This document shows, in pieces, positions 1 to 64,000 of a stretch of 64,000 bases of DNA. Origin of the DNA: Caballeronia sordidicola. Lineage in GTDB: Bacteria; Pseudomonadota; Gammaproteobacteria; Burkholderiales; Burkholderiaceae. How positions within the stretch are numbered: the stretch's first letter is position 1; each line of letters starts with the position of its first letter. A program made the translations under genes and the position numbers. The notes under the pieces are model-generated. The model searched no databases, was not told the origin of the DNA, and saw nothing but the letters and a program-made list of their open reading frames with translations. The stretch spans positions 1 through 64,000 of the forward strand of contig NZ_MTHB01000275.1 in assembly GCF_002220365.1 (NCBI RefSeq). Reading direction: 5' to 3'.

Positions 1-21
1 CGGCGGGATGATTTCCCGCCG
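1..21. terminator. Hairpin at window edge
   Basis: Seven-base arms (CGGCGGG and CCCGCCG) enclose a 7-base loop. No T-run follows inside the window, so this may be the end of a terminator for a gene lying outside it. Its role cannot be settled from what is visible. Confidence 0.3.
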
Positions 22-71
22 CGCGTCGTCGGTACAATGATTCATCATAAAAATGGCCGCAGGCAGCGCAG

Positions 72-704
72 ATGATTCGAGTGTTGATAGCGGACGACCA
101 CGCCATTGTGCGAAGCGGATTCCGGCAGTTTGTCGCCGATGAACCCGACATGGAAGTTGCCGCCGAAGCGTCCACCGGTGACGAAACCATCGCGCTCGTG
201 CGCGCAAGCGCATTCGACGTCGTGTTGCTGGACATCGCGATGCCGGATAAGAACGGCATCGACACCTTGCGCGTGATCAAGCAGCTTCGCCCGGAGCAGG
301 GCGTGCTGATGCTGTCGGGTTATCCGGAAAGCCAGTACGCGATCAACCTGCTGCGCGCCGGCGCCAACGGGTATCTGAACAAGGACGCGGCGCCCGACGA
401 AATCGTGCGGGCAATCCGGACGGTGGCGCGGGGCCACCGCTACTTGTCGGAGTTCATTGCCGACGCACTCGCCGACAAGCTCGAAAAACCCGCAACCGAG
501 CGGCCGCACGAAGCCTTGTCCGAGCGGGAGTTCCAGATTTTTTGCAAGCTCGCGGGCGGCCAGATTCCGACCGAGATAGCGGAGGAGCTGCATTTATCGG
601 TGAAGACGATCAGCACGTATCGCGCACGCGTTCTGGAAAAAATGCGGCTCGCGAACAATGCCGATCTAACGTATTACGCGATCAAGAACGGCTTGATCGA
701 GTAG
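72..704 (+). CDS. NarL/FixJ-family response regulator
   Basis: A 210-residue two-domain transcription regulator. The receiver domain occupies about residues 1-120, with the acidic pair D8-D9 and the probable phospho-acceptor D54 (in VVLLDIAMPD). A LuxR-type helix-turn-helix follows at about residues 145-205 (LSEREFQIFCKLAGG, then SVKTISTYRARVLEKM). It should bind DNA when phosphorylated by a histidine kinase. No kinase gene lies beside it in the window; the partner may be upstream of position 1. A receiver-only protein follows after 4 bp, so the two are almost certainly co-transcribed. A TACAAT hexamer at 33-38 is a possible -10 but has no convincing -35. Family assignment is secure; target genes are unknown. 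Confidence 0.9.
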   Translation: MIRVLIADDHAIVRSGFRQFVADEPDMEVAAEASTGDETIALVRASAFDVVLLDIAMPDKNGIDTLRVIKQLRPEQGVLMLSGYPESQYAINLLRAGANGYLNKDAAPDEIVRAIRTVARGHRYLSEFIADALADKLEKPATERPHEALSEREFQIFCKLAGGQIPTEIAEELHLSVKTISTYRARVLEKMRLANNADLTYYAIKNGLIE

Positions 705-708
705 GAGG

Positions 709-1143
709 ATGCCCGCCGTGGGCCAACAAACGATCGTCGACAAAACCGGTCTCTCGCAGAAGCGGCCGCTGAGCGTGCTGTTGATCGAAGACTCGCCGTT
801 GATCCGGCGCAGCCTGGTGGAAGCGATCGACGCGTCCGGCGAACTGCAGGTCACCGCGTGGGCGGACACGCCCGAGACGGCGATCGGGCTGCTGGAAGCG
901 CAGGGATTCGATGCAGTCATTGTCGACCTGCAACTGAAGCACGGTTCCGGCGTCGAGGTGCTGGCGTATTTGCAGCGCACCGGCATGACCGATTCAACCT
1001 TCGCCGCCGTGCTCACGAATCATGCACTGCCGGCGTACCGTGAGCGTTGCCTGCAATACGGCGTGCGCCATTTCTTCGACAAATCCCTGGAATTCGACCG
1101 CGTTCTCGACGCGCTACATCATTACGCCCGCGCGCGGGAATAA
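709..1143 (+). CDS. Single-domain response regulator (receiver only)
   Basis: A 144-residue protein that is essentially one CheY-like receiver domain (about residues 20-140). Visible are the acidic pocket (LLIEDSP), the probable phospho-acceptor D73 (VIVDLQLKHGSG) and the conserved lysine near the end (FFDKSLEF). There is no output domain, so it probably acts by protein contact or as a phosphate sink/relay. The start is 4 bp after the stop of the upstream regulator and overlaps a GGAGG-like stretch (taggaggatg). Such pairs of a DNA-binding regulator and a stand-alone receiver usually belong to one phosphorelay. A specific function cannot be given. Confidence 0.85.
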   Translation: MPAVGQQTIVDKTGLSQKRPLSVLLIEDSPLIRRSLVEAIDASGELQVTAWADTPETAIGLLEAQGFDAVIVDLQLKHGSGVEVLAYLQRTGMTDSTFAAVLTNHALPAYRERCLQYGVRHFFDKSLEFDRVLDALHHYARARE

Positions 1144-1152
1144 GCGGGAATA

Positions 1153-1180
1153 CGCGGGATTAGTAGGGATTGATCCCGCG
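1153..1180. terminator. Hairpin between convergent genes
   Basis: An 8-bp perfect stem (CGCGGGAT/ATCCCGCG) with a 12-base loop lies between the receiver gene and the convergent MFS gene. It lacks a clear T-run on either strand, so it is a weak terminator candidate. Confidence 0.4.
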
Positions 1181-1198
1181 CCGTACGCCTGGCCGGAT

Positions 1199-2425
1199 TC
1201 AGACCTCTGCCTCAGGGGTTTTCGACCGGCTTCTCGAATGGCTCAAGCCGGCAAGCCCGGTGGCCACCAGTCCCGCGATACACACGCCGATCCATCCGAA
1301 CGCATGCCATGCAAGCGATGCGACAGCCGAGCCCACGGCGCCGCCGATGAAATAGACCACCATGTAGACGGTATTCACGCGGCTGCGTGCCTCGGGCTTG
1401 AGCGCATAGATTCTCGATTGATTCGATATCTGCGCGGCTTGCACACCGATATCGAGCACGATCACGCCGATCACCAGGCCCACGAGGCTGCGTCCTGACA
1501 GCGCGAACACCACGAACGAGACGGCCACGAGCACGATGCAGAGCGTTACCACCGCTCGCGGCCCGCGCTTGTCCGCCGACTTGCCGGCGAGCGGCGCGGC
1601 CAGCGCGCCCGCTGCACCGACAATGCCGAACAGGCCGGCCGCCTGTGGGCCGAGATGGAACGGCTCGCCCGCGAGCAGCAACGTGAGCACCGACCAGAAG
1701 ATGCTGAACGCCGCGAACAACGCGCCTCCGGTCATCGACGCCTCGCGCAGCGCCGGCGACTCGACCACGAGATGCCACATCGACACGAGCAGGCGGCCGT
1801 AGGGCAGCGTGGAAGTCGGCTTGCTGCGCGGCAGGCGCATGACCACGAGTACGGCGAGCGCGATGGTCGCGGCGACAGAGGCCCCATACACGGCTCGCCA
1901 GCCGAAATACTCCGCGACGAAACCCGAAACCGTGCGCGCGAGCAGGATGCCGATCAGCAAGCCGCTCATCACCGTGCCGACCGCGTGACCGCGTTGCGCT
2001 GGCGGCGCGAGTTCGGCGGCGAACGGCACGGCTTGCTGCGCGATGGTTGCCACGATACCGAGCGCCAGGCTCGCCGCGATCAGCACACCGAGCGTGGGCG
2101 CGGCCGTTGCCGCGACGAGTGCGAGGCCGAGCGCGGCCAGTTGCAGAAGGATGATCAGGCGGCGGTCGAAGCGATCGCCGAGCGGCGCCAGCAACAACAT
2201 GCCGATCGCATAGCCGAGTTGTGTGACCGCCGGCACCGCGCCGATCATCCCCGCGCTTTCCGGGAAGGACGCGCGAAAAGCTGCGAGCAGCGGTTGATTC
2301 GTATAGATATTCGCGACCGATACGCCTGCGATCGTCGCCAGGACGAGCAGTGTCGCCCGCGAGTAGTGCTGGTGGGGCTGGTGGTGCGGAGCGTGGGAAT
2401 TTGAATCGGTTGCGGCAGCGGACAT
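1199..2425 (-). CDS. MFS transporter (efflux type)
   Basis: A 408-residue polytopic membrane protein with about 12 hydrophobic segments starting near residue 24. Major-facilitator signatures are visible: the loop 2-3 motif (LAPLGDRFDRRLI, residues about 79-91) and a second copy in the C-terminal half (GKSADKRGPRAVV). The N-terminus is His-rich and cytoplasmic. The length and the early NIYTNQPLL segment fit the drug/sugar-efflux subfamilies, such as YnfM-like proteins, but the substrate cannot be read from sequence. It stands alone on the minus strand, convergent with the response regulators. Confidence 0.85.
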   Translation of the reverse strand: MSAAATDSNSHAPHHQPHQHYSRATLLVLATIAGVSVANIYTNQPLLAAFRASFPESAGMIGAVPAVTQLGYAIGMLLLAPLGDRFDRRLIILLQLAALGLALVAATAAPTLGVLIAASLALGIVATIAQQAVPFAAELAPPAQRGHAVGTVMSGLLIGILLARTVSGFVAEYFGWRAVYGASVAATIALAVLVVMRLPRSKPTSTLPYGRLLVSMWHLVVESPALREASMTGGALFAAFSIFWSVLTLLLAGEPFHLGPQAAGLFGIVGAAGALAAPLAGKSADKRGPRAVVTLCIVLVAVSFVVFALSGRSLVGLVIGVIVLDIGVQAAQISNQSRIYALKPEARSRVNTVYMVVYFIGGAVGSAVASLAWHAFGWIGVCIAGLVATGLAGLSHSRSRSKTPEAEV

Positions 2426-2605
2426 GGGCGAGGGCTCGAGGATTCAAAGCGTGAAGCGAGCCGCTGATGATACTAAAGACGACGGGGGGCCGCTGGCCGC
2501 GGCGGGCATGTCCGGTGTTCGTCGCTACATGAGCCGCTACATGAGCAAGTCCGTGCGTTCATTGACGCGTCGACTAAGCACATCTTCCGGACTTGATGGA
2601 AAACC

Positions 2606-2977
2606 TTACTCCGGCTCGTCGGCGCCCGGCTTCAGCGGGTATTTTTCCGCGAGAGCTGCCGGTGTCAGCCACTGGAACGTCTTGAGCTTGTCGTCTTCGA
2701 ACGTGCATTCGACGGCTGCCTGCACCTGAATCGAGGTTGTCTTGATTGGGGTCACGCCCGCCGGTGGAATCTCCTTGGTGTAGCTGCCTTCAACCACCAC
2801 ACGCGTGCCTTGGTACGAGACGCGCGGTATTTCGTAGCTCAGCCTGGGCTGCGAGGCTGGATAGGTCTCGATCATCTTGGCCTTGCACTCCTGGCCATTG
2901 CGGTACGGGGTCGTGCAGCCTGCAGTGCAGATAAGAACGGCAGCAGCGGCCACCGCATAAAAGGTTCGATGTTTCAT
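2606..2977 (-). CDS. Small lipoprotein, function unknown
   Basis: A 123-residue protein with a lipoprotein signal peptide: MKHR, a hydrophobic core (FYAVAAAAVLICTAG) and a lipobox ending at Cys20 (TAGC). The mature part begins TTPYRNGQECKAKMIETYP and holds alternating polar/hydrophobic stretches typical of a small beta-sandwich; a second Cys occurs near the N-terminus and another near residue 90. It is likely anchored in the outer membrane facing the periplasm. No close family was recognised. An SOS-type LexA box lies about 180 bp upstream of its start. Confidence 0.75.
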   Translation of the reverse strand: MKHRTFYAVAAAAVLICTAGCTTPYRNGQECKAKMIETYPASQPRLSYEIPRVSYQGTRVVVEGSYTKEIPPAGVTPIKTTSIQVQAAVECTFEDDKLKTFQWLTPAALAEKYPLKPGADEPE

Positions 2978-3154
2978 GATGGCTCGCGCTAGGTAGGACG
3001 CGCAGTCTACTTCAGTCGGTTAGGCGAAGACAGGATGACTGGCGGTTTCGGCATCGATAAAACGGGTCTGCTGTGCGCAATCGGCGCTTCTCTCGTTTCC
3101 TTTCAGCCAGGCCAAATGAAATCCGGGAAGGTGCGCAACGGCGCTGATACGCTT

Positions 3155-3170
3155 CTGTATGAATATACAG
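3155..3170. promoter_or_regulatory. LexA (SOS) box without an obvious target
   Basis: CTGTATGAATATACAG is an exact CTGT-N8-ACAG palindrome with an AT-rich centre, the form used by E. coli and many beta-proteobacterial LexA proteins. No plausible gene starts just downstream on the plus strand. On the minus strand the nearest start is the lipoprotein at 2977, and the tRNA-Leu gene lies on the other side. Confidence 0.55.
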
Positions 3171-3242
3171 TGATCATCGCGTTGATCCTCGCCCGGCAGA
3201 AAACCATCCCATTCGTTCAGGGACGCTTGATCAATCTGATGC

Positions 3243-3327
3243 TGGTAGCGGGGACCGGACTTGAACCGGCAAGCCGTTAGGCGGCGGATTTTAAGTCCGC
3301 TATGTTTACCAATTTCATCACCCCGCC
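3243..3327 (-). tRNA. tRNA-Leu (anticodon UAA)
   Basis: The minus strand folds as an 85-nt class II tRNA. The acceptor stem is GGCGGGG/CCCCGCT with a G-U first pair and the CCA end is encoded. The anticodon stem is GCGGA/TCCGC around loop CTTAAAA, giving anticodon TAA. A variable arm (GCC..GGC) and a T-arm with TTCAAGT follow. The long variable arm and anticodon identify leucine. Confidence 0.95.
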
Positions 3328-3632
3328 AAGCGGACGGGATTCTACCATCGGACGGCGGGCGGGCCAATCCAGGCAGCCGCCAGCGTTCTGCGTCTGCCCG
3401 CTTGCCGGCGATCGCGGAACCGGTTTTCATCGTTCGCATCAATCCTCCAGCCAGCTTTCGCCGGATTGCGCCGGACAGAAACCGAAAAATTATTTTCCCC
3501 ACCCGCATCCATTTGAACTCAGGCTCGCGTATTCAGGTACATGAAAATCCGCCGTCGCTGAGTGGCGGGATCAAAGAGTCAGAATCAAAGAGTCAGAATC
3601 ACGAGATGGCCCATCGATGTCAGGAGGCGAGT

Positions 3633-3755
3633 ATGAAAGACGTTTCTATCGGCGCATGGCGTGAACGGACGCGTCTGGGACTCGGGCTGGCAATTCTCGC
3701 GGCCGGTGCGGGATTGCAACTGCTGCAATGGCTTCACGCCTGCGTTCCGGGATAA
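3633..3755 (+). CDS. 40-residue single-pass membrane protein
   Basis: A short reading frame preceded by a strong ribosome site (CAGGAGG, 5 bases before ATG). The product begins MKDVSIGAWRERTRLGLGLA. A positively charged stretch (residues 8-14) is followed by one hydrophobic helix at about residues 15-34 and a short tail (LHACVPG). The charge pattern predicts the N-terminus in the cytoplasm. A stem-loop with a T-rich tail follows at 3770-3816, which supports an independent transcription unit. No family was recognised; small inner-membrane proteins of this size often modulate transporters or stress responses, but nothing here tells which. Confidence 0.55.
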   Translation: MKDVSIGAWRERTRLGLGLAILAAGAGLQLLQWLHACVPG

Positions 3756-3769
3756 CGTCCGAAGTTTCC

Positions 3770-3816
3770 TGGTGTATGGATGCAGCGCATTACATCGATA
3801 CACCACGACGTCTTTT
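3770..3816 (+). terminator. Probable terminator after the small membrane ORF
   Basis: An 8-bp inverted repeat (TGGTGTAT at 3770-3777, ATACACCA at 3798-3805) contains an inner ATGC/GCAT stem and is followed by a T-rich stretch (TCTTTTCTCTC). Confidence 0.45.
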
Positions 3817-3932
3817 CTCTCGTTCACGCTAAATCGACAACGCCAGGTTGCTCGCGCATAATTTGCTGCGCGCGGCCGGAATGGGTCTGTAGACCCCGGC
3901 GTTGAAACGACGAAGCACAAGAAAGGACGAGG

Positions 3933-4514
3933 ATGGGGACGAATCGGATCGAGGCATTCAGCGACGGCGTGATCGCCATCATCATTACAATCATGGTGCT
4001 GGAACTCAAGGTGCCGCACGGCGCCGATCTGGCTGCGCTCAGCGCGCTCGGTCCCGTGTTTTGCGCCTATGTGCTGAGTTTCGTGTATGTCGGCATCTAC
4101 TGGAACAACCATCACCACCTGATGCACGCAGCCCAACGCGTCAATGGCAGCGTCCTGTGGGCAAACCTCCATGTGCTGTTCTGGCTGTCGCTGTTGCCGT
4201 TCGCGACCAACTGGATGGGCGAGAACCACCTGGCGTCCTGGCCCACCGCGCTCTACGGCTTCGATCTCTTCATGACGGCGGTCGCGTGGTACATCCTCAC
4301 GCGCGCGTTGATCAGCCTCCATGGCGCCAACTCCATGCTGGAGCGGGCAATTGGTGCAGATCGCAAGGGGAAGATTTCAGTGGTCTTATATCTCGTCGCC
4401 ATCGTCGCCTCGTTTTGGGAGCCATGGGTTGCCGCGGCCTTATACGCGATCGTGGCGGTCGTATGGCTCGTCCCCGACCGGCGCGTGGAGAAAGTACTGC
4501 TGACGCAAGAGTAA
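3933..4514 (+). CDS. TMEM175-family (DUF1211) membrane protein
   Basis: A 193-residue integral membrane protein. The first helix carries the family hallmark RIEAFSDGVIAIIITIMVLE (residues 5-24), matching the FSD motif that lines the pore of TMEM175 potassium channels. Conserved histidines and tryptophan in the second segment (YWNNHHHLMH) and about six hydrophobic helices also fit. Bacterial members form tetrameric potassium-permeable channels; that activity here is inferred from family membership. The gene stands alone, with a weak upstream ribosome site (aggacgagg). Confidence 0.9.
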   Translation: MGTNRIEAFSDGVIAIIITIMVLELKVPHGADLAALSALGPVFCAYVLSFVYVGIYWNNHHHLMHAAQRVNGSVLWANLHVLFWLSLLPFATNWMGENHLASWPTALYGFDLFMTAVAWYILTRALISLHGANSMLERAIGADRKGKISVVLYLVAIVASFWEPWVAAALYAIVAVVWLVPDRRVEKVLLTQE

Positions 4515-4588
4515 CCGCCTGCGCCACGGTGATTTCATCGACATGAACAGTGCTACGCTCGGGCCATAAAGTCCTGCGAGCGAAGCCC

Positions 4589-5053
4589 ATGTCACCTGTC
4601 ATCCGCATCGGCATCATCTCCGATACCCACAATCTCGTGCGCCCCGAGGCGCTCGATGCGTTGCGCGGCTGCGAGCACATCATTCACGCCGGCGATATTT
4701 GTAATCCCACTGTCCTCGATACGCTCAACGAACTCGCACCTGTCACCGCGGTCCGCGGCAATAACGACTCGGGTGCACGGATCGACGACCTGCCGCAAGC
4801 GCTGACGTTTCATATCGGCGATACGGCGATTCATCTCGTCCACGACATAGCTGACGTTCCGAAGCGACTCGATGGTATCGACGTGGTCGTGACCGGCCAT
4901 TCGCACAAGCCTTTGATCGAGCGCCGCGGCGCGACGCTGTTCGTCAATCCGGGAAGCGCCGGGCCGCGTCGATTCAAGTTGCCGGTGACGCTGGGCATCA
5001 TGCTGATCGACAAGGGCGAGCTGCAGGTCGAGATCGTGCGGCTGATCGAGTGA
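4589..5053 (+). CDS. YfcE/MJ0936-type metallophosphoesterase
   Basis: A 154-residue calcineurin-like phosphoesterase. The metal-binding motifs occur in the expected order: ISDTHN near the N-terminus, HAGDIC, RGNND and TGHSHKP, with a final NPGSAGPRR. Family members are small Mn2+-dependent phosphodiesterases acting in the cytoplasm; the natural substrate is often unknown. The frame could open at 4550, but the ATG at 4589 puts the first beta-strand (VIRIGIISDTH) at the usual position. It ends just before a strong bidirectional terminator. Confidence 0.9.
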   Translation: MSPVIRIGIISDTHNLVRPEALDALRGCEHIIHAGDICNPTVLDTLNELAPVTAVRGNNDSGARIDDLPQALTFHIGDTAIHLVHDIADVPKRLDGIDVVVTGHSHKPLIERRGATLFVNPGSAGPRRFKLPVTLGIMLIDKGELQVEIVRLIE

Positions 5054-5100
5054 ATGGCGGGCCCAGCGCCGGCTCCGCTTCGAGCGGTAAGCAAACAGCA

Positions 5101-5137
5101 AAGAGGCCATCCAACGTTAGCTGGATGGCCTCTTTCT
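5101..5137. terminator. Bidirectional terminator
   Basis: A near-perfect hairpin (AAGAGGCCATCCA, loop of 8, TGGATGGCCTCTTT) with A-rich and T-rich flanks lies between the convergent phosphoesterase and ProP-like genes and can serve both. Confidence 0.9.
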
Positions 5138-5178
5138 TCAACAAGCGTCGATCAGCTCGATGACGAGCTTGATGACGG

Positions 5179-6645
5179 TTATGCGTGTGCGGTCGCTTCC
5201 GGCATCCGGTCATCCATTTCGGCCGCCTGCCGCACACCGCGCAGCACGGCATGCGCTTCCGAGCGCGAACCCACGCATGGCGGCGAACCCTTCAGCGGTT
5301 GCCTCGCCGTCTCATGGAGCGCGAGCACCGAGACAATTCCGATCACCGATGCCCCCATCAGGTAGTACGCCGGCATCATCAGGTTTCCCGTCGATGAAAC
5401 CAGCCAAGCCGTCACCAGCGGCGTCGTGCCGCCGAACAGCGAAACCGATACGTTGAAGCCGATCGCAAGCGCACCGTAGCGGATCTTGGTGGGGAAGAGC
5501 GCGGGTAATGCGGACGGCATGGCGCCGGTGAAACACGAAAGCAACACGCCGAGAATCAGCATGCCACCGAAGATTGGCAGCATGGTGCCCATGCGGATCA
5601 GCGTCAGCGCGGGCATCGACAACAGCAGCAGCCCGACGCATCCGAACAGCATCACCGGCTTGCGCCCGATCTTGTCCGACAGATGGCCGGCACCCAGCGT
5701 CATCGGCATCATCAACACCATGACAATCAGCACGATGAAAAGCCCGGCCGTTTCGTTGAATTGCAGCGTAGCGGACAGATAACTCGGCAGATAAGAAAGC
5801 GCCATGTAATCGGTCACGTTGAAAATCAGGACGAGCCCGACGCATTGCAGCATCGGCTTCCACTGCTTGATCAACATATCGCGGAACTGGTCTTTGGGCG
5901 TGCTGTGTGCTTCGCTTTCGCGTTTGTTGGCCTCGCGCTGGAACGCAGGCGTTTCTTCGAGCTTCAGCCGGATATACAAGCCGATCAGCCCCAGCGGTCC
6001 CGCGATCAGGAACGGAATGCGCCATCCCCACGACAGCAGCGATTGCTCCGACATTGTCGCGGTCAGCACGGCTACACAGCCCGCGCCGAGCACATAGCCC
6101 ACGAGCGTGCCGAATTCCAGGAAGCTACCCAGGAACCCGCGCCGCTTGTCCGGTGCGAATTCCGCGATGAACGTTGCAGCGCCGCCATACTCACCGCCCG
6201 TCGAAAAGCCCTGCAGCAAACGCGCGGCGAGCAACAGGACCGGCGCAAAAATGCCAATGCTTCCATAAGCTGGAATCAGGCCGATGCAAAACGTGCCGAC
6301 CGCCATCATGATCATGGTCATCGCGAGCACGCGCTTGCGGCCGATGCGATCTCCCAGCGGCCCGAACACCATGCCGCCAAGCGGGCGCACGAGAAACGCC
6401 GCCGCGAACGTCCCGAACGTGGCGATCAGTTGCGCTCCGGGATTGCTCGACGGGAAGAACACTTTGCCCAGCGTCACCGCGATATAGCTGTAGACGCCGA
6501 AATCGAACCATTCCATTGCATTGCCGATCGCCATCGCGCCGACTGCGCGCTTGAGCAGCGATTTATCGACGATGGTGATGTCGTCGAGCGACAGGGTTTT
6601 TTCGGGTTGGGGTTGTCGCCCGCGGCTGTCATTCGGTGTTGCCAT
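5179..6645 (-). CDS. proP: ProP-like MHS-family proton symporter
   Basis: A 488-residue 12-helix transporter of the metabolite:H+ symporter branch of the MFS. The N-terminal half closely resembles E. coli ProP (AIGNAMEWFDFGVYSYIA, RPLGGMVFGPLGDRIGRKR, GGEYGGAATFIAEF, WGWRIPFLIAGPLGLIGLY). It probably imports proline, betaine or a related zwitterion or carboxylate. The start was set at 6645 because GGAG lies 9-12 bases upstream and the ProP-like N-terminus begins there. The C-terminal tail is not the antiparallel coiled coil that tunes E. coli ProP to osmolality, so osmotic gating may differ. About 580 bp of unassigned DNA lie upstream. Confidence 0.85.
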   Translation of the reverse strand: MATPNDSRGRQPQPEKTLSLDDITIVDKSLLKRAVGAMAIGNAMEWFDFGVYSYIAVTLGKVFFPSSNPGAQLIATFGTFAAAFLVRPLGGMVFGPLGDRIGRKRVLAMTMIMMAVGTFCIGLIPAYGSIGIFAPVLLLAARLLQGFSTGGEYGGAATFIAEFAPDKRRGFLGSFLEFGTLVGYVLGAGCVAVLTATMSEQSLLSWGWRIPFLIAGPLGLIGLYIRLKLEETPAFQREANKRESEAHSTPKDQFRDMLIKQWKPMLQCVGLVLIFNVTDYMALSYLPSYLSATLQFNETAGLFIVLIVMVLMMPMTLGAGHLSDKIGRKPVMLFGCVGLLLLSMPALTLIRMGTMLPIFGGMLILGVLLSCFTGAMPSALPALFPTKIRYGALAIGFNVSVSLFGGTTPLVTAWLVSSTGNLMMPAYYLMGASVIGIVSVLALHETARQPLKGSPPCVGSRSEAHAVLRGVRQAAEMDDRMPEATAHA

Positions 6646-7230
6646 GAAGAGAAGCTCCAGGTTGTTGCCGATCCGCCCTTGGGACGGGTCGGCGTGCGCT
6701 TGAGCGCACGTTGCCGGGAAAAGTGCAGTTTCGCGACGAGGCGAATTCCAGTGCATGCACTGAAAGCAGGGGCCGCACGCTGAGCGCATAGGAAAACATG
6801 CGCTGACGGTGCGATGGACAATGCCAATGCCTCGCGCCGATGTCGCGAAATGACACTTCATAAGTGATGCACGATTAATACGGGTAGCGCAGGTACTTCG
6901 GGGATAGATGGCTGGACGCAGCTGATTTGGGGCAACGGAGGCGCGGGAAGCGCTGCGATCCGGTTGCGTGCTGTGTCACGGATTGAGAAGGCTTGAGAAC
7001 AACTTGTCCGCAGGCAAATCCAGACCCGGGGAAGCCTTCACAACCACTCGCCGATATCTTTGCATGGTTGCTTGAAAGAATGCTCCAAGCGGGTCATTGC
7101 TAAGAAATTGACTTTGAATTGCAGTTGGAAAGAAGGAGATGATAGCACGATGCAAGACGATCCGCAAACCGGGGCGTGGGGAAGGGCGCTTAGGGGGCGC
7201 TCGTGCCCGTTCGCAAAACTCGCGAAAAGA
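6646..7230. other. Long intergenic region, no supported gene
   Basis: About 585 bp between the ProP-like gene and the YggX terminator. It should contain the promoter of the ProP-like gene. Short frames occur but none has both a ribosome site and protein-like composition; one with AAGGAG nearby (near 7140) reads through the YggX terminator. Confidence 0.5.
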
Positions 7231-7259
7231 AAAAGCCGGCCTTGAAACGGCCGGCTTTT
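7231..7259 (-). terminator. Terminator of yggX
   Basis: A perfect 11-bp stem (AAAAGCCGGCC/GGCCGGCTTTT) with a 7-base loop, placed 26 bp after the yggX stop codon. On the minus strand it ends in a T-run. Confidence 0.85.
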
Positions 7260-7284
7260 CATTGTCAGAAAACAACTCGTCCGA

Positions 7285-7560
7285 TCAGCTAGGTGTTGGC
7301 GGCACGTAGCCTTGAGCGGTGTCGGCGCCTTCGCCGAAAAAGTACTTTTCCGTTTGTTTCAGCAGGTACTGGCGTGCGCGCGGATCAGCCATGTTCAGGC
7401 GGTTTTCGTTGATCAGCATGGTTTGCTGCTTGAGCCAGCCCTGCCATGCTTCCTTCGAAATCGTTTCGTAGATCCGTTTGCCGAGTTCTCCCGGCAGCGG
7501 CGGAAAGTCGAGTCCTTCGGCTTCCTTGCCGAGTTTCGCGCATTGAATCGTTCGGGCCAT
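7285..7560 (-). CDS. yggX: YggX, Fe(II)-trafficking/oxidative damage protection protein
   Basis: A 91-residue cytoplasmic protein that matches YggX throughout. The N-terminus [19 protein letters not shown] carries the conserved Cys7, and [19 protein letters not shown] and [15 protein letters not shown] follow. YggX limits oxidative damage to labile Fe-S clusters and is thought to handle ferrous iron. The ATG at 7560 was chosen because AGGAG lies 8-12 bases before it; the frame extends 24 codons upstream without support. argA lies 102 bp upstream on the same strand, so the two may be co-transcribed. Confidence 0.95.
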
Positions 7561-7662
7561 CTGTATTTCTCCTGTAGCGGGGTAACTGGACGCCTCGCGT
7601 TGGGCAGGCGATCGGGTCATCTTCGATCGCACTCGCAGCCGGACGGACGTCTCGAAATAAGC

Positions 7663-9033
7663 TTAAAGCTGCTTCATCAGCACAAGCGATTTACGTTGCC
7701 AGTTGTAGAGCCGGCGGCGATCTTCGGGCAGGTCGTCGACCGTTACCTTGACGAATCCGCGTTTGAGAAACCAATGCTCAGTGCGCGTGGTCAGCACGAA
7801 GATATGCGTGAGGCCACGAGCGCGCGCACGCTGTTCGACGCGCTTGAGCAAGCGTTCGCCGTCGCCGGAACCTTGCGCTTCGGGCGAGACCGTCAGGCAG
7901 GCCATTTCGCCGATGCGTTCCTGCGTGTACGGATAAAGCGCCACGCAGCCGAACAGCACGCCATCGTGCTCGATCACCGAGAAATGGTCGATATCGCGTT
8001 CGATCTGGTGCCGGCCGCGCCGCACGAGCGTGCCGTCCATTTCCAGCGGTTCGATCAGCGTCAGGATCCCGCCGACGTCGTCCGGCGTGGCTTCGCGCAG
8101 GCTTTCGAGATTCTCGTACGAGATCATCGTGCCGACGCCGTCGTGCAGGAACAATTCGAGCAGGATGCTGCCGTCCAGCGCGTAAGGAATGATGTGCGCC
8201 CGCGCCACGCCGCCGCGACAGGCGCGAATGGTGTGCTTCAGGTAGAACGCGGCGTCGCCTTGCAGTTCGCCGCTTTCGTGCAGCCTGTACGCGTCGTCCA
8301 ACGACATCTCGCGCACCAGTTCGCCGTTTTCATCGACGAGACCGGGGGTTTCGGTCAGGAAAATGATCTTGTCGGCGCGCAGCGCAATGGCCGCTGCCGA
8401 CGCCACATCTTCCATCGACAAATTGAACGCTTCGCCCGTCGGCGAAAAGCCGAGCGGCGAGAGCAGCACGAGCTTGCTGCTGGTCAGCGAGTGGCGAATG
8501 GAATCACCGTCGATCTTGCGCACCACGCCGGTGTGCTGGAAATCGACGCCATCCAGGATGCCGACTGGCCGCGCCGTCACAAAATTGCCCGATACCACGC
8601 TGATGTGCGCGTGCGCCATCGGCGTGTTCGGCAAGCCTTGGCTGATCGCCGCTTCGATGTCGAGGCGCACTTCGCCGGCGGCTTCTTTGGCGGATTCGAG
8701 CGCGCGGGCGTCGGTGATGCGTAAGCCGTGCGAAAACTCCGATTCCACGCCGTGCAGGTTCAATTGTTCTTCCACCTGGGGTCGCGAACCGTGCACGAGC
8801 ACGACGTGAATGCCCATGGCGTGTAACAGCCCGACGTCCTGAACGAGCGCGTTCAGACGTCCTTCCTGCACCAGTTCGCCGCCGAACGCGACCACGAAGG
8901 TCTTGTTTCGGAACGCGTGAATATAGGGTGCGACGGAGCGCATCCATTCCACGAACTGGCCGTGTTGATCAGGCGCTTCAGGCTCGGCGATAACCGGCGG
9001 AGGCGCGGCGGGGAGGTCGGTTTGAGAATTCAT
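7663..9033 (-). CDS. argA: N-acetylglutamate synthase ArgA
   Basis: A 456-residue enzyme making N-acetylglutamate from acetyl-CoA and glutamate, the first step of arginine synthesis. An amino-acid-kinase fold covers about residues 25-290 (FVVAFGGELVQ, VLVHGSRPQVEEQL, GILDGVDFQHTG). A GNAT acetyltransferase domain covers about 310-456, with the acetyl-CoA loop VSPEAQGSGDGERLL. In this family the kinase-like domain binds the arginine feedback inhibitor. The start (MNSQTDLPAAPPP) agrees with what I recall of Burkholderia ArgA. Only 22 bp separate it from the divergent hrpA start. Confidence 0.95.
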   Translation of the reverse strand: MNSQTDLPAAPPPVIAEPEAPDQHGQFVEWMRSVAPYIHAFRNKTFVVAFGGELVQEGRLNALVQDVGLLHAMGIHVVLVHGSRPQVEEQLNLHGVESEFSHGLRITDARALESAKEAAGEVRLDIEAAISQGLPNTPMAHAHISVVSGNFVTARPVGILDGVDFQHTGVVRKIDGDSIRHSLTSSKLVLLSPLGFSPTGEAFNLSMEDVASAAAIALRADKIIFLTETPGLVDENGELVREMSLDDAYRLHESGELQGDAAFYLKHTIRACRGGVARAHIIPYALDGSILLELFLHDGVGTMISYENLESLREATPDDVGGILTLIEPLEMDGTLVRRGRHQIERDIDHFSVIEHDGVLFGCVALYPYTQERIGEMACLTVSPEAQGSGDGERLLKRVEQRARARGLTHIFVLTTRTEHWFLKRGFVKVTVDDLPEDRRRLYNWQRKSLVLMKQL

Positions 9034-9039
9034 GCCGGG

Positions 9040-9047
9040 ATTATAAT
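9040..9047. promoter_or_regulatory. Palindromic -10 element shared by argA and hrpA
   Basis: ATTATAAT is its own reverse complement and supplies TATAAT on both strands in the 22-bp gap between the two start codons. If used, both transcripts would have almost no leader. No good -35 at 16-18 bp spacing is visible on either strand, so this is only a candidate. Confidence 0.35.
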
Positions 9048-9055
9048 GCCGTGCT

Positions 9056-12000
9056 ATGCCGAATGTTTCCAAACGTCCCGCCGATGCGGACAAGCTTGAC
9101 CCCCAGGAGCAGTTGAAAAAGCTGCGTGAAGCGCTGCTGCGAGACGCAGCGGCGCGCGAAAGCGATGGCGAAAATGAGGCGGAAGAATCCGCCGATAACG
9201 CCATCAACCGTAAGAAGGAAGCGGCTGCGCGGCGGTTTGCGGGGACGTCTGGCGATTCTGCTGCTGGCGCTTCCAAAGCAGCGGCAGGGCGGGCGGGCGC
9301 AAGTTCGGCCTCCCCGCAGACCGCGAAGAAAAATGTGCAGAAAAGTGCGGTGGGTTCGGCTTCGCCTTCTCGCGATCGATCGAAGGAGTCTTCGAGCACC
9401 GCTCCGTCTTCCCGGGAGCCCGCGCGGCGAAAAGACGAGCGCGGTGGTTTGGCCTTGTTGTCGACTTTATTGTCCGAAAAGGCGGTCGGTCCGAACCCTT
9501 CGGCCACTTCCGGCGATCGGCGTGACCAAGGTGCGAACGCGCGTGTCTCGAGCCAAGCCGATTTATCGGCGACGAAACGGGGTGGCAGTCACCCTCCGGT
9601 AACCGATACTCCGAAGCCCCATCCTCATCCAACCGCTGACGCATTCGCACAACAGCGTACTGTGGGGGAGCGTCCGACATCGCCCGCAAAGGGTCGGCGT
9701 GAACCACCGGACGTAAAACGCACGGCTCACGATGACCGCTCGCAAGCGCGTCCGGACCGAGTGAAGGGACCGGCGGCCGGCCCTGAATCAGCGCGCGATG
9801 CGCATCGGCCAAAACCTGAACCGATCACCGCCGATACCCGTCCGCAGCGCCGCGAGCAGAGTACAAGGGCGGATCGCGCTCCCGAAGGATTACGCGACAC
9901 CACGCAATCGGCGACCGGTTCAAGCTCGCAGATGCCCCCGAATCGACCGGCTGCGAGCGTTGAGCGAGTTTCGGAACATGGCCCACGTCATCGCGACGAC
10001 GCGCAGCGGCCGGGAATCGTGTCTGAGTTATCGCAGGATGCAAGCCGTTTGCTCAAACCGTCCTTGGCATCAGCGGCGGACTCGTCGGTTCCACAGCATT
10101 CAGCGCGAAAGTCCGAACGTGGAGGGGCGCTGAGCCAGCAGCGCACGTCCGGCCGTCCGCAGGGCGTGGCCGAATCGCCGGCGGTAAAGCATTCAGCGCG
10201 AAACAGCGAACATGCCGGGTTGAGTGCCGAACAGCGCGTGCATCGTGGTCCGCAAGACGCTGAGACCGATGCTGCCAGCGGCGCTTCGCGGCCTGCTTCG
10301 CGGCCTGCTTCGCGGCCTGCTTCCCGCCCCGCCGTTCAGGGTGCCCGGCCGCCCAAAGAAGCGCGCGCATCCCAAGACGCACAGCAGCGCCCGAACGCGC
10401 AAGCCGAGGCCGCGAGCGCGCAACGTCGAGACAACCCACGCCCGCGCCGAGTAGTCGAGCCGAACCCCATTCCGCCGATCCGTTTCCCCGAAACGCTGCC
10501 CGTCTCCGCTCGACGCGATGAAATCGCCGCCGCGATCCAGGCAAATCAGGTCGTGATTGTCAGCGGCGAGACGGGTTCCGGGAAAACAACGCAGTTACCC
10601 AAAATTTGTCTGGCCCTCGGCCGAGGGCTTGGCGCAGGCGGTTCGGGGCTGATCGGTCACACGCAGCCGCGACGCATCGCGGCATCGGCGACGGGACGGC
10701 GGATCGCAGAAGAACTCGGTACACCGTTCGGCGAGGTGGTCGGCTACAAGGTCCGTTTCACGGACAACCTGTCGCCGGGTGCGTCAGTGAAACTGATGAC
10801 CGACGGCATTTTGCTGGCCGAAACGCAGACCGATCCCCTGCTCGCTGCTTACGACACGATCATCATCGATGAAGCGCATGAGCGCAGTCTCAACATCGAT
10901 TTCCTGCTCGGCTATCTGCGTGAAATCCTGCCGAGACGTCCCGATTTGAAGGTAATCGTCACATCGGCGACGATTGACGCCGATCGGTTCGCCCGCCATT
11001 TCGGCAGTGACGAAAAACCTGCGCCAGTCATTGAGGTGAGTGGGCGGCTGTATCCGGTCGAGGTGCGATATCGCCCGGTGGAGGAGGACAGCCCGGCAAT
11101 AAAAGCCGCGCAGGGAACCACACCCGGCACGCAGCAAAAAGATCGGCCGGATCGTCCGAAAAACCAGCGCGAAAACGACCGCGATCTGATGGAAGCGATC
11201 GTTGACGCCGTCGATGAACTCTGCCGCGAAGGCCCCGGCGATGTCCTCGTCTTTCTCCCCGGCGAACGCGAAATCCGCGATGCCGCCGAAGCGTTGCGCA
11301 AGCACCATCCGCCGCACACGGAAATCCTGCCGCTGTTCGCGCGTCTTTCCGCAGCCGAACAGGAGCGTGTGTTCAAGACGTCGAACGCACGGCGCATCGT
11401 GCTGTCGACGAACGTCGCGGAAACCTCGTTGACGGTGCCGGGGATTCGCTACGTTGTCGATACCGGGCTCGCTCGCGTGAAGCGTTATTCGTATCGCAAC
11501 AAAGTGGAGCAGTTGCAGATCGAACCGATCTCGCAAAGCTCGGCGAACCAACGCGCGGGCCGTTGCGGGCGCGTGGCCGACGGCGTGTGCATTCGTCTCT
11601 ACGAGGAAGACGATTACAAGCTTCGCGTGCGCTTCACCGATCCTGAAATCCTGCGGTCATCGCTGGCCGCGGTGATCTTGCGGATGAAATCGCTGCACCT
11701 GACGGCCATCGAAACGTTTCCGTTTCTCGAACCGCCGCCGGGTCGCGCCATCGCCGATGGTTATCAACTGCTGAACGAACTCGGCGCCGTCGATGACGAC
11801 AACGCGCTCACGCCGCTCGGCCGCGAGCTGGCGCGTTTGCCCCTCGATCCGCGCGTCGGCCGGATGATTCTTGCCGCGCGCGATCATCAGTCGTTGCGCG
11901 AAGTGTTGATTATCGCCAGTGCGTTGTCCGTTCAGGACCCGCGCGATAGGCCGATCGAGGCGCAGGAACAAGCGGATCTGGCGCACAAGAAATTTGCCGA

Positions 12001-14341
12001 CGAGCGTTCCGAATTCCTGCAGTGGACAAAAATCTGGGCGTGGTTCGAGGATGCAATCGCGCACAAGAAGTCGAACAAGCAGCTCACCGATGCATGCCGT
12101 GCGAACTTTTTGAATCACGTGCGTCTGCGTGAATGGCGCGATGTGCATTCGCAATTGCTCACCGTCGTGCGTGAACACGGCTGGCGTCTGAACGAATCCG
12201 AGGCAACGTTTGAGCAAATTCACCTCGCGTTGTTGACCGGTCTGCTCGGCAACGTGGGTCTCAAGGCCGATGACGAGCCGTATTACCTTGGCGCACGCGG
12301 TATCAAGTTTTATCTGTGGCCGGGTTCGGCGTTGCTGAAAAAGGCAGGCCGTTGGGTCGTTGCGGGCGAACTCGTGGAAACGAGCCGGCTGTACGCACGC
12401 TGTATCGCGAAAATCGAGCCTGAATGGCTTGAACAAGTCGGCGCGCATTTGCTGCGCAAATCGATTTCCGAACCGCATTGGGAAAAGAAAGCCGCGCAAG
12501 TTGCGGCGTTCGAACGCGCAACGCTGCATGGTCTGACTGTCTATGCACGTCGGCGCGTGAGTTTTGGCAAACAGGATCCGGAGCGCGCGCGCGAGTTGTT
12601 CATTCGTGGCGCACTCGTGGATGGCGAATTCGAGACCAAGCTGCCGTTTTTCGCGCACAACCGCAAGCTGCTCGCGGATATCGAACAGTTGGAGCACAAG
12701 TCGCGTCGGCAGGATGTGCTTGTCGACGACGAATTGATTTTCGGTTTCTACGATTCGCTTGTGCCGAAGGGCATCTATTCGGGCGCGGCATTCGAGCGCT
12801 GGTATCGCGACGAGGAAAAGAAGGAGGGCGCGTCACGCCGTCTGTTCCTCTCACGCGACGACTTGATGCGTCACGAAGCCGCCGGTATCACGACCGATCT
12901 GTTCCCCAAACGAATGACGATGGCCGGCATCGAAATGACGCTGTCTTATCATTTCGAGCCCGGTTCTCCGCGCGATGGCGTGACGCTCACCGTCCCGCTG
13001 TTCGGCCTGAATCAAGTCGATGCCCGCCGCTCCGAATGGCTCGTTCGCGGCATGCTGAAGGAAAAAATTCAGTTGCTGCTGAAGTCGCTGCCGCAGAAAT
13101 TGCGGCGGCATCTTGTGCCGCTGCCCGAGTTTTCGGCGGGGGTGGTCGAGCGGCACAGCGGCAAGACGTTCGGCGCGGGCGGTTTGCTCGAAGCGCTGAT
13201 TGCGGACATTCGCGAGCAGACACAAATCGCGATGAAACAGTCGGACTTCAAGCTCGAAACGCTGCCGGCGCATTTGTTCATGAATTTCAAGGTCATCGAT
13301 GAGCATGGCAGGCAACTCGCGATGGGCCGTAACCTTGCGCAGTTGCGAGCTGAACTGGGCGGCCAGGCGCAGCAGCATTTTCAGAAGCTTGCGGCGGGCG
13401 CCACTTTGGATATTGGCAATGACGCGGCCGCGCCTGCTACGCGAACCGCCTCGGCATCAGATGCATCCGGTTCGAGTTCAGGCACCGCGCTTTACGAAAA
13501 CCTCACCACTTGGGACTTCGGAAAGCTCCCGGAATTGCTTGAAATTCGGCGGCGCGGTCAGACGCTGTTCGGTTATCCGGCCTTGGTCGATCGGGAAACA
13601 CATTGCGACGTTGAAGTATTCGATTCGCCGGAAGAAGCGGCACGGATTCATCGGGCCGGTTTGCGTCGGCTGTTTGCATTGCAACTGCGTGAGCCGATCC
13701 GATATCTCGAACGCAATCTGGGCGGATTGCGCGAGATGTCGTTGCAATACATGGCGCTGGGTTCACAGGAAGAGTTGGGCAGTCAGATTATAGAAACGGC
13801 ATTGGATCGCGCGTGTCTGCAAGACCCGCTTCCCGATAACGATGCTGATTTCTATGCGCGTCGAGACCAGGGCAAGAGCCGCCTAACGTTGCTGGCACAG
13901 GAAATTGCGCGGCTGGCTGGGCAGGTTCTGGCCGACTACGCGACCGTCTCGAAGAAACTGACCCAGGTTAAATCGTTCGGTGCGCCGTACGCGGATATGG
14001 TCGGCCAATTAAACGCGCTGATCGGCAAGCGTTTTATCATCGATACGCCTTACACGCAGTTGTCCCACTTCCCGCGTTATCTGAACGCGATGGCGTTACG
14101 TATCGACAAGTTAAAAGCGGACGCTGTGCGCGACGCGCGGTTGTCGGCGGAGATTGCGCCGCTGCTGCAAAACTATCAGCGTGCGATTGCGCAACGCGGT
14201 GGGGTGGCGGACGCGCGATTGAGCGAATATAGATGGTTGCTGGAGGAGTTGCGTGTGTCGCTATTTGCGCAAGAACTTCGGACACCCATGCCGATTTCGG
14301 TCAAGCGTTTGTACAAAGTGTGGGAATCGATGCAACGATAA
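9056..14341 (+). CDS. hrpA: ATP-dependent RNA helicase HrpA (long form)
   Basis: A 1761-residue DEAH-box helicase; E. coli HrpA is about 1300. The helicase core starts near residue 480. Walker A (GETGSGKTTQ) is near residue 503, DEAH near 603, SAT near 640 and motif VI (QRAGRCGRVADG) near 835. The helicase-associated, OB-like and HrpA C-terminal domains follow. E. coli HrpA processes a fimbrial mRNA and rescues stalled ribosomes, so a role in RNA/ribosome handling is likely. The first ~460 residues are low-complexity, rich in Ser, Ala, Arg and Pro, and strongly basic, with a 12-bp tandem repeat encoding ASRP. The start codon is 22 bp from the argA start, and a terminator follows. Confidence 0.92.
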   Translation: MPNVSKRPADADKLDPQEQLKKLREALLRDAAARESDGENEAEESADNAINRKKEAAARRFAGTSGDSAAGASKAAAGRAGASSASPQTAKKNVQKSAVGSASPSRDRSKESSSTAPSSREPARRKDERGGLALLSTLLSEKAVGPNPSATSGDRRDQGANARVSSQADLSATKRGGSHPPVTDTPKPHPHPTADAFAQQRTVGERPTSPAKGRREPPDVKRTAHDDRSQARPDRVKGPAAGPESARDAHRPKPEPITADTRPQRREQSTRADRAPEGLRDTTQSATGSSSQMPPNRPAASVERVSEHGPRHRDDAQRPGIVSELSQDASRLLKPSLASAADSSVPQHSARKSERGGALSQQRTSGRPQGVAESPAVKHSARNSEHAGLSAEQRVHRGPQDAETDAASGASRPASRPASRPASRPAVQGARPPKEARASQDAQQRPNAQAEAASAQRRDNPRPRRVVEPNPIPPIRFPETLPVSARRDEIAAAIQANQVVIVSGETGSGKTTQLPKICLALGRGLGAGGSGLIGHTQPRRIAASATGRRIAEELGTPFGEVVGYKVRFTDNLSPGASVKLMTDGILLAETQTDPLLAAYDTIIIDEAHERSLNIDFLLGYLREILPRRPDLKVIVTSATIDADRFARHFGSDEKPAPVIEVSGRLYPVEVRYRPVEEDSPAIKAAQGTTPGTQQKDRPDRPKNQRENDRDLMEAIVDAVDELCREGPGDVLVFLPGEREIRDAAEALRKHHPPHTEILPLFARLSAAEQERVFKTSNARRIVLSTNVAETSLTVPGIRYVVDTGLARVKRYSYRNKVEQLQIEPISQSSANQRAGRCGRVADGVCIRLYEEDDYKLRVRFTDPEILRSSLAAVILRMKSLHLTAIETFPFLEPPPGRAIADGYQLLNELGAVDDDNALTPLGRELARLPLDPRVGRMILAARDHQSLREVLIIASALSVQDPRDRPIEAQEQADLAHKKFADERSEFLQWTKIWAWFEDAIAHKKSNKQLTDACRANFLNHVRLREWRDVHSQLLTVVREHGWRLNESEATFEQIHLALLTGLLGNVGLKADDEPYYLGARGIKFYLWPGSALLKKAGRWVVAGELVETSRLYARCIAKIEPEWLEQVGAHLLRKSISEPHWEKKAAQVAAFERATLHGLTVYARRRVSFGKQDPERARELFIRGALVDGEFETKLPFFAHNRKLLADIEQLEHKSRRQDVLVDDELIFGFYDSLVPKGIYSGAAFERWYRDEEKKEGASRRLFLSRDDLMRHEAAGITTDLFPKRMTMAGIEMTLSYHFEPGSPRDGVTLTVPLFGLNQVDARRSEWLVRGMLKEKIQLLLKSLPQKLRRHLVPLPEFSAGVVERHSGKTFGAGGLLEALIADIREQTQIAMKQSDFKLETLPAHLFMNFKVIDEHGRQLAMGRNLAQLRAELGGQAQQHFQKLAAGATLDIGNDAAAPATRTASASDASGSSSGTALYENLTTWDFGKLPELLEIRRRGQTLFGYPALVDRETHCDVEVFDSPEEAARIHRAGLRRLFALQLREPIRYLERNLGGLREMSLQYMALGSQEELGSQIIETALDRACLQDPLPDNDADFYARRDQGKSRLTLLAQEIARLAGQVLADYATVSKKLTQVKSFGAPYADMVGQLNALIGKRFIIDTPYTQLSHFPRYLNAMALRIDKLKADAVRDARLSAEIAPLLQNYQRAIAQRGGVADARLSEYRWLLEELRVSLFAQELRTPMPISVKRLYKVWESMQR
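10283..10330 (+). repeat. 12-bp tandem repeat inside hrpA
   Basis: Three perfect copies of GCTTCGCGGCCT and a degenerate fourth encode a repeated Ala-Ser-Arg-Pro motif in the disordered N-terminal region of HrpA. A length-variable in-frame repeat (12 bp = 4 codons) would not disrupt the frame. Confidence 0.85.
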
Positions 14342-14350
14342 CGCATGTAA

Positions 14351-14388
14351 AAAAGCGCGAGACTCGGCGGGTAGCCGGCTCGCGCTTT
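14351..14388. terminator. Terminator after hrpA
   Basis: Arms AAAAGCGCGAG and CTCGCGCTTT flank a GC-rich loop just after the hrpA stop. The A-rich and T-rich flanks let it also serve the convergent lipoprotein gene. Confidence 0.75.
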
Positions 14389-14403
14389 ACGGGATCTACA
14401 ACG

Positions 14404-14955
14404 TTACTTTGTCGCTTCGCCTGAAGACTGAACGACTTCGAGACTCAGAGGCACGGCTGTCAGAACGTTGGGTTCAGTGCTGACTGAACCGCTAGCCTGC
14501 GTGCTGACAGGCGTTACCGCGTACTTCTGCCATTTACCATCGGCCAACGTTTCTACGCTACCACCACACTTGCGATAGAAATTGCGCGCTTCGTCACTTG
14601 GCGTGAACACCGCTTTCAACTGGCACACCATTTGCGGTACACCAGCCTCGTTCGTGACGTTCAAAACATAATCCCATTCGTGAACGCCGAAGAACCCTTC
14701 GTTGAATTGCGGACGGCCCAGGAGAGCTGCAACCTGGTTCTTGTTCATGCCGGGCTTGAGCTTGCGCAATGATTCGGTCAACGGAAAGCTGCCGCCCATG
14801 TTTGACGCCGATGCCGGAGTCGGAAATACCAACTGATCTTGCCCGCCGTTGCTGGCGAGCCGGCTGCCTGTGCCACACGCTGACAACAATAGGGCCACGA
14901 CGAGCGAGGCGGTGAAAGGAAGTGCACGCGATAGTTTGCGGAGGGTGAAGTTCAT
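14404..14955 (-). CDS. BamE/SmpA-like outer-membrane lipoprotein
   Basis: A 183-residue lipoprotein. The signal peptide (MNFTLRKLSRALPF, then a hydrophobic core ending LLLSAC) has a lipobox near residue 27. A BamE/SmpA-type domain follows: LTESLRKLKPGMNKNQVAAL with LGRPQF, then WDYVLNV, the usual start of this small fold. Start 14955 was chosen for the signal peptide and the nearby AAGAG. It lies 89 bp after the stop of the trimeric adhesin on the same strand, so it probably belongs to that operon. Lipoproteins paired with trimeric adhesins (SadB with SadA is one case) help the adhesin reach the surface; that role here is inferred. Confidence 0.8.
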   Translation of the reverse strand: MNFTLRKLSRALPFTASLVVALLLSACGTGSRLASNGGQDQLVFPTPASASNMGGSFPLTESLRKLKPGMNKNQVAALLGRPQFNEGFFGVHEWDYVLNVTNEAGVPQMVCQLKAVFTPSDEARNFYRKCGGSVETLADGKWQKYAVTPVSTQASGSVSTEPNVLTAVPLSLEVVQSSGEATK

Positions 14956-14989
14956 CTCTTGATCGGATCCGTTGTTTTCATTAACTCGA

Positions 14990-15020
14990 TGTCGCGGGCC
15001 TTTGCAGCGGGCCCGCGACA
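14990..15020 (-). terminator. Strong hairpin between adhesin and lipoprotein genes
   Basis: A perfect 11-bp stem (TGTCGCGGGCC/GGCCCGCGACA) with a 9-base loop in the 89-bp gap. No T-run follows on the minus strand, so it is more likely an attenuator or an mRNA-stabilising structure than a full terminator. Confidence 0.6.
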
Positions 15021-15044
15021 CTACCTCTTCCTGACTGCGCTGGC

Positions 15045-17810
15045 TTACCAGTGCATTCCGGCGCCGACGGAGACGCCGAACTGACCGCGCGTGCTGGTCG
15101 TGCCGCTGACCTTATAGGCCCAGATGCCGTTCTCGGACAGTTGCGAAACCCCGATAGCAACAGCCGATTGGCCGCCGTACGTTCCGCCACCCAAGGCCAC
15201 CATGCCACGGCCCGGCAATACCGCTTGCGGCAAGCCTGCGACTGCGAGTGCCGATGCCGTACCGGCATAAGCGTCGCGACGCGTGCCTTCAGTCTTCGAG
15301 TCGGTGTAGTCGTTTGCTTGCTTCAGGGTGCTGCCAGCGCTTTGGTTCAACTGATTCACGTTGACTGCGTCGGTGCCTTGCGTGCCCGCTGCGACGTTCG
15401 TAATCTGACGTTCGCTGCCTGCTGCACCAACCGAGACGGTGTTCTCACGATCTGCGACTGAGTTCTGGCCGAGAGCCACGGCGTTAGCGGCGGAAGCTTG
15501 AGCGCCGTTACCTGCTGCAACCGAGCCGGTGCCAGTGGCCAACGCGTTCTGGCCGAGTGCGATGGTGTTGTCGGCTGAAGCCTGAGCGCCGCTACCCATG
15601 GCAACCGAACCCGCACCCGTCGCCGCTGCATTTGCGCCTACCGCAACCGCGTGAACACCCGTCGCCGATGCGACGTCCGTGCTGCGCGAACCGTCTGCGC
15701 TGAACAGCGGATCGCTGGCGCCGAGCGTGATGTTTTGCACTGCGTTGTTCACCGCGTTGTTGATGGTGTCGCCAACGCTCGCGTTGACCTGGCCGATGGC
15801 GTCATTCAACTGACCAACGTTCACCGCGTCGGTCGTCTCTACGCCAGCAGCGACGTTGTGAATAGTCGTGCCGCCGTTACCTTCGAGCGTTGCGTTTTGA
15901 TGATCAACAGAACCGTCGGCATTGCGGTCGTATTTGACTGCGCCGTCGGCCGCCGTGGTTGCCGTAGCAACGGCCGCTGCCGCTTGGTCACTCACCGCTT
16001 TCAACTGTGCAACGTTTACCGCGTCGGTATCCAGCGCGCCGGCTGAAACGCCGCTGATCGTGCGGTTACCAATGTTGACTTCGCCCGTTGATGTCTGCGG
16101 TGGCGTCAGGCCGTAAGCGGTGTAGCCGGTCTGTGCACCGGTGGTCGTTGCCGAACCTGCGCCGAGGGCTACGCTGTTCGCATTATTTGCGATCGCGTTG
16201 TTACCAATGGCGATGGAGTTTGCGAACGCGGCGTTTGCGTTGCTGCCAACAGCGACGCTGCCTGTGCCAGCCGCGACAGCCGAATGTCCGACGGCAAGCG
16301 CGTCGACATCGGTTGCTTGTGCTGAATCACCGAAGGCGGTTGCATCTACCGCGGATGCATTTGCCTTCAGGCCAATGGCGATGGATTGTGCTTCGATGGC
16401 TGTAGCATGATAACCGAGTGCTACCGCGTTATCCGATGCAACCGACCTGGCGCCGGCCGCTATTGCGTTCACACCTTCAGCGGTCGAAAAGTTACCCACT
16501 GCTACGCCATTCGACTGGTTCGCGGTCGCGAGCGTACCGACGGCAGTTGCGTCGTCACCATACGCTGCCGAGAGTTGACCGACTGCGGTTGATCGCGCTC
16601 CAATTGCTGTCGAGGTTGAGCCGATCGCCACTGCGCTGTTGCCGGAAGCGGTCGCGATGGAGCCCATGGCCATCGAGTTCGCTCCTGTGGCAGTCGCGGT
16701 GTCGCCCAATGCAACCGAACTTACGCCGCTCGCGGTGGCGTTGGAGCCCACAGCGGTCGAGCTAATACCAGAAGCAGTAGCGTAAGGGCCGATGGCGCTC
16801 GCCTTTGATGCGTTCGACAGGGAGGTGTCGCCAATCGCGACTGCGCTGGTGCCGATTGCAAGGGCGTTGACCCCCACGGCAGTTGCCTGGTCTAGGGCTG
16901 CGGAGTGCGCACCCACTGCGACTGAACTGTTTCCAGCTGCAACGGCATAGGCGCCTGTTGCTACTGCATTAACACCAGCCGCTAAAGCATTTGCACCGGT
17001 AGCGTTCGACTGTATTCCGGTGGCTGTGGCGCCGTCGCCGAATGCTACCGAACTCACGCCGCTCGCAGTGGTATTGCGACCAACGGCCGTGGCGTTTGCT
17101 GCGGAGTTGGAGCCTGTACCAATAGCGACAGAATCAGCGGCTTGTGCGTTTGCACCTGTGCCGAAAGCAATGGCGTTATTTCCTTGCGCTTGTGAGGATG
17201 CGCCGACGGCATTTGAACCGTCACCCGCCGCAACAGCATTTGCGCCAATACCTGTCGACTGCACGCCGGTGGCCGACACCGTGTCGCCGAACGCTATTGC
17301 ACTGCTTCCGGTGGCGGTCGAAGCGGCACCAAATGCGACGGATCTTGCGCCGGTTGCTTCGGCCAATGCGCCTACTGCGACACTGCTGTCGGCACTCGCG
17401 TGGCTTCCGCCGCCCAATGCCGTAGATGCATTTGCCGACGCATTCGCCCCTATGCCGTACGCGCTCCCACCTGAGCCCGCGTTCGAGAAGGCACCCGTTG
17501 CGGTCGCGTTATCGCTGGCGGCGTTTGCGTTGTTGCCGATTGCGATCGCATTCACGCCTGCAGCGTAACCCGGGTTCGTGATGGCGTTTGGCCCAACGAT
17601 GATGGAGTCGGGACCCGTTCCCGGACCTACCCAATCGTCAGCTGCATGCGCGCCAGAGGCAGCCACGAAACCACCAATGCCGATCATTGCTGCCTGCACA
17701 ATCGCAAGCTTGCGTGACGAAGACCGCTTGGTCTTCGACTTAGATGTCTCGGAAGCCGCGACCCACGTGCCTGATGATTCGTTCCAGACTGCTTTAAAGA
17801 TTCTATTCAT
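15045..17810 (-). CDS. Trimeric autotransporter adhesin (YadA-like)
   Basis: A 921-residue surface adhesin. It opens with an extended signal peptide region (MNRIFKAVWNESSGTWVAAS), a basic stretch and a hydrophobic core, with likely cleavage after AHA near residue 56. The head, about residues 60-560, is a long run of roughly 14-residue YadA-head repeats of the form A-A-G-x-S-x-A-x-G. Neck motifs (ISGVSAGALDTDAVNVAQL, later VNVGQL and VNVNQL) link stalk segments and a second short head block. The last ~75 residues form the trimeric beta-barrel anchor, ending GVSVGAGMHW. It should be exported by type Vc secretion and mediate attachment. No Shine-Dalgarno sequence precedes the ATG, and a BamE-like lipoprotein gene follows. 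Confidence 0.95.
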   Translation of the reverse strand: MNRIFKAVWNESSGTWVAASETSKSKTKRSSSRKLAIVQAAMIGIGGFVAASGAHAADDWVGPGTGPDSIIVGPNAITNPGYAAGVNAIAIGNNANAASDNATATGAFSNAGSGGSAYGIGANASANASTALGGGSHASADSSVAVGALAEATGARSVAFGAASTATGSSAIAFGDTVSATGVQSTGIGANAVAAGDGSNAVGASSQAQGNNAIAFGTGANAQAADSVAIGTGSNSAANATAVGRNTTASGVSSVAFGDGATATGIQSNATGANALAAGVNAVATGAYAVAAGNSSVAVGAHSAALDQATAVGVNALAIGTSAVAIGDTSLSNASKASAIGPYATASGISSTAVGSNATASGVSSVALGDTATATGANSMAMGSIATASGNSAVAIGSTSTAIGARSTAVGQLSAAYGDDATAVGTLATANQSNGVAVGNFSTAEGVNAIAAGARSVASDNAVALGYHATAIEAQSIAIGLKANASAVDATAFGDSAQATDVDALAVGHSAVAAGTGSVAVGSNANAAFANSIAIGNNAIANNANSVALGAGSATTTGAQTGYTAYGLTPPQTSTGEVNIGNRTISGVSAGALDTDAVNVAQLKAVSDQAAAAVATATTAADGAVKYDRNADGSVDHQNATLEGNGGTTIHNVAAGVETTDAVNVGQLNDAIGQVNASVGDTINNAVNNAVQNITLGASDPLFSADGSRSTDVASATGVHAVAVGANAAATGAGSVAMGSGAQASADNTIALGQNALATGTGSVAAGNGAQASAANAVALGQNSVADRENTVSVGAAGSERQITNVAAGTQGTDAVNVNQLNQSAGSTLKQANDYTDSKTEGTRRDAYAGTASALAVAGLPQAVLPGRGMVALGGGTYGGQSAVAIGVSQLSENGIWAYKVSGTTSTRGQFGVSVGAGMHW
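16150..17570 (-). repeat. Degenerate 42-bp coding repeats of the adhesin head
   Basis: The DNA encoding the head repeats is a tandem array with a period of about 42 bp (14 codons), diverged between units. Boundaries are approximate. Recombination between units could change head length. Confidence 0.7.
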
Positions 17811-18023
17811 GAAAGAAGGATGTCTAACAATTTGACAAATACATGTCGGGTTGATCGATGGAAAACGTCGCGTTAACGCCCGACCAATAGGGTGAGGAGG
17901 CGTTAGACGTAACGCTTCCTTGGAACGAGGATCTCCCGCCTCGTAAGTTCTGGCCCGCTCGGGCGTCGGACAGCCTTCCTGCATTGCTACGTTCGGACTC
18001 AGAAGGTTGGGATGATCGCGGTT

Positions 18024-18046
18024 ATCGTGTTTTCGAAATACACGAT
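18024..18046. promoter_or_regulatory. Inverted repeat, possible operator
   Basis: Seven-base arms ATCGTGT and ACACGAT flank a 9-base spacer that contains TTTCGAAA. The 23-bp spacing fits a dimeric regulator covering two turns. It lies upstream of the adhesin start in the divergent region. Confidence 0.4.
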
Positions 18047-18077
18047 CTTTCCTAAAGTGAGCAGATGGGAATAAATA

Positions 18078-18096
18078 TAGTTTGGATTGCAAACTA
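18078..18096. promoter_or_regulatory. Short hairpin in AT-rich tract
   Basis: TAGTTTG and CAAACTA pair around a 5-base loop in the AT-rich stretch. It may be an operator or an RNA hairpin in a leader; there is no direct evidence for either. Confidence 0.35.
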
Positions 18097-18315
18097 AATA
18101 AAAAAATCGTTATTTTTTGTTACGTATTTTCCCGCTCCCGATGCTCCCCGTTGATGTGTGATTTTGTGTCAAACACGGCGCTGATAAATGCGTCGAACCG
18201 ACTTCCCGGGTATTTGCAGCGTCCATGCCGAAAAATGCCTAAAAGCCGTTCTGGATCAACACTCTGGACCGCGCAAACGTTCTACAATGGCGGCTGTTTT
18301 CCGACCCGAGTTTTC

Positions 18316-19326
18316 ATGCGCAATTTTCTCCGTACTCGTTTCTCTCGCGCGACTGCTGCCGCTGCTGCATTGATCGCTGCTTTTTCTGTCACCATGCCGG
18401 TTCACGCCAACAACGTGATCGTGCTGAATTCTGGCGAGGCCACGCTGAGTCTTATCGACGAAGCGACGCGTCAGGTCGTGTCGACCATTCCGACCGGCAA
18501 GGAACCGCACCACCTGATGGCGACGCCTGACAACGCGTCGCTGATCGTGGCGAATTCGGTGTCGAACAATCTGATGTTCGTCGACCCGAAGACGGGCAAG
18601 CCGCAGCGCTGGGTGGAAAACATCGAGGATCCGTATCAGGTCGGTTTCTCGCCGGACAAGAAGTGGTTCGTTTCGACCGGCTTGCGGCTGGACCGGCTGG
18701 ATATCTATCGGTACGACGGCGCGAATATCTCGATCGCGAAGCGCATTCCGCTGGCGGTCATGCCGAGTCACATTGCATTCACGAATGACAGCAAGACGGC
18801 GTTCATCTCGCTACAGGTATCCGGCGAAGTTGCGGCAATCGACCTGGCAACGCAGACGGTGAAGTGGAAGATGAAAGTCGGCCCTGTGCCTGCCGGCCTC
18901 TGGATGACGCCGAATGACAAATACCTGCTCGTCGGCATGACCGGCGCGGATTACGTGGCTGTGATCGACTGGCGCACCCAGAAAATCGTGAAAACGATCA
19001 AAACGGGCAATGGCGCGCACAACTTCCGCTCGCTGGCGGACGGTAAGCATGTGGTGGTGTCGAATCGGGTCGCGAGCACGATCAGCATCATTGATCAGGA
19101 CGCGCTGACGAATGTTGGGGACATCACGGGTTTGCTGCCCGGTCCGGACGATATGGAACTTTCGGCCGACAAACGTTATCTTTGGGTCACATTCCGGTTT
19201 GCGAAGAAAGTCGGAATTATTGATCTGACAAATCACAAGCTTGTTCAGACAATCGCTGTGGGTCGTTCGCCGCATGGCATCTACTTTTTCGACCGTGCCC
19301 CGGTGACCGGCCCGAATGGCGGCTGA
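18316..19326 (+). CDS. YVTN-type beta-propeller protein, exported
   Basis: A 336-residue protein. It has a Sec signal peptide (MRNFLRTRFSR, then a hydrophobic core ending VHA), cleaved about residue 32. A beta-propeller of YncE/YVTN repeats follows, with units such as TRQVVSTIPTGKEPHHLMAT, ATQTVKWKMKVGPVPAGLWM and TQKIVKTIKTGNGAHNFRSL recurring about every 40-45 residues. Periplasmic YncE-like proteins bind DNA or act beside redox systems, but no specific role can be read here. A sterol-desaturase-family gene follows 83 bp downstream on the same strand, so they may be co-transcribed. Confidence 0.85.
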   Translation: MRNFLRTRFSRATAAAAALIAAFSVTMPVHANNVIVLNSGEATLSLIDEATRQVVSTIPTGKEPHHLMATPDNASLIVANSVSNNLMFVDPKTGKPQRWVENIEDPYQVGFSPDKKWFVSTGLRLDRLDIYRYDGANISIAKRIPLAVMPSHIAFTNDSKTAFISLQVSGEVAAIDLATQTVKWKMKVGPVPAGLWMTPNDKYLLVGMTGADYVAVIDWRTQKIVKTIKTGNGAHNFRSLADGKHVVVSNRVASTISIIDQDALTNVGDITGLLPGPDDMELSADKRYLWVTFRFAKKVGIIDLTNHKLVQTIAVGRSPHGIYFFDRAPVTGPNGG

Positions 19327-19409
19327 GGTCAGCGGTCAAAGAAGTAGATAAATTGAAGGTTGAGGCGCCGCCAAGGTAGGGCGGCGCCCGGTATAGGTTA
19401 CGGAGCACC

Positions 19410-20441
19410 ATGTTTCATTCCATTTTTTCCCTGTTCGACACGATCGTCTCGACGGCACAGACCTGGTTGTACATCGACGTCGTGCAGCCGTTCCTGTTCA
19501 AGGTCGGTCTGATGGGTTACGACGAAGACACCTATGACGCGCTCTATTGGGTGATCGTGGGCGTGGTCGAAGTGCTTGTCATGTACGCGATCCTGCGACC
19601 GCTTGAGGCCTTGCGGCCTGCCGAGAAGTGGCAGAACAGGAAAGGCGTGCGCGTGGACGCGCTGTATACGTGGATCGTGAAGCTGGGCATCCTGAACTTG
19701 TTCTTTTTCTTCACGTTTCAGCCATTCTTTGACAGTTTTCAGAGCTGGCTGCGGCTGCACAACATCGCCAACATCGAACTTGACAATCTTTGGCCGGGTG
19801 TCACTTCCCAGCCGATCGTCGCGTTCGTTATTTATCTGATCGTCCTTGATTTCGTCGGCTATTGGTATCACCGGATGGAGCATAGAATCGGCATCTGGTG
19901 GGAATTGCACGCGGTGCATCACAGCCAGCAGAAGATGTCGTTGTGGTCCGACGATCGGAACCATTTGCTCGACGGCGTCATGCAAGCCGGGGTTTTTGCT
20001 ACCGTGGCGCTGGTGATCGGTGTGCAGCCTTCGCAGTTCGTGGTGCTCGTCGCCATCACCAATCTGATGCAAAGCGTCCAGCACGCGAATATCCGACTGC
20101 ACTTCGGCTGGCTGGGCGAGCGCTTGCTCGTGAGCCCAACGTTCCATCGGCGGCACCACGCAATCGGTTATGGTCATGAAGGCACAACCTACGGATGCAA
20201 TTTCGGCGTGCTGCTGCCGTGGTGGGACATGATGTTCAGGAGTGTGTCGTGGAATCGAGAGCTCGAGCCGACCGGCATTCGCGATCAACTGGCGGTCGCG
20301 GACAAGCCGGGACGCAATTACGGCGATGGTTTCTTCGAGCAGCACTGGCTCGCGTTCAAGCGTATTGGGGAGCGCATCGTGTCGCATCGGGCGACCCGCG
20401 CGCCGGGTTCGGGTTCGGATTCGGACGCGACCGCCGTTTAA
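19410..20441 (+). CDS. Sterol desaturase/fatty acid hydroxylase family protein
   Basis: A 343-residue membrane enzyme of the diiron hydroxylase superfamily. The three histidine clusters that hold two iron atoms are present: HRMEH (residues 154-158), HAVHH (167-171) and HRRHH near residue 249. Hydrophobic segments lie at about 45-65, 90-110 and 135-152. Bacterial members hydroxylate or desaturate lipids, hopanoid- or carotenoid-like compounds or ether lipids; the substrate cannot be named. The start has a short ribosome site (GGAG 6 bases upstream). A His-motif enzyme and a periplasmic propeller side by side could point to a lipid or redox pathway, but that is speculative. Confidence 0.88.
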   Translation: MFHSIFSLFDTIVSTAQTWLYIDVVQPFLFKVGLMGYDEDTYDALYWVIVGVVEVLVMYAILRPLEALRPAEKWQNRKGVRVDALYTWIVKLGILNLFFFFTFQPFFDSFQSWLRLHNIANIELDNLWPGVTSQPIVAFVIYLIVLDFVGYWYHRMEHRIGIWWELHAVHHSQQKMSLWSDDRNHLLDGVMQAGVFATVALVIGVQPSQFVVLVAITNLMQSVQHANIRLHFGWLGERLLVSPTFHRRHHAIGYGHEGTTYGCNFGVLLPWWDMMFRSVSWNRELEPTGIRDQLAVADKPGRNYGDGFFEQHWLAFKRIGERIVSHRATRAPGSGSDSDATAV

Positions 20442-20536
20442 GCACCTATGCTTGATCAAACCCGGTTCAGGAGATCCTGACCGGGCCTATGCGTTTTCGT
20501 TTGAACCCACTCAGTTTGTGGCGCCTCAGTCCTCCT

Positions 20537-20571
20537 CGCCGGCTTCCAGCCGGCGAAGTTATTTTAACCGG
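20537..20571 (+). terminator. Terminator after the desaturase-family gene
   Basis: A perfect 7-bp stem CGCCGGC/GCCGGCG with a 5-base loop is followed by AAGTTATTTT. A second, imperfect hairpin (CCCGGTTCAGG with CCTGACCGGG) lies upstream at 20461-20485. Confidence 0.65.
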
Positions 20572-20652
20572 CAGGGTTAGCCAAACGGCCGAGCAGCGCG
20601 CCATGTGCTCAGTGGTTTATCCTGTCTTCTTTCTCTTTCAGACGACCTTTGC

Positions 20653-21510
20653 ATGAATGACTTGCTGCGTTCGTTCGTGCGCGCGCTCGCGAACGCTTTT
20701 CACCCGAGAATGCTTTGGCTCACGTTCATGCCGTTCGCAGTGGCGACGGTTGCATGGGGAGCCGTCCTGTGGTTTTTCTGGCAAACGCTGACAGGCACCG
20801 CACGCGACTGGCTTGATGGCTGGGCGCTCACGTCCGCAATGTACCGGCTCTTCGACTCGATCGGATTTTCGTCGTTACACGCGGTGATTGCACCGTTTTT
20901 TATCGTGATCATGGCGATTCCATTGATCGTCGTCACCATTTTGTTGCTCATCGCGACGCTTTCAATGCCTTCTGTGATCAAGCTGCTGACGCGGCGCCAG
21001 TACGCATCGCTTGAAATGCGGCGCGGAGGCTCCTGGTATGGGAGTCTCGGGCATTCGGTGGTTACAACGGTCGTGTGTCTCGTGCTGTTGGTCGTGACGT
21101 TGCCGCTGTGGCTGATCCCGCCATTTTTCGCGATCATTCCGCCCGTGTTGTGGGGCTGGCTGACTTACCGAGTCATGACGTATGACGCGCTCGCGTTGCA
21201 TGCCAGTGCAGAGGAGCGGCGCACCATCGTGCGTCGTGCGCGCTGGCCTTTGTTTGGGATCGGCGTGATCAGCGGGCTGCTGGGTTCGTTGCCGACCATG
21301 CTATGGGCGTGGTCGGTCTGGCTGTTGCCGTTGTTTCCGGTCGTCGCGGCGGCGACCATCTGGATCTATGCATTCATCCTTGTTTTTTCGGCGCTTTGGT
21401 TCGCGCACTATTGCCTGCATGCACTGGAGCGTCTACGGACGGAAACCACTGCTGCGTCGCCTCCGTTGAGCGGTCCCGGCGCGGCGGCCGGGTTGCGAAT
21501 TTCAGGCTAA
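20653..21510 (+). CDS. EI24/CysZ-like membrane protein
   Basis: A 285-residue protein with about six to seven hydrophobic segments and the extended hydrophobic blocks typical of the EI24 domain family (etoposide-induced 2.4), which includes the sulfate transporter CysZ. Visible helices include AVIAPFFIVIMAIPLIVVTI and LLVVTLPLWLIPPFFAIIPP. The N-terminus (MNDLLRSFVRALANAFHPRML) is the usual amphipathic start of this family, which supports the ATG at 20653 rather than the one at 20605. Many members have no known substrate. The molybdopterin-binding-domain gene begins 22 bp downstream, so the two are probably co-transcribed. Confidence 0.75.
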   Translation: MNDLLRSFVRALANAFHPRMLWLTFMPFAVATVAWGAVLWFFWQTLTGTARDWLDGWALTSAMYRLFDSIGFSSLHAVIAPFFIVIMAIPLIVVTILLLIATLSMPSVIKLLTRRQYASLEMRRGGSWYGSLGHSVVTTVVCLVLLVVTLPLWLIPPFFAIIPPVLWGWLTYRVMTYDALALHASAEERRTIVRRARWPLFGIGVISGLLGSLPTMLWAWSVWLLPLFPVVAAATIWIYAFILVFSALWFAHYCLHALERLRTETTAASPPLSGPGAAAGLRISG

Positions 21511-21532
21511 TCTTCAAGATCAGGGAGTATTC

Positions 21533-22345
21533 ATGGGCTTTGGCATGATCATCATTGGCGACGAGATATTGTCCGGTCGAAGGACCGACAAGCATCTGCC
21601 AAAAGTTATCGAATTGTTGTCGGCGAGGGGACTGTCGCTGGACTGGGCGGAGTATGTTGGCGACGACCGTGACCGCATCACGCCTACGCTTAAGCGTGCG
21701 TTCGCGTCAGGCGACATCGTATTTTCAACGGGTGGGATTGGTGCCACGCCTGACGACCACACGCGCCAATGTGCGGCCGCTGCGCTTGGGGTGCCGCTTG
21801 AGTTGCATCCGGAAGCGGCCGAACTGATTCGTGCGCGGATCAGGGAAACGGCGGGCGACAAGCCGGTGGATCTGGACCTGCCGGAAAACCTGCATCGGTT
21901 GAACATGGGCACGTTCCCGAAGGGCGCGAGCATCATTCCGAACAGCTACAACCGGATTCCCGGCTTTTCAGCAGGGAACATCCATTTCGTGCCCGGTTTC
22001 CCCGTCATGGCATGGCCGATGATCGAATGGGTGCTGGACAACAAATACGCTGACCTGCATCACGCGACGCCTTATGTAGAGCGTTCAGTGCTGGTCTTCG
22101 GGTTGCCGGAATCGCGTATTACGCCGCTGATGGAAGCGATCGAACGCGATTTCGCCGGGGTGCGTGTCTTCAGCCTGCCAAGCGTCGGTGACGCGACGCG
22201 CGGAGAGGTCTTCGGGCGCGCTCACATCGATCTGGGGGTCAAAGGCGAGCCGGAAGCAGCGAACGCCGCATTCGCCCAGTTGCGTGAGGGCGTGGCCGCG
22301 CTTGGCGGCGAGATAGTGGAGATCGAACCGGGCGCAGCCACTTAA
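21533..22345 (+). CDS. Molybdopterin-binding/CinA N-terminal-type protein
   Basis: A 270-residue cytoplasmic protein of the MoaB/MogA/CinA-N fold. It begins GFGMIIIGDEILSGRRTDKH, the family hallmark, and contains STGGIGATPDDHTRQ, the second conserved nucleotide/pterin-binding loop. It lacks the C-terminal nicotinamide amidase domain of full CinA (about 400 residues), so it is a stand-alone MocF-type domain. CinA-N domains hydrolyse ADP-ribose-type pyrophosphates; activity here is inferred. AGGGAG lies about 7 bases before the ATG. Confidence 0.8.
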   Translation: MGFGMIIIGDEILSGRRTDKHLPKVIELLSARGLSLDWAEYVGDDRDRITPTLKRAFASGDIVFSTGGIGATPDDHTRQCAAAALGVPLELHPEAAELIRARIRETAGDKPVDLDLPENLHRLNMGTFPKGASIIPNSYNRIPGFSAGNIHFVPGFPVMAWPMIEWVLDNKYADLHHATPYVERSVLVFGLPESRITPLMEAIERDFAGVRVFSLPSVGDATRGEVFGRAHIDLGVKGEPEAANAAFAQLREGVAALGGEIVEIEPGAAT

Positions 22346-22377
22346 GCGCGACGCACCCGACCAATCAGCCAGAGGAT

Positions 22378-22842
22378 CTACGCGCCGATCCAGGGCAGGC
22401 CGCGAAAGCACCAACCGGAAACGGTTTTGCGGTGACCTTGTCCGTCCTTGTCGCCCTCGAAGCCTTCGAGCAGGTCGAAGGCCTTCATGAAACCTTCCTT
22501 TTGAGCCAGCACCGCTGCCAGTTTCGAACGCGCGGCGCTGCGGCAGAGGAACAGGACGGGTGTTTCAGGCGAGGCCACTTCGCGCAACTGCTGCATGAAT
22601 GCCGTGTTCGGAACAGATCCGGGATATTGAATCCATTCGACGTGCGAGTACTGCGCGGTATCAATGGCCGGCCGGCCGACCCAGTCGAGTTCGGCCCGGG
22701 TGCGTACGTCGACCAGGCGAACGGATGGGTCGAGTTGCAGAAGCTCGAAAGCCTCAGCAGGCAGAATGGCGCCCGCATAAGGCAGCTGGTTTTGATCGGC
22801 GCGAAGTGTGGCCTGGGCGTACAACTGCTCGAGCGTGCTCAT
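22378..22842 (-). CDS. Rhodanese-domain protein
   Basis: A 154-residue single-domain rhodanese. The active-site loop is CRSAARS with Cys100, which would carry a persulfide sulfur. LVDVRTRAELDWVG is the conserved CH2A-type strand. It probably moves sulfane sulfur in the cytoplasm; donor and acceptor are unknown. The ATG at 22842 is preceded by GGAG, and a longer frame would need a TTG start. It is convergent with the CinA-N gene, whose stop lies 32 bp away. Confidence 0.85.
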   Translation of the reverse strand: MSTLEQLYAQATLRADQNQLPYAGAILPAEAFELLQLDPSVRLVDVRTRAELDWVGRPAIDTAQYSHVEWIQYPGSVPNTAFMQQLREVASPETPVLFLCRSAARSKLAAVLAQKEGFMKAFDLLEGFEGDKDGQGHRKTVSGWCFRGLPWIGA

Positions 22843-23000
22843 GGACGAGGTCTCCAATCGGACATTTTAATCAGGCATTCTAGCGTGCTGTCGGCGCTTC
22901 GATCACGGGGGGCTGGATGGACCGGTAGAACGCATCGGACTGGTGCGAGGCGTTTGAATTGCCCCGAATCAGTGCTAACGTTACGGGTCTCAGTTTCGAA

Positions 23001-23017
23001 TGCACCGAATATGTGCA
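23001..23017. promoter_or_regulatory. NtrC enhancer site upstream of glnA
   Basis: TGCACCGAATATGTGCA matches the NtrC palindrome (TGCAC-N7-GTGCA) at both half-sites. It lies 100 bp upstream of the sigma-54 -24 element, the usual distance for an enhancer. A second, weaker half-site match (TGGTGCA at 23107-23113) abuts the promoter. Confidence 0.7.
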
Positions 23018-23114
23018 TAACTATACGATTTTGATTGAGTAAGCCCCTTGAAGGGTAGTGGTGCTTCCCCGAAAAAGCGCGCAGCTTCAACTGCTTAGCG
23101 CAACAATGGTGCAC

Positions 23115-23131
23115 TTGGCATGGAAGCTGCT
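23115..23131 (+). promoter_or_regulatory. Sigma-54 promoter of glnA
   Basis: TTGGCATGGAAGCTGCT carries the invariant GG (23117-23118) and GC (23129-23130) exactly 10 bases apart, close to the -24/-12 consensus TGGCAC-N5-TTGC. Transcription should begin near 23142, leaving a leader of about 68 bases. Confidence 0.75.
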
Positions 23132-23209
23132 TTTGACTCTACCGATGGTTTCGAATCGGTTAGGCGGCGAATTGATATTCGTCGACTTTTGTTAATCAGG
23201 AGATAGGTA

Positions 23210-24625
23210 ATGAGCAAATCCGTGGCCGACGTCATGCAACTCGTCAAGGACGAGGACGTCAAGTTTGTCGACTTCCGTTTCACCGACACGCGCGGTAAAG
23301 AACAACACGTTTCGGTGCCGGTTTCGGCATTCGACGAAGACAAATTTGAAAGCGGCCACGCTTTCGACGGTTCGTCTATCGCCGGCTGGAAGGGCATCGA
23401 AGCGTCGGACATGCTGCTGATCCCGGATGCGGATACCGCGTTCATCGACCCGTTCTATGAAGAGTCGACGCTCGTGATGTCCTGCGACGTGGTTGAACCG
23501 GCAGATGGCAAAGGCTATGAACGCGATCCGCGCTCGCTCGCGAAGCGCGCTGAAGCGTATCTGAAGAGTTCGGGTCTGGGCGACGCCGCTTTCTTCGGTC
23601 CGGAACCGGAATTCTTCATTTTCGACTCGGTTCGCTGGAGCGCAGATCAGTCGGGTTGTTTCGTCAAGATCGGTTCGGAAGAAGCACCGTGGTCGTCGTC
23701 GATGGAATTCGAAGGCGGTAACACAGGTCACCGTCCGGGCACGAAGGGCGGTTATTTCCCGGTTGCGCCGGTCGATACGTTCCAGGACATGCGTTCGGAA
23801 ATGTGTCTGTTGCTTGAACAGATCGGCATTCCGGTTGAAGTGCACCACCACGAAGTGGCGGGCCAGGGCCAGAACGAAATCGGCACGAAATTCTCGACGC
23901 TGGTTCAACGCGCCGACTGGACGCAGCAACTGAAGTACATCGTTCATAACGTGGCGCACACGTATGGCAAGACGGCGACGTTCATGCCGAAGCCGGTCGT
24001 GGGCGACAACGGCTCGGGCATGCACGTTCACCAGTCGATCTGGAAGGACGGCAAGAACCTGTTTGCCGGCGACGGATATGCAGGGCTGTCGGAATTCGCA
24101 TTGTTCTACATCGGCGGCATCATCAAGCATGCTCGTGCGCTGAACGCGATCACGAACCCGTCGACGAACTCGTACAAGCGTCTCGTGCCTCACTTCGAAG
24201 CACCGGTCAAGCTCGCTTATTCGGCGAAAAACCGTTCGGCTTCGATCCGCATTCCTCACGTGTCGAACCCGAAGGGCCGCCGTATCGAAACGCGTTTCCC
24301 GGATCCGATGGCGAACCCGTACCTGTGCTTCTCGGCGTTGATGATGGCCGGCCTGGATGGCGTGCAGAACAAGATCCACCCGGGCGAAGCCGCTGACAAG
24401 AACCTGTACGACCTGCCGCCGGAAGAGGACGCAAAGATCCCGACCGTGTGCGCGGGCCTCGACGAAGCGCTGGACGCGCTCAACGCTGACCGTGAGTTCC
24501 TGACGGTTGGCGGTGTGTTCACCGACTCCATGCTCGACGCGTATATCGAACTGAAGACGAATGAACTGCAGCGCTATCGCCAGGCTGTGCATCCGATTGA
24601 GTTCGAAATGTACTACTCGCTGTAA
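23210..24625 (+). CDS. glnA: Glutamine synthetase type I
   Basis: A 471-residue GlnA that makes glutamine from glutamate, ammonia and ATP, as a cytoplasmic dodecamer. The beta-grasp N-terminus contains [14 protein letters not shown] and FDGSSIAGW; the catalytic part contains [42 protein letters not shown] and [16 protein letters not shown]. Tyr400 in NLYDLPPEE is the adenylylation site expected in the covalently regulated GSI-beta class. AGGAGATAG lies 6-13 bases before the ATG. ntrB and ntrC follow downstream, the classic glnALG arrangement, with a sigma-54 promoter and NtrC site in front. Confidence 0.98.
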
Positions 24626-24713
24626 AGCGCGTTGCATGGCGCACGTGCTTCTTCGCTCGCTGTCTTGCGCAGAGGTGCGTCGCGTGACGCGAAGCAGGAG
24701 TGTCGAATGATCG

Positions 24714-24742
24714 AAAAAGGGACGGCGTGCCGTCCCTTTTTT
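24714..24742 (+). terminator. Terminator between glnA and ntrB
   Basis: AAAAAGGGACGG, a CGTG loop, and CCGTCCCTTTTTT form a perfect 12-bp stem with a T-run. It should end most glnA transcripts and reduce read-through into ntrBC. Confidence 0.92.
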
Positions 24743-24792
24743 AATCGCCGGCACTTCTCCTGACAAGTTTCAAGACGGGGTCTCACTGCACG

Positions 24793-25938
24793 ATGGTTCT
24801 CAAGAATCTCATCAAGGCGAGAAAGAGTCCTCCTGACAACTCGTTGTCCGACGATGCCACGCTCGTCGCTACGCATTTGCTGCCGGGCATGGAAGCGCTG
24901 CCCACGGTCGTGCTTGTGCTCGACAAGTTGAGCCTGAAGATCGCGTTCGCGAATCCGTCGGCGGAAGCCATGCTCGAGCGCTCGCGCAAGCAACTGGCTC
25001 AAACCTCATGGCCCGAACTGTTCGCCAATGCGGACGAACTGGTGACGACCATTGCCTCGATTGCCGATCACCGTTTCAACGCAACCCATCTCGACGCTGT
25101 GCTCGAACGCCCCGGCCGCGAGCCGCTGCATGTTCACGCGATCGTGGCGTATCTGGAAGTCGCACCGAATTACGTGCTGCTCGAACTATTTGAGAACGAG
25201 CGGCATTTGAAGACCGACCGCGAAGAGCGTATTCACGATCTGACCGCGGTCAACAAGCAACTGATTCGCAACCTCGCCCATGAAATCAAGAATCCGCTTG
25301 GCGGCATTCGAGGTGCAGCGCAACTGCTCGAGTTCGAGTTGGGCGCGCGTGAACGCGACGAATTGCGCGAATACACGCAGGTGATCATCAAGGAATCGGA
25401 TCGGCTGCAAACCCTGGTGGACAGGTTGCTCGAGCCTCATCGGCATCCGCATATTGTTGGCGACGTGAATATTCACGAAGTATGCGAACGCGTGCGCGCC
25501 GTGATTCTCGCGGAGTTTCCGCGCGGGCTCACGCTCGATCGCGATTACGACGTGAGCGTGCCCGACTTGCGCGGTGATAAAGAGCAGCTTATCCAGGCGC
25601 TGCTCAATATCGTGCGTAACGCGGCGCAAGCGCTACGCGAACGCATTTCACAAGGCGATGCGCGTATTGAATTGCGTACGCGTATTGCGCGCAAAGTGAC
25701 GATTGGCAAGCGCCTGCACAAACTGGCACTGGACTTGCATATCACTGACAACGGTCCCGGCATCCCGGAAGAGATACGCGACCGGATTTTCTATCCGCTT
25801 GTGTCCGGGCGGGAAGACGGGAGTGGACTGGGCCTGACGCTCGCGCAGACTTTCGTGCAACAGCATGATGGGTTGATCGAAGTGGAAAGCAAGCCGGGTT
25901 GCACGGAGTTCACGATCTTGCTGCCGTTCGAAGGCTGA
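24793..25938 (+). CDS. glnL: Nitrogen regulation sensor kinase NtrB (GlnL)
   Basis: A 381-residue soluble histidine kinase/phosphatase. A PAS domain covers about residues 35-140. The H-box holds the phospho-acceptor His163 in LAHEIKNPLGGIRGAAQLLE; the N box is QALLNIVRNAAQAL and the G boxes are DNGPGIPEEIRD and GSGLGLTLAQ. NtrB phosphorylates NtrC under nitrogen limitation and dephosphorylates it when PII signals nitrogen excess. It sits 167 bp after glnA behind a terminator, so it may have some independent promoter activity; ntrC follows 144 bp downstream. Confidence 0.97.
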   Translation: MVLKNLIKARKSPPDNSLSDDATLVATHLLPGMEALPTVVLVLDKLSLKIAFANPSAEAMLERSRKQLAQTSWPELFANADELVTTIASIADHRFNATHLDAVLERPGREPLHVHAIVAYLEVAPNYVLLELFENERHLKTDREERIHDLTAVNKQLIRNLAHEIKNPLGGIRGAAQLLEFELGARERDELREYTQVIIKESDRLQTLVDRLLEPHRHPHIVGDVNIHEVCERVRAVILAEFPRGLTLDRDYDVSVPDLRGDKEQLIQALLNIVRNAAQALRERISQGDARIELRTRIARKVTIGKRLHKLALDLHITDNGPGIPEEIRDRIFYPLVSGREDGSGLGLTLAQTFVQQHDGLIEVESKPGCTEFTILLPFEG

Positions 25939-26082
25939 CCGGACACCGATGAAGGGTCGAAGCAACAAAGTATGGAGTTAAGGATCGATCACGAGGGTTC
26001 ATCGACTTTTTTAAAGCGCTAGTGCGCCAGACCGTTTCGACGGGCTTATACCGAACCACACGAAGACATCTCGCCGAACTAT

Positions 26083-27588
26083 ATGAAGCCGATCTGGATA
26101 GTAGACGACGACCAATCCATCCGCTGGGTGCTCGAAAAAGCGCTCGCAAGAGAGAACTTCGCCACGCGCAGTTTTTCCGGCGTCCGGGACGCGCTGACAG
26201 CGCTCGAACAGGAAAGCCCGCAAGTGCTTGTGTCCGACATCCGTATGCCGGGAGGCTCGGGACTCGAATTGTTGCAGACCGTGCGCGACAAGTTGCCCGG
26301 TTTGCCGGTCATCATCATGACGGCGTTCTCCGATCTCGACAGCGCCGTGGCTGCGTTCCAGGGCGGTGCGTTCGAATACCTGGCAAAGCCGTTCGATGTC
26401 GACAAGGCCGTTGAACTGATCCGCCGCGCCGTCGATGAAAGCATGCGCGGTGAAGCGGCCTACGACAATAGCGTCACCGAAACGCCCGAGATGCTCGGCC
26501 AGGCGCCGGCGATGCAGGACATGTTTCGCGCGATCGGCCGTCTGTCACATTCCGCCGCCACCGTGCTCATCACGGGCGAATCAGGCACCGGAAAGGAGCT
26601 TGTCGCGCGTGCGCTGCACCGCCATAGCCCGCGCGCGAATGGGCCGTTCATTGCGTTGAACACCGCCGCTATCCCGAAGGATCTGCTTGAGTCCGAGTTG
26701 TTCGGCCACGAGCGCGGCGCGTTCACGGGTGCTCAGGCCATGCGCCAGGGGCGGTTCGAGCAAGCTGAAAACGGTACGTTGTTTCTCGACGAAATCGGCG
26801 ATATGCCGTTTGATCTGCAGACACGTCTGTTGCGCGTGTTATCCGATGGGCAGTTTTATCGCGTGGGCGGCCACAACCCGTTGAAGGCGAACGTTCGGGT
26901 CATCGCGGCGACTCATCAGAACCTTGAGTCACGCGTGCGGCAGGGGTTGTTTCGAGAGGACTTGTATCACCGGCTGAACGTGATCCGTTTGCGCTTGCCC
27001 GCGTTGCGCGAGCGCAGTGAAGACATTCCATTGCTCACGCGGCATTTCCTGCAGAAGAGCGCGCGCGATCTGGGTGTCGAGCCGAAGCGCGTGTCGGAAG
27101 ACGCGCTTGGGTTTTTGGCATCGCTGCCGTTTCCTGGCAATGTACGACAACTCGAAAACCTCTGTAACTGGCTGACCGTGATGGCGCCGGCGCAGACGAT
27201 CGAGCAAAAGGATTTGCCGCCGGATCTCACGCCGACTCAGGAATACGCCGGAGAGAGCACTGCGCTGACAGCCTCGGCGATGGAAATTGGCGGTGGGGCG
27301 AATGCGGCGCTATCTGGCGGGGGCAGCGGTTTGCCGGCATCGCTTGGTACGCCGCCTGCCGGTGTTCCCGCGAGCGTTTGGGAAAACGGCTTGCGGACCG
27401 AGGTCGCGCGATTACTTCGCGAGAATACCGCCGATGTCATGGACGAACTCGCGCGGCGCTTTGAAGCTGCGGTGATTCGCGAGGCGCTCGACTTCACGCG
27501 TGGCCGGAAAGTGGAAGCGGCCGAGCGGCTGGGAATCGGCCGCAATACGATCACACGCAAGATTCAGGAGTTGCACCTGGACGCCTGA
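26083..27588 (+). CDS. glnG: Nitrogen regulation response regulator NtrC (GlnG)
   Basis: A 501-residue sigma-54 activator. The receiver has DDD at 8-10 and phospho-acceptor D52. The AAA+ domain shows Walker A (GESGTGKE), the GAFTGA loop that contacts sigma-54, Walker B-type [11 protein letters not shown], and [14 protein letters not shown]. The C-terminal Fis-type helix-turn-helix ends [15 protein letters not shown] low-complexity Gly/Ala linker lies at about residues 395-440, longer than in E. coli NtrC. It would activate glnA from the site at 23001-23017. Confidence 0.97.
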
Positions 27589-27592
27589 TGTG

Positions 27593-27620
27593 GGTGAGGG
27601 CGTTTAGCGACGCCCTCACC
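27593..27620 (+). terminator. Hairpin after ntrC
   Basis: A perfect 10-bp stem (GGTGAGGGCG/CGCCCTCACC) with an 8-base loop lies 5 bp after the ntrC stop. It lacks a strong T-run but is well placed to end the operon. Confidence 0.6.
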
Positions 27621-27784
27621 GCGGTTCTGTGGTTTGTGAAGGTGGTTTATGAAGGTGGTTTATAGACGTATGACTTGACCACGGCCACAAGCCTTCATGC
27701 CTCGAATTCCAAACGAGACTTAACGCAGTCGCCTGCGCCCCTGGCGCAGTTTCTTCATTAGCAGCTGTGCTGCTGGACCACGCC

Positions 27785-28564
27785 CTATTCAGCAATCGTC
27801 GCGATCACTGGCGTGTGATCCGATGGTTGTTCCCACTTTCTCGGCACTTTGTCCACTTCGCAAGCTGTGCATCGTGCGGCGAGCTCTGCCGTGACCAGAA
27901 TGTGATCGATGCGCAATCCCGCGTTTCGACGGAACCCGAGCATTCGATAATCCCACCATGTGTAAAGCTTTTCGGGCTGCTCGAACATGCGGAAAGTGTC
28001 GGTGAGTCCCAGTTCGATTAATTGCACGAAATGCGCGCGTTCTTCGGGCGAGACGAGGTTCTGGCCTTCCCACGCTTTCGGGTCGTGGACGTCGCGATCT
28101 TCCGGTGCGATGTTGTAGTCACCCAGCAGCGCGAGCCGCGGATACGTCTTCATCTCGCCCTCGATCCAGTCCCGAAGCGCTTCGAGCCAGCGCATCTTGT
28201 AGGCGAACTTTTCCGTGCCCGGCGCCTGGCCGTTGGGAAAATACGCCGAGATGATCCGCACGCCTTCGACGGTCGCGGCAATCACGCGTTGCTGCGGGTC
28301 CTCGAACGCGGGAATGTTGCGTACGATCGTGGTCTCGTCGACAGTCAGACTCTCGCGTACCAGAATGCCGACGCCGTTATAGGTCTTCTGTCCGGCGAAC
28401 CAGCTTTTGTAGCCGACGGCTGCGAGTTCGGCGACGGGGAATTTGTCGTCTGTGAGCTTGAGTTCCTGCAAGCACAACACGTCGACGCCACTCGTTGCCA
28501 GCCAGTCGATCACATGCTGTTGGCGAACCTTGAGGGAGTTGACGTTCCAGGTGGCTATTTTCAT
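27785..28564 (-). CDS. xthA: Exodeoxyribonuclease III
   Basis: A 259-residue AP endonuclease/3'-5' exonuclease of the Mg2+-dependent EEP family. Motifs appear in order: MKIATWNVNSLKVRQ, CLQELKLTDDKFP (metal Glu), NGVGILVRES, LLGDYNIAPEDRDVHDP (Asp/Asn pair), YTWWDYRM, RIDHILV and SDHTPVIATI (catalytic Asp-His). It cuts the DNA backbone at abasic sites in base-excision repair. It has its own unit, convergent with ntrC. Confidence 0.96.
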   Translation of the reverse strand: MKIATWNVNSLKVRQQHVIDWLATSGVDVLCLQELKLTDDKFPVAELAAVGYKSWFAGQKTYNGVGILVRESLTVDETTIVRNIPAFEDPQQRVIAATVEGVRIISAYFPNGQAPGTEKFAYKMRWLEALRDWIEGEMKTYPRLALLGDYNIAPEDRDVHDPKAWEGQNLVSPEERAHFVQLIELGLTDTFRMFEQPEKLYTWWDYRMLGFRRNAGLRIDHILVTAELAARCTACEVDKVPRKWEQPSDHTPVIATIAE

Positions 28565-28732
28565 TTGGTTAGTGCGGAGATTGACTCTCGTCAGTGATGA
28601 GCTGTAGGCGTGAATCTGTAGGCGTGGGTACTAAGCCATCTGCTGGTCTTTCGGCCGTTACAGGCCCGATTGATTGAAGCGTGGGCGCAGCTTACCTGAG
28701 TCACAGGGCATAAGCCCACAAGGCGAAGGGCG

Positions 28733-29026
28733 TCAGTGATGTACCGGCACGGCGACAAGTTTTACCCCCAACGCAGCGGCAACTTTCTGGATGGTCTCAA
28801 AGCGAGGTTTTGCGCCCTCCGCTAGGGACTTGTACAGGCTTTCGCGTTGTACGCCTGCGTCAGAGGCAACTTTCGACATGCCGCGTGCTTTCACGACATC
28901 GGCAAGAGCCGATAGGAGAATGTCGGAATCGCCCGAGGCAAGCGCCTCGTTCAGATAGGCCGCTATGGCCTCTTCGCTATCGAGATAGTCGGATGCGTCG
29001 AAAGCCGAAATGTGAGTCGAGTTCAT
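28733..29026 (-). CDS. Antitoxin of a type II TA module (addiction antidote, XRE-like)
   Basis: A 97-residue protein of the probable addiction-module antidote family (COG3636-like). An N-terminal stretch (MNSTHISAFDASDYLDSEEA) precedes a helix-turn-helix at about residues 50-90 (ADVVKARGMSKVASDAGVQR, then ESLYKSL). It should neutralise the toxin upstream and bind DNA. Its ATG overlaps the toxin stop by four bases (ATGA), so translation is coupled. The ATG at 29026 was chosen over an upstream in-frame codon because of this overlap and the family start. Confidence 0.85.
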   Translation of the reverse strand: MNSTHISAFDASDYLDSEEAIAAYLNEALASGDSDILLSALADVVKARGMSKVASDAGVQRESLYKSLAEGAKPRFETIQKVAAALGVKLVAVPVHH

Positions 29027-29331
29027 TTTCGTTCCTGTTTGATTCGCTGCCATACGGCCTTCGCCCGGGCGATATCCGCTATCTGCCCTTGTTTGCTGCC
29101 ACCGGCCAATAGTAGATAAACCGTCAAGCCGTCACGCACGTAATACACGCGGTAGCCCGCGCCCGTATGGATCCGCATTTCCCACACGCTGCTGCCGACG
29201 TCGTGACAATCACCGAAATTTCCCAGCGCGGCGCGTTTGATTCGAACCAAGATGGCGGCTCTTGCTAACACATCAGTCACGCCCAACAGCCAGACCGAAA
29301 AGTCGTGCGTTTGATTGATTGTGTTCGTCAT
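29023..29331 (-). CDS. RelE/HigB-type toxin (addiction module killer protein)
   Basis: A 102-residue toxin of the RelE/ParE superfamily, addiction-module-killer subgroup (COG3657-like). It shows the central ARAAILVRIKRAALGNFGDC segment, the strand VWEMRIHTGAGYRVYYVR and the C-terminal LLLAGGSKQGQIADIARA. RelE-type members cut ribosome-bound mRNA; this is inferred. The toxin gene comes first, as in higBA modules, and is followed without a gap by the antitoxin. The promoter region 30-77 bp upstream contains a symmetric nested dyad likely bound by the complex. Confidence 0.88.
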   Translation of the reverse strand: MTNTINQTHDFSVWLLGVTDVLARAAILVRIKRAALGNFGDCHDVGSSVWEMRIHTGAGYRVYYVRDGLTVYLLLAGGSKQGQIADIARAKAVWQRIKQERK

Positions 29332-29360
29332 GCGTGTGGATCCCAGATAACGTTAAGTGG

Positions 29361-29408
29361 GATGCCTTGATGAACTGTATCCCATTGGATACGAAAATTC
29401 AAGGCATC
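29361..29408. promoter_or_regulatory. 48-bp nested dyad, probable TA operator
   Basis: Two inverted repeats share one exact centre. The outer arms are GATGCCTTGA (29361-29370) and TCAAGGCATC (29399-29408). The inner arms are GTATCC (29377-29382) and GGATAC (29387-29392). The gaps are 6, 4 and 6 bases. It lies between the TA pair and the divergent deaminase gene. Confidence 0.65.
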
Positions 29409-29424
29409 GATTGAATGGTGTGAT

Positions 29425-29438
29425 CTGATCTTGATCAG
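29425..29438. promoter_or_regulatory. 14-bp palindrome upstream of TA/deaminase
   Basis: CTGATC-TT-GATCAG is a second dyad 17 bp from the nested repeat, within the same divergent intergenic region. It may serve the deaminase or the TA promoter. Confidence 0.35.
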
Positions 29439-29626
29439 CCGGAAATCAGCATTGGTGTGATTCGAACGTAACGACACAGGCCAACCATTGGGAGAGTGGA
29501 GTTGCCACTGTGATCGGTCGCTCAAGCTTGCTGCAGTCGACCAAATGGCTAACGTGGCCGGCACACCGAAAATCGAGCTTTCTGTCCCGCTACAATCATC
29601 GAAACACTTGGCAAAAGGACAACCCC

Positions 29627-30901
29627 ATGGACCTGATCATTCGACGCGCGGCGCTTGCGGATTCCCGCGATCTGGTGGACATCGGCATCGAAGGCGGGCG
29701 TTTCACCGCGATCGAGCCGCGGCTCGCGGCCACCGCGCCGGAGGAGATCGATGCCGCGGGTTCTCTTGTCACCGCGCCGTTCGTCGATGCGCATTTCCAC
29801 ATGGACGCCACGCTGTCCTACGGTTTGCCGCGAGTGAACGCGTCGGGAACCCTGCTGGAAGGGATCGCCTTATGGGGTGAGCTGAAGCCCGGGTTGACAC
29901 AGGAAGCACTGGTCGACCGGGCGATGCAATATTGCGACTGGGCCGTTGCCCGCGGCCTGCTCGCGATTCGGTCGCACGTGGATGTCTGCGACCCGCGTCT
30001 GCTCGCCGTGCAAGCGCTGCTGGAAGTGAAGCGCCGGGTGAAGCCGTATCTGGACTTGCAACTTGTTGCGTTCCCGCAAGACGGCGTCTTGCGTAGCAAG
30101 GGCGCGTTCGAAAACCTGAAGCGCGCGATTTCGATGGGCGTCGATGTGGTCGGTGGAATTCCGCATTTCGAACGCACGATGGCCGATGGCGCCGAGTCCG
30201 TGCGCCTTCTCTGCGAGTTCGCGGCGCAGAAGGGGCTGCGCGTGGACATGCATTGCGATGAATCCGACGACCCCATGTCGCGCCATATAGAAACATTGGC
30301 GTCGGAGACACATCGGCTGGGGCTGCAGGGGCGTGTCACGGGTTCGCACCTCACGTCGATGCATTCCATGGACAACTATTACGTGAGCAAGCTGATCCCG
30401 TTGATCCGTGATTCCGGCGTGGCCGCGATCGCGAATCCGCTGATTAACATCACGCTTCAAGGCCGCGCCGATACCTACCCCAAGCGCCGAGGCATGACGC
30501 GCGTGCCGGAGTTGCTGGCAGCGGGGGTAGACGTAGCCTTCGGCCACGACTGCGTGATGGACCCGTGGTACAGCCTCGGCTCCGGCGACATGCTCGAAGT
30601 GGCGCACATGGGTTTGCACGTGGCGCAGATGACGGGCATCGATGCAATGCGTGCCGCGTTCGAAGCGGTGACGACGACGCCGGCGAGGATCCTGGGTATT
30701 GAAGGATATGGGATTGCCGTGGGCAACAACGCGGATTGCGTGGTACTGGACGCGCGCGATCCGGTTGAAGCGATTCGCTTGCGCGCGGCGCGAATAGCGG
30801 TGCTTCGTCGCGGCAAAGTGGTCAGCCGGGCGCCGGCGATGCGGGCGAAGCTCAGTCTGGAAGGGCGGCCGGAGGAAGTGAGTTTCCGGTTGAACCGATA
30901 A
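29627..30901 (+). CDS. CodA-family cytosine/5-methylcytosine deaminase
   Basis: A 424-residue metal-dependent amidohydrolase related to E. coli CodA. Metal/active-site motifs are His56-x-His58 (DAHFHMD), Gln151 (FPQDG), His209 with Glu212 (MHCDES), His241/His246 and Asp308 (FGHDC). The residue after Asp308 is Cys309, where E. coli CodA has Asp314, the residue that excludes 5-substituted cytosines. CodA homologues lacking that Asp were reported, as I recall, to deaminate 5-methylcytosine to thymine; this one may do so too. Start 29627 follows a ribosome site (AAAGGAC). It is divergent from the TA pair. No permease gene lies next to it. Confidence 0.85.
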   Translation: MDLIIRRAALADSRDLVDIGIEGGRFTAIEPRLAATAPEEIDAAGSLVTAPFVDAHFHMDATLSYGLPRVNASGTLLEGIALWGELKPGLTQEALVDRAMQYCDWAVARGLLAIRSHVDVCDPRLLAVQALLEVKRRVKPYLDLQLVAFPQDGVLRSKGAFENLKRAISMGVDVVGGIPHFERTMADGAESVRLLCEFAAQKGLRVDMHCDESDDPMSRHIETLASETHRLGLQGRVTGSHLTSMHSMDNYYVSKLIPLIRDSGVAAIANPLINITLQGRADTYPKRRGMTRVPELLAAGVDVAFGHDCVMDPWYSLGSGDMLEVAHMGLHVAQMTGIDAMRAAFEAVTTTPARILGIEGYGIAVGNNADCVVLDARDPVEAIRLRAARIAVLRRGKVVSRAPAMRAKLSLEGRPEEVSFRLNR

Positions 30902-30926
30902 GTCGAACCCTCTATATAACGCGCAT

Positions 30927-30958
30927 AAAAAAACCGTTCCAACGCGAGTTGGAACGGC
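30927..30958 (-). terminator. Terminator of oligopeptidase A gene
   Basis: A perfect 10-bp stem (CCGTTCCAAC/GTTGGAACGG) with a GCGA loop; on the minus strand it ends in seven Ts. It can also receive transcription from the deaminase gene. Confidence 0.88.
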
Positions 30959-30998
30959 CATCTTCAATCATTAAAACAGCATGGACGCTGTCATAACC

Positions 30999-33140
30999 TC
31001 AATGCGCCGCCTCCGGCGACATGCCGTTATGCCGCAACAGCGCATCGATATTCGGTTCCCGTCCGCGGAACGCCTTGAACGAGTCCATCGCCGGGCGGCT
31101 GCCGCCCACTTCAAGAATTTCGCGACGATACCGAGTGCCCGTTTTTGCGTCGAGCACTGATCCACCGCCAAGCTTCGCGGCCTCCTCAAACGCGGCATAC
31201 GCATCCGCCGACAGCACTTCCGCCCACTTGTAGCTGTAGTACCCCGCGGCATATCCGCCGGAGAAAATGTGCGTGAAGGTATTAGTCCAGCGGGAGAAGG
31301 GCGCTTGCGGCACAACATGGAAACGCTCGTTGATCTCGCGCGCAAAGTCGTTCACGTTCGTCGCGCCAGCCGGATCGTAGTCGCTGTGAAGCTGGATATC
31401 GAACATGGACAGCACGATCTGGCGCAATGTGCCCAAACCGCTCTGGAAGTTCTTCGCGGCGAGCATCTTGTCGAACAGCTCGCGCGGCAACGTAGCGCCC
31501 GTATCCACGTGAGCGGACATGTCGGTGAGCACGTCCCACTCCCAGCAGAAGTTCTCCATGAATTGCGACGGCAGTTCGACCGCATCCCACTCCACGCCGT
31601 TGATACCCGATACCCCAAGTTCATCGACGCGCGTCAGCATGTGATGCAGGCCGTGCCCGAATTCATGGAACAGCGTAATGACTTCGTCGTGCGTAAAACA
31701 CGCAGGCTTGCCGCCGACAGGCGCGGAGAAGTTACAGGTCAGATACGCGACGGGCGTCTGCACGCCGCCTTCACGGCGTTTGTGCCGCGAGCGGGCGTCG
31801 TCCATCCAGGCGCCGCCGCGTTTGCCTTCGCGCGCATACAGGTCCAGATAGAACTGCGCGACGAGCGTTCCGTCCTTGTTTTCAACGCGGAAAAAGCGCA
31901 CTTCCGGATTCCAGACGGCAGCTTCATCTCGACGAATGGATACGCCAAAGAGCGTTTCCGTGACCTTGAATAAACCCTTCAGTACGGCCTCTTGCGGAAA
32001 ATACTGCTTCACTTCGTTTTCCGAGAACGAATAACGCTGCTGGCGCAGGCGCTCCGCGGCGAAGGTCGAGTCCCACGGCTGCAATTCCGGCATCCCGAGT
32101 TCGGTCGCGGCGAATGCACGCAACTCCATCCAGTCGCGCTCGCCGTGCGGGCGCGCGCGCACGGCCAGGTCCTCCAGAAACGCGACCACCTGTGCCGGCG
32201 ACTCCGCCATCTTCGGCGCAAGTGATACCTCGGCGAAGTTCTGATAGCCGAGCGCGTGCGCTTCTTCGGCACGCAGCTTCAATTGTTCGACTACATTCGC
32301 CGTATTGTCCCAGTCAGCCTTGCCGTTGCCGTAGTTCGGGCCCAGTTCGGACGCACGCGTCACATAGGCGCGATACATCGCCTCGCGCAATGGCCGATGT
32401 TCGGCGTACTGCATGACCGGGAAATACGACGGGAAATGCAGCGTGAACTTCCAGCCCTCGCGGCTTTCTTTCTGCGCGGCTTCGCGCGCCGCTTCGATCA
32501 CGTCTTCCGGCAAACCAGCGAGTTCACTTTCGTTGGTCACGACATACGAAAACGCGTTGGTGGCATCGAGGACATGATCAGAGAATGCCTTCGATAACGC
32601 CGCCTGTTCTTCCTGAACGCGTGCAAAACGGGGTTTTTTGTCTTCGGGCAACTCGGCGCCCGACAAACGGAAACCTCGCAACTCGTTGCTGAGCATTTTC
32701 TTCTGCTCGACAGAAAGCGATGCGTGTTCTTCGCTCGCCGCAATTGCCTTGTATTTTTCATAGAGCGCCAGATTCTGTCCGACGCTTGCGGAAAACTCCG
32801 TCACGCGCGGCAAATTCTCGGCGTGGGCGGCACGCAGCTCGGGGGTATCGGCGACGGCATTCAGGTGGCCGATCACGCCCCACGCACGCGATAGCCTTTC
32901 GCTCGCGCGCTCCACGCTTTCGACTATGTCTTGCCAGGTGGCGGGTGTTTCAGGCGCGCTGGCGTGATCGACGGCGGCTTTTGCATCGGCGAGCAAGACG
33001 TCGAGCGCCGGCGTCACGTGTTCCGGTTTGATGTCGTTGAAACGGGGCAGGTCGGAGAAGTCGAGCAGGGGGTTGTCTGGGACTTGGGTCTGAGCCTGAT
33101 TCGCTTGGTTCGCGGTATTCGATGGTGTCGAACTGGACAT
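30999..33140 (-). CDS. prlC: Oligopeptidase A (M3 metallopeptidase)
   Basis: A 713-residue cytoplasmic zinc oligopeptidase. The metal motif HEFGHGLHHM lies near residue 494, with a downstream glutamate (VEWDAVELPSQFMENFCWE). The N-terminal half is helical and typical of M3 peptidases. The enzyme degrades short peptides, including cleaved signal peptides. The start at 33140 follows GGGAGAG; an alternative 20 codons upstream is less likely. folD lies upstream on the same strand across about 244 bp. Confidence 0.95.
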   Translation of the reverse strand: MSSSTPSNTANQANQAQTQVPDNPLLDFSDLPRFNDIKPEHVTPALDVLLADAKAAVDHASAPETPATWQDIVESVERASERLSRAWGVIGHLNAVADTPELRAAHAENLPRVTEFSASVGQNLALYEKYKAIAASEEHASLSVEQKKMLSNELRGFRLSGAELPEDKKPRFARVQEEQAALSKAFSDHVLDATNAFSYVVTNESELAGLPEDVIEAAREAAQKESREGWKFTLHFPSYFPVMQYAEHRPLREAMYRAYVTRASELGPNYGNGKADWDNTANVVEQLKLRAEEAHALGYQNFAEVSLAPKMAESPAQVVAFLEDLAVRARPHGERDWMELRAFAATELGMPELQPWDSTFAAERLRQQRYSFSENEVKQYFPQEAVLKGLFKVTETLFGVSIRRDEAAVWNPEVRFFRVENKDGTLVAQFYLDLYAREGKRGGAWMDDARSRHKRREGGVQTPVAYLTCNFSAPVGGKPACFTHDEVITLFHEFGHGLHHMLTRVDELGVSGINGVEWDAVELPSQFMENFCWEWDVLTDMSAHVDTGATLPRELFDKMLAAKNFQSGLGTLRQIVLSMFDIQLHSDYDPAGATNVNDFAREINERFHVVPQAPFSRWTNTFTHIFSGGYAAGYYSYKWAEVLSADAYAAFEEAAKLGGGSVLDAKTGTRYRREILEVGGSRPAMDSFKAFRGREPNIDALLRHNGMSPEAAH

Positions 33141-33384
33141 GACTCTCCCGGTTTCGGATAAAAAGGATGCGACGATGAATGTAAAAACCGCGCCGGACAC
33201 AGCGCGCGATTTCGACGTTCGCTATCCACTATTGTGGGGACGCCTGCGCCGATTCTCAAATCGATTCTGGCTAAGGCGGTGATTTACCCGATCGGCGTGC
33301 TGGCTGTGCGTGTTAGTACGGTAATCCGGCGGCCGCTGCGCCCATCATGCATGTAAGCGCTGAACGGCGCTGACCCCCAACGCC

Positions 33385-34248
<864 letters not shown>

Positions 34249-34554
34249 AGGAGGTCTGGGCGGAGGAAACTCCGCTGCTTTTCTTGAGGGCGCAGGGTCG
34301 CAAGGGGCCTGTTGCGCCAGTGCGGCGCGGCTTTGCGTTGAGTCGTTGATTATACCGGACGGGGATTATTGCTGGCGTGGCGCGCAGGGAGGTGCAGGGG
34401 CAATGCCCGGTTCCGGGCGGCTGTATTTCTTGACCCTATTTGTCACGCGCGATTGTCACGCTCGAGGGCGGGCGGCGCGGCTTCGGCTGAGCAAAAACCA
34501 CTTCCGCCAAGGAGCAAAAAAGCCCCTCGGCAGACCACAGAGAACAGCTAAGAC
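34249..34554. other. Intergenic region, no supported gene
   Basis: 306 bp between folD and the end of the FixJ-like gene. Presumably it carries the folD promoter and the end of the kinase/regulator transcript; no clear hairpin or promoter was seen. Confidence 0.5.
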
Positions 34555-35202
34555 CTATTGCGCCGACTGCGTCTGCGGCTTGTTGGAAAGCGCCAGCCTG
34601 AGCAAATCCGCAACCGTATTCACGGAGAGCTTTTCCATGATGTTCGCGCGATGCGCTTCAACCGTCTTGATGCTGATACCAAGATCATCAGCGATCTGCT
34701 TATTCAAACGCCCCGCAATAATCCGCTCCAGCACCTGATGCTCCCGCGCCGTCAGCTTGCCCAGCCGCTCAGCCGCAGCCCGCTGCTGCTGCACGCTCGA
34801 ACTCTCGGTACGCGCCTTATCCAGCATGCGTTCAACCAACTTGCGCAACTCGGCTTCGTCGAACGGCTTCTCGATGAAATCCATCGCACCCTTCTTCATG
34901 GTCGACACAGCCATTGGCACGTCGCCGTGACCCGTCACGAAGATGATCGGCAGCAGCGAATTTTCCGCAATCAGCCGTTCCTGCAATTCGAGACCGCTCA
35001 TGCCTGACATCCGTACGTCCAGTATCAGGCACGAGATCGCGCCTGAATGGGCGATCGGGAGGTACGCATCAAGGTACGCTTCAGCGCTCGCAAAGCACGA
35101 GACGCGGTAGCCATTGGCTTCAAGCAGCCAGCGCAAAGAATCACGCACGGCCTCATCGTCGTCGACGACAAAGACGGTTTCCTGAGTGGTGACTGTGCTC
35201 AT
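34555..35202 (-). CDS. FixJ-family response regulator
   Basis: A 215-residue regulator. The receiver has DDDE (14-17), phospho-acceptor D62 (LDVRMSGMSG) and the T/K switch residues (FVTGHGDVPMAV, FIEKPFDEAEL). The LuxR-type helix-turn-helix (LTAREHQVLERIIAGRLNKQ, then ADDLGISIKTVEAHRANIM) fits FixJ/TtrR/NodW. It overlaps the kinase gene by four bases (ATGA), so the two are translationally coupled. The pair is divergent from aceE, making the pyruvate dehydrogenase operon a likely target; this is inferred from position. Confidence 0.93.
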   Translation of the reverse strand: MSTVTTQETVFVVDDDEAVRDSLRWLLEANGYRVSCFASAEAYLDAYLPIAHSGAISCLILDVRMSGMSGLELQERLIAENSLLPIIFVTGHGDVPMAVSTMKKGAMDFIEKPFDEAELRKLVERMLDKARTESSSVQQQRAAAERLGKLTAREHQVLERIIAGRLNKQIADDLGISIKTVEAHRANIMEKLSVNTVADLLRLALSNKPQTQSAQ

Positions 35203-37727
35203 AGCTCTCCCGTAACAGTTTGTTGTGTGGATTGATGGCTGAGAGCTTCCGACCCGCTGTTACCTGGGCCATCGGCTTCTCCGATTGGCAAACTGCAATG
35301 GAATGTCGCGCCCGTGACTTGGCCGGCGGTGTCGATGTTATTCACCACCCACAAACGTCCACGATGCGATTCAATAATCGATCGGCAAATGTTCAAGCCC
35401 ATGCCCATACCGTCGGACTTGGTGCTGTAGAAGGGTTCGAACAGGCGCTCAGCGGTGGCTTCGTCCACACCGGGTCCCTGGTCCACCACGCTCACGCAGA
35501 CAAATCCGCCGTCCACCCGCTGCACGATGACCCGGATCACGGGATCGACGGCGTTTGGCTTGGCGTCATGCATGGCTTCTGCTGCGTTTTTCAGCAAGTT
35601 CACCAGCACTTGCTCGATCAGCACCGGGTCCACATGGATCACGGGCATACGCGAGCGGATTTCGGTGAGAATGCGAATCTTGCGTTTGCGCGCTTCAATT
35701 TCCGCGAGGCCGACTGCGTCAGCGACGATATCCGCCACCCGCGTAGGCTGACGTTTCGGCTCGCTGCGCTTCACGAATTCCCGAATGCGCTTGATGATCA
35801 TGCCCGCGCGCACCGCTTGCTGCGCAGTTTTTTCGAGCACGGGCAACAGCGCGTCCTGCGTCATGCGGCCCGATTTAACGAGCGCGACGCACCCTGAACA
35901 GTAATTATTGATGGCGGCCAATGGCTGGTTCAACTCGTGTGCCAACGACGACGCCATTTCGCCCATCGTCATCAAACGGCTGGTGAACTGCAGTTTTTCT
36001 TCCTGCTGATCGGCGAGTTCCTGCGCTTGCTTGCGCGTGGTGATGTCGGTCGCAATCTGCATCTGCGCGAGGTGGCCGTCCACCCACTGGATGTACTGGC
36101 GACGCACTTCGAACCACTTCTGGATGCTCTCCACATACACTTCCTGCGCATCCGAGGTGCTTTCAGTCAACGCGGTGGCGGGCAGGCCTGCATAGGTATC
36201 GACCATATCGATGGAATCCGACGACGCCTGCGCCGTATCGAAACCCGCACCCGCCAGTTCGAGATGGCCGTCCGGGCGAATCCCGAACAGGTGCCGGTAG
36301 TATCGGTTCGCGAACAGCAGTTCGGCTTCGTCGGCGGCGAGCACGGATACCGCCGCGTCGAGGCTTTCCAACACGGTGGTGAAGCGTTCATGTGCGGCGG
36401 CGAGATCTTCGCGAGCGCGGCGCGGCTCGGTAATGTCGGTCATCGACGACATCCAGCCGGTCTGCCGGCCTGAACTATCGATCAGCGGCGAAACATAAAG
36501 CCGCGCGTGGAAGAACGAACCGTCCTTGCGCCGCACACGCAGTTCGAAGCCGGACGACGGCGCCTTGCCGCGCAAGGTCATATCCAGTTGCCGCTGCATT
36601 TCCGGATACGCGTCTTTCGGCCAGTACGGAAAGGGCGCTACTTTGGACACGAGATCGCTTTCGTCCCAGCCGGTCATCCGGCAAAACGCGGGATTCACGT
36701 GCGTGATCCGGCCGTGCATGTCGAGCACACGCATACCGATCAGCACTGAATTTTCCATCGCGCGTCGGAAGAACGCCTCGGCGTAGAGCGCTTGTTGCGC
36801 TTCAAAGCGTTGCCGCGTGTGTTTCCAGAGGCTCCACAAGCTCCACAGCACAAAACAAGACAAGCCGGCGACCAGCCAGACGAGTGTGTTGTTGGTGAAA
36901 TTCGTGAGTTGCGGATACGAATAAACACGTACCGATACGCCTTGGCCCGGCGGATCAAGCGGCAGGTCGTAGAACATGTCGCGCGGTAACCTCGGCCGGC
37001 TGGAGGTCGTGGCGAGTTCGCGATTGTTCAGGTCGGTAATGGAAATCTTGTACTTGGCGGAGAGTTCGCTCGGAATGTCGTGCTTGAGAATCCCCTCGAT
37101 GGAAAACACCGCCGCAATGGATCCGAGGAAATCACGGTCGCGATAAACCGGCGTTTGCAACGTGATGTAGCCGTTGCCTAAATCGTCGTACAGAAGCGGG
37201 GAGTAGACCTGCCGGCGGCTGGTGCGGGCTTCGTCGAACGCGGACTGGACGGCGTCGTCCATCTGCGCGTCGGTGGGCTTGGCGAGCCGTGAGCCGAGCA
37301 CGGGCAGCGGCGTATTGGGCCAGCGGGGCTTGTGCTGCGCCGTGTACCAGTTCATGTAGAGGATCTCGGGATGCCCCTGCATGATGTCGCCGGTCGAGCT
37401 CTGGAACGACTGCGGGTCCCCGTGGCCAGTCGCAATATCACGTGCCAACGCCTGGATCTGCTCCTGCGCGCCAGTCATGGAAAGCCTGATTTGCTGCTGC
37501 GCCCAAGCCACGTTACGGTAGAGCGTGTCTTCCTGCTGTTGCTGTTCGCGCCGGTTGAGACTCCACAAGATCAGGCTCATCACGACCAGGAAAACCAGGA
37601 TAGAGATGAGTGGGGTCAGCAAGTACGAGTTTGACCACCACGGTCCGTGGTGCCAGCGGGTCGGCGCCGAATCGTTGGGTAAGCCCCTCGACCGCGCCGA
37701 GCGTGCGAAAAGCCGTTCGGTCAACAT
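35199..37727 (-). CDS. PAS-domain sensor histidine kinase (FixL/DctB-like)
   Basis: An 842-residue membrane kinase. A first transmembrane helix (about residues 33-57) and a second (about 278-300) enclose a ~220-residue periplasmic sensor region. Two PAS regions follow (FRRAMENSVLIGMRVLD and a later VLESLDAAVSVLAADEAELL). The H-box SLAHELNQPLAAINNYCSG lies at about residue 597 and the ATPase at 700-815 (NLLKNAAEAM, DQGPGVDEA, GMGMGLNICRSI). No heme-binding PAS histidine can be shown here, so calling it an oxygen sensor would be a guess. It is coupled to the FixJ-like regulator and divergent from aceE. Confidence 0.92.
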   Translation of the reverse strand: MLTERLFARSARSRGLPNDSAPTRWHHGPWWSNSYLLTPLISILVFLVVMSLILWSLNRREQQQQEDTLYRNVAWAQQQIRLSMTGAQEQIQALARDIATGHGDPQSFQSSTGDIMQGHPEILYMNWYTAQHKPRWPNTPLPVLGSRLAKPTDAQMDDAVQSAFDEARTSRRQVYSPLLYDDLGNGYITLQTPVYRDRDFLGSIAAVFSIEGILKHDIPSELSAKYKISITDLNNRELATTSSRPRLPRDMFYDLPLDPPGQGVSVRVYSYPQLTNFTNNTLVWLVAGLSCFVLWSLWSLWKHTRQRFEAQQALYAEAFFRRAMENSVLIGMRVLDMHGRITHVNPAFCRMTGWDESDLVSKVAPFPYWPKDAYPEMQRQLDMTLRGKAPSSGFELRVRRKDGSFFHARLYVSPLIDSSGRQTGWMSSMTDITEPRRAREDLAAAHERFTTVLESLDAAVSVLAADEAELLFANRYYRHLFGIRPDGHLELAGAGFDTAQASSDSIDMVDTYAGLPATALTESTSDAQEVYVESIQKWFEVRRQYIQWVDGHLAQMQIATDITTRKQAQELADQQEEKLQFTSRLMTMGEMASSLAHELNQPLAAINNYCSGCVALVKSGRMTQDALLPVLEKTAQQAVRAGMIIKRIREFVKRSEPKRQPTRVADIVADAVGLAEIEARKRKIRILTEIRSRMPVIHVDPVLIEQVLVNLLKNAAEAMHDAKPNAVDPVIRVIVQRVDGGFVCVSVVDQGPGVDEATAERLFEPFYSTKSDGMGMGLNICRSIIESHRGRLWVVNNIDTAGQVTGATFHCSLPIGEADGPGNSGSEALSHQSTQQTVTGEL

Positions 37728-37864
37728 GCGCGCAATTGTAACGCAGCGCCAGACTGTTAAATGGCGTAAAAAGACGGGAAAAGGCCCGCAATTGATCGCA
37801 AGGACACCAACGCGGCCATCAAAAAGTCCTTGTCACACGGTGCATTGCAGCATTTTTCCGCATT

Positions 37865-37881
37865 ATGAGATTGAGTCTCAT
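37865..37881. promoter_or_regulatory. Palindrome upstream of the aceE promoter
   Basis: ATGAGATTGAGTCTCAT has 6-base arms around a 5-base centre and ends 15 bp before the aceE -35. It may be a binding site for the FixJ-like regulator or another activator of the divergent region. Confidence 0.4.
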
Positions 37882-37896
37882 GATTCGAAAAATTGC

Positions 37897-37926
37897 TTGC
37901 ACTACCGTTCTGAGGCTCTTTAGAAT
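37897..37926 (+). promoter_or_regulatory. Candidate sigma-70 promoter of aceE
   Basis: TTGCAC at 37897-37902 and TAGAAT at 37921-37926 are separated by 18 bp. Transcription would begin near 37933, leaving a leader of about 100 bases before aceE. Confidence 0.45.
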
Positions 37927-38034
37927 TGCCGCACGCGCGCTTGTCCCTCATTGTTTTCCGCGATTGAGTCTTGCGGATGGCTGAATGGCTCGCGTCGTCT
38001 GTTCACAGAGCGTTCCTCAAATCAGGAGACGAGC

Positions 38035-40734
38035 ATGTCCGCTGTACCCGACGAAGTGATGAAATATGTCGCCAACGCCAAGGACGACGAAGATCCCCAG
38101 GAAACTGCTGAGTGGCTAGAAGCCCTCGACGGCGTGATTTCGGCAGTAGGCCCGGATCGTGCCCACTACCTGATCGAAAAGCAGATTGAATTTGCGCGCG
38201 TGCACGGCGAACATCTGCCGTTTTCAGCTAACACGCCGTACATCAACACCATTCCGGTCGCTGCCCAGTCGAAGATTCCTGGCGACCAGGACATCGAACA
38301 CAAGATCCGCTCGTACACGCGTTGGAACGCCATCGCCATGGTGCTGCGCGCGGGCAAGGATACGAACGTGGGCGGGCACATTGCTTCGTTCGCGTCGGCG
38401 GCCACGCTGTATGACGTCGGCTTCAACCATTTTTGGCACGCACCGTCCCCCGAACATGGCGGCGATCTCGTGTTCGTGCAGGGGCATTCGTCGCCGGGTG
38501 TGTACTCGCGCGCGTTCTTGCTTGGCCGCCTGAAAGCAAGTCAGCTCGATAATTTCCGCCAGGAAGTGGGCGGCGAAGGCATTTCTTCGTATCCGCATCC
38601 ATGGCTGATGCCGGACTTCTGGCAGTTCCCGACGGTGTCCATGGGCCTTGGCCCAATCATGGCGATCTATCAGGCGCGCTTCATGAAGTACCTGGACGCG
38701 CGCGGCATCATCACGGCAGGCAGCCGCAAGGTGTGGGCATTCTTGGGCGACGGCGAAACGGACGAACCGGAATCGCTCGGCGCGATCGGCATGGCCGGCC
38801 GTGAACGGCTCGACAACCTTGTCTTCGTGATCAACTGCAACCTGCAGCGTCTCGACGGCCCGGTTCGCGGCAACGGCAAGATCATCCAGGAACTCGAAAG
38901 CGAATTCCGCGGCGCCGGCTGGAACGTGATCAAGGTGGTGTGGGGCAGCCGCTGGGACTCGCTCTTCGCCCGCGATAAAACCGGTGCGCTGATGCGCCGG
39001 ATGATGGAAGTGGTCGACGGTGAATACCAGACCTACAAGTCGGAGTCGGGCGCCTACGTGCGCGAGCATTTCTTCAACACGCCGGAACTCAAGGCGATGG
39101 TGGCGGAATGGTCCGACGAGGACATCTGGAACCTGAATCGCGGCGGCCATGATCCGCACAAGATCTACGCGGCGTATTCGGAAGCATCGAAGACGAAGGG
39201 TCAGCCGACCGTCATCCTCGCCAAGACCATCAAGGGTTATGGCATGGGCGAAGCGGGTCAGGCCATGAACATCACGCACCAGCAGAAGAAGCTGCACACT
39301 GATCAGCTGATGAAGTTCCGCGATCAGTTCAAGCTGCCGATCCCCGACGACAAGATCGCCGACGTGCCGTATCTGGAGTTCGAAGAAGGGTCGAAGGAAC
39401 TCGAGTACATGCGCGCTCGCCGCCAGGAACTCGGTGGTTATCTGCCGGCGCGCCGTCAGAAAGCCGAATCGCTGCCGGTGCCGGATCTGTCGGCGTTCGA
39501 ACCGGTGTTGAAGGGCACGGGGCCGGGACGCGAGATCTCCACGACCATGGCGTTCGTGCGGATTCTCAACATCCTGCTGAAGGACAAGGCGCTCGGCAAA
39601 CGCATCGTGCCAATCGTGCCGGATGAATCGCGTACGTTTGGTATGGAAGGTTTGTTCCGCCAGATCGGTATCTGGAATCAGGACGGCCAGAAGTACGTGC
39701 CGGAAGACTCCGACCAGTTGATGTTCTATCGCGAATCGGAAACCGGCCAGATCCTGCAGGAAGGGATCAACGAAGCTGGCGGGATGTGTGACTGGATCGC
39801 GGCCGCGACGTCGTATTCGACGCACGGCGAGATCATGATCCCGTTCTACATCTTCTATTCCATGTTCGGCTTCCAGCGTATTGGCGATCTCGCATGGGCA
39901 GCGGGCGACATGCGTTCGCGCGGCTTCCTGCTGGGCGGCACGGCTGGACGTACGACGCTGAACGGCGAAGGCCTGCAGCACGAAGACGGCCATTCGTTGA
40001 TGTGGGCGGCGTCGGTGCCGAACTGCGTGAGCTACGACCCGACCTTCGGTTACGAACTCGCGGTGATCATGCAGGACGGTTTGCGTCGCATGGTGGCGGA
40101 TCAGGAAGACGTGTACTACTACGTCACGGTGATGAACGAGAATTACGAACATCCGGCGATCCCGCAGGGTGATGGCGTAGCCGCCGACATCATCAAGGGC
40201 ATGTACTCGTTCCGCAAATCGGATGCCGACGCTAAAGCGCCGCGCGTTCAACTGATGGGCGCGGGCACGATCTTCAATGAAGTGATCGCCGCTGCTGACC
40301 TGCTGAAGAACGACTGGAACGTCGCCGCCGATCTCTGGAGCGTCCCGAGCTTTACGGAACTGGCACGCGAAGGCGCGCAAGTGGAGCGCTGGAACCTGCT
40401 GCACCCGACCGAAGAACGCCAGGTCTCGCACGTGACGAAGCTGCTGAAGGACGCAAAAGGTCCGGTGGTGGCATCGACGGATTATGTGCGTGCGCTCGTC
40501 GACCAGATTCGCGGTTATGTGCCGAACAAGTTTGTCGTGCTCGGCACGGACGGTTATGGCCGTTCGGACACGCGCGAGAAACTCCGCCATTTCTTCGAAG
40601 TCGACCGCTACTGGGTCACTGTCGCGGCGCTCAACGCGCTGGCCGACGAAGGCACGATCGAACGCAAGGTTGTCGCCGACGCGATCGCGAAGTACGCGCT
40701 CGACCCCGCCAAACCCAACCCGATGACGGTTTAA
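38035..40734 (+). CDS. aceE: Pyruvate dehydrogenase E1 (homodimeric type)
   Basis: An 899-residue thiamine-diphosphate enzyme that decarboxylates pyruvate and reductively acetylates the lipoyl group of E2. The diphosphate-binding motif GDGETDEPES and FVINCNLQRLDGPVRGN are visible in the first half, and the pyrimidine-binding region (GRTTLNGEGLQHEDGHS) near residue 640. This homodimeric E1 is typical of proteobacteria. The start follows AGGAGACGAGC, which decides between it and an upstream in-frame ATG. aceF follows 101 bp downstream. Confidence 0.98.
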   Translation: MSAVPDEVMKYVANAKDDEDPQETAEWLEALDGVISAVGPDRAHYLIEKQIEFARVHGEHLPFSANTPYINTIPVAAQSKIPGDQDIEHKIRSYTRWNAIAMVLRAGKDTNVGGHIASFASAATLYDVGFNHFWHAPSPEHGGDLVFVQGHSSPGVYSRAFLLGRLKASQLDNFRQEVGGEGISSYPHPWLMPDFWQFPTVSMGLGPIMAIYQARFMKYLDARGIITAGSRKVWAFLGDGETDEPESLGAIGMAGRERLDNLVFVINCNLQRLDGPVRGNGKIIQELESEFRGAGWNVIKVVWGSRWDSLFARDKTGALMRRMMEVVDGEYQTYKSESGAYVREHFFNTPELKAMVAEWSDEDIWNLNRGGHDPHKIYAAYSEASKTKGQPTVILAKTIKGYGMGEAGQAMNITHQQKKLHTDQLMKFRDQFKLPIPDDKIADVPYLEFEEGSKELEYMRARRQELGGYLPARRQKAESLPVPDLSAFEPVLKGTGPGREISTTMAFVRILNILLKDKALGKRIVPIVPDESRTFGMEGLFRQIGIWNQDGQKYVPEDSDQLMFYRESETGQILQEGINEAGGMCDWIAAATSYSTHGEIMIPFYIFYSMFGFQRIGDLAWAAGDMRSRGFLLGGTAGRTTLNGEGLQHEDGHSLMWAASVPNCVSYDPTFGYELAVIMQDGLRRMVADQEDVYYYVTVMNENYEHPAIPQGDGVAADIIKGMYSFRKSDADAKAPRVQLMGAGTIFNEVIAAADLLKNDWNVAADLWSVPSFTELAREGAQVERWNLLHPTEERQVSHVTKLLKDAKGPVVASTDYVRALVDQIRGYVPNKFVVLGTDGYGRSDTREKLRHFFEVDRYWVTVAALNALADEGTIERKVVADAIAKYALDPAKPNPMTV

Positions 40735-40835
40735 CGCATCGGCCCCCGAGCGTTGTTGCGCGAAGTCGCCTTGCCCTTGGGCTTTAGCCTCGTGGCGGGG
40801 CGATTTTCGCGTCGCGACCCAGGAGACAATAAACA

Positions 40836-42500
40836 ATGAGTCAAGCGATCGAAGTCAAGGTGCCGGATATCGGCGATTACACGGACATTCCGGTGATCGA
40901 GGTGCTGGTGAAAGTGGGTGACACCGTCGAGAAGGAGCAATCGCTCGTCACGCTGGAATCCGATAAAGCGACCATGGACGTGCCCAGTTCGGCCGCCGGC
41001 GTCGTGAAGGAAGTGAAGGTCAAGGTTGGCGACAACGTGTCCGAAGGCGCGTTGATCGTCGTCCTGGAAGCGGCTGATTCCGGCGCTGCTGCTACGCCGA
41101 AGGCCGCTGAGAAACCCGCTGAAGCGCCTGCCCAGGAGAAGGCTCCCGCGGCGGCTGCCCCGGCTGCATCGTCGGGCGGTGGATCGGTTGAAGTGAAGGT
41201 GCCGGATATCGGCGACTTCAAGGACATTCCGGTCATCGAAGTGAACGTGAAGGTCGGCGACAAGGTCGAGAAAGAGCAATCGCTCGTTACGCTCGAATCC
41301 GACAAAGCCACCATGGACGTGCCGTCGCCCGCAGCGGGCACGGTCAAGGAACTGAAGGTCAAGGTGGGTGACAACGTCTCGGAAGGCACGTTGATTCTCG
41401 TGCTGGAAGGCGGTGAAGGGTCCGCTTCAGCGGCCGCGCCCGCAGCCGCGCCTGCTGCAGCACCGAAGCAGTCAGCGCCTGCAGACGCAGCGCCTAAATC
41501 CGCGCCGGCTCAGAAAGAAGCGCCGTCCGCACTCGCGCTCGCCCCGGCTATTCCGGCGGGCGAAGGCGGCTCGCATACGTCGAGTCATGCATCACCGTCG
41601 GTGCGCAAATTTGCGCGCGAACTGGGCGTCGATGTTGCGTCCGTCAAGGGCACGGGCCCGAAGAACCGCATCACGCAAGCTGACGTGACCGCGTTCGTGA
41701 AGGGTGTGATGAGCGGCCAGGGTAAAGCGCCGGCGGCAGCCGCCGCAGCGCCGGCCGGTGGCGGCGAGTTGAACCTGCTGCCATGGCCGAAGGTCGACTT
41801 TACGAAGTTCGGTCCGGTCGATCCGAAGCCGCTGTCGCGCATCAAGAAGATTTCGGGTGCGAATCTGCATCGTAACTGGGTGATGATTCCGCACGTCACG
41901 AACAACGACGAAGCCGATATCACCGACCTGGAAGCGCTGCGTGTGACGCTGAACAAGGAAAACGAAAAGGCCGGCGTGAAGTTCACCATGCTCGCATTCG
42001 TGATCAAGGCGGTGGTTGCCGCGTTGAAGAAATTCCCGACGTTCAACGCGAGCCTCGACGGCGATAACCTCGTCTTCAAGCAGTATTACAACGTCGGTTT
42101 TGCCGCCGATACCCCGAACGGTTTGATGGTTCCGGTGATTCGCGACGCGGACAAGAAGGGTCTCGTCGATGTCGCCCGCGAAATGGCCGATCTGTCCAAG
42201 GCAGCGCGTGAGGGCAAGCTGAAGCCGGATCAGATGCAAGGCGGATGTTTCTCGATTTCGTCGCTGGGTGGCATCGGAGGAACGCATTTCACGCCGATCA
42301 TCAATGCACCTGAAGTGGCAATTTTAGGGTTGTCGCGGGGCGCGATGAAGCCGGTGTGGGACGGCAAGGCGTTTGTACCTCGCCTGATTCTGCCTTTGTC
42401 GCTGTCGTACGATCATCGGGTAATCGATGGCGCCGAGGCCGCGCGGTTCAATGCTTACCTTTCTGCCGTGCTGGCGGATTTCCGTCGCGTGAGTCTTTGA
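40836..42500 (+). CDS. aceF: Dihydrolipoamide acetyltransferase (E2), two lipoyl domains
   Basis: A 554-residue PDH E2 core protein. Lipoyl domains lie at about residues 5-78 and 118-192, each with the ESDKATMDVPS motif (lipoylated Lys). Ala/Pro-rich linkers follow, then a peripheral-subunit-binding domain (SPSVRKFARELGVDVASVKG) and the acetyltransferase domain ending with the active-site motif SYDHRVIDGAEAARF. AGGAGACAATAA provides the ribosome site. E. coli E2 has three lipoyl domains; two here fits beta-proteobacteria. Confidence 0.97.
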   Translation: MSQAIEVKVPDIGDYTDIPVIEVLVKVGDTVEKEQSLVTLESDKATMDVPSSAAGVVKEVKVKVGDNVSEGALIVVLEAADSGAAATPKAAEKPAEAPAQEKAPAAAAPAASSGGGSVEVKVPDIGDFKDIPVIEVNVKVGDKVEKEQSLVTLESDKATMDVPSPAAGTVKELKVKVGDNVSEGTLILVLEGGEGSASAAAPAAAPAAAPKQSAPADAAPKSAPAQKEAPSALALAPAIPAGEGGSHTSSHASPSVRKFARELGVDVASVKGTGPKNRITQADVTAFVKGVMSGQGKAPAAAAAAPAGGGELNLLPWPKVDFTKFGPVDPKPLSRIKKISGANLHRNWVMIPHVTNNDEADITDLEALRVTLNKENEKAGVKFTMLAFVIKAVVAALKKFPTFNASLDGDNLVFKQYYNVGFAADTPNGLMVPVIRDADKKGLVDVAREMADLSKAAREGKLKPDQMQGGCFSISSLGGIGGTHFTPIINAPEVAILGLSRGAMKPVWDGKAFVPRLILPLSLSYDHRVIDGAEAARFNAYLSAVLADFRRVSL

Positions 42501-42510
42501 GGTTGGTGGC

Positions 42511-42538
42511 TTGGCGGGCCGCTTTATGGGTCCGCCAA
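42511..42538 (+). terminator. Hairpin between aceF and lpdA
   Basis: TTGGCGGGCC and GGTCCGCCAA form a 10-bp stem with one G-U pair and an 8-base loop, 10 bp after the aceF stop. It lacks a T-run, so it may attenuate or protect the mRNA rather than end it. Confidence 0.45.
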
Positions 42539-42658
42539 CCGCCTCATTGAACCTGCATCGCACTGCACTCAGCAAAGAAAGGCAAGTCTGCCGACGGCAG
42601 AACCAAGGGCTACGCGTTGCATCCTTTGGTTCTGCCCGCTTCCTTCTTAGGGGACACC

Positions 42659-44779
42659 ATGAGTCTCACCGAACTTAAAGTACCCGATATCGGCGATTTC
42701 CAAGACGTCGATGTCGTCGAAGTGAATATCAAAGCCGGCGACGCCATCGAAAAAGAACAAGGCGTCCTGACCCTCGAATCCGATAAAGCGTCCATCGAAG
42801 TCCCGAGCGACCTCGTCGGCACGGTCAAGGAAGTCAAGGTCAAAGCCGGCGATAAAGTCTCGCAAGGCACCGTGATCGCATTGGTGGAAACGGCTGATGC
42901 CGGCAGCGAAAAGCCCGCAGCGCCGGCAGCGCCCGCTGGAAAGCCCGCCGCGGCAAAAGCCGATGCGCCGGCGCCGAAAGAAGCCGCCGCGCCCAAGCCC
43001 GCTGAACAAAAGCCCGCAGCCGGTGGATCGCAAGACGTGAAGGTGCCGGACATCGGCGATTTCACCGACATCCCGGTTATCGAAATTCATGTGAAGGCGG
43101 GTGACACCGTCGAGAAAGAACAATCGCTCGTCACGCTCGAATCCGATAAAGCGACCATGGACGTACCGTCGCCCGCAGCGGGCACGGTCAAGGAAGTCAA
43201 GGTCAAGATTGGTGACACCGTCTCCGAAGGCACGTTGATTCTCACGCTCGAACGCCAGGGCGGCGGTGTCAGCGAGGTCGAGGAAAAACCGAAGACCGCC
43301 GCGCCGCAGCCAGCCGAAAAAGCGACTGCTGCACCCGCACCGAAGGCCGCGTCATTCTCCGGTTCCGCCGATATCGAATGCGACATGCTCGTGCTCGGCG
43401 CTGGCCCCGGCGGCTATTCGGCCGCGTTCCGCGCGGCTGACCTCGGCATGAACACGGTCATTGTCGAGCGTTATGCAACGCTTGGCGGCGTATGCCTGAA
43501 CGTTGGCTGCATTCCGTCGAAAGCCTTGCTTCACGCTGCCGCGATCACCGACGCCGCGAAGGAGCTCGCACACCACGGCATTTCCTTCGGTGAACCGACG
43601 ATCGATCTCGACAAACTCCGCGAATTCAAGTCGGGCGTCGTCAAGAAACTGACCGGCGGACTGGCCGGCATGGCGAAGGCGCGCAAGGTCCAGGTGGTCA
43701 CGGGTGTCGGCAAGTTTGTCGGCCCAAATCACATGGAGATCGAAGGCGAGGGCGGCAAAAAAGTCGTGCAGTTCAAGAAGGCGATCATCGCGGCGGGCTC
43801 GCAAGCCGTGAAGCTGCCGTTCATGCCGGAAGATCCGCGCGTTGTGGATTCAACCGGCGCGCTCGAATTGCGTCAGATCCCGAAGCGCATGCTCGTGATC
43901 GGCGGCGGCATTATCGGCCTGGAGATGGCGACGGTGTATGCGTCGCTGGGCGCGGAGATCGATGTCGTGGAAATGCTCGATGTCCTGATGGCCGGCGCGG
44001 ATCGTGACCTCGTGAAGGTGTGGGAGAAGTTCAACGCCAAGCGTTTCGCGAACGTCATGCTCAAGACGAAAACGACCAAGGCGGAAGCGAAGGACGACGG
44101 CATCTACGTGAGCTTCGAAGGCGAGAAAGCGCCCGCTGAAGCACAACGTTATGACCTCGTGCTTGTCGCCGTCGGCCGCAGCCCGAACGGTGGCAAGATC
44201 GGCGCGGACAAGGCCGGGGTGGCGGTGACCGATCGCGGGTTCATCAACGTGGACAAGCAGTTGCGTACGAACGTCGAGCATATTTTTGCTATCGGCGATC
44301 TGGTTGGCCAGCCGATGCTCGCCCACAAGGCCGTGCACGAAGGCCACGTTGCAGCGGAAGCCGCGCATGGCGAAAAGGCGTACTTCGACGCATTGCAGAT
44401 TCCGTCCGTCGCTTACACCGATCCCGAAGTGGCGTGGGCCGGCAAGACCGAAGACCAGTGCAAGGCCGAAGGCATCAAGTACGGCAAGGCCACGTTCCCG
44501 TGGGCTGCGTCGGGCCGGGCGATTGCGAACGGTCGCGACGAGGGTTTCACCAAGCTCATCTTCGACGAAGAAACGCACCGGATCATCGGCGGCGGGATCG
44601 TCGGGACGAATGCGGGCGACCTGATCAGCGAAGTGTGTCTTGCAATCGAGATGGGCGCGGACGCGGAGGATATCGGCAAGACGATCCATCCGCACCCGAC
44701 GCTCGGCGAATCGATAGGCATGGCCGCTGAGCTGTACGAAGGCGTGTGCACGGACCTGCCGCCGCAGCGCAAGAAGTAG
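42659..44779 (+). CDS. lpdA: Dihydrolipoamide dehydrogenase (E3) with two lipoyl domains
   Basis: A 706-residue fusion; E. coli Lpd is about 475. Lipoyl domains cover about residues 4-77 (ESDKASIEVPS) and 125-200 (ESDKATMDVPS). An Ala/Pro linker follows, then the FAD/NAD flavoprotein from about residue 238: GAGPGGYSAAFRAADLG, redox motif GGVCLNVGCIPSK (two Cys), NAD loop VIGGGIIGLEMATVYASLG and C-terminal HPHPTLGESIGMAAE with the catalytic His-Glu. It reoxidises dihydrolipoamide on E2. A lipoyl domain on E3 is common in beta-proteobacteria; two is unusual in my recollection. It follows aceF by 158 bp, so the three form the PDH operon. Confidence 0.95.
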   Translation: MSLTELKVPDIGDFQDVDVVEVNIKAGDAIEKEQGVLTLESDKASIEVPSDLVGTVKEVKVKAGDKVSQGTVIALVETADAGSEKPAAPAAPAGKPAAAKADAPAPKEAAAPKPAEQKPAAGGSQDVKVPDIGDFTDIPVIEIHVKAGDTVEKEQSLVTLESDKATMDVPSPAAGTVKEVKVKIGDTVSEGTLILTLERQGGGVSEVEEKPKTAAPQPAEKATAAPAPKAASFSGSADIECDMLVLGAGPGGYSAAFRAADLGMNTVIVERYATLGGVCLNVGCIPSKALLHAAAITDAAKELAHHGISFGEPTIDLDKLREFKSGVVKKLTGGLAGMAKARKVQVVTGVGKFVGPNHMEIEGEGGKKVVQFKKAIIAAGSQAVKLPFMPEDPRVVDSTGALELRQIPKRMLVIGGGIIGLEMATVYASLGAEIDVVEMLDVLMAGADRDLVKVWEKFNAKRFANVMLKTKTTKAEAKDDGIYVSFEGEKAPAEAQRYDLVLVAVGRSPNGGKIGADKAGVAVTDRGFINVDKQLRTNVEHIFAIGDLVGQPMLAHKAVHEGHVAAEAAHGEKAYFDALQIPSVAYTDPEVAWAGKTEDQCKAEGIKYGKATFPWAASGRAIANGRDEGFTKLIFDEETHRIIGGGIVGTNAGDLISEVCLAIEMGADAEDIGKTIHPHPTLGESIGMAAELYEGVCTDLPPQRKK

Positions 44780-44797
44780 GGTGCTGCCGGATGGTTG

Positions 44798-44837
44798 AAA
44801 AAAGCGGCGCGTTCTCTGACGAACGCGCCGCTTTTGT
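44798..44837 (+). terminator. Terminator of the PDH operon
   Basis: Fourteen-base arms (AAAGCGGCGCGTTC and GAACGCGCCGCTTT) around a 6-base loop, with flanking A- and T-runs, lie 21 bp after the lpdA stop. Confidence 0.93.
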
Positions 44838-44886
44838 TTCTCCGGGTGTTGACGCTGGACGCGGTTCCTTAGACGGAGAGAGCATG

Positions 44887-44921
44887 AAAAAAACCGCTCC
44901 AACTTTCGTTGGAACGGTTTT
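44887..44921 (-). terminator. Terminator of phaP
   Basis: A stem close to CCGTTCCAAC/GTTGGAACGG with one mismatch and a TTTC loop, followed on the minus strand by a T-run. The stem sequence is nearly the same as the terminator at 30927-30958. Confidence 0.85.
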
Positions 44922-44989
44922 CCATTCGACCTGATCGTCTCGCGGTTACGCCAAAGTTTCCGGCGCCCACCGCGTGCGAATGAACTCGC

Positions 44990-45562
44990 TTAGACAGTCT
45001 TCTTGGCGGCGCGCGACGCTTGAGCCGTAGCTTGCGATGCAGCCTTCGTAGCGGCCGTAGCGGCTGCGTTAAAGTTGCTTTCCGCGATCTCAACAGCTTG
45101 CTTGCTTGCCTTGTGGATCGTTTCGTACGTGGTGTTGGCGGCGGTGATGGCCGACTTCATCACGGCGACAGCCGTTTCCGAACCTGCCGGTGCGTTCTTC
45201 GCGACGTTTTCTACGAGCGTTTGCACCTTGCGGTTCTGGTCTTCGTACTGCTCTTCGGCGACGCGGGCAAATTCAGCTTGCGTCGACGATGCGATTTCAT
45301 ACAGATGGCGGCCATACGACAGCGCCTTTTCCGCAACCGGCTGAGCCAGGCTGGCTTGCAGTGCGAGCAGTTCTTGCGCATCCTTCACCGACAACACGCG
45401 TTGCGCGTTTTCCTGGCTTTCAGCCAGTGTCGACTTCACAACTTGCAGATTCAGTTCAAGCAGCTTTTCCAGACCTTCAAATGCCTTGTTCGTCAGGCCG
45501 AAGAGGGTGTCGAATTGAGCTTTGTTTGCAGCGGCGATTTGTTCCGGGGTCAAAAGGGTCAT
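44990..45562 (-). CDS. phaP: Phasin (PhaP family)
   Basis: A 190-residue helical protein that coats polyhydroxyalkanoate granules. It opens [20 protein letters not shown] and continues in the amphipathic heptad-like pattern of the PhaP family ([26 protein letters not shown]-type segments), ending in an Ala/Lys-rich tail ([15 protein letters not shown]). No transmembrane segment is seen. AGGAG lies 8-12 bases before the ATG at 45562. It is a single-gene unit; the PHA synthase genes are not in this window. The upstream region contains a TGC-rich motif that could bind the repressor PhaR. Confidence 0.93.
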
Positions 45563-45880
45563 GTCACGCTCCTGAAAGAGTCGACCCATCATCAGCGCGG
45601 GTCGTGGGTTTTGGCGGCGACCGGAAATCCGGAAACCGTATGAGGCGATTGGCTATTGGTGCGTCGCAACATGGAGCCTATTCTAGGCATATTCCTAAAG
45701 ATGTCAAGCATCTTTTTGTGCAATGCAACATCCTACGATTGCTTATTAAACAATGGCTTACGAGCGCACTCATTTGTAGTGGAACTACATTTCGAGATGC
45801 GTTGCACCAGCTTGGGGCGAAAGGCACAAGCGCTGTTCGTACACTGACGTCAATTCTGGAAAAATGGAATTTAGTTTCGA
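45563..45880. other. Divergent phaP/deacetylase intergenic region
   Basis: 318 bp. TTGTGCAATGCAACA (45716-45730) resembles the TGC-rich sites reported for PhaR-type repressors, and AAAGATG-TCAAG-CATCTTT (45697-45715) is a small hairpin that would lie in the phaP leader. No gene is seen. Confidence 0.4.
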
Positions 45881-46840
45881 ATGAAAGCCTTTTATAGCGA
45901 TCGATTCGTTTTGCCGCTGCCGGCTGGCCATCGATTTCCTATGCAGAAATATCGTTTGCTCCGGGAGCGGGTGCAGGCTGAATTGCCCAATGTCGTGTTG
46001 GATGAGGCGCCGATCGCGGCTGATTTTGAACTGGCGCGCGTTCATGAGGCCGATTACATCGAGCGTGTTCTGACAGGAGCACTGGATGCGCGTGAGCAGC
46101 GCGAGATTGGGTTTCCGTGGTCGCTGGAAATGGTGGAGCGCTCCCGGCGCTCTGTCGGGGCGACGATCGCCGCGTGCCATGCCGCCTGTCAGGGTGGTTT
46201 CGCGGTAAATCTGGCGGGCGGCACGCATCATTCATACGGGTCCCATGGTGCAGGATTCTGTGTATTCAACGACGCGGCCGTCGCTGCCCGGGCGCTACAA
46301 GCCGAGGCACGGGAGCGAGGCGAGCGAACGCCTCCTATAGCGATCGTGGATCTGGACGTGCATCAGGGCAATGGCACCGCCGCTATTTTCCAGAACGATC
46401 CGAGTGTATTCACGCTGTCGCTGCACGGCACATCGAATTACCCGTTCAGCAAGGAGATCAGCGATCTCGATGTCGCGCTGCCCGACGGCTGCGGCGACGA
46501 CGCCTATATAGAGGCGCTTTCCGGGGCTTTATCGACGATGTTCGAGCGCTTTGAACCCGCCGTGCTGATCTATCTGGCAGGCGCCGACCCGCACGTCGAC
46601 GACCGCCTGGGACGGCTCGCGCTGAGTGTCGAAGGCCTCGCCAGGCGCGATTCCCTCGTGTTCAGCGCCGCGGCCGGGCGAGATTTACCCGTGGCAATAA
46701 CAATGGCCGGTGGGTACGGTCGCGATATAGACGTCACCGTCGACATTCATCTCCAGACCATTCAACTTGCCGCAGTCGCATTCGGTGCCCGGCGCGATTC
46801 AAGCGCACCCGATACACTGCGTTCGGCAGATTTCATTTGA
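45881..46840 (+). CDS. Histone-deacetylase-family protein
   Basis: A 319-residue zinc-dependent deacetylase of the arginase/HDAC fold. It contains GGTHHSYGSHGAGFCVFND (the HH pair and Gly loop) and DLDVHQGNGTAAIF (the metal-binding Asp-His pair), with a later Asp in LAGADPH and a Gly-Gly turn (AGGYGRD). Relatives deacetylate small molecules such as acetylpolyamines or acetoin-pathway proteins; this substrate is unknown. It is divergent from phaP. ATG at 45881 has no strong ribosome site. Confidence 0.9.
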   Translation: MKAFYSDRFVLPLPAGHRFPMQKYRLLRERVQAELPNVVLDEAPIAADFELARVHEADYIERVLTGALDAREQREIGFPWSLEMVERSRRSVGATIAACHAACQGGFAVNLAGGTHHSYGSHGAGFCVFNDAAVAARALQAEARERGERTPPIAIVDLDVHQGNGTAAIFQNDPSVFTLSLHGTSNYPFSKEISDLDVALPDGCGDDAYIEALSGALSTMFERFEPAVLIYLAGADPHVDDRLGRLALSVEGLARRDSLVFSAAAGRDLPVAITMAGGYGRDIDVTVDIHLQTIQLAAVAFGARRDSSAPDTLRSADFI

Positions 46841-47295
46841 AACGGTTTGAAACTCAGTAAACCAAATGTGTTAACCCGACGTTAACATCCGAGATCGGCC
46901 GACATTGTCAAAGTTTGTGTGAACAAAAACTTTCGATAGCGGTCGAAATGCCGGTTGAGAATCGGCATGTCTTGCCGAAAAGCTTCGTTTCCTGTCGCTG
47001 TCCACGTTATTAGTGAAATTTTTGCCTTGAGCGCAGGATGAAAAATCTTCCTCAAGATTTACAAACTATTGCCGATAAGAGGCTGATAGCCAAGGTCGGG
47101 CAGTGAAGCATCGCAGTGAAAACGATTGCATCATCGGCGATGATTTTTTACGATCGGAACACAGAATTTGTTCGCTCCGATAAATCGCGTCTTACAAACC
47201 GGTTTAAGTAGCGCGGATAAGTGCTTAATATTGCTAATTTTTCGAAGCTTTACTACACTGGCGACACTCTCTCGCCGGTCCAGAACAGAACACTA
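46841..47295. other. 455-bp region before pbpG
   Basis: It contains two adjacent dyads (listed) and AT-rich stretches that should include the pbpG promoter. No gene is seen. Confidence 0.5.
46931..46968. promoter_or_regulatory. Two adjacent dyads downstream of the deacetylase gene
   Basis: TTTCGA-TAGCGG-TCGAAA (46931-46948) is followed directly by ATGCCG-N9-CGGCAT (46948-46968). Their role is unclear: operators for pbpG or RNA hairpins. Confidence 0.4.
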
Positions 47296-48495
47296 ATGAA
47301 AACCGAAATGTTTTCGTCGCTCAGGGTGATCCACGGCGTTGCAGTCCGCACTGCGCTGTCGGTCGCCGTGTCGGTGGCGCTCGCGACGTCTTTCGCGGCC
47401 GCACCGGTCGACGCTTTTGCCAAGACCTCAACCTCGAAATCCACCAAGAAGCTGGCTAAAGGCGCAGCCACTGCGCCGCAAGCTAAAACCGTCAAATCGT
47501 CGAAAATTGCTGCGCGTTCCGCCAAGGCGGAGAAGGGTGTGAAGGTCGCTCCTATCGCTGCGGTGCAAGATGACGAGGTGCCCCGTGCCACTCGCCGGCA
47601 TCGTGTAAGTTACCGGATGGACGCGCACGGCCGCCGTGCCGCTGTACGCTCGGTGGCGTTCCAGCCGCGTCCGCCTACCGTTGGCCAGGCGTTCGGCCTG
47701 CACGAAACTCCGGACAGCCTTGCGTTGCGCTCAAGCGTTGCGTACGTCGTGGACCAGAACACAGCAGAAACACTCTTCGATAAAAACTCGCGCGCTGTGG
47801 TGCCTATCGCTTCGATCACGAAGCTGATGACGGCCATGGTGGTGCTGGATTCGAAGGCGCCGCTGACCGAAGACATTAGCGTCACGGACGAAGATCGTGA
47901 CTACGAAAAATTCACGGGTTCGCGGCTTTCGGTCGGCTCTGAGCTCAACCGCGAAGACATGCTGCATATCGCGCTAATGGCGTCGGAAAATCGCGCGGCT
48001 GCCGCTTTGTCGCGTTATTACCCGAATGGGCGTCCTGGCTTTATCGCTGCGATGAACGCTAAAGCGAAGATGCTCGGCATGACCGACACGCACTTCGAAA
48101 ACTCGACCGGGTTGACGAGCCAGAATGTATCGAGCGCCCGCGATCTCGTGAAAATGGTGAATGCGGCGTATCAGTATCCGCTGATCCGCAAGTTCTCGAC
48201 CGATCGCAGCTATGACGTGTTCACCGGCAAGCGCAATATTGCCTACAACAGCACGAATGCACTGATCCGGAATCCGAGCTGGGACATCGGCTTGCAGAAG
48301 ACCGGTTTCATTAACGAAGCAGGCGAATGCATGGTGATGCAGACGACCATTCATGGCCGTCCGGTCGTGATGGTCTTGCTGGATTCGTCAGGCAAGTATT
48401 CACGTTTCGCCGACGCCGGCCGTTTGCGCGGTTTCCTGGAGACCGCTGGCGAGCCGCATATCACCAGCGCCGATGCGGGTGGCGGTGGTACCTGA
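47296..48495 (+). CDS. pbpG: D-alanyl-D-alanine endopeptidase (PBP7/PbpG type)
   Basis: A 399-residue low-molecular-mass penicillin-binding protein. A signal peptide (residues about 1-42, ending AFA) is followed by a Lys/Ala-rich linker of about 90 residues (SKSTKKLAKGAATAPQAKT), longer than in E. coli PbpG. The three active-site motifs are SITK, SEN and KTG (LQKTGF), in order. It should cut cross-links in peptidoglycan in the periplasm. The start at 47296 was chosen for the signal peptide; an upstream start lacks one. Confidence 0.9.
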   Translation: MKTEMFSSLRVIHGVAVRTALSVAVSVALATSFAAAPVDAFAKTSTSKSTKKLAKGAATAPQAKTVKSSKIAARSAKAEKGVKVAPIAAVQDDEVPRATRRHRVSYRMDAHGRRAAVRSVAFQPRPPTVGQAFGLHETPDSLALRSSVAYVVDQNTAETLFDKNSRAVVPIASITKLMTAMVVLDSKAPLTEDISVTDEDRDYEKFTGSRLSVGSELNREDMLHIALMASENRAAAALSRYYPNGRPGFIAAMNAKAKMLGMTDTHFENSTGLTSQNVSSARDLVKMVNAAYQYPLIRKFSTDRSYDVFTGKRNIAYNSTNALIRNPSWDIGLQKTGFINEAGECMVMQTTIHGRPVVMVLLDSSGKYSRFADAGRLRGFLETAGEPHITSADAGGGGT

Positions 48496-48515
48496 ATCGT
48501 TTGAGTCTCAAAGTT

Positions 48516-48555
48516 AAAAAAACCGGCCTTATCTCTCGATAAGGCCGGTTTTTTT
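48516..48555. terminator. Strong terminator after pbpG
   Basis: Perfect 17-bp arms (AAAAAAACCGGCCTTAT and its complement) with a 6-base loop, flanked by A- and T-runs, so it works for both convergent genes. Confidence 0.95.
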
Positions 48556-48600
48556 ATCGCGTGAGAATGCTGCGAATCCTTCGTGCTCACACGGGAAATG

Positions 48601-49398
48601 TCAGCGCTGCTGCGAATCCGCGCTAGCTTCCGGACGATATCCGAGCGAACGCGAAATCTCCAACGCGGTGCCGCTCAGTTGATGCAGCCACGAGTCTTGC
48701 AGCCGGTCCGCAGGCGCCGAAAGCGACAGGCCGGCGACGAGCCGCCCGGTGTCGTCGTAGATGCCAGCGGCGATGCAGCGCACCCCCAGTTCCAGTTCTT
48801 CATTATCGCGGGCGCATGCCTGACTGCGCACGAACGACAATTCACGCTCGAGCTTGCCGATATCCGTAATGCTGTTCTGCGTGTGGCCGGAGAGGCCGGT
48901 TCGCGTTGCGTACGCACGTACGCGGGAAGATTCGTCGGCAGCCAGAAACAGTTTCCCCACCGACGTCAGGTGCAGCGGCGCACGGCCACCGATCGCTCGC
49001 ACGACCTGCATACCGGAGCGTTCAGAATAAGCCCGTTCTATATAGACGATCTCATCGCCCTGGCGCACTGAGAGATTGACCGTCTGGCCTGTCTGCTTGT
49101 GCAGTTCGCGCATGGGCGGCATGGCCGCTTCGCGCACGGAGAGCCGCGCCTTCACCAGATTGCCGAGTTCGAGAAGGCGCATGCCCAGCCGATACGTGCC
49201 GGGGTCCGATCGATCGACCAGACGGCACGTCACCATGTCGTTCAGGATCCGATGCGCGGTGGACGGATGCAGCGACGTGCTCTGCGAGAGTTCTTTCAGG
49301 CTGACAGGGTCGGTATGCGAGGCGAGCGCGTCGAGCAGACGCATCATGCGCTCGATCACCTGTATGGACGTTCGGGATTCCGGGTTCGTATCGCTCAT
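48601..49398 (-). CDS. IclR-family transcriptional regulator
   Basis: A 265-residue regulator. A winged helix-turn-helix lies at about residues 15-70 (LLDALASHTDPVSLKELSQS, STAHRILNDMVTCRLV), followed by the IclR effector-binding domain (about 85-255; GRAPLHLTSVGKLFLA is characteristic). It probably responds to a small carboxylate or aromatic ligand. No obvious target gene is adjacent; the pathway cannot be named. ATG at 49398 is the family-like start. Confidence 0.9.
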   Translation of the reverse strand: MSDTNPESRTSIQVIERMMRLLDALASHTDPVSLKELSQSTSLHPSTAHRILNDMVTCRLVDRSDPGTYRLGMRLLELGNLVKARLSVREAAMPPMRELHKQTGQTVNLSVRQGDEIVYIERAYSERSGMQVVRAIGGRAPLHLTSVGKLFLAADESSRVRAYATRTGLSGHTQNSITDIGKLERELSFVRSQACARDNEELELGVRCIAAGIYDDTGRLVAGLSLSAPADRLQDSWLHQLSGTALEISRSLGYRPEASADSQQR

Positions 49399-49517
49399 GG
49401 AGAAAATCAGTTGATACGTCAAACAGCGGAATAATGATTGTATCTCGTATTGTGAAAAGTGCGAAAGGCTGGCGGCAGGATCGGCGCGGCGTGGTCAGAT
49501 TTTCTGCAGACAATAAA

Positions 49518-49552
49518 AACCGCCCGGAATCTGAAGAGAGTTCGGGCGGTTC
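49518..49552 (-). terminator. Terminator of the glycine-rich lipoprotein gene
   Basis: A 10-bp stem (ACCGCCCG-G-AA with TTCGGGCGGT, one bulge) ends in a T-run on the minus strand, about 30 bp after the gene's stop. Confidence 0.75.
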
Positions 49553-49580
49553 TGCATGCAAAACAGGCGGGACATAAGCG

Positions 49581-50159
49581 TTAGTGATCATGCTCGGGTT
49601 GTTGCGCCGGCTGCTTACCCCAGAGCGATCGGCCGACATACGGCGCGGACCCGCGCGACTGCTGCGCCTGCGGTGCGGGCGCTGGCGCTGGCCGGCCCGG
49701 ATTACCCGCCTGTGGCTGCGGCGGCCTGCCACCTTGCGGTCCACCCGCTTGCGGGCCGCCATGACCGCCCCGGTCTGCGCCTCCATTTCCGCCCCGGTCT
49801 GCGCCTCCATTTCCGCCCCGATCTCCGCCTCCATTTCCTCCCCGGTTGCCGCGATCACCGCCCCGGTCACCCCAGCCGCCAGGAGGTGGCGGGCGGCGAT
49901 TACCCGGGCCATCGTTCCAATAGCCCGGGCCAGGGCCTCCGTAATATCCGCCACCGCCAACAATCACGCCGGACTGGACGACCGGCCCGCCATAGCCATA
50001 ACCCGCTTCGTAGCCTGGAGGGTAGCCCGCGTAGGCGGGGGGATAGGCTGCATAGCCGCCACCGGTGGCGTAAGCGGGCGTGCCGTCCGGGTAGACGGCG
50101 CAACCGGCGATCAAGGCCGACGAAGCGAGGACCAGGCCTGTAACTGTGAGTTTCATCAT
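49581..50159 (-). CDS. Glycine/proline-rich lipoprotein
   Basis: A 192-residue secreted protein. The signal peptide is MMKLTVTGLVLASSALIAGC, a lipobox at Cys20. The mature chain is low-complexity: Tyr/Gly/Pro-rich (YPPAYAGYPPGYEAGYGYGG), then repeats of the type DRGGNGGA, then a Gln/Pro tail. No catalytic motif is present. It is probably an envelope-attached structural or adhesive protein; the function is unknown. A second Met immediately after the first makes the exact start uncertain by one codon. Confidence 0.7.
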   Translation of the reverse strand: MMKLTVTGLVLASSALIAGCAVYPDGTPAYATGGGYAAYPPAYAGYPPGYEAGYGYGGPVVQSGVIVGGGGYYGGPGPGYWNDGPGNRRPPPPGGWGDRGGDRGNRGGNGGGDRGGNGGADRGGNGGADRGGHGGPQAGGPQGGRPPQPQAGNPGRPAPAPAPQAQQSRGSAPYVGRSLWGKQPAQQPEHDH

Positions 50160-50437
50160 GAGCGGGGAGGCATTCCTTAAACTATTTACGTATCTGACAG
50201 TTTCGCGGAGGAGATGTCGCAAGAAGTTTGTAAAGTTTTATCTCCGCGGTTACAGGGTGAAAGCGGCAGGAATCGCTCAGTAGCCAGCACACACAACGCT
50301 GACGTGTCATACGCTGTTGACAGGACTGCAACAATGCTTTGTGCGCCGGCACCTTTATGGGATAAGGACAAACCCTTAGAATGCAACTGTCTGGAGGTGG
50401 GCCCGGCAGCCCACAGGACCTGAGAAGGGGTTTGAAA

Positions 50438-50680
50438 ATGAAAAAGACAATATCGACCTACTGGCCTGTCGCGATGCTCGTGCCGCTCGCACTCGCTGGC
50501 TACTGTCACGCGATCCACCCGGTTGCCGGGACTGCCGCATCCCATCCGCAAAGCGCTGCCAGTGTCAGCGCGGAATTCGCACGTGCGATTTCGCTGGGAC
50601 TTGTCGAGTCCGATAACGCGGGCAATGGGTATCGACCGGCTGATGGGACGTCTGCTACGGCTGTTTCGCAGACGTTCTGA
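50438..50680 (+). CDS. Small secreted protein, unknown
   Basis: An 80-residue protein. The predicted signal peptide (MKKTIS, hydrophobic core, ending CHA near residue 25) is preceded by GAGAAGGGG. The mature part is about 55 residues with one possible amphipathic stretch (SAEFARAISLGLVESD). No domain was recognised. It is divergent from the glycine-rich lipoprotein. Confidence 0.6.
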   Translation: MKKTISTYWPVAMLVPLALAGYCHAIHPVAGTAASHPQSAASVSAEFARAISLGLVESDNAGNGYRPADGTSATAVSQTF

Positions 50681-50793
50681 TCGGAGACGATCGGTCGGGC
50701 GACGGGGACGCTCGGGCGCGCAAACGCCGTCCTTTGTATAATTCGTGACCGCTTCGCGCGGGCTCGTGTGGTCGAGCCCCCGCAGCCAAGTTG

Positions 50794-50831
50794 AGAGTCG
50801 CACTCAAGAGTCGCACTCAAGTTCGCGCTCA
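50794..50831 (+). repeat. 13-bp tandem repeat in the phosphatase leader
   Basis: AGAGTCGCACTCA occurs twice in tandem (50794-50806 and 50807-50819), followed by a degenerate 12-bp third unit, 24 bp before the phosphatase start. Confidence 0.75.
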
Positions 50832-50854
50832 AGCCCAACGATGCCTGGAATCTG

Positions 50855-51337
50855 ATGAACTCTATCGCTGTCTGTTTCGTGTGCCTTGGCAATATCTGTC
50901 GTTCGCCGAGCGCCGAAGCGGTGATGTTGCATCAGGTGGGCCGGGCCAGGCTCTCGGACAAGATCGTGGTGGATTCTGCCGGTACCGGCGATTGGCATAT
51001 CGGCCAGCCGCCCGACGAACGCGCCCAGCGCGCGGCGAGGAAGCGCGGTTATGACTTGTCACCTCTGCGCGGGCGGCAGGTGAGCCGCGGAGATTTCGCG
51101 CGGTTCGATCTGCTTATCGCGATGGACGACGCCAACGCCGCCGCGCTGACCGAAATGTGTCCGGCGGAGTATCGCGACAAGATTCGCTTGCTGATGGAGT
51201 TCGCGTCCCGTGACGACAGCCGCGTGGTGGCCGACCCGTATTTTGGCGGCGACGAAGGCTTCGAGCGCGTGCTCGATCAGTGCGAGGATGCCTGCGAAGG
51301 CTTGCTGAGAGCGCTTCGCGCGCAATTGGTGGCCTGA
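50855..51337 (+). CDS. Low-molecular-weight protein tyrosine phosphatase
   Basis: A 160-residue LMW-PTP. The P-loop CLGNICRS puts the nucleophile Cys10 and Arg16 in place; the general acid is Asp127 in ADPYFGG. It is cytoplasmic and dephosphorylates phosphotyrosine, though it is not next to exopolysaccharide genes as some relatives are. It has its own unit ending in a hairpin before the isc operon. A TATAAT at 50737-50742 is a possible -10. Confidence 0.92.
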   Translation: MNSIAVCFVCLGNICRSPSAEAVMLHQVGRARLSDKIVVDSAGTGDWHIGQPPDERAQRAARKRGYDLSPLRGRQVSRGDFARFDLLIAMDDANAAALTEMCPAEYRDKIRLLMEFASRDDSRVVADPYFGGDEGFERVLDQCEDACEGLLRALRAQLVA

Positions 51338-51365
51338 CGCCCGGTGATCGAACCGGGTGTCATTT
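51335..51365 (+). terminator. Terminator after the phosphatase gene
   Basis: TGACGCCCGGT and ACCGGGTGTCA pair over 11 bp with one G-U, a 6-base loop and a short T-run, starting at the phosphatase stop. Confidence 0.7.
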
Positions 51366-51406
51366 GGCACAATATTCTCAGTAAATTCCTAAGAAAATGG
51401 CCGCAG

Positions 51407-51431
51407 ATACTTGACTAAATCCGTAGGCTAT
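51407..51431. promoter_or_regulatory. IscR type-1 site, upstream copy
   Basis: The 25-bp sequence (ATACTTGACTAAATCC, then GTAGGCTAT) matches the known IscR type-1 consensus at 23 of 25 positions. It overlaps the -35 of the iscR promoter, so [2Fe-2S]-IscR should repress the operon here. Confidence 0.75.
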
Positions 51432-51438
51432 TTATACT
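51411..51438 (+). promoter_or_regulatory. iscR promoter (sigma-70)
   Basis: TTGACT (51411-51416) and TATACT (51433-51438) are spaced by 16 bp, a strong match. Transcription would begin near 51445, 43 bases before the iscR ATG. Confidence 0.75.
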
Positions 51439-51458
51439 TGACCAAAATCATCCAGTAT
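51434..51458. promoter_or_regulatory. IscR type-1 site, downstream copy
   Basis: A second 25-bp site (ATACTTGACCAAAATC, then ATCCAGTAT with overlap) matches the type-1 consensus at 21 of 25 positions. It covers the -10 and start point of transcription, two base pairs after the first site. Confidence 0.7.
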
Positions 51459-51487
51459 TAGCGGTAGCCCCCGGTAGCTTACAAATT

Positions 51488-52015
51488 ATGAGACTCACCA
51501 CGAAAGGCCGTTTCGCCGTCACGGCGATGATCGACCTGGCTTTGCGCCAGGAGCAGGGCCCGGTGACGCTGGCAGGAATCAGCCAGCGCCAGCATATCTC
51601 GTTGTCCTATCTCGAGCAGTTGTTCGGCAAATTGCGCCGGCACGAGATTGTGGAGTCCGTGCGCGGTCCGGGCGGTGGATACAATCTTGCGCGCCGTGCG
51701 GAGAACGTCACGGTCGCGGACATCATTATCGCGGTGGACGAGCCTATCGACGCCACGCAATGCGGTGGCAAGGGTGCTTGCGAAGGCACCAAGCAGCACG
51801 ACGGCCATTGCATGACTCACGAACTCTGGTCCACGCTCAATCAGAAGATGGTCGAGTATCTCGACTCTGTCTCGCTGAAAGATCTCGTCGACCAGCAGCG
51901 TGCACGCGAAGGCTCGCCAGCGGTATTGCGCGACCGGCGTGCCGAATCGGCGGGCGTGGAACCAGTGCGCGTGGCGCCGAAAGGACCGAATTCCGTTTTC
52001 AACCTGGCCGGCTGA
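51488..52015 (+). CDS. iscR: Fe-S cluster regulator IscR
   Basis: A 175-residue Rrf2-family repressor. A winged helix-turn-helix fills about residues 1-75 (MRLTTKGRFAVTAMIDLAL, LSYLEQLFGKLRRHEIVESV). The [2Fe-2S] ligands are Cys92, Cys98 and Cys108, with His111 the expected fourth; the loop between the second and third Cys is four residues longer than in E. coli. The cluster-loaded form represses the operon through the sites at 51407-51458. iscS follows 76 bp downstream. Confidence 0.97.
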   Translation: MRLTTKGRFAVTAMIDLALRQEQGPVTLAGISQRQHISLSYLEQLFGKLRRHEIVESVRGPGGGYNLARRAENVTVADIIIAVDEPIDATQCGGKGACEGTKQHDGHCMTHELWSTLNQKMVEYLDSVSLKDLVDQQRAREGSPAVLRDRRAESAGVEPVRVAPKGPNSVFNLAG

Positions 52016-52091
52016 CGGCTGCCGCGTTTATTCAATGACGCGGCCGTCTCGCCTTCAACGAGCCAATTGAGTTAAATCCCCGGAGCAACTG

Positions 52092-53315
52092 ATGAACAAC
52101 GACATTCCCCACCTGCCCATTTACATGGACTACAGCGCGACGACCCCGGTCGACCCGCGCGTGGTGGACAAGATGATTCCGTATCTGCGCGAGCAGTTCG
52201 GCAATCCGGCATCCCGTAGCCATCAATACGGCTGGGATGCGGAGCGGGCGGTAGAGGAAGCGCGCGAGAACGTCGCTAAGCTGGTCAATTGCGACCCGCG
52301 CGAAATCATCTGGACGTCGGGTGCTACCGAATCGGACAACCTCGCCATCAAGGGCGCGGCGCATTTCTATAAGAGCAAGGGCCGCCACATCATCACGGTG
52401 AAGACCGAGCACAAGGCCGTGCTCGATACCTGCCGCGAACTCGAACGTGAAGGTTTCGAAGTCACGTACCTGGATGTGAAGGACGACGGTTTGCTCGACC
52501 TGGACAAGTTTCAGGCAGCTATCCGTCCTGACACCATCCTGGTTTCCGTGATGAGCGTGAACAACGAGATTGGTGTGATCCAGGACATCGCGGCCATCGG
52601 CGAGATCACGCGTGCAAAGGGCATCATATTCCACGTCGATGCAGCGCAAGCGACCGGCAAGATCGAGATCGATCTGCAAAAGCAGAAGGTCGACCTGATG
52701 TCGTTTTCGGCGCACAAGACGTACGGCCCGAAGGGTATCGGCGCGTTGTTCGTACGTCGCAAGCCGCGTATCCGCATTGAAGCGCAAATGCACGGCGGCG
52801 GTCACGAGCGCGGTATGCGTTCGGGCACGCTGGCCACGCATCAGATCGTCGGCATGGGCGAGGCTTTCCGCATCGCACGTGAAGAAATGGCCGTTGAAAA
52901 CGAGCGTGTGCGCATGTTGCGCGACCGCTTGCTGAAGGGTTTGTCGGAGATGGAGGAGGTCTATGTGAACGGCGACATGGACATCCGTGTGCCGCATAAC
53001 CTCAACATCAGCTTCAACTTTGTTGAAGGCGAGTCGCTGATCATGGCGGTGAAGGACGTGGCGGTGTCGTCGGGTTCGGCATGTACGTCGGCCTCGTTGG
53101 AACCGTCTTATGTGCTGCGGGCGCTTGGCCGCAACGACGAACTCGCGCACAGCTCGATCCGTTTTACGGTCGGCCGCTTCACGACCGAGCAGGACGTGGA
53201 TTACGTGATTAACTTGCTCAAGGGCAAGATTCAGAAATTGCGCGATCTGTCGCCGCTTTGGGAAATGCATAAGGACGGTATCGACATTTCGTCGATCCAG
53301 TGGGCTGCGCACTAA
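52092..53315 (+). CDS. iscS: Cysteine desulfurase IscS
   Basis: A 407-residue PLP enzyme that takes sulfur from cysteine for Fe-S clusters and tRNA thiolation. It has [13 protein letters not shown], the PLP lysine Lys209 ([12 protein letters not shown]) and the persulfide Cys331 ([13 protein letters not shown]), about the usual length. A ribosome site (CGGAG) precedes the ATG. It provides sulfur to the IscU scaffold encoded next. Confidence 0.98.
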
Positions 53316-53395
53316 GCGCTTGGCTGGCCGCTCTGACGGCGGCTCATTTGCGCACATGTTAGAACGCACACGCATACGAATTCAAGGAGTTGATC

Positions 53396-53824
53396 ATGGC
53401 TTATAGCGACAAGGTTCTGGACCATTACGAAAACCCGCGCAATGTCGGTTCGTTCGGCAAGGACGATGACACCGTCGGCACCGGCATGGTCGGTGCGCCG
53501 GCATGCGGCGACGTGATGAAGCTGCAGATCCGCGTGGGCGCGGATGGCGTGATCGAAGATGCGAAGTTCAAGACGTACGGCTGCGGTTCAGCTATTGCTT
53601 CCAGCTCGCTCGTGACCGAGTGGGTGAAGGGCAAGACGCTGGATCAGGCGCTGACGATCAAGAACACGCACATCGCTGAAGAACTGGCGCTGCCGCCGGT
53701 GAAGATTCACTGTTCGATCCTGGCCGAAGACGCAATCAAGGCCGCCGTTGCCGACTACAAGCAACGTCATGGCGCGAGCACGGCGGAAGCTGCTCCGGTT
53801 GAAGCGAAGCAACACGCGGCTTAA
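53396..53824 (+). CDS. iscU: Fe-S scaffold protein IscU
   Basis: A 142-residue scaffold. The cluster ligands are Cys37, Cys63 and Cys106, and the HscA-recognition motif LPPVK lies at 99-103. It has an Ala/Glu/Lys tail of about 14 residues beyond the E. coli protein. AAGGAG lies 8 bases before the ATG at 53396; an in-frame ATG two codons upstream is less well placed. Confidence 0.97.
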   Translation: MAYSDKVLDHYENPRNVGSFGKDDDTVGTGMVGAPACGDVMKLQIRVGADGVIEDAKFKTYGCGSAIASSSLVTEWVKGKTLDQALTIKNTHIAEELALPPVKIHCSILAEDAIKAAVADYKQRHGASTAEAAPVEAKQHAA

Positions 53825-53983
53825 GCGGTACGTACTTAGCAATCGGGTTTCGGGAAGGGCGCTTGGATGATCAGTTAGTGATCAATTACCTTCAGGCGCT
53901 CTGGTTTTCGATTCAAAGCAAGGCTGCAGCGAGGCGACCGGAGAAACGATTGACTCTGGATGAGCGGCTGCTGATGAGAGACT

Positions 53984-54307
53984 ATGGCAATCACGTTGAC
54001 GGACAAAGCAGCACAACACGTGCAGAAGTATCTGGTTCGACGCGGCAAGGGCGTTGGGCTGCGCGTTGGCGTGCGTACAACCGGCTGCTCGGGCCTCGCT
54101 TACAAGCTCGAGTATGTGGACGAGCTCGCGCCGGAAGACAAGGTGTTCGAGACGGCCGGCGTGAAGATCATTGTCGATCCGAAGAGCCTGGCTTATATCG
54201 ACGGCACCGAGCTGGATTTCGCGCGCGAAGGGCTGAATGAAGGGTTCAAGTTCAACAACCCGAACGTGAAAGACGAGTGCGGTTGCGGCGAATCGTTTCG
54301 CGTATAG
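53984..54307 (+). CDS. iscA: A-type Fe-S carrier IscA
   Basis: A 107-residue A-type carrier with Cys35, Cys99 and Cys101 (TTGCSGLAY and ECGCGESF). It delivers [4Fe-4S] or [2Fe-2S] clusters to target enzymes. It follows iscU across a 159-bp gap, longer than in E. coli, and an intrinsic terminator lies just after it. Confidence 0.97.
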
Positions 54308-54326
54308 CGCGGCGCAAGAACAGCAA

Positions 54327-54354
54327 AGAGGCGGCGCGTGCCGCCTTTTTCTTT
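54327..54354 (+). terminator. Intrinsic terminator inside the isc operon
   Basis: GGCGGC and GCCGCC pair around GCGT with a T-rich tail (TTTTTCTTT), 20 bp after the iscA stop. It should lower expression of hscBA-fdx relative to iscRSUA. Confidence 0.85.
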
Positions 54355-54406
54355 AGTGCCGCCGGTTTAGAAGTCTCTTTTTGTCCTGCTTCCGCTCAAG
54401 TTCACT

Positions 54407-54931
54407 ATGGCAACGCTCAACGACAGTCATTTCGATCTGTTCGACCTCCCGCTGACCTACGCCATCGATGCAAAAACACTCGATGACGCGTATCGAACGG
54501 TGCAGGCACAGGTTCATCCGGATCGTTTTGCCGCCGCTGGCGACGCGCAAAAACGCGTTGCGATGCAGTGGGCCACGCGGGCGAACGAGGCGTATCAGAC
54601 GCTGCGCGATCCGCTGAGGCGTGCAACTTATATGTTGTCGCTGCGTGGCGTGCATGCCGACGCGGAGAACAACACCGCGATGGAACCTGCCTTCCTGATG
54701 CAGCAAATGGAATGGCGCGAAAACATAGAGGACGCGGCGGACGCCAAGAATCTTGGCGCGCTCGAAGACTTGCTCCATGAACTGCGCGATCAGGAACGTA
54801 TCCGCTTCGAGAAACTGGCGGCGCTGATCGATAGCCACTCGGACCAGGCGGCGAGCGAAGCTGTGCGCCAGCTGATGTTTATTGAACGCGTGGCGAGCGA
54901 GATCGGCGTGCAGATCGAGAAGCTCGACTAA
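54407..54931 (+). CDS. hscB: Fe-S cochaperone HscB
   Basis: A 174-residue J-protein. The HPD motif is at His37-Asp39 ([12 protein letters not shown]), and a C-terminal helical domain that binds IscU covers about residues 90-170. It brings IscU to HscA and stimulates its ATPase. A ribosome site before the ATG is weak. Confidence 0.95.
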
Positions 54932-54991
54932 GTTTGACCAGGCCCGCGTTCCAGACAAAACCAGACGACACCAACCCCCAATAGATCAACG

Positions 54992-56857
54992 ATGGCTTTA
55001 CTGCAAATTTCAGAACCCGGCATGGCTCCGGCGCCGCATCAGCGGCGGGTAGCCGTGGGCATCGACCTTGGTACGACCAACTCGCTGGTTGCCGCCGTGC
55101 GCAACAGCGTGGCCGAAGTGCTGCCCGACGAAGACGGCCATTACCTGCTGCCCTCGGTGGTCCGGTATCTGGAGAAGGGCGGCCGGCGTATCGGCCGCGT
55201 GGCGAAGGAAGAAGCGGCGCTCGATCCGCGCAACACGATTGTGTCGGTGAAGCGCTTCATGGGCCGCGACAAGAGCGAAGTGGAAGGGGCGGAGAACGCG
55301 CCGTACGATTTCGTCGATGCACCGGGCATGGTGCAGATTCGTACCGTCGATGGCGTGAAAAGCCCGGTGGAAGTATCGGCGGAAATCTTGGCGACGCTGC
55401 GATATCGCGCGGAAGACACGCTGGCCGACGAGTTGGTTGGCGCGGTGATCACGGTGCCGGCGTACTTCGATGAAGCCCAGCGGCAAGCCACGAAGGATGC
55501 CGCGAAACTCGCCGGTTTGAACGTGCTGCGCCTCTTGAACGAACCGACTGCTGCGGCGATTGCGTACGGACTGGACAATGCATCGGAGGGTTTGTACGCG
55601 GTGTATGACCTGGGCGGTGGCACTTTCGATCTGTCGATTCTCAAGCTCACCAAAGGTGTGTTCGAAGTGCTCGCAGCGGGCGGCGATTCAGCGCTCGGCG
55701 GCGACGATTTCGATGCGGTGCTGTATCGGCACGTGCTGGTGAAATCCAAGGTATCACCAGCAACGCCGGAAGATGTGCGTCTGCTGCTGGACCGCGTGCG
55801 AACGGCGAAGGAAGCGCTGTCTGATACATCTGAAGCCACCATCCAGGTCTCGTTGTCCGATGGCCAGCAAATCGATTTCACGGTCACTGAAAGCGACTTC
55901 GCCACGCTTGCTGAAGCGCTGGTCGCCCGCACCTTGACCCCCACGCGCAAGGCCTTGCGCGACGCCAAGGTGGCGCCCGCCGAGATCAAGGGCGTGGTGC
56001 TCGTCGGCGGTGCCACGCGCATGCCGGTGATCCGGCGCGCGGTGGAAACCTACTTTGGTCAGCCGCCGTTGATCAATCTCGATCCGGATCAGGTCGTGGC
56101 GCTTGGTGCTGCCATCCAGGCGGACCTGCTGGCGGGAAATCGTCGCGGTGAAGGCGAGGACTGGCTGCTGCTCGATGTCATTCCGCTGTCGCTCGGCGTT
56201 GAGACCATGGGCGGATTGACCGAGAAGATCATCCCGCGCAACTCGACCATTCCGGTCGCGCGCGCACAGGATTTCACCACCTTCAAAGACGGCCAGACGG
56301 CAATGGCCATCCACGTCGTGCAAGGCGAGCGCGAGCTGGTCTCGGACTGCCGTTCGCTCGCGCGCTTCGAGTTGCGCGGCATTCCCGCGATGGCCGCCGG
56401 CGCTGCGCGCATTCGGGTGACATACCAGGTGGATGCCGACGGGTTGTTGTCCGTGTTCGCGCGTGAGCAATTGTCGGGCGTGGAGGCATCGGTAGTGGTG
56501 AAGCCATCCTACGGTCTCGCCGATGACGACGTCGCGCGCATGCTGGAAGAAAGCTTCACGACCGCAGAAGTCGACATGCGCGCTCGCGCGTTGCGCGAGG
56601 CGCAGGTCGATGCGCAACGCCTGGTGGAAGCATCTCAGGCGGCGCTCGGCGTGGACGGCGAACTGCTGGACGAAGCGGAGCGGGTCAACATTGACGCGCT
56701 GATCGTCAAGCTCGCGGCGGTTACGGGCGGGGACAGCGTCGATGCCATCGAAACCGCGACGAAAGAGCTTGCCGCCGCCACCGATGAGTTCGCTGCCCGC
56801 CGCATGAACAAGAGCATTCGCCGCGCGCTCGCCGGCCGCAGGCTCGACGAAGTCTGA
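54992..56857 (+). CDS. hscA: Fe-S chaperone HscA
   Basis: A 621-residue Hsp70 of the Fe-S type. The ATPase domain shows [16 protein letters not shown] near residue 25, [16 protein letters not shown] and [12 protein letters not shown]; the substrate-binding domain and helical lid follow from about residue 395. It releases clusters from IscU with HscB. The N-terminus ([19 protein letters not shown]) resembles E. coli HscA. Confidence 0.97.
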
Positions 56858-56910
56858 CTGAACTCAGACTATCGCCGCGCCTCTCACGTACAAAGAACGG
56901 AAAGAAATTC

Positions 56911-57252
56911 ATGTCCCAGATCGTAGTATTACCCCACGTGGAATTGTGTCCTGATGGTGCAGTGATCGACGCGGATACGTCGAAGAGCATTTGCGATAAC
57001 CTGTTGGACAACGGCATCGAGATTGAACATGCGTGCGAAAAATCGTGCGCGTGCACGACGTGTCACGTGATCATTCGCGAGGGTTTCAACGCGCTTGTGC
57101 CGTCGGAGGAAGACGAGGACGATTTGCTCGATAAGGCCTGGGGACTCGAGCCGACGTCGCGGTTATCATGTCAGACGATGGCGCCAGTAGACGAGGATCT
57201 GGTTGTCGAGCTCCCGCGCTACACCATCAATCACGCTAAAGAGAATCACTGA
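56911..57252 (+). CDS. fdx: [2Fe-2S] ferredoxin of the isc system
   Basis: A 113-residue adrenodoxin-type ferredoxin with ligands Cys42, Cys48, Cys51 and Cys87 (HACEKSCACTTCHV and LSCQTMA). It supplies electrons for cluster assembly on IscU. Confidence 0.97.
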   Translation: MSQIVVLPHVELCPDGAVIDADTSKSICDNLLDNGIEIEHACEKSCACTTCHVIIREGFNALVPSEEDEDDLLDKAWGLEPTSRLSCQTMAPVDEDLVVELPRYTINHAKENH

Positions 57253-57288
57253 ACTTAAATCAGCGACCACGAGACAGGAGCGCTCGCC

Positions 57289-57486
57289 ATGAAGTGGACA
57301 GACACGCAGGATATCGCGATGGCACTGACCGACGCGCATCAGAACGTCGATCCGCAATTCGTGCGATTTACGGATTTGCATCGCTGGGTGACGGAACTGC
57401 CGGGGTTCGACGACGACCCTGAGCGCTCCAATGAGAAGATTCTCGAAGCAATCCAGGCGGCGTGGATTGAAGACGCGGATTATTGA
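57289..57486 (+). CDS. iscX: IscX, isc operon accessory protein
   Basis: A 65-residue acidic protein (MKWTDTQDIAMALTDAH; WIEDADY) that binds IscS and modulates assembly. It is the usual last gene of the operon; a perfect terminator follows. Confidence 0.93.
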   Translation: MKWTDTQDIAMALTDAHQNVDPQFVRFTDLHRWVTELPGFDDDPERSNEKILEAIQAAWIEDADY

Positions 57487-57527
57487 ATTCGCCTGGTTTT
57501 CTTGAGCTAATTCGCTGCGGACAACGC

Positions 57528-57559
57528 AAAACGGCGATTCCATCTGGAATCGCCGTTTT
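57528..57559 (+). terminator. Terminator of the isc operon
   Basis: Perfect 14-bp arms (AAAACGGCGATTCC/GGAATCGCCGTTTT) with an ATCT loop, about 40 bp after iscX. Confidence 0.95.
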
Positions 57560-57607
57560 GCTTTCATGGCTTCGTTCGTGAGATCGAGGCTACGTCTTGG
57601 CTACAAA

Positions 57608-58363
57608 TCAGCCCGCAGCCAGCGTGCCGTTTTCAATCCGCACGCGTTGCCCCTGACTGAACGGCGGCGGCTGGCGATACGTGAAGTAACGCGTCTTGCC
57701 GCTTTCCATCCGCACGCGTACCGAATAATCGGTTTCGCTGCGCAAATGTTTTTCGACCGCATTGCCGCCCAGGCCACCGCCGAGCGCGCCGAGAATCGTC
57801 ATGCCTGTTCGACCGCCTCCTCGTCCGAACTGGTTTCCGATAAGACCGCCTGCGACCGCGCCGCCTACCGCACCAATGCCGGTTCCCTGGCCTTCATGCC
57901 GTACGGTGGAGATTGCTTCTACCGTACCGCAAGTTGAGCAATAGGCGGGTTGGGCGGGCTGCTGCTGTGCGTAGTTGGGTTGTTGTACAGGCTGTTGCTG
58001 CTGCGCCACCTGAGGCGCCGGCGGTTGCTGTTGTTGCTGCTGGGCGGCTTGGGCTGCTGCTCGCTGTTGAGCTTGCTGCTGAGCAAGCTGGTCCTGCTGC
58101 GCCTGCTGTTGCTGGGCAGCAGTAGGCTCAGCTGGTTGCGCCACGGCAGGTTGCGTCGCAACTTGCGCGGCCTGGGTCTGGTCGTTGGTCGGCGAGGTGC
58201 TCGACGCTTTCGGGAACAGTCCAGTGACCGCTGCCGTGGCAGCAAGACTAGCAATGATCACCGCGCCCGCGGCGGTTGCCACCAGTGGATGAATTTTGCG
58301 TTGACGCGGGGCGTCGGGATTCGGTGAATTCGATGTGGTCATGTTGTTGTTGCTGTTATCCAT
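57608..58363 (-). CDS. Glycine-zipper 2TM-domain protein
   Basis: A 251-residue envelope protein. One transmembrane segment (HPLVATAAGAVIIASLAATA) near residue 30 is followed by a Gln-rich low-complexity linker (about 70-145). A glycine-zipper domain (GTGIGAVGGAVAGGLIGNQF, near 160-180) then precedes a small C-terminal domain (RMESGKTRYFTYRQPPPFSQ). GGAGG lies 6 bases before the ATG. The SlyB/Rickettsia 17-kDa-like family is associated with envelope integrity; the precise role is unknown. Confidence 0.82.
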   Translation of the reverse strand: MDNSNNNMTTSNSPNPDAPRQRKIHPLVATAAGAVIIASLAATAAVTGLFPKASSTSPTNDQTQAAQVATQPAVAQPAEPTAAQQQQAQQDQLAQQQAQQRAAAQAAQQQQQQPPAPQVAQQQQPVQQPNYAQQQPAQPAYCSTCGTVEAISTVRHEGQGTGIGAVGGAVAGGLIGNQFGRGGGRTGMTILGALGGGLGGNAVEKHLRSETDYSVRVRMESGKTRYFTYRQPPPFSQGQRVRIENGTLAAG

Positions 58364-58640
58364 TTTTGGACCTCCGTCTCAAGGCAGAGTGTGGCGTTAC
58401 CCGGTGTGACGTTGTTCGTGACGTTGCTTGCTCACGAGAGCAGTGTCGAGCAATCTGAAGCGTAAGGTTTATCAATTTGTAACGTTTTCAGGCATCCATC
58501 AGATGCAAGAAACGCACCGGAATGACATTGTGCTGGGGAGCCTTGTTTTATAAGGGTTTTCCAGGTCAGATCCGCGTCGAGCGGTAGCCTTGGCCGGCGG
58601 CTTTTACCGAAAGTTACAAAACCTGACGTTCTTCGGTACA

Positions 58641-58667
58641 AAAAAAAGGCGCTTTCGCGCCTTTTTT
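58641..58667 (-). terminator. Terminator of lysS
   Basis: AAAAAAAGGCGC, TTTC loop, GCGCCTTTTTT: a hairpin with a T-run on the minus strand, 38 bp after the lysS stop. Confidence 0.9.
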
Positions 58668-58704
58668 ACAAACCATCCCGGTATCGCACGGCTAATAACA
58701 CTCG

Positions 58705-60231
58705 TCAGTCTTCGCGGCGCAGATGGGGAAACAGGATGACGTCGCGGATGCTCGGGCTATCGGTCAGCAGCATGACCAGCCGGTCGATACCGATTCCGCA
58801 GCCGCCTGTGGGCGGCATGCCGTACTCCAGCGCACGAATGTAGTCGGCGTCGTAGAACATGGCTTCCTCGTCGCCGGCATCTTTCTGGTCGACCTGTTTC
58901 TGGAACCGCGCTGCCTGATCTTCCGGATCGTTCAACTCTGAGAAGCCGTTCGCGATTTCGCGGCCCACAATGAACAGTTCGAAGCGTTCCGTGATGCCTG
59001 GAGCCGTATCGGATGCTCGCGCCAGCGGCGAGACTTCCAGCGGATAGTCGACAATAAACGTTGGCTCCCACAATTGCGATTCGGCCGTTTCCTCGAACAA
59101 CGCAAGTTGCAACGAACCGACGCCCGCGTTCAAGAACTGCGGCTGCGATGCATCGACACCGAACTTCTTCAACTCAGTGCGCAGGAACGCGGCATCGGCG
59201 AGTTGTTCGTTGGTGTATTGCGGCGCGTATTTCTGGATCGCTTCGCAGATCGTCAGCCGATGGAACGGCTTCGACAAATCCAGTTCACGCCCTTGATAGA
59301 CGATGTTCGCGTTGCCACGCGCATCGACGGCCGCCTGACGGATCAGCGCTTCGGTGAAGTCCATCATCCACGTGTAATCCGTGTATGCGGCGTAAAACTC
59401 CATCATCGTGAACTCAGGGTTGTGTCGCGGCGACACGCCTTCGTTACGGAAATTGCGGTTGATTTCGAACACGCGTTCGAAGCCGCCGACCACCAGCCGC
59501 TTCAAATACAGTTCCGGCGCGATACGCAGGAACATCTGCATATCGAGCGCGTTGTGATGCGTGACGAACGGCTTCGCGGTGGCGCCCCCGGGAATCGGGT
59601 GCAGCATCGGCGTTTCCACTTCCATGAAATCCGCCTTCGCCATGAAGCTGCGGATCGACGCGAACGCTTTCGTGCGCGCAATAAACGTCTGACGCGTTTC
59701 CGGCGTCACGATCAGGTCGACATAACGCTGGCGATAGCGCATTTCCTGATCGGCGAGGCCGTGGAATTTATCGGGAAGAGGGCGCAGCGCTTTGGTCAGC
59801 AGGCGCAGTTCCGTGCAACGAACCGACAACTCGCCCTTGTTCGTGCGGAACAGCACACCCTTCGTCGCGATGATGTCGCCCAAGTCCCACTTCTTGAACG
59901 CGTCGTAGACTTCCTGGCCGACGTCGGCGGGCGTGATGAAGAACTGGATCTGGCCGCTGCCGTCTTGCACCGTTGCGAAACTCGCCTTGCCCATCACGCG
60001 TTTCAACCTCATCCGGCCTGCGACCGCGACTTGCAGCGGTTCGGCTTCGAGCGCGTCTTTGTCTTTATCGGCGTAGTCTGATTGCAGCGCGGCGGCTTGG
60101 TGCGTCGGGCGGAAATCGTTCGGATACGCGATTCCAAGCTCGCGCAGCGCACGGAGTTTGTCGCGACGCTCGGCGAGGATCTGGTTTTCTTCCGGTTCGG
60201 GAGCGGCGTCCGGCTGAGTCAGTTCGGTCAT
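58705..60231 (-). CDS. lysS: Lysyl-tRNA synthetase (class II)
   Basis: A 508-residue class II synthetase. An N-terminal OB-fold anticodon-binding domain (about residues 60-170) precedes the catalytic core with motif 2 ([19 protein letters not shown]) and motif 3 ([11 protein letters not shown]). The start at 60231 (MTELTQPD) gives the usual length. It is downstream of prfB on the same strand, an arrangement also found in E. coli, and co-transcription is likely. Confidence 0.97.
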
Positions 60232-60474
60232 GATGTGTTTGGCTTTGAGTGCGATGAATGCGGCTTGGTCGTGGGCCTGATGCTGCATCCAGGTTGTTTG
60301 CGTGCTGTTCGCATTAGCTGCGTGAACCTAAACGTTGAAACCTAGCGCAGGAACACAGGCCACACGGATGGTCGCAAATATTAGCGATGCAATGCTGCGA
60401 TGGATTGCCATGAATGAAGCGCCGTCGAAACGATGCGGTTGGCGCGGCGGCGTGTTGCTGAAGCCGCGCCGTGT

Positions 60475-60518
60475 GCTCGACGTCTGCTCGACTGTTGCTC
60501 GACTGTTGCTCGACTTTT
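60475..60518 (-). repeat. 11-bp tandem repeat after prfB
   Basis: Four tandem 11-bp units on the plus strand: GCTCGACGTCT, GCTCGACTGTT twice, GCTCGACTTTT, ending 2 bp from the prfB stop. The period is one helical turn. Confidence 0.8.
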
Positions 60519-60520
60519 GC

Positions 60521-61625
60521 TTATACGCCCTGTTTAAGACTTGCGCCGATGAAGTCGTCCAGGTCGCCGTCCAGCACGGCTTTCGTGTTGCTAATTTCCA
60601 CGTTCGTGCGCAAGTCCTTGATGCGGCTGTTGTCGAGCACGTACGAGCGTATCTGGTGACCCCAGCCCACATCGGTCTTGCTGTTTTCCAGGTTGTCTTT
60701 CTCGACCTGGCGCTTGCGCATTTCGAACTCGTACAGCTTCGCTTTCAGCATTTGCATGGCTTCGGCGCGGTTGCGGTGTTGCGATCGATCGTTCTGGCAC
60801 TGCACGACGATTCCCGTGGGTGCGTGAGTCAGGCGCACGGCCGAATCGGTCTTGTTGATGTGCTGTCCGCCGGCTCCGGATGCGCGATACGTGTCGGTGC
60901 GAATATCGGCCGGATTGATATCGATTTCGATGGAATCGTCGACTTCCGGATACACGAAGATCGATGAAAACGACGTATGGCGTCCGCCCGATGAATCGAA
61001 GGGCGATTTGCGCACGAGGCGGTGAACGCCCGTTTCCGTGCGCAGGAAGCCGTAGGCGTATTCGCCCTCGACCTTGATGGTCGCGCTCTTGATACCGGCA
61101 ACGTCACCGTCGGATTCTTCGAGAACTTCAGTCTTGAAACCTTTGCGCTCGCAGTAGCGAAGGTACTGGCGCATCAGCATTGCTGCCCAGTCGCACGCTT
61201 CCGTGCCGCCTGCGCCGGCCTGGATATCGATAAAGCAGTTGTTTGGGTCGGCCGGGTTCGAGAACATCCGGCGGAATTCCATGTCTTCAACGCGTTTTTC
61301 GAGCGCTGCCGTGTCCACTTCGCATGAGACGAGTGTGTCTTCGTCGTTTTCTTCGCGGGCCATGTCGAAGAGATCTTGCGTGTCGCGAAGATCGTTATCG
61401 AGGTCCGTGATGGTCGTGACGACGGTGTCCAGCAGCTTTTTCTCGCGGCCCAGGGCTTGGGCGTTTTTCGAGTCGTTCCAGACGTTCGGGTCTTCTAGTA
61501 CCCGGTTGACTTCGTCCAGACGCAGGGCCTTGGCGTCGTAGTCAAAGATACCCCCGGAGCTCGCCAGCGCGACGGCGCAGGTCGGCGAGGAGGTTCTCGA
61601 TTGCGTTTAGACGTTCCGCTTCCAT
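60521..61625 (-). CDS. prfB: Peptide chain release factor 2 (programmed frameshift)
   Basis: Release factor RF2, 367 residues after a programmed +1 frameshift. The first 27 codons ([19 protein letters not shown]..., ending GYL) stop at an in-frame TGA (61544-61542). The site is the classic CTTTGAC with an upstream GGGGG stretch. After the shift the frame continues GAC-TAC and runs to the stop at 60521. The GGQ motif is present ([20 protein letters not shown]) as is the SPF stop-codon motif ([15 protein letters not shown]). RF2 reads UGA and UAA, so low RF2 favours the shift: autoregulation. The CDS coordinate covers both frames; a plain translation would stop at codon 28. Confidence 0.96.
61541..61555 (-). 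promoter_or_regulatory. prfB +1 frameshift site
   Basis: Read on the minus strand: a GGGGG Shine-Dalgarno-like stretch, TAT, then CTTTGAC. The TGA at 61544-61542 is the in-frame stop that RF2 itself decodes. Confidence 0.95.
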
Positions 61626-61754
61626 TTGATCATTTTCAGGTTTTTTGGCTAAGAGCGAAATTATAGCTTAGCGAGAGGGGAGCATTGGCGAGGCATGGGG
61701 GCCGGTGGCTGCCCGAGCGCCTTGGCTGCCGCTTGGGGTCACCCCTACGTCCGC

Positions 61755-63461
61755 TCACCCAACCGCATGCTCCACGATCATCTGTACCCGCGCGACGCCA
61801 TTCCAGGTATCGGAAACCAGCCGGTAGGCCACGACGGTGCGCGTCGGCAGCGTTTCCGTGTGGTTAAACCAGATGGCGTTGAACCGTTGCTGACCGCGCC
61901 GCAATTGCAGCTTCAAATGCTTGTCCTTGACGAGCGCCTGGGACGCCACTTCAAACTCCCCGGAAAACACAGGCGCCGGAAAACCTTGTCCCCACACCGC
62001 GCCGTCGATCAATTCAACAAACTGCGGCGTAAAATAAGCGTCCTCGAGCTCGCCGTCGGTTTCGACCACCCGCGACAACGCGTCCGACGTCAACCACTCG
62101 CGTCCGACGGCTTCAAACGCCGCGGTGAACCGCGCAATGTCAGCGGTAACAATCGTCATCCCGGCCGCCATCGCGTGGCCGCCGAATTTCACGATCATCC
62201 CGGGCTCGCGCTTCGAAATCAGATCGACGGCATCACGCAGATGAAATCCTGGAATCGAGCGCCCCGATCCCTTCGATAAAACTCCGCTGTCATCGGCATG
62301 AGCAAACGTGAACGACGGCCGGTGAAACTTCTCCTTCAGCCGCCCTGCGACAATCCCGATCACGCCCTGATGCCACGCCGGATTAAACAGCGTCAAGGTG
62401 GCGGAATCTGCGGGATCGATACTCGCCAGTTCCTCGAGCGCCTGCTCCTGCATGCCGGCTTCGATCTCCCGCCGCTCGCGATTAATCGAATCCAGTTGTT
62501 GCGCCAATTCCCATGCACGGCCGATGTCATCGGTGATCAGGCATTCAATTCCGAGCGACATATCCGATAACCGTCCCGCTGCATTCAGCCGCGGGCCCAG
62601 CGCAAAACCGAGATCGAATCCCGACGCGGCGCGTGCATCGCGCGCCGCCGCCCGAAACAGCGCCGCGATGCCCGGTTGCATCCGTCCTGCGCGAATCCGT
62701 TTCAGGCCCTGCGCGACCAGAATGCGGTTGTTCGGATCGAGCTTCACGACGTCGGCGACCGTGCCGAGCGCCACCAGATCGAGCAGGCCGTCCAGACGCG
62801 GTTCAGGCGCGTCGGTGGTGAATGCATTGCGACGACGCAACTCGGCGCGCAACGCGAGCAGCACGTAGAAAATCACGCCCACGCCCGCGATGCACTTGCT
62901 CTCAAACGTGCAGCCTGGCTGGTTGGGATTCACGATCGCACGCGCAGGCGGCAGAACATCGCCGGGTAGATGGTGGTCGGTCACCAGCACATCGATACCC
63001 AACGCATTCGCGGCCTCGACGCCGTCCACGCTTGCAATGCCGTTGTCCACGGTGATCAGCAGATCCGGCTTCCCGCCCGCGCGGCTCGCGGCCAGCGCGA
63101 CGATTTCAGGCGTCAGGCCATAACCGTATTCGAACCGGTTCGGCACCAGGTAATCGATCTGCGCGCCGAACATCCGCAAGCCGCGCACGGCAACGGCGCA
63201 TGCGGTGGCGCCATCGCAATCGTAGTCGGCGACGACCAGCATGCGGCGTTTCGCCGCGAGCGCGTCGGCGAGAACGGCGGCGGCTTCATCGCAACCTTTC
63301 AGCCCGACGGGTGCGTGCAATTTCTTGAGTTCGGTCTCGATCTCTTCCGGGGAACACACGCCGCGCGACGCGTACAGGCGTGCAATGACGGGATGAACGC
63401 CATGCCGTACGAGGGCGGCGGCATCGGCGGGAGACGGGGCGCGGGTGACGATCCGGGTCAT
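61755..63461 (-). CDS. recJ: Single-stranded-DNA exonuclease RecJ
   Basis: A 568-residue DHH-family 5'-3' exonuclease. Motif I ADYDCDG has Asp79, Asp81 and Asp83; TDHHLPGD (DHH) lies near residue 160, and DHHA1 GGHAMAAGMT near residue 430. It works in recombination and mismatch repair. Upstream on the same strand is an RpfE-like gene (62 bp away), so the two may form an operon. Confidence 0.96.
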   Translation of the reverse strand: MTRIVTRAPSPADAAALVRHGVHPVIARLYASRGVCSPEEIETELKKLHAPVGLKGCDEAAAVLADALAAKRRMLVVADYDCDGATACAVAVRGLRMFGAQIDYLVPNRFEYGYGLTPEIVALAASRAGGKPDLLITVDNGIASVDGVEAANALGIDVLVTDHHLPGDVLPPARAIVNPNQPGCTFESKCIAGVGVIFYVLLALRAELRRRNAFTTDAPEPRLDGLLDLVALGTVADVVKLDPNNRILVAQGLKRIRAGRMQPGIAALFRAAARDARAASGFDLGFALGPRLNAAGRLSDMSLGIECLITDDIGRAWELAQQLDSINRERREIEAGMQEQALEELASIDPADSATLTLFNPAWHQGVIGIVAGRLKEKFHRPSFTFAHADDSGVLSKGSGRSIPGFHLRDAVDLISKREPGMIVKFGGHAMAAGMTIVTADIARFTAAFEAVGREWLTSDALSRVVETDGELEDAYFTPQFVELIDGAVWGQGFPAPVFSGEFEVASQALVKDKHLKLQLRRGQQRFNAIWFNHTETLPTRTVVAYRLVSDTWNGVARVQMIVEHAVG

Positions 63462-63524
63462 GCGGACAGGCCGGTGATGATTCGTTTCATTCGATCCACT
63501 TATTCGCTTCGTTCATTTGCTTCG

Positions 63525-64000
63525 TCATTCGATAAGCAGCGCCGCAATCGGACGCCGCCGCCAGAATTTGCGCAACGCGCGGCGCGTGACGGTGAGCGAC
63601 ACGGAGCCGGTGTCGCTGCACAACGTGAGGCGCAACGTGCCGAGCGTTCCGTTTTCCAATGCGGCCAAGGCGGGCGCAAACCAGTCGCGCTCCAGCGTGC
63701 CGAGCGCGTCGTTCCAGCGCGCCCAATCCTGCTCGATGAACGGCGCGGAAAACGGGTCGAGTTCGACAAGCGCGCGGCCGTCGCTGGTCATTGTTGAAGC
63801 CATAAAAGCGGCGAAAGATTCCGGCGGCGCTTGCGGCGTGATATTGGCGGCGAGCGCGAGGCCGCGCGTGGCCGGCGCGTTCGACATTACCTGTGCGAAC
63901 GGGCTCGTCACGCTGCGAAGCGTGCCTTGCGCGTGCAGCCAGATCGAGTTGATCGCGGGCAAGCCACGCGCTTCACGTGCTTCGTTAAGCGGATGCTCGA
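63525..64000 (-). CDS. RpfE-like/phosphoglycerate-mutase-related protein, C-terminal part
   Basis: Partial gene running off the window: about 158 C-terminal residues are visible and there is no start codon inside. Reading from the edge gives EHPLNEAREARGLPAINSIW, then LHAQG; Burkholderiales proteins of the RpfE type upstream of recJ show HPLN/INSVW motifs. They are annotated as regulatory or phosphoglycerate-mutase-like, and the role is uncertain. Identity is from recollection of that neighbourhood, not a search. Confidence 0.6.
   Translation of the reverse strand, partial: EHPLNEAREARGLPAINSIWLHAQGTLRSVTSPFAQVMSNAPATRGLALAANITPQAPPESFAAFMASTMTSDGRALVELDPFSAPFIEQDWARWNDALGTLERDWFAPALAALENGTLGTLRLTLCSDTGSVSLTVTRRALRKFWRRRPIAALLIE

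Follow-up and report, generated by a model that had tools for sequence, protein, structure and literature searches.

A CodA-type amidohydrolase of Caballeronia sordidicola with cysteine at the gatekeeper position, a probable broad cytosine/5-methylcytosine deaminase

Characterised relatives of the Caballeronia enzyme

Some relatives of the enzyme described here are already known to convert 5-methylcytosine to thymine. Three proteins, Rsp0341, Kpn00632 and NCgl0075, reportedly deaminate this base (Hitchcock et al. 2014); a literature search for the three names returned a mention of Kpn00632 alone. Kpn00632 of Klebsiella pneumoniae (PDB 4R7W/4R85/4R88) belongs to the CodA family, has the same eight active-site residues as the Caballeronia protein and lacks the aspartate found at position 314 of the Escherichia coli enzyme CodA. 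According to PMC6186785, CodA has practically no activity on 5-methylcytosine, CodA with Asp replaced by Ala at this position gains the activity, and the 5-methylcytosine deaminase Kpn00632 has Ser there; in PMC13054789, 5-methylcytosine deaminase is counted among the enzymes that prefer the alkylated base.

The gene studied here lies on contig NZ_MTHB01000275.1 of Caballeronia sordidicola, within a stretch of 64,000 nucleotides that was analysed as a whole and is referred to as the window. Its product matched the NCBIfam model NF005748 (PRK07572, ‘cytosine deaminase’) over residues 1-422 with 802.7 bits against a curated cut-off of 438, and it scored 447.2 bits with the E. coli CodA-type model NF006685 (PRK09230), under the curated cut-off of 483; Pfam assigned Amidohydro_3 and Amidohydro_1. 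By phmmer against the PDB, the nearest solved structures were those of E. coli CodA (1k6w and its variants, 369-376 bits, with 374 for 1k6w), and Kpn00632 (4r7w) matched with 338 bits. CodA, which is annotated as a cytosine/isoguanine deaminase, is 43% identical to the window protein and shares its eight active-site residues, but it has Asp314 where the window protein has Cys309, and the window protein stays below the cut-off of the CodA-type model. The N-isopropylammelide amidohydrolase AtzC (2qt3, 4cqb) is from the same superfamily but is a far weaker match than CodA (171 bits). The sequence-only reading had expected that an automated pipeline would name the protein plainly a cytosine deaminase; NCBIfam does so, whereas many plasmid-borne relatives are recorded as ‘amidohydrolase family protein’ and nothing more specific.

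The gene and its active site

The reading frame is unbroken from the ATG at 29627 to the stop codon (Table 1). A mechanical ORF call opens farther upstream, at GTG 29510; we prefer the ATG because a probable ribosome-binding site precedes it closely, and because 51 of the 55 same-genus matches, the window included, start at the same residue. A promoter and terminator scan of 29320-31010 found no site on the strand of the deaminase gene, while the minus strand gave one promoter-like and two terminator-like sites, counts close to chance. Since glnA and ntrC lie upstream of the deaminase gene, we also looked for a sigma-54 promoter; none matched within 25.9-35.9 kb, that is, around the gene, and the 22 matches across the window stood below the chance mean of 33.8, so a nitrogen-regulated sigma-54 promoter was rejected.

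Table 1. Positions in the window of the deaminase gene, its active-site residues and the neighbouring toxin-antitoxin pair
Feature	Positions	Strand	Basis
Type II toxin-antitoxin pair (TIGR02684 antidote, TIGR02683 RelE/ParE toxin), between exodeoxyribonuclease III and deaminase gene	28733-29331	-	
Probable ribosome-binding site (AAGGA), 7 nt upstream of ATG 29627	29615..29619	+	read from sequence
CodA-type amidohydrolase, Cys subfamily (NCBIfam NF005748/PRK07572), 424 aa + stop	29627..30901	+	frame, alignment, NCBIfam
H56 and H58 (HFH), aligned with H61 and H63, metal ligands of CodA	29792..29800	+	alignment
Q151, counterpart of CodA Q156	30077..30079	+	alignment
H209 to E212 (HCDE), aligned with H214 and E217 of CodA	30251..30262	+	alignment
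H241, counterpart of CodA H246	30347..30349	+	alignment
Active-site motif FGHDCVMD, residues 305-312, including metal ligand D308	30539..30562	+	translation, alignment
Cys309, aligned with Asp314 of CodA and with Ser of Kpn00632	30551..30553	+	alignment

The motif FGHDCVMD with Asp308 and Cys309, from which the whole question had arisen, was recovered in the translation with the same numbering. When aligned by phmmer, GHDCVMDPWY of the window protein lay on GHDDVFDPWY of CodA with no gap around the motif, so a misalignment of Cys309 was rejected; D308 and W314 match CodA D313 and W319. At the position of Asp314, Kpn00632 (PDB 4R7W, AQDSIQDPWY) has Ser, and Ala, Ser or Gly is found in three PDB chains of CodA itself. 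Q156 of CodA is a substrate contact, and the metal-ligand roles are given in part in PMC6186785. All eight residues compared (H56, H58, Q151, H209, E212, H241, D308 and W314) were identical in 52/52 Cys, 23/23 Asp and 23/23 Ser rows of the alignment; these groups were defined by the identity of residue 309, so the 100% conservation of the gate residue within them is circular, while that of the other eight is independent of the grouping.

We propose that the window protein is probably a CodA-family metal-dependent deaminase of broad cytosine/5-methylcytosine specificity that feeds pyrimidine degradation. The enzyme would remove the 4-amino group from cytosine-type bases, and with Cys replacing the gatekeeper Asp the pocket beside ring C5 would probably be roomier and uncharged, in which case 5-methylcytosine could be accommodated as well as cytosine, yielding thymine and uracil. 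Both products could be broken down by a reductive pyrimidine pathway whose genes lie elsewhere in the genome; alternatively, thymine might be recovered via thymidine phosphorylase. The conversion of 5-methylcytosine to thymine is probable because the residue thought to exclude 5-methylcytosine is absent. That a homologue without this aspartate should act on 5-methylcytosine had been argued by the sequence-only reading, and the argument agrees with what PMC6186785 gives for the Ser of Kpn00632 and for the Asp to Ala change in CodA, as well as with the Cys of a Cereibacter sphaeroides member of the same clade. The role of the residue is thus taken from published work on relatives, from which 5-methylcytosine turnover by the window enzyme is a good inference.

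A subfamily with cysteine at the gate

Matches at E<=1e-80 were present in 55 of 58 same-genus genomes, counting the window's own, a few of them being partial, and Cys stood at the gate in all 37 other same-genus copies that were read, of 54 found. The same held for 80/80 relatives from genome_contigs, the best 80 of at least 583 confirmed; because these were ranked against a Rhodovulum relative, the set leans to close kin. A less biased view was obtained with an evenly drawn phylum sample, where 102 of 398 genomes matched and all 112 matches listed were read, the window included. At 60% identity or more Cys occupied the gate in 47/47 matches, the 41 matches at 40-50% identity consisted of 21 with Asp and 20 with Ser, and below 40% identity the residue was Asn in 24/24.

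In a quick tree of 108 rows, which omitted 14 of the 24 Asn rows, the 52 Cys rows made up one side of a branch with a support of 97. A more careful tree was then built from 63 of these rows, leaving out the gate column of the alignment, and its 20 Cys rows formed one clade (support 95/92). The Ser protein of Terrarubrum was sister to this clade, CodA, Kpn00632 and the Ser protein of Natrinema fell on the opposite side, and neither the Asp nor the Ser rows were single clades, requiring two and three changes, respectively; the deep branching order is unsure because several branches are long. Judged from these alignments and trees, Cys marks an old subfamily, in which it is the norm and no peculiarity of the window gene. 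The window gene adds a member to an already known enzyme type, and its use is mainly as a re-annotation rule: the split of Cys, Ser and Asp by clade offers a simple guide both for re-annotation and for the choice of enzymes to assay.

It could be argued that the gene is decaying and that Cys309 arose in it neutrally or by chance, the more so as the match is shortened in several same-genus genomes. However, Cys was found in every subfamily member read and these members form one clade, and the dN/dS of the gene was 0.031-0.088 (median 0.068) in 29 same-genus pairs, from which it follows that the gene is maintained under purifying selection; an origin by chance or decay is hardly credible and was rejected.

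Two observations on distribution may be recorded. Partial deaminase matches occurred in the same-genus genomes G005, G019, G026, G027, G050 and G056 (loci L274-L279), five of which are of 4.2 Mb or less, and the partial matches in small genomes suggest loss during genome reduction. In another Burkholderiaceae genus (g11), 14 genomes matched at just 44-46% identity, and the two that were read (L231, L266) were of the Ser type, resembling Kpn00632.

As to how the gate evolved, one doubtful reading is that the open pocket with Ser or Cys is the older state and the Asp gate of CodA a later narrowing, and that the Cys clade represents proteobacterial scavenging of outside cytosine and 5-methylcytosine, with many members having their own BMP-type ABC importer. 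The open pocket would be older in this reading because Ser stands at the base of both branches, in Terrarubrum and in Natrinema, both of them long branches.

The window protein falls outside the clade of Kpn00632, which has Ser and not Cys (AQDS as against GHDC) and lies nearer to CodA; two plasmid-borne Ser-type homologues sit with codB and a PucR-type regulator. The closer comparison is with the genome of C. sphaeroides 2.4.1 (G615, a Rhodobacteraceae genome of 4.6 Mb in 7 contigs, in which a 6-kb stretch of one contig is 99.9% identical to plasmid records of this strain). It holds one match at E<=1e-60, with the motif GWGQDCVLDPWY, that is, with Cys at the gate position, and this match falls inside the Cys clade of the careful tree; on the map, the reaction-centre genes lie about 90 kb away. 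With pufM as RSP_0256, RSP_0341 would be expected near the match at about one gene per kb. From its uniqueness, the map distance and the expected locus tags, the gene is very probably Rsp0341 of Rhodobacter (Cereibacter) sphaeroides, although no record read carries the tag. It shares the Cys and the clade with the window gene but follows two ORFs resembling ABC permeases, whereas the window gene is solitary. Since the Cys clade is separate from that of Kpn00632, the transfer of function to the window protein depends on a single residue together with the probable identity of the C. sphaeroides gene with Rsp0341.

Neighbouring genes and physiological role

No transporter or pyrimidine gene stands beside the deaminase gene in the window. 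Its upstream neighbours, on the other strand, are a HigBA-like toxin-antitoxin pair (TIGR02684, TIGR02683) and exodeoxyribonuclease III; downstream, also on the other strand, lies an oligopeptidase A-like gene (806.8 bits, under the model cut-off of 927). Among 29 same-genus loci, with flanks covered to about 1.5 kb, the oligopeptidase A-like gene recurred in 26; 10 had the antitoxin and 8 the toxin.

Among relatives, 44 of 88 loci (89 less one, two of the 88 being of the Ser type) had a BMP-type binding protein together with an ABC ATPase and a permease close to the deaminase gene, and in the other half this importer set was not seen. Other neighbours were upp in 7 loci, an amidase in 5, a TetR regulator with a YcdC-like C-terminus in 4 and a PRK07198-type GTP cyclohydrolase II in 3; gene families were assigned from a single representative of each cluster, the nearest permease was taken from the annotation, and rough ORF calling undercounts neighbours, some annotated amidases and permeases having been missed. 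Some Rhodobacteraceae loci contained a different ABC type, with an SBP_bac_8 binding protein, in place of the BMP type, and a locus of Azospirillum contained URC4/urg3, upp, BMP and permease genes. The importer, upp and URC neighbours therefore link the subfamily to pyrimidine bases, both their import and their degradation, uracil being one of the products.

The same importer, accompanied in some loci by an amidase, would also suit a deaminase for another amino-heterocycle, such as isoguanine or creatinine, brought in by the BMP-type ABC system. The isoguanine annotation of E. coli CodA and a creatininase adjoining one Ser-type relative are in line with this, as is a review figure legend that names cytosine deaminase among the creatinine-breakdown enzymes (PMC11764249). 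We nevertheless consider such a substrate quite unlikely, given that eight of eight compared CodA active-site residues are kept and that upp and URC genes in several relatives point to pyrimidines.

Returning to the proposed broad cytosine/5-methylcytosine deaminase, we found genes for the predicted downstream steps in its own genome, which measures 9.7 Mb in 307 contigs; with an estimated contamination of 9.5%, individual contigs could be of foreign origin. A single run on contig C44 contains a hydantoinase/carbamoylase-type amidase, a PreT-like protein, PreA (748 bits), an NCS1 transporter and a dihydropyrimidinase (581 bits). The PreT-like protein matched its NAD(P)-binding family below the cut-off. 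Thymidine phosphorylase is encoded on another contig (C59). A second close CodA homologue in this genome was rejected, as the next match is 30% identical, with Gly after the Asp, and the third is a stretch of 62 residues.

The enzyme may also be, in physiological terms, a plain cytosine deaminase producing uracil, with any turnover of 5-methylcytosine incidental to an open pocket. This reading shares its chemistry with the one we prefer and differs in purpose, so the two are not mutually exclusive, and we regard it as a serious possibility, somewhat behind the broad deaminase. It is favoured by the relatives that sit with uracil phosphoribosyltransferase and uracil-using URC-type genes, by the mere 30% identity of the next CodA homologue, and by the C5-cytosine methyltransferase family PF00145, which had no match in the own genome while 10 of 14 control genomes matched. 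Against it, the gate was never Asp among the subfamily members read (47/47 in the phylum sample and 80/80 in the best 80 of at least 583), and the pathway of the own genome is of the reductive type, which also handles thymine, whereas the URC-type GTP cyclohydrolase PRK07198 was not found there (best 34 bits against a cut-off of 403, which 0 of 14 control genomes pass).

The PF00145 result leaves no evident internal source of 5-methylcytosine, which would probably come from outside. For the broad deaminase, then, the earlier suggestion of a probable 5-methylcytosine deaminase stands as far as the residue and the clade go, but neither a preference for 5-methylcytosine nor a dedicated salvage role is supported, considering the missing PF00145 match and the general pyrimidine and uracil use among the relatives' neighbours. 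Activity of the Cys subfamily on 5-methylcytosine, if it holds, would allow many proteobacteria, among them soil, plant-associated and marine ones, to draw on a methylated base from outside DNA. Characterised 5-methylcytosine deaminases activate 5-fluorocytosine, and enzymes of the Cys subfamily should then do so too.

Two further loci of the own genome contain BMP-type genes. On C32 (76563-79550, L134), two biuret amidohydrolase-like genes, scoring 414.8 and 247.4 bits against the NF050097 cut-off of 370, lie near a BMP-type binding-protein gene, possibly as part of a biuret or triazine-related nitrogen pathway. On C183 (L135), a second BMP-type gene and ABC-like ORFs lie near an 8-oxoguanine deaminase-like gene (NF006055, 763.9 bits against 532), and this transporter type is thus found beside another base deaminase.
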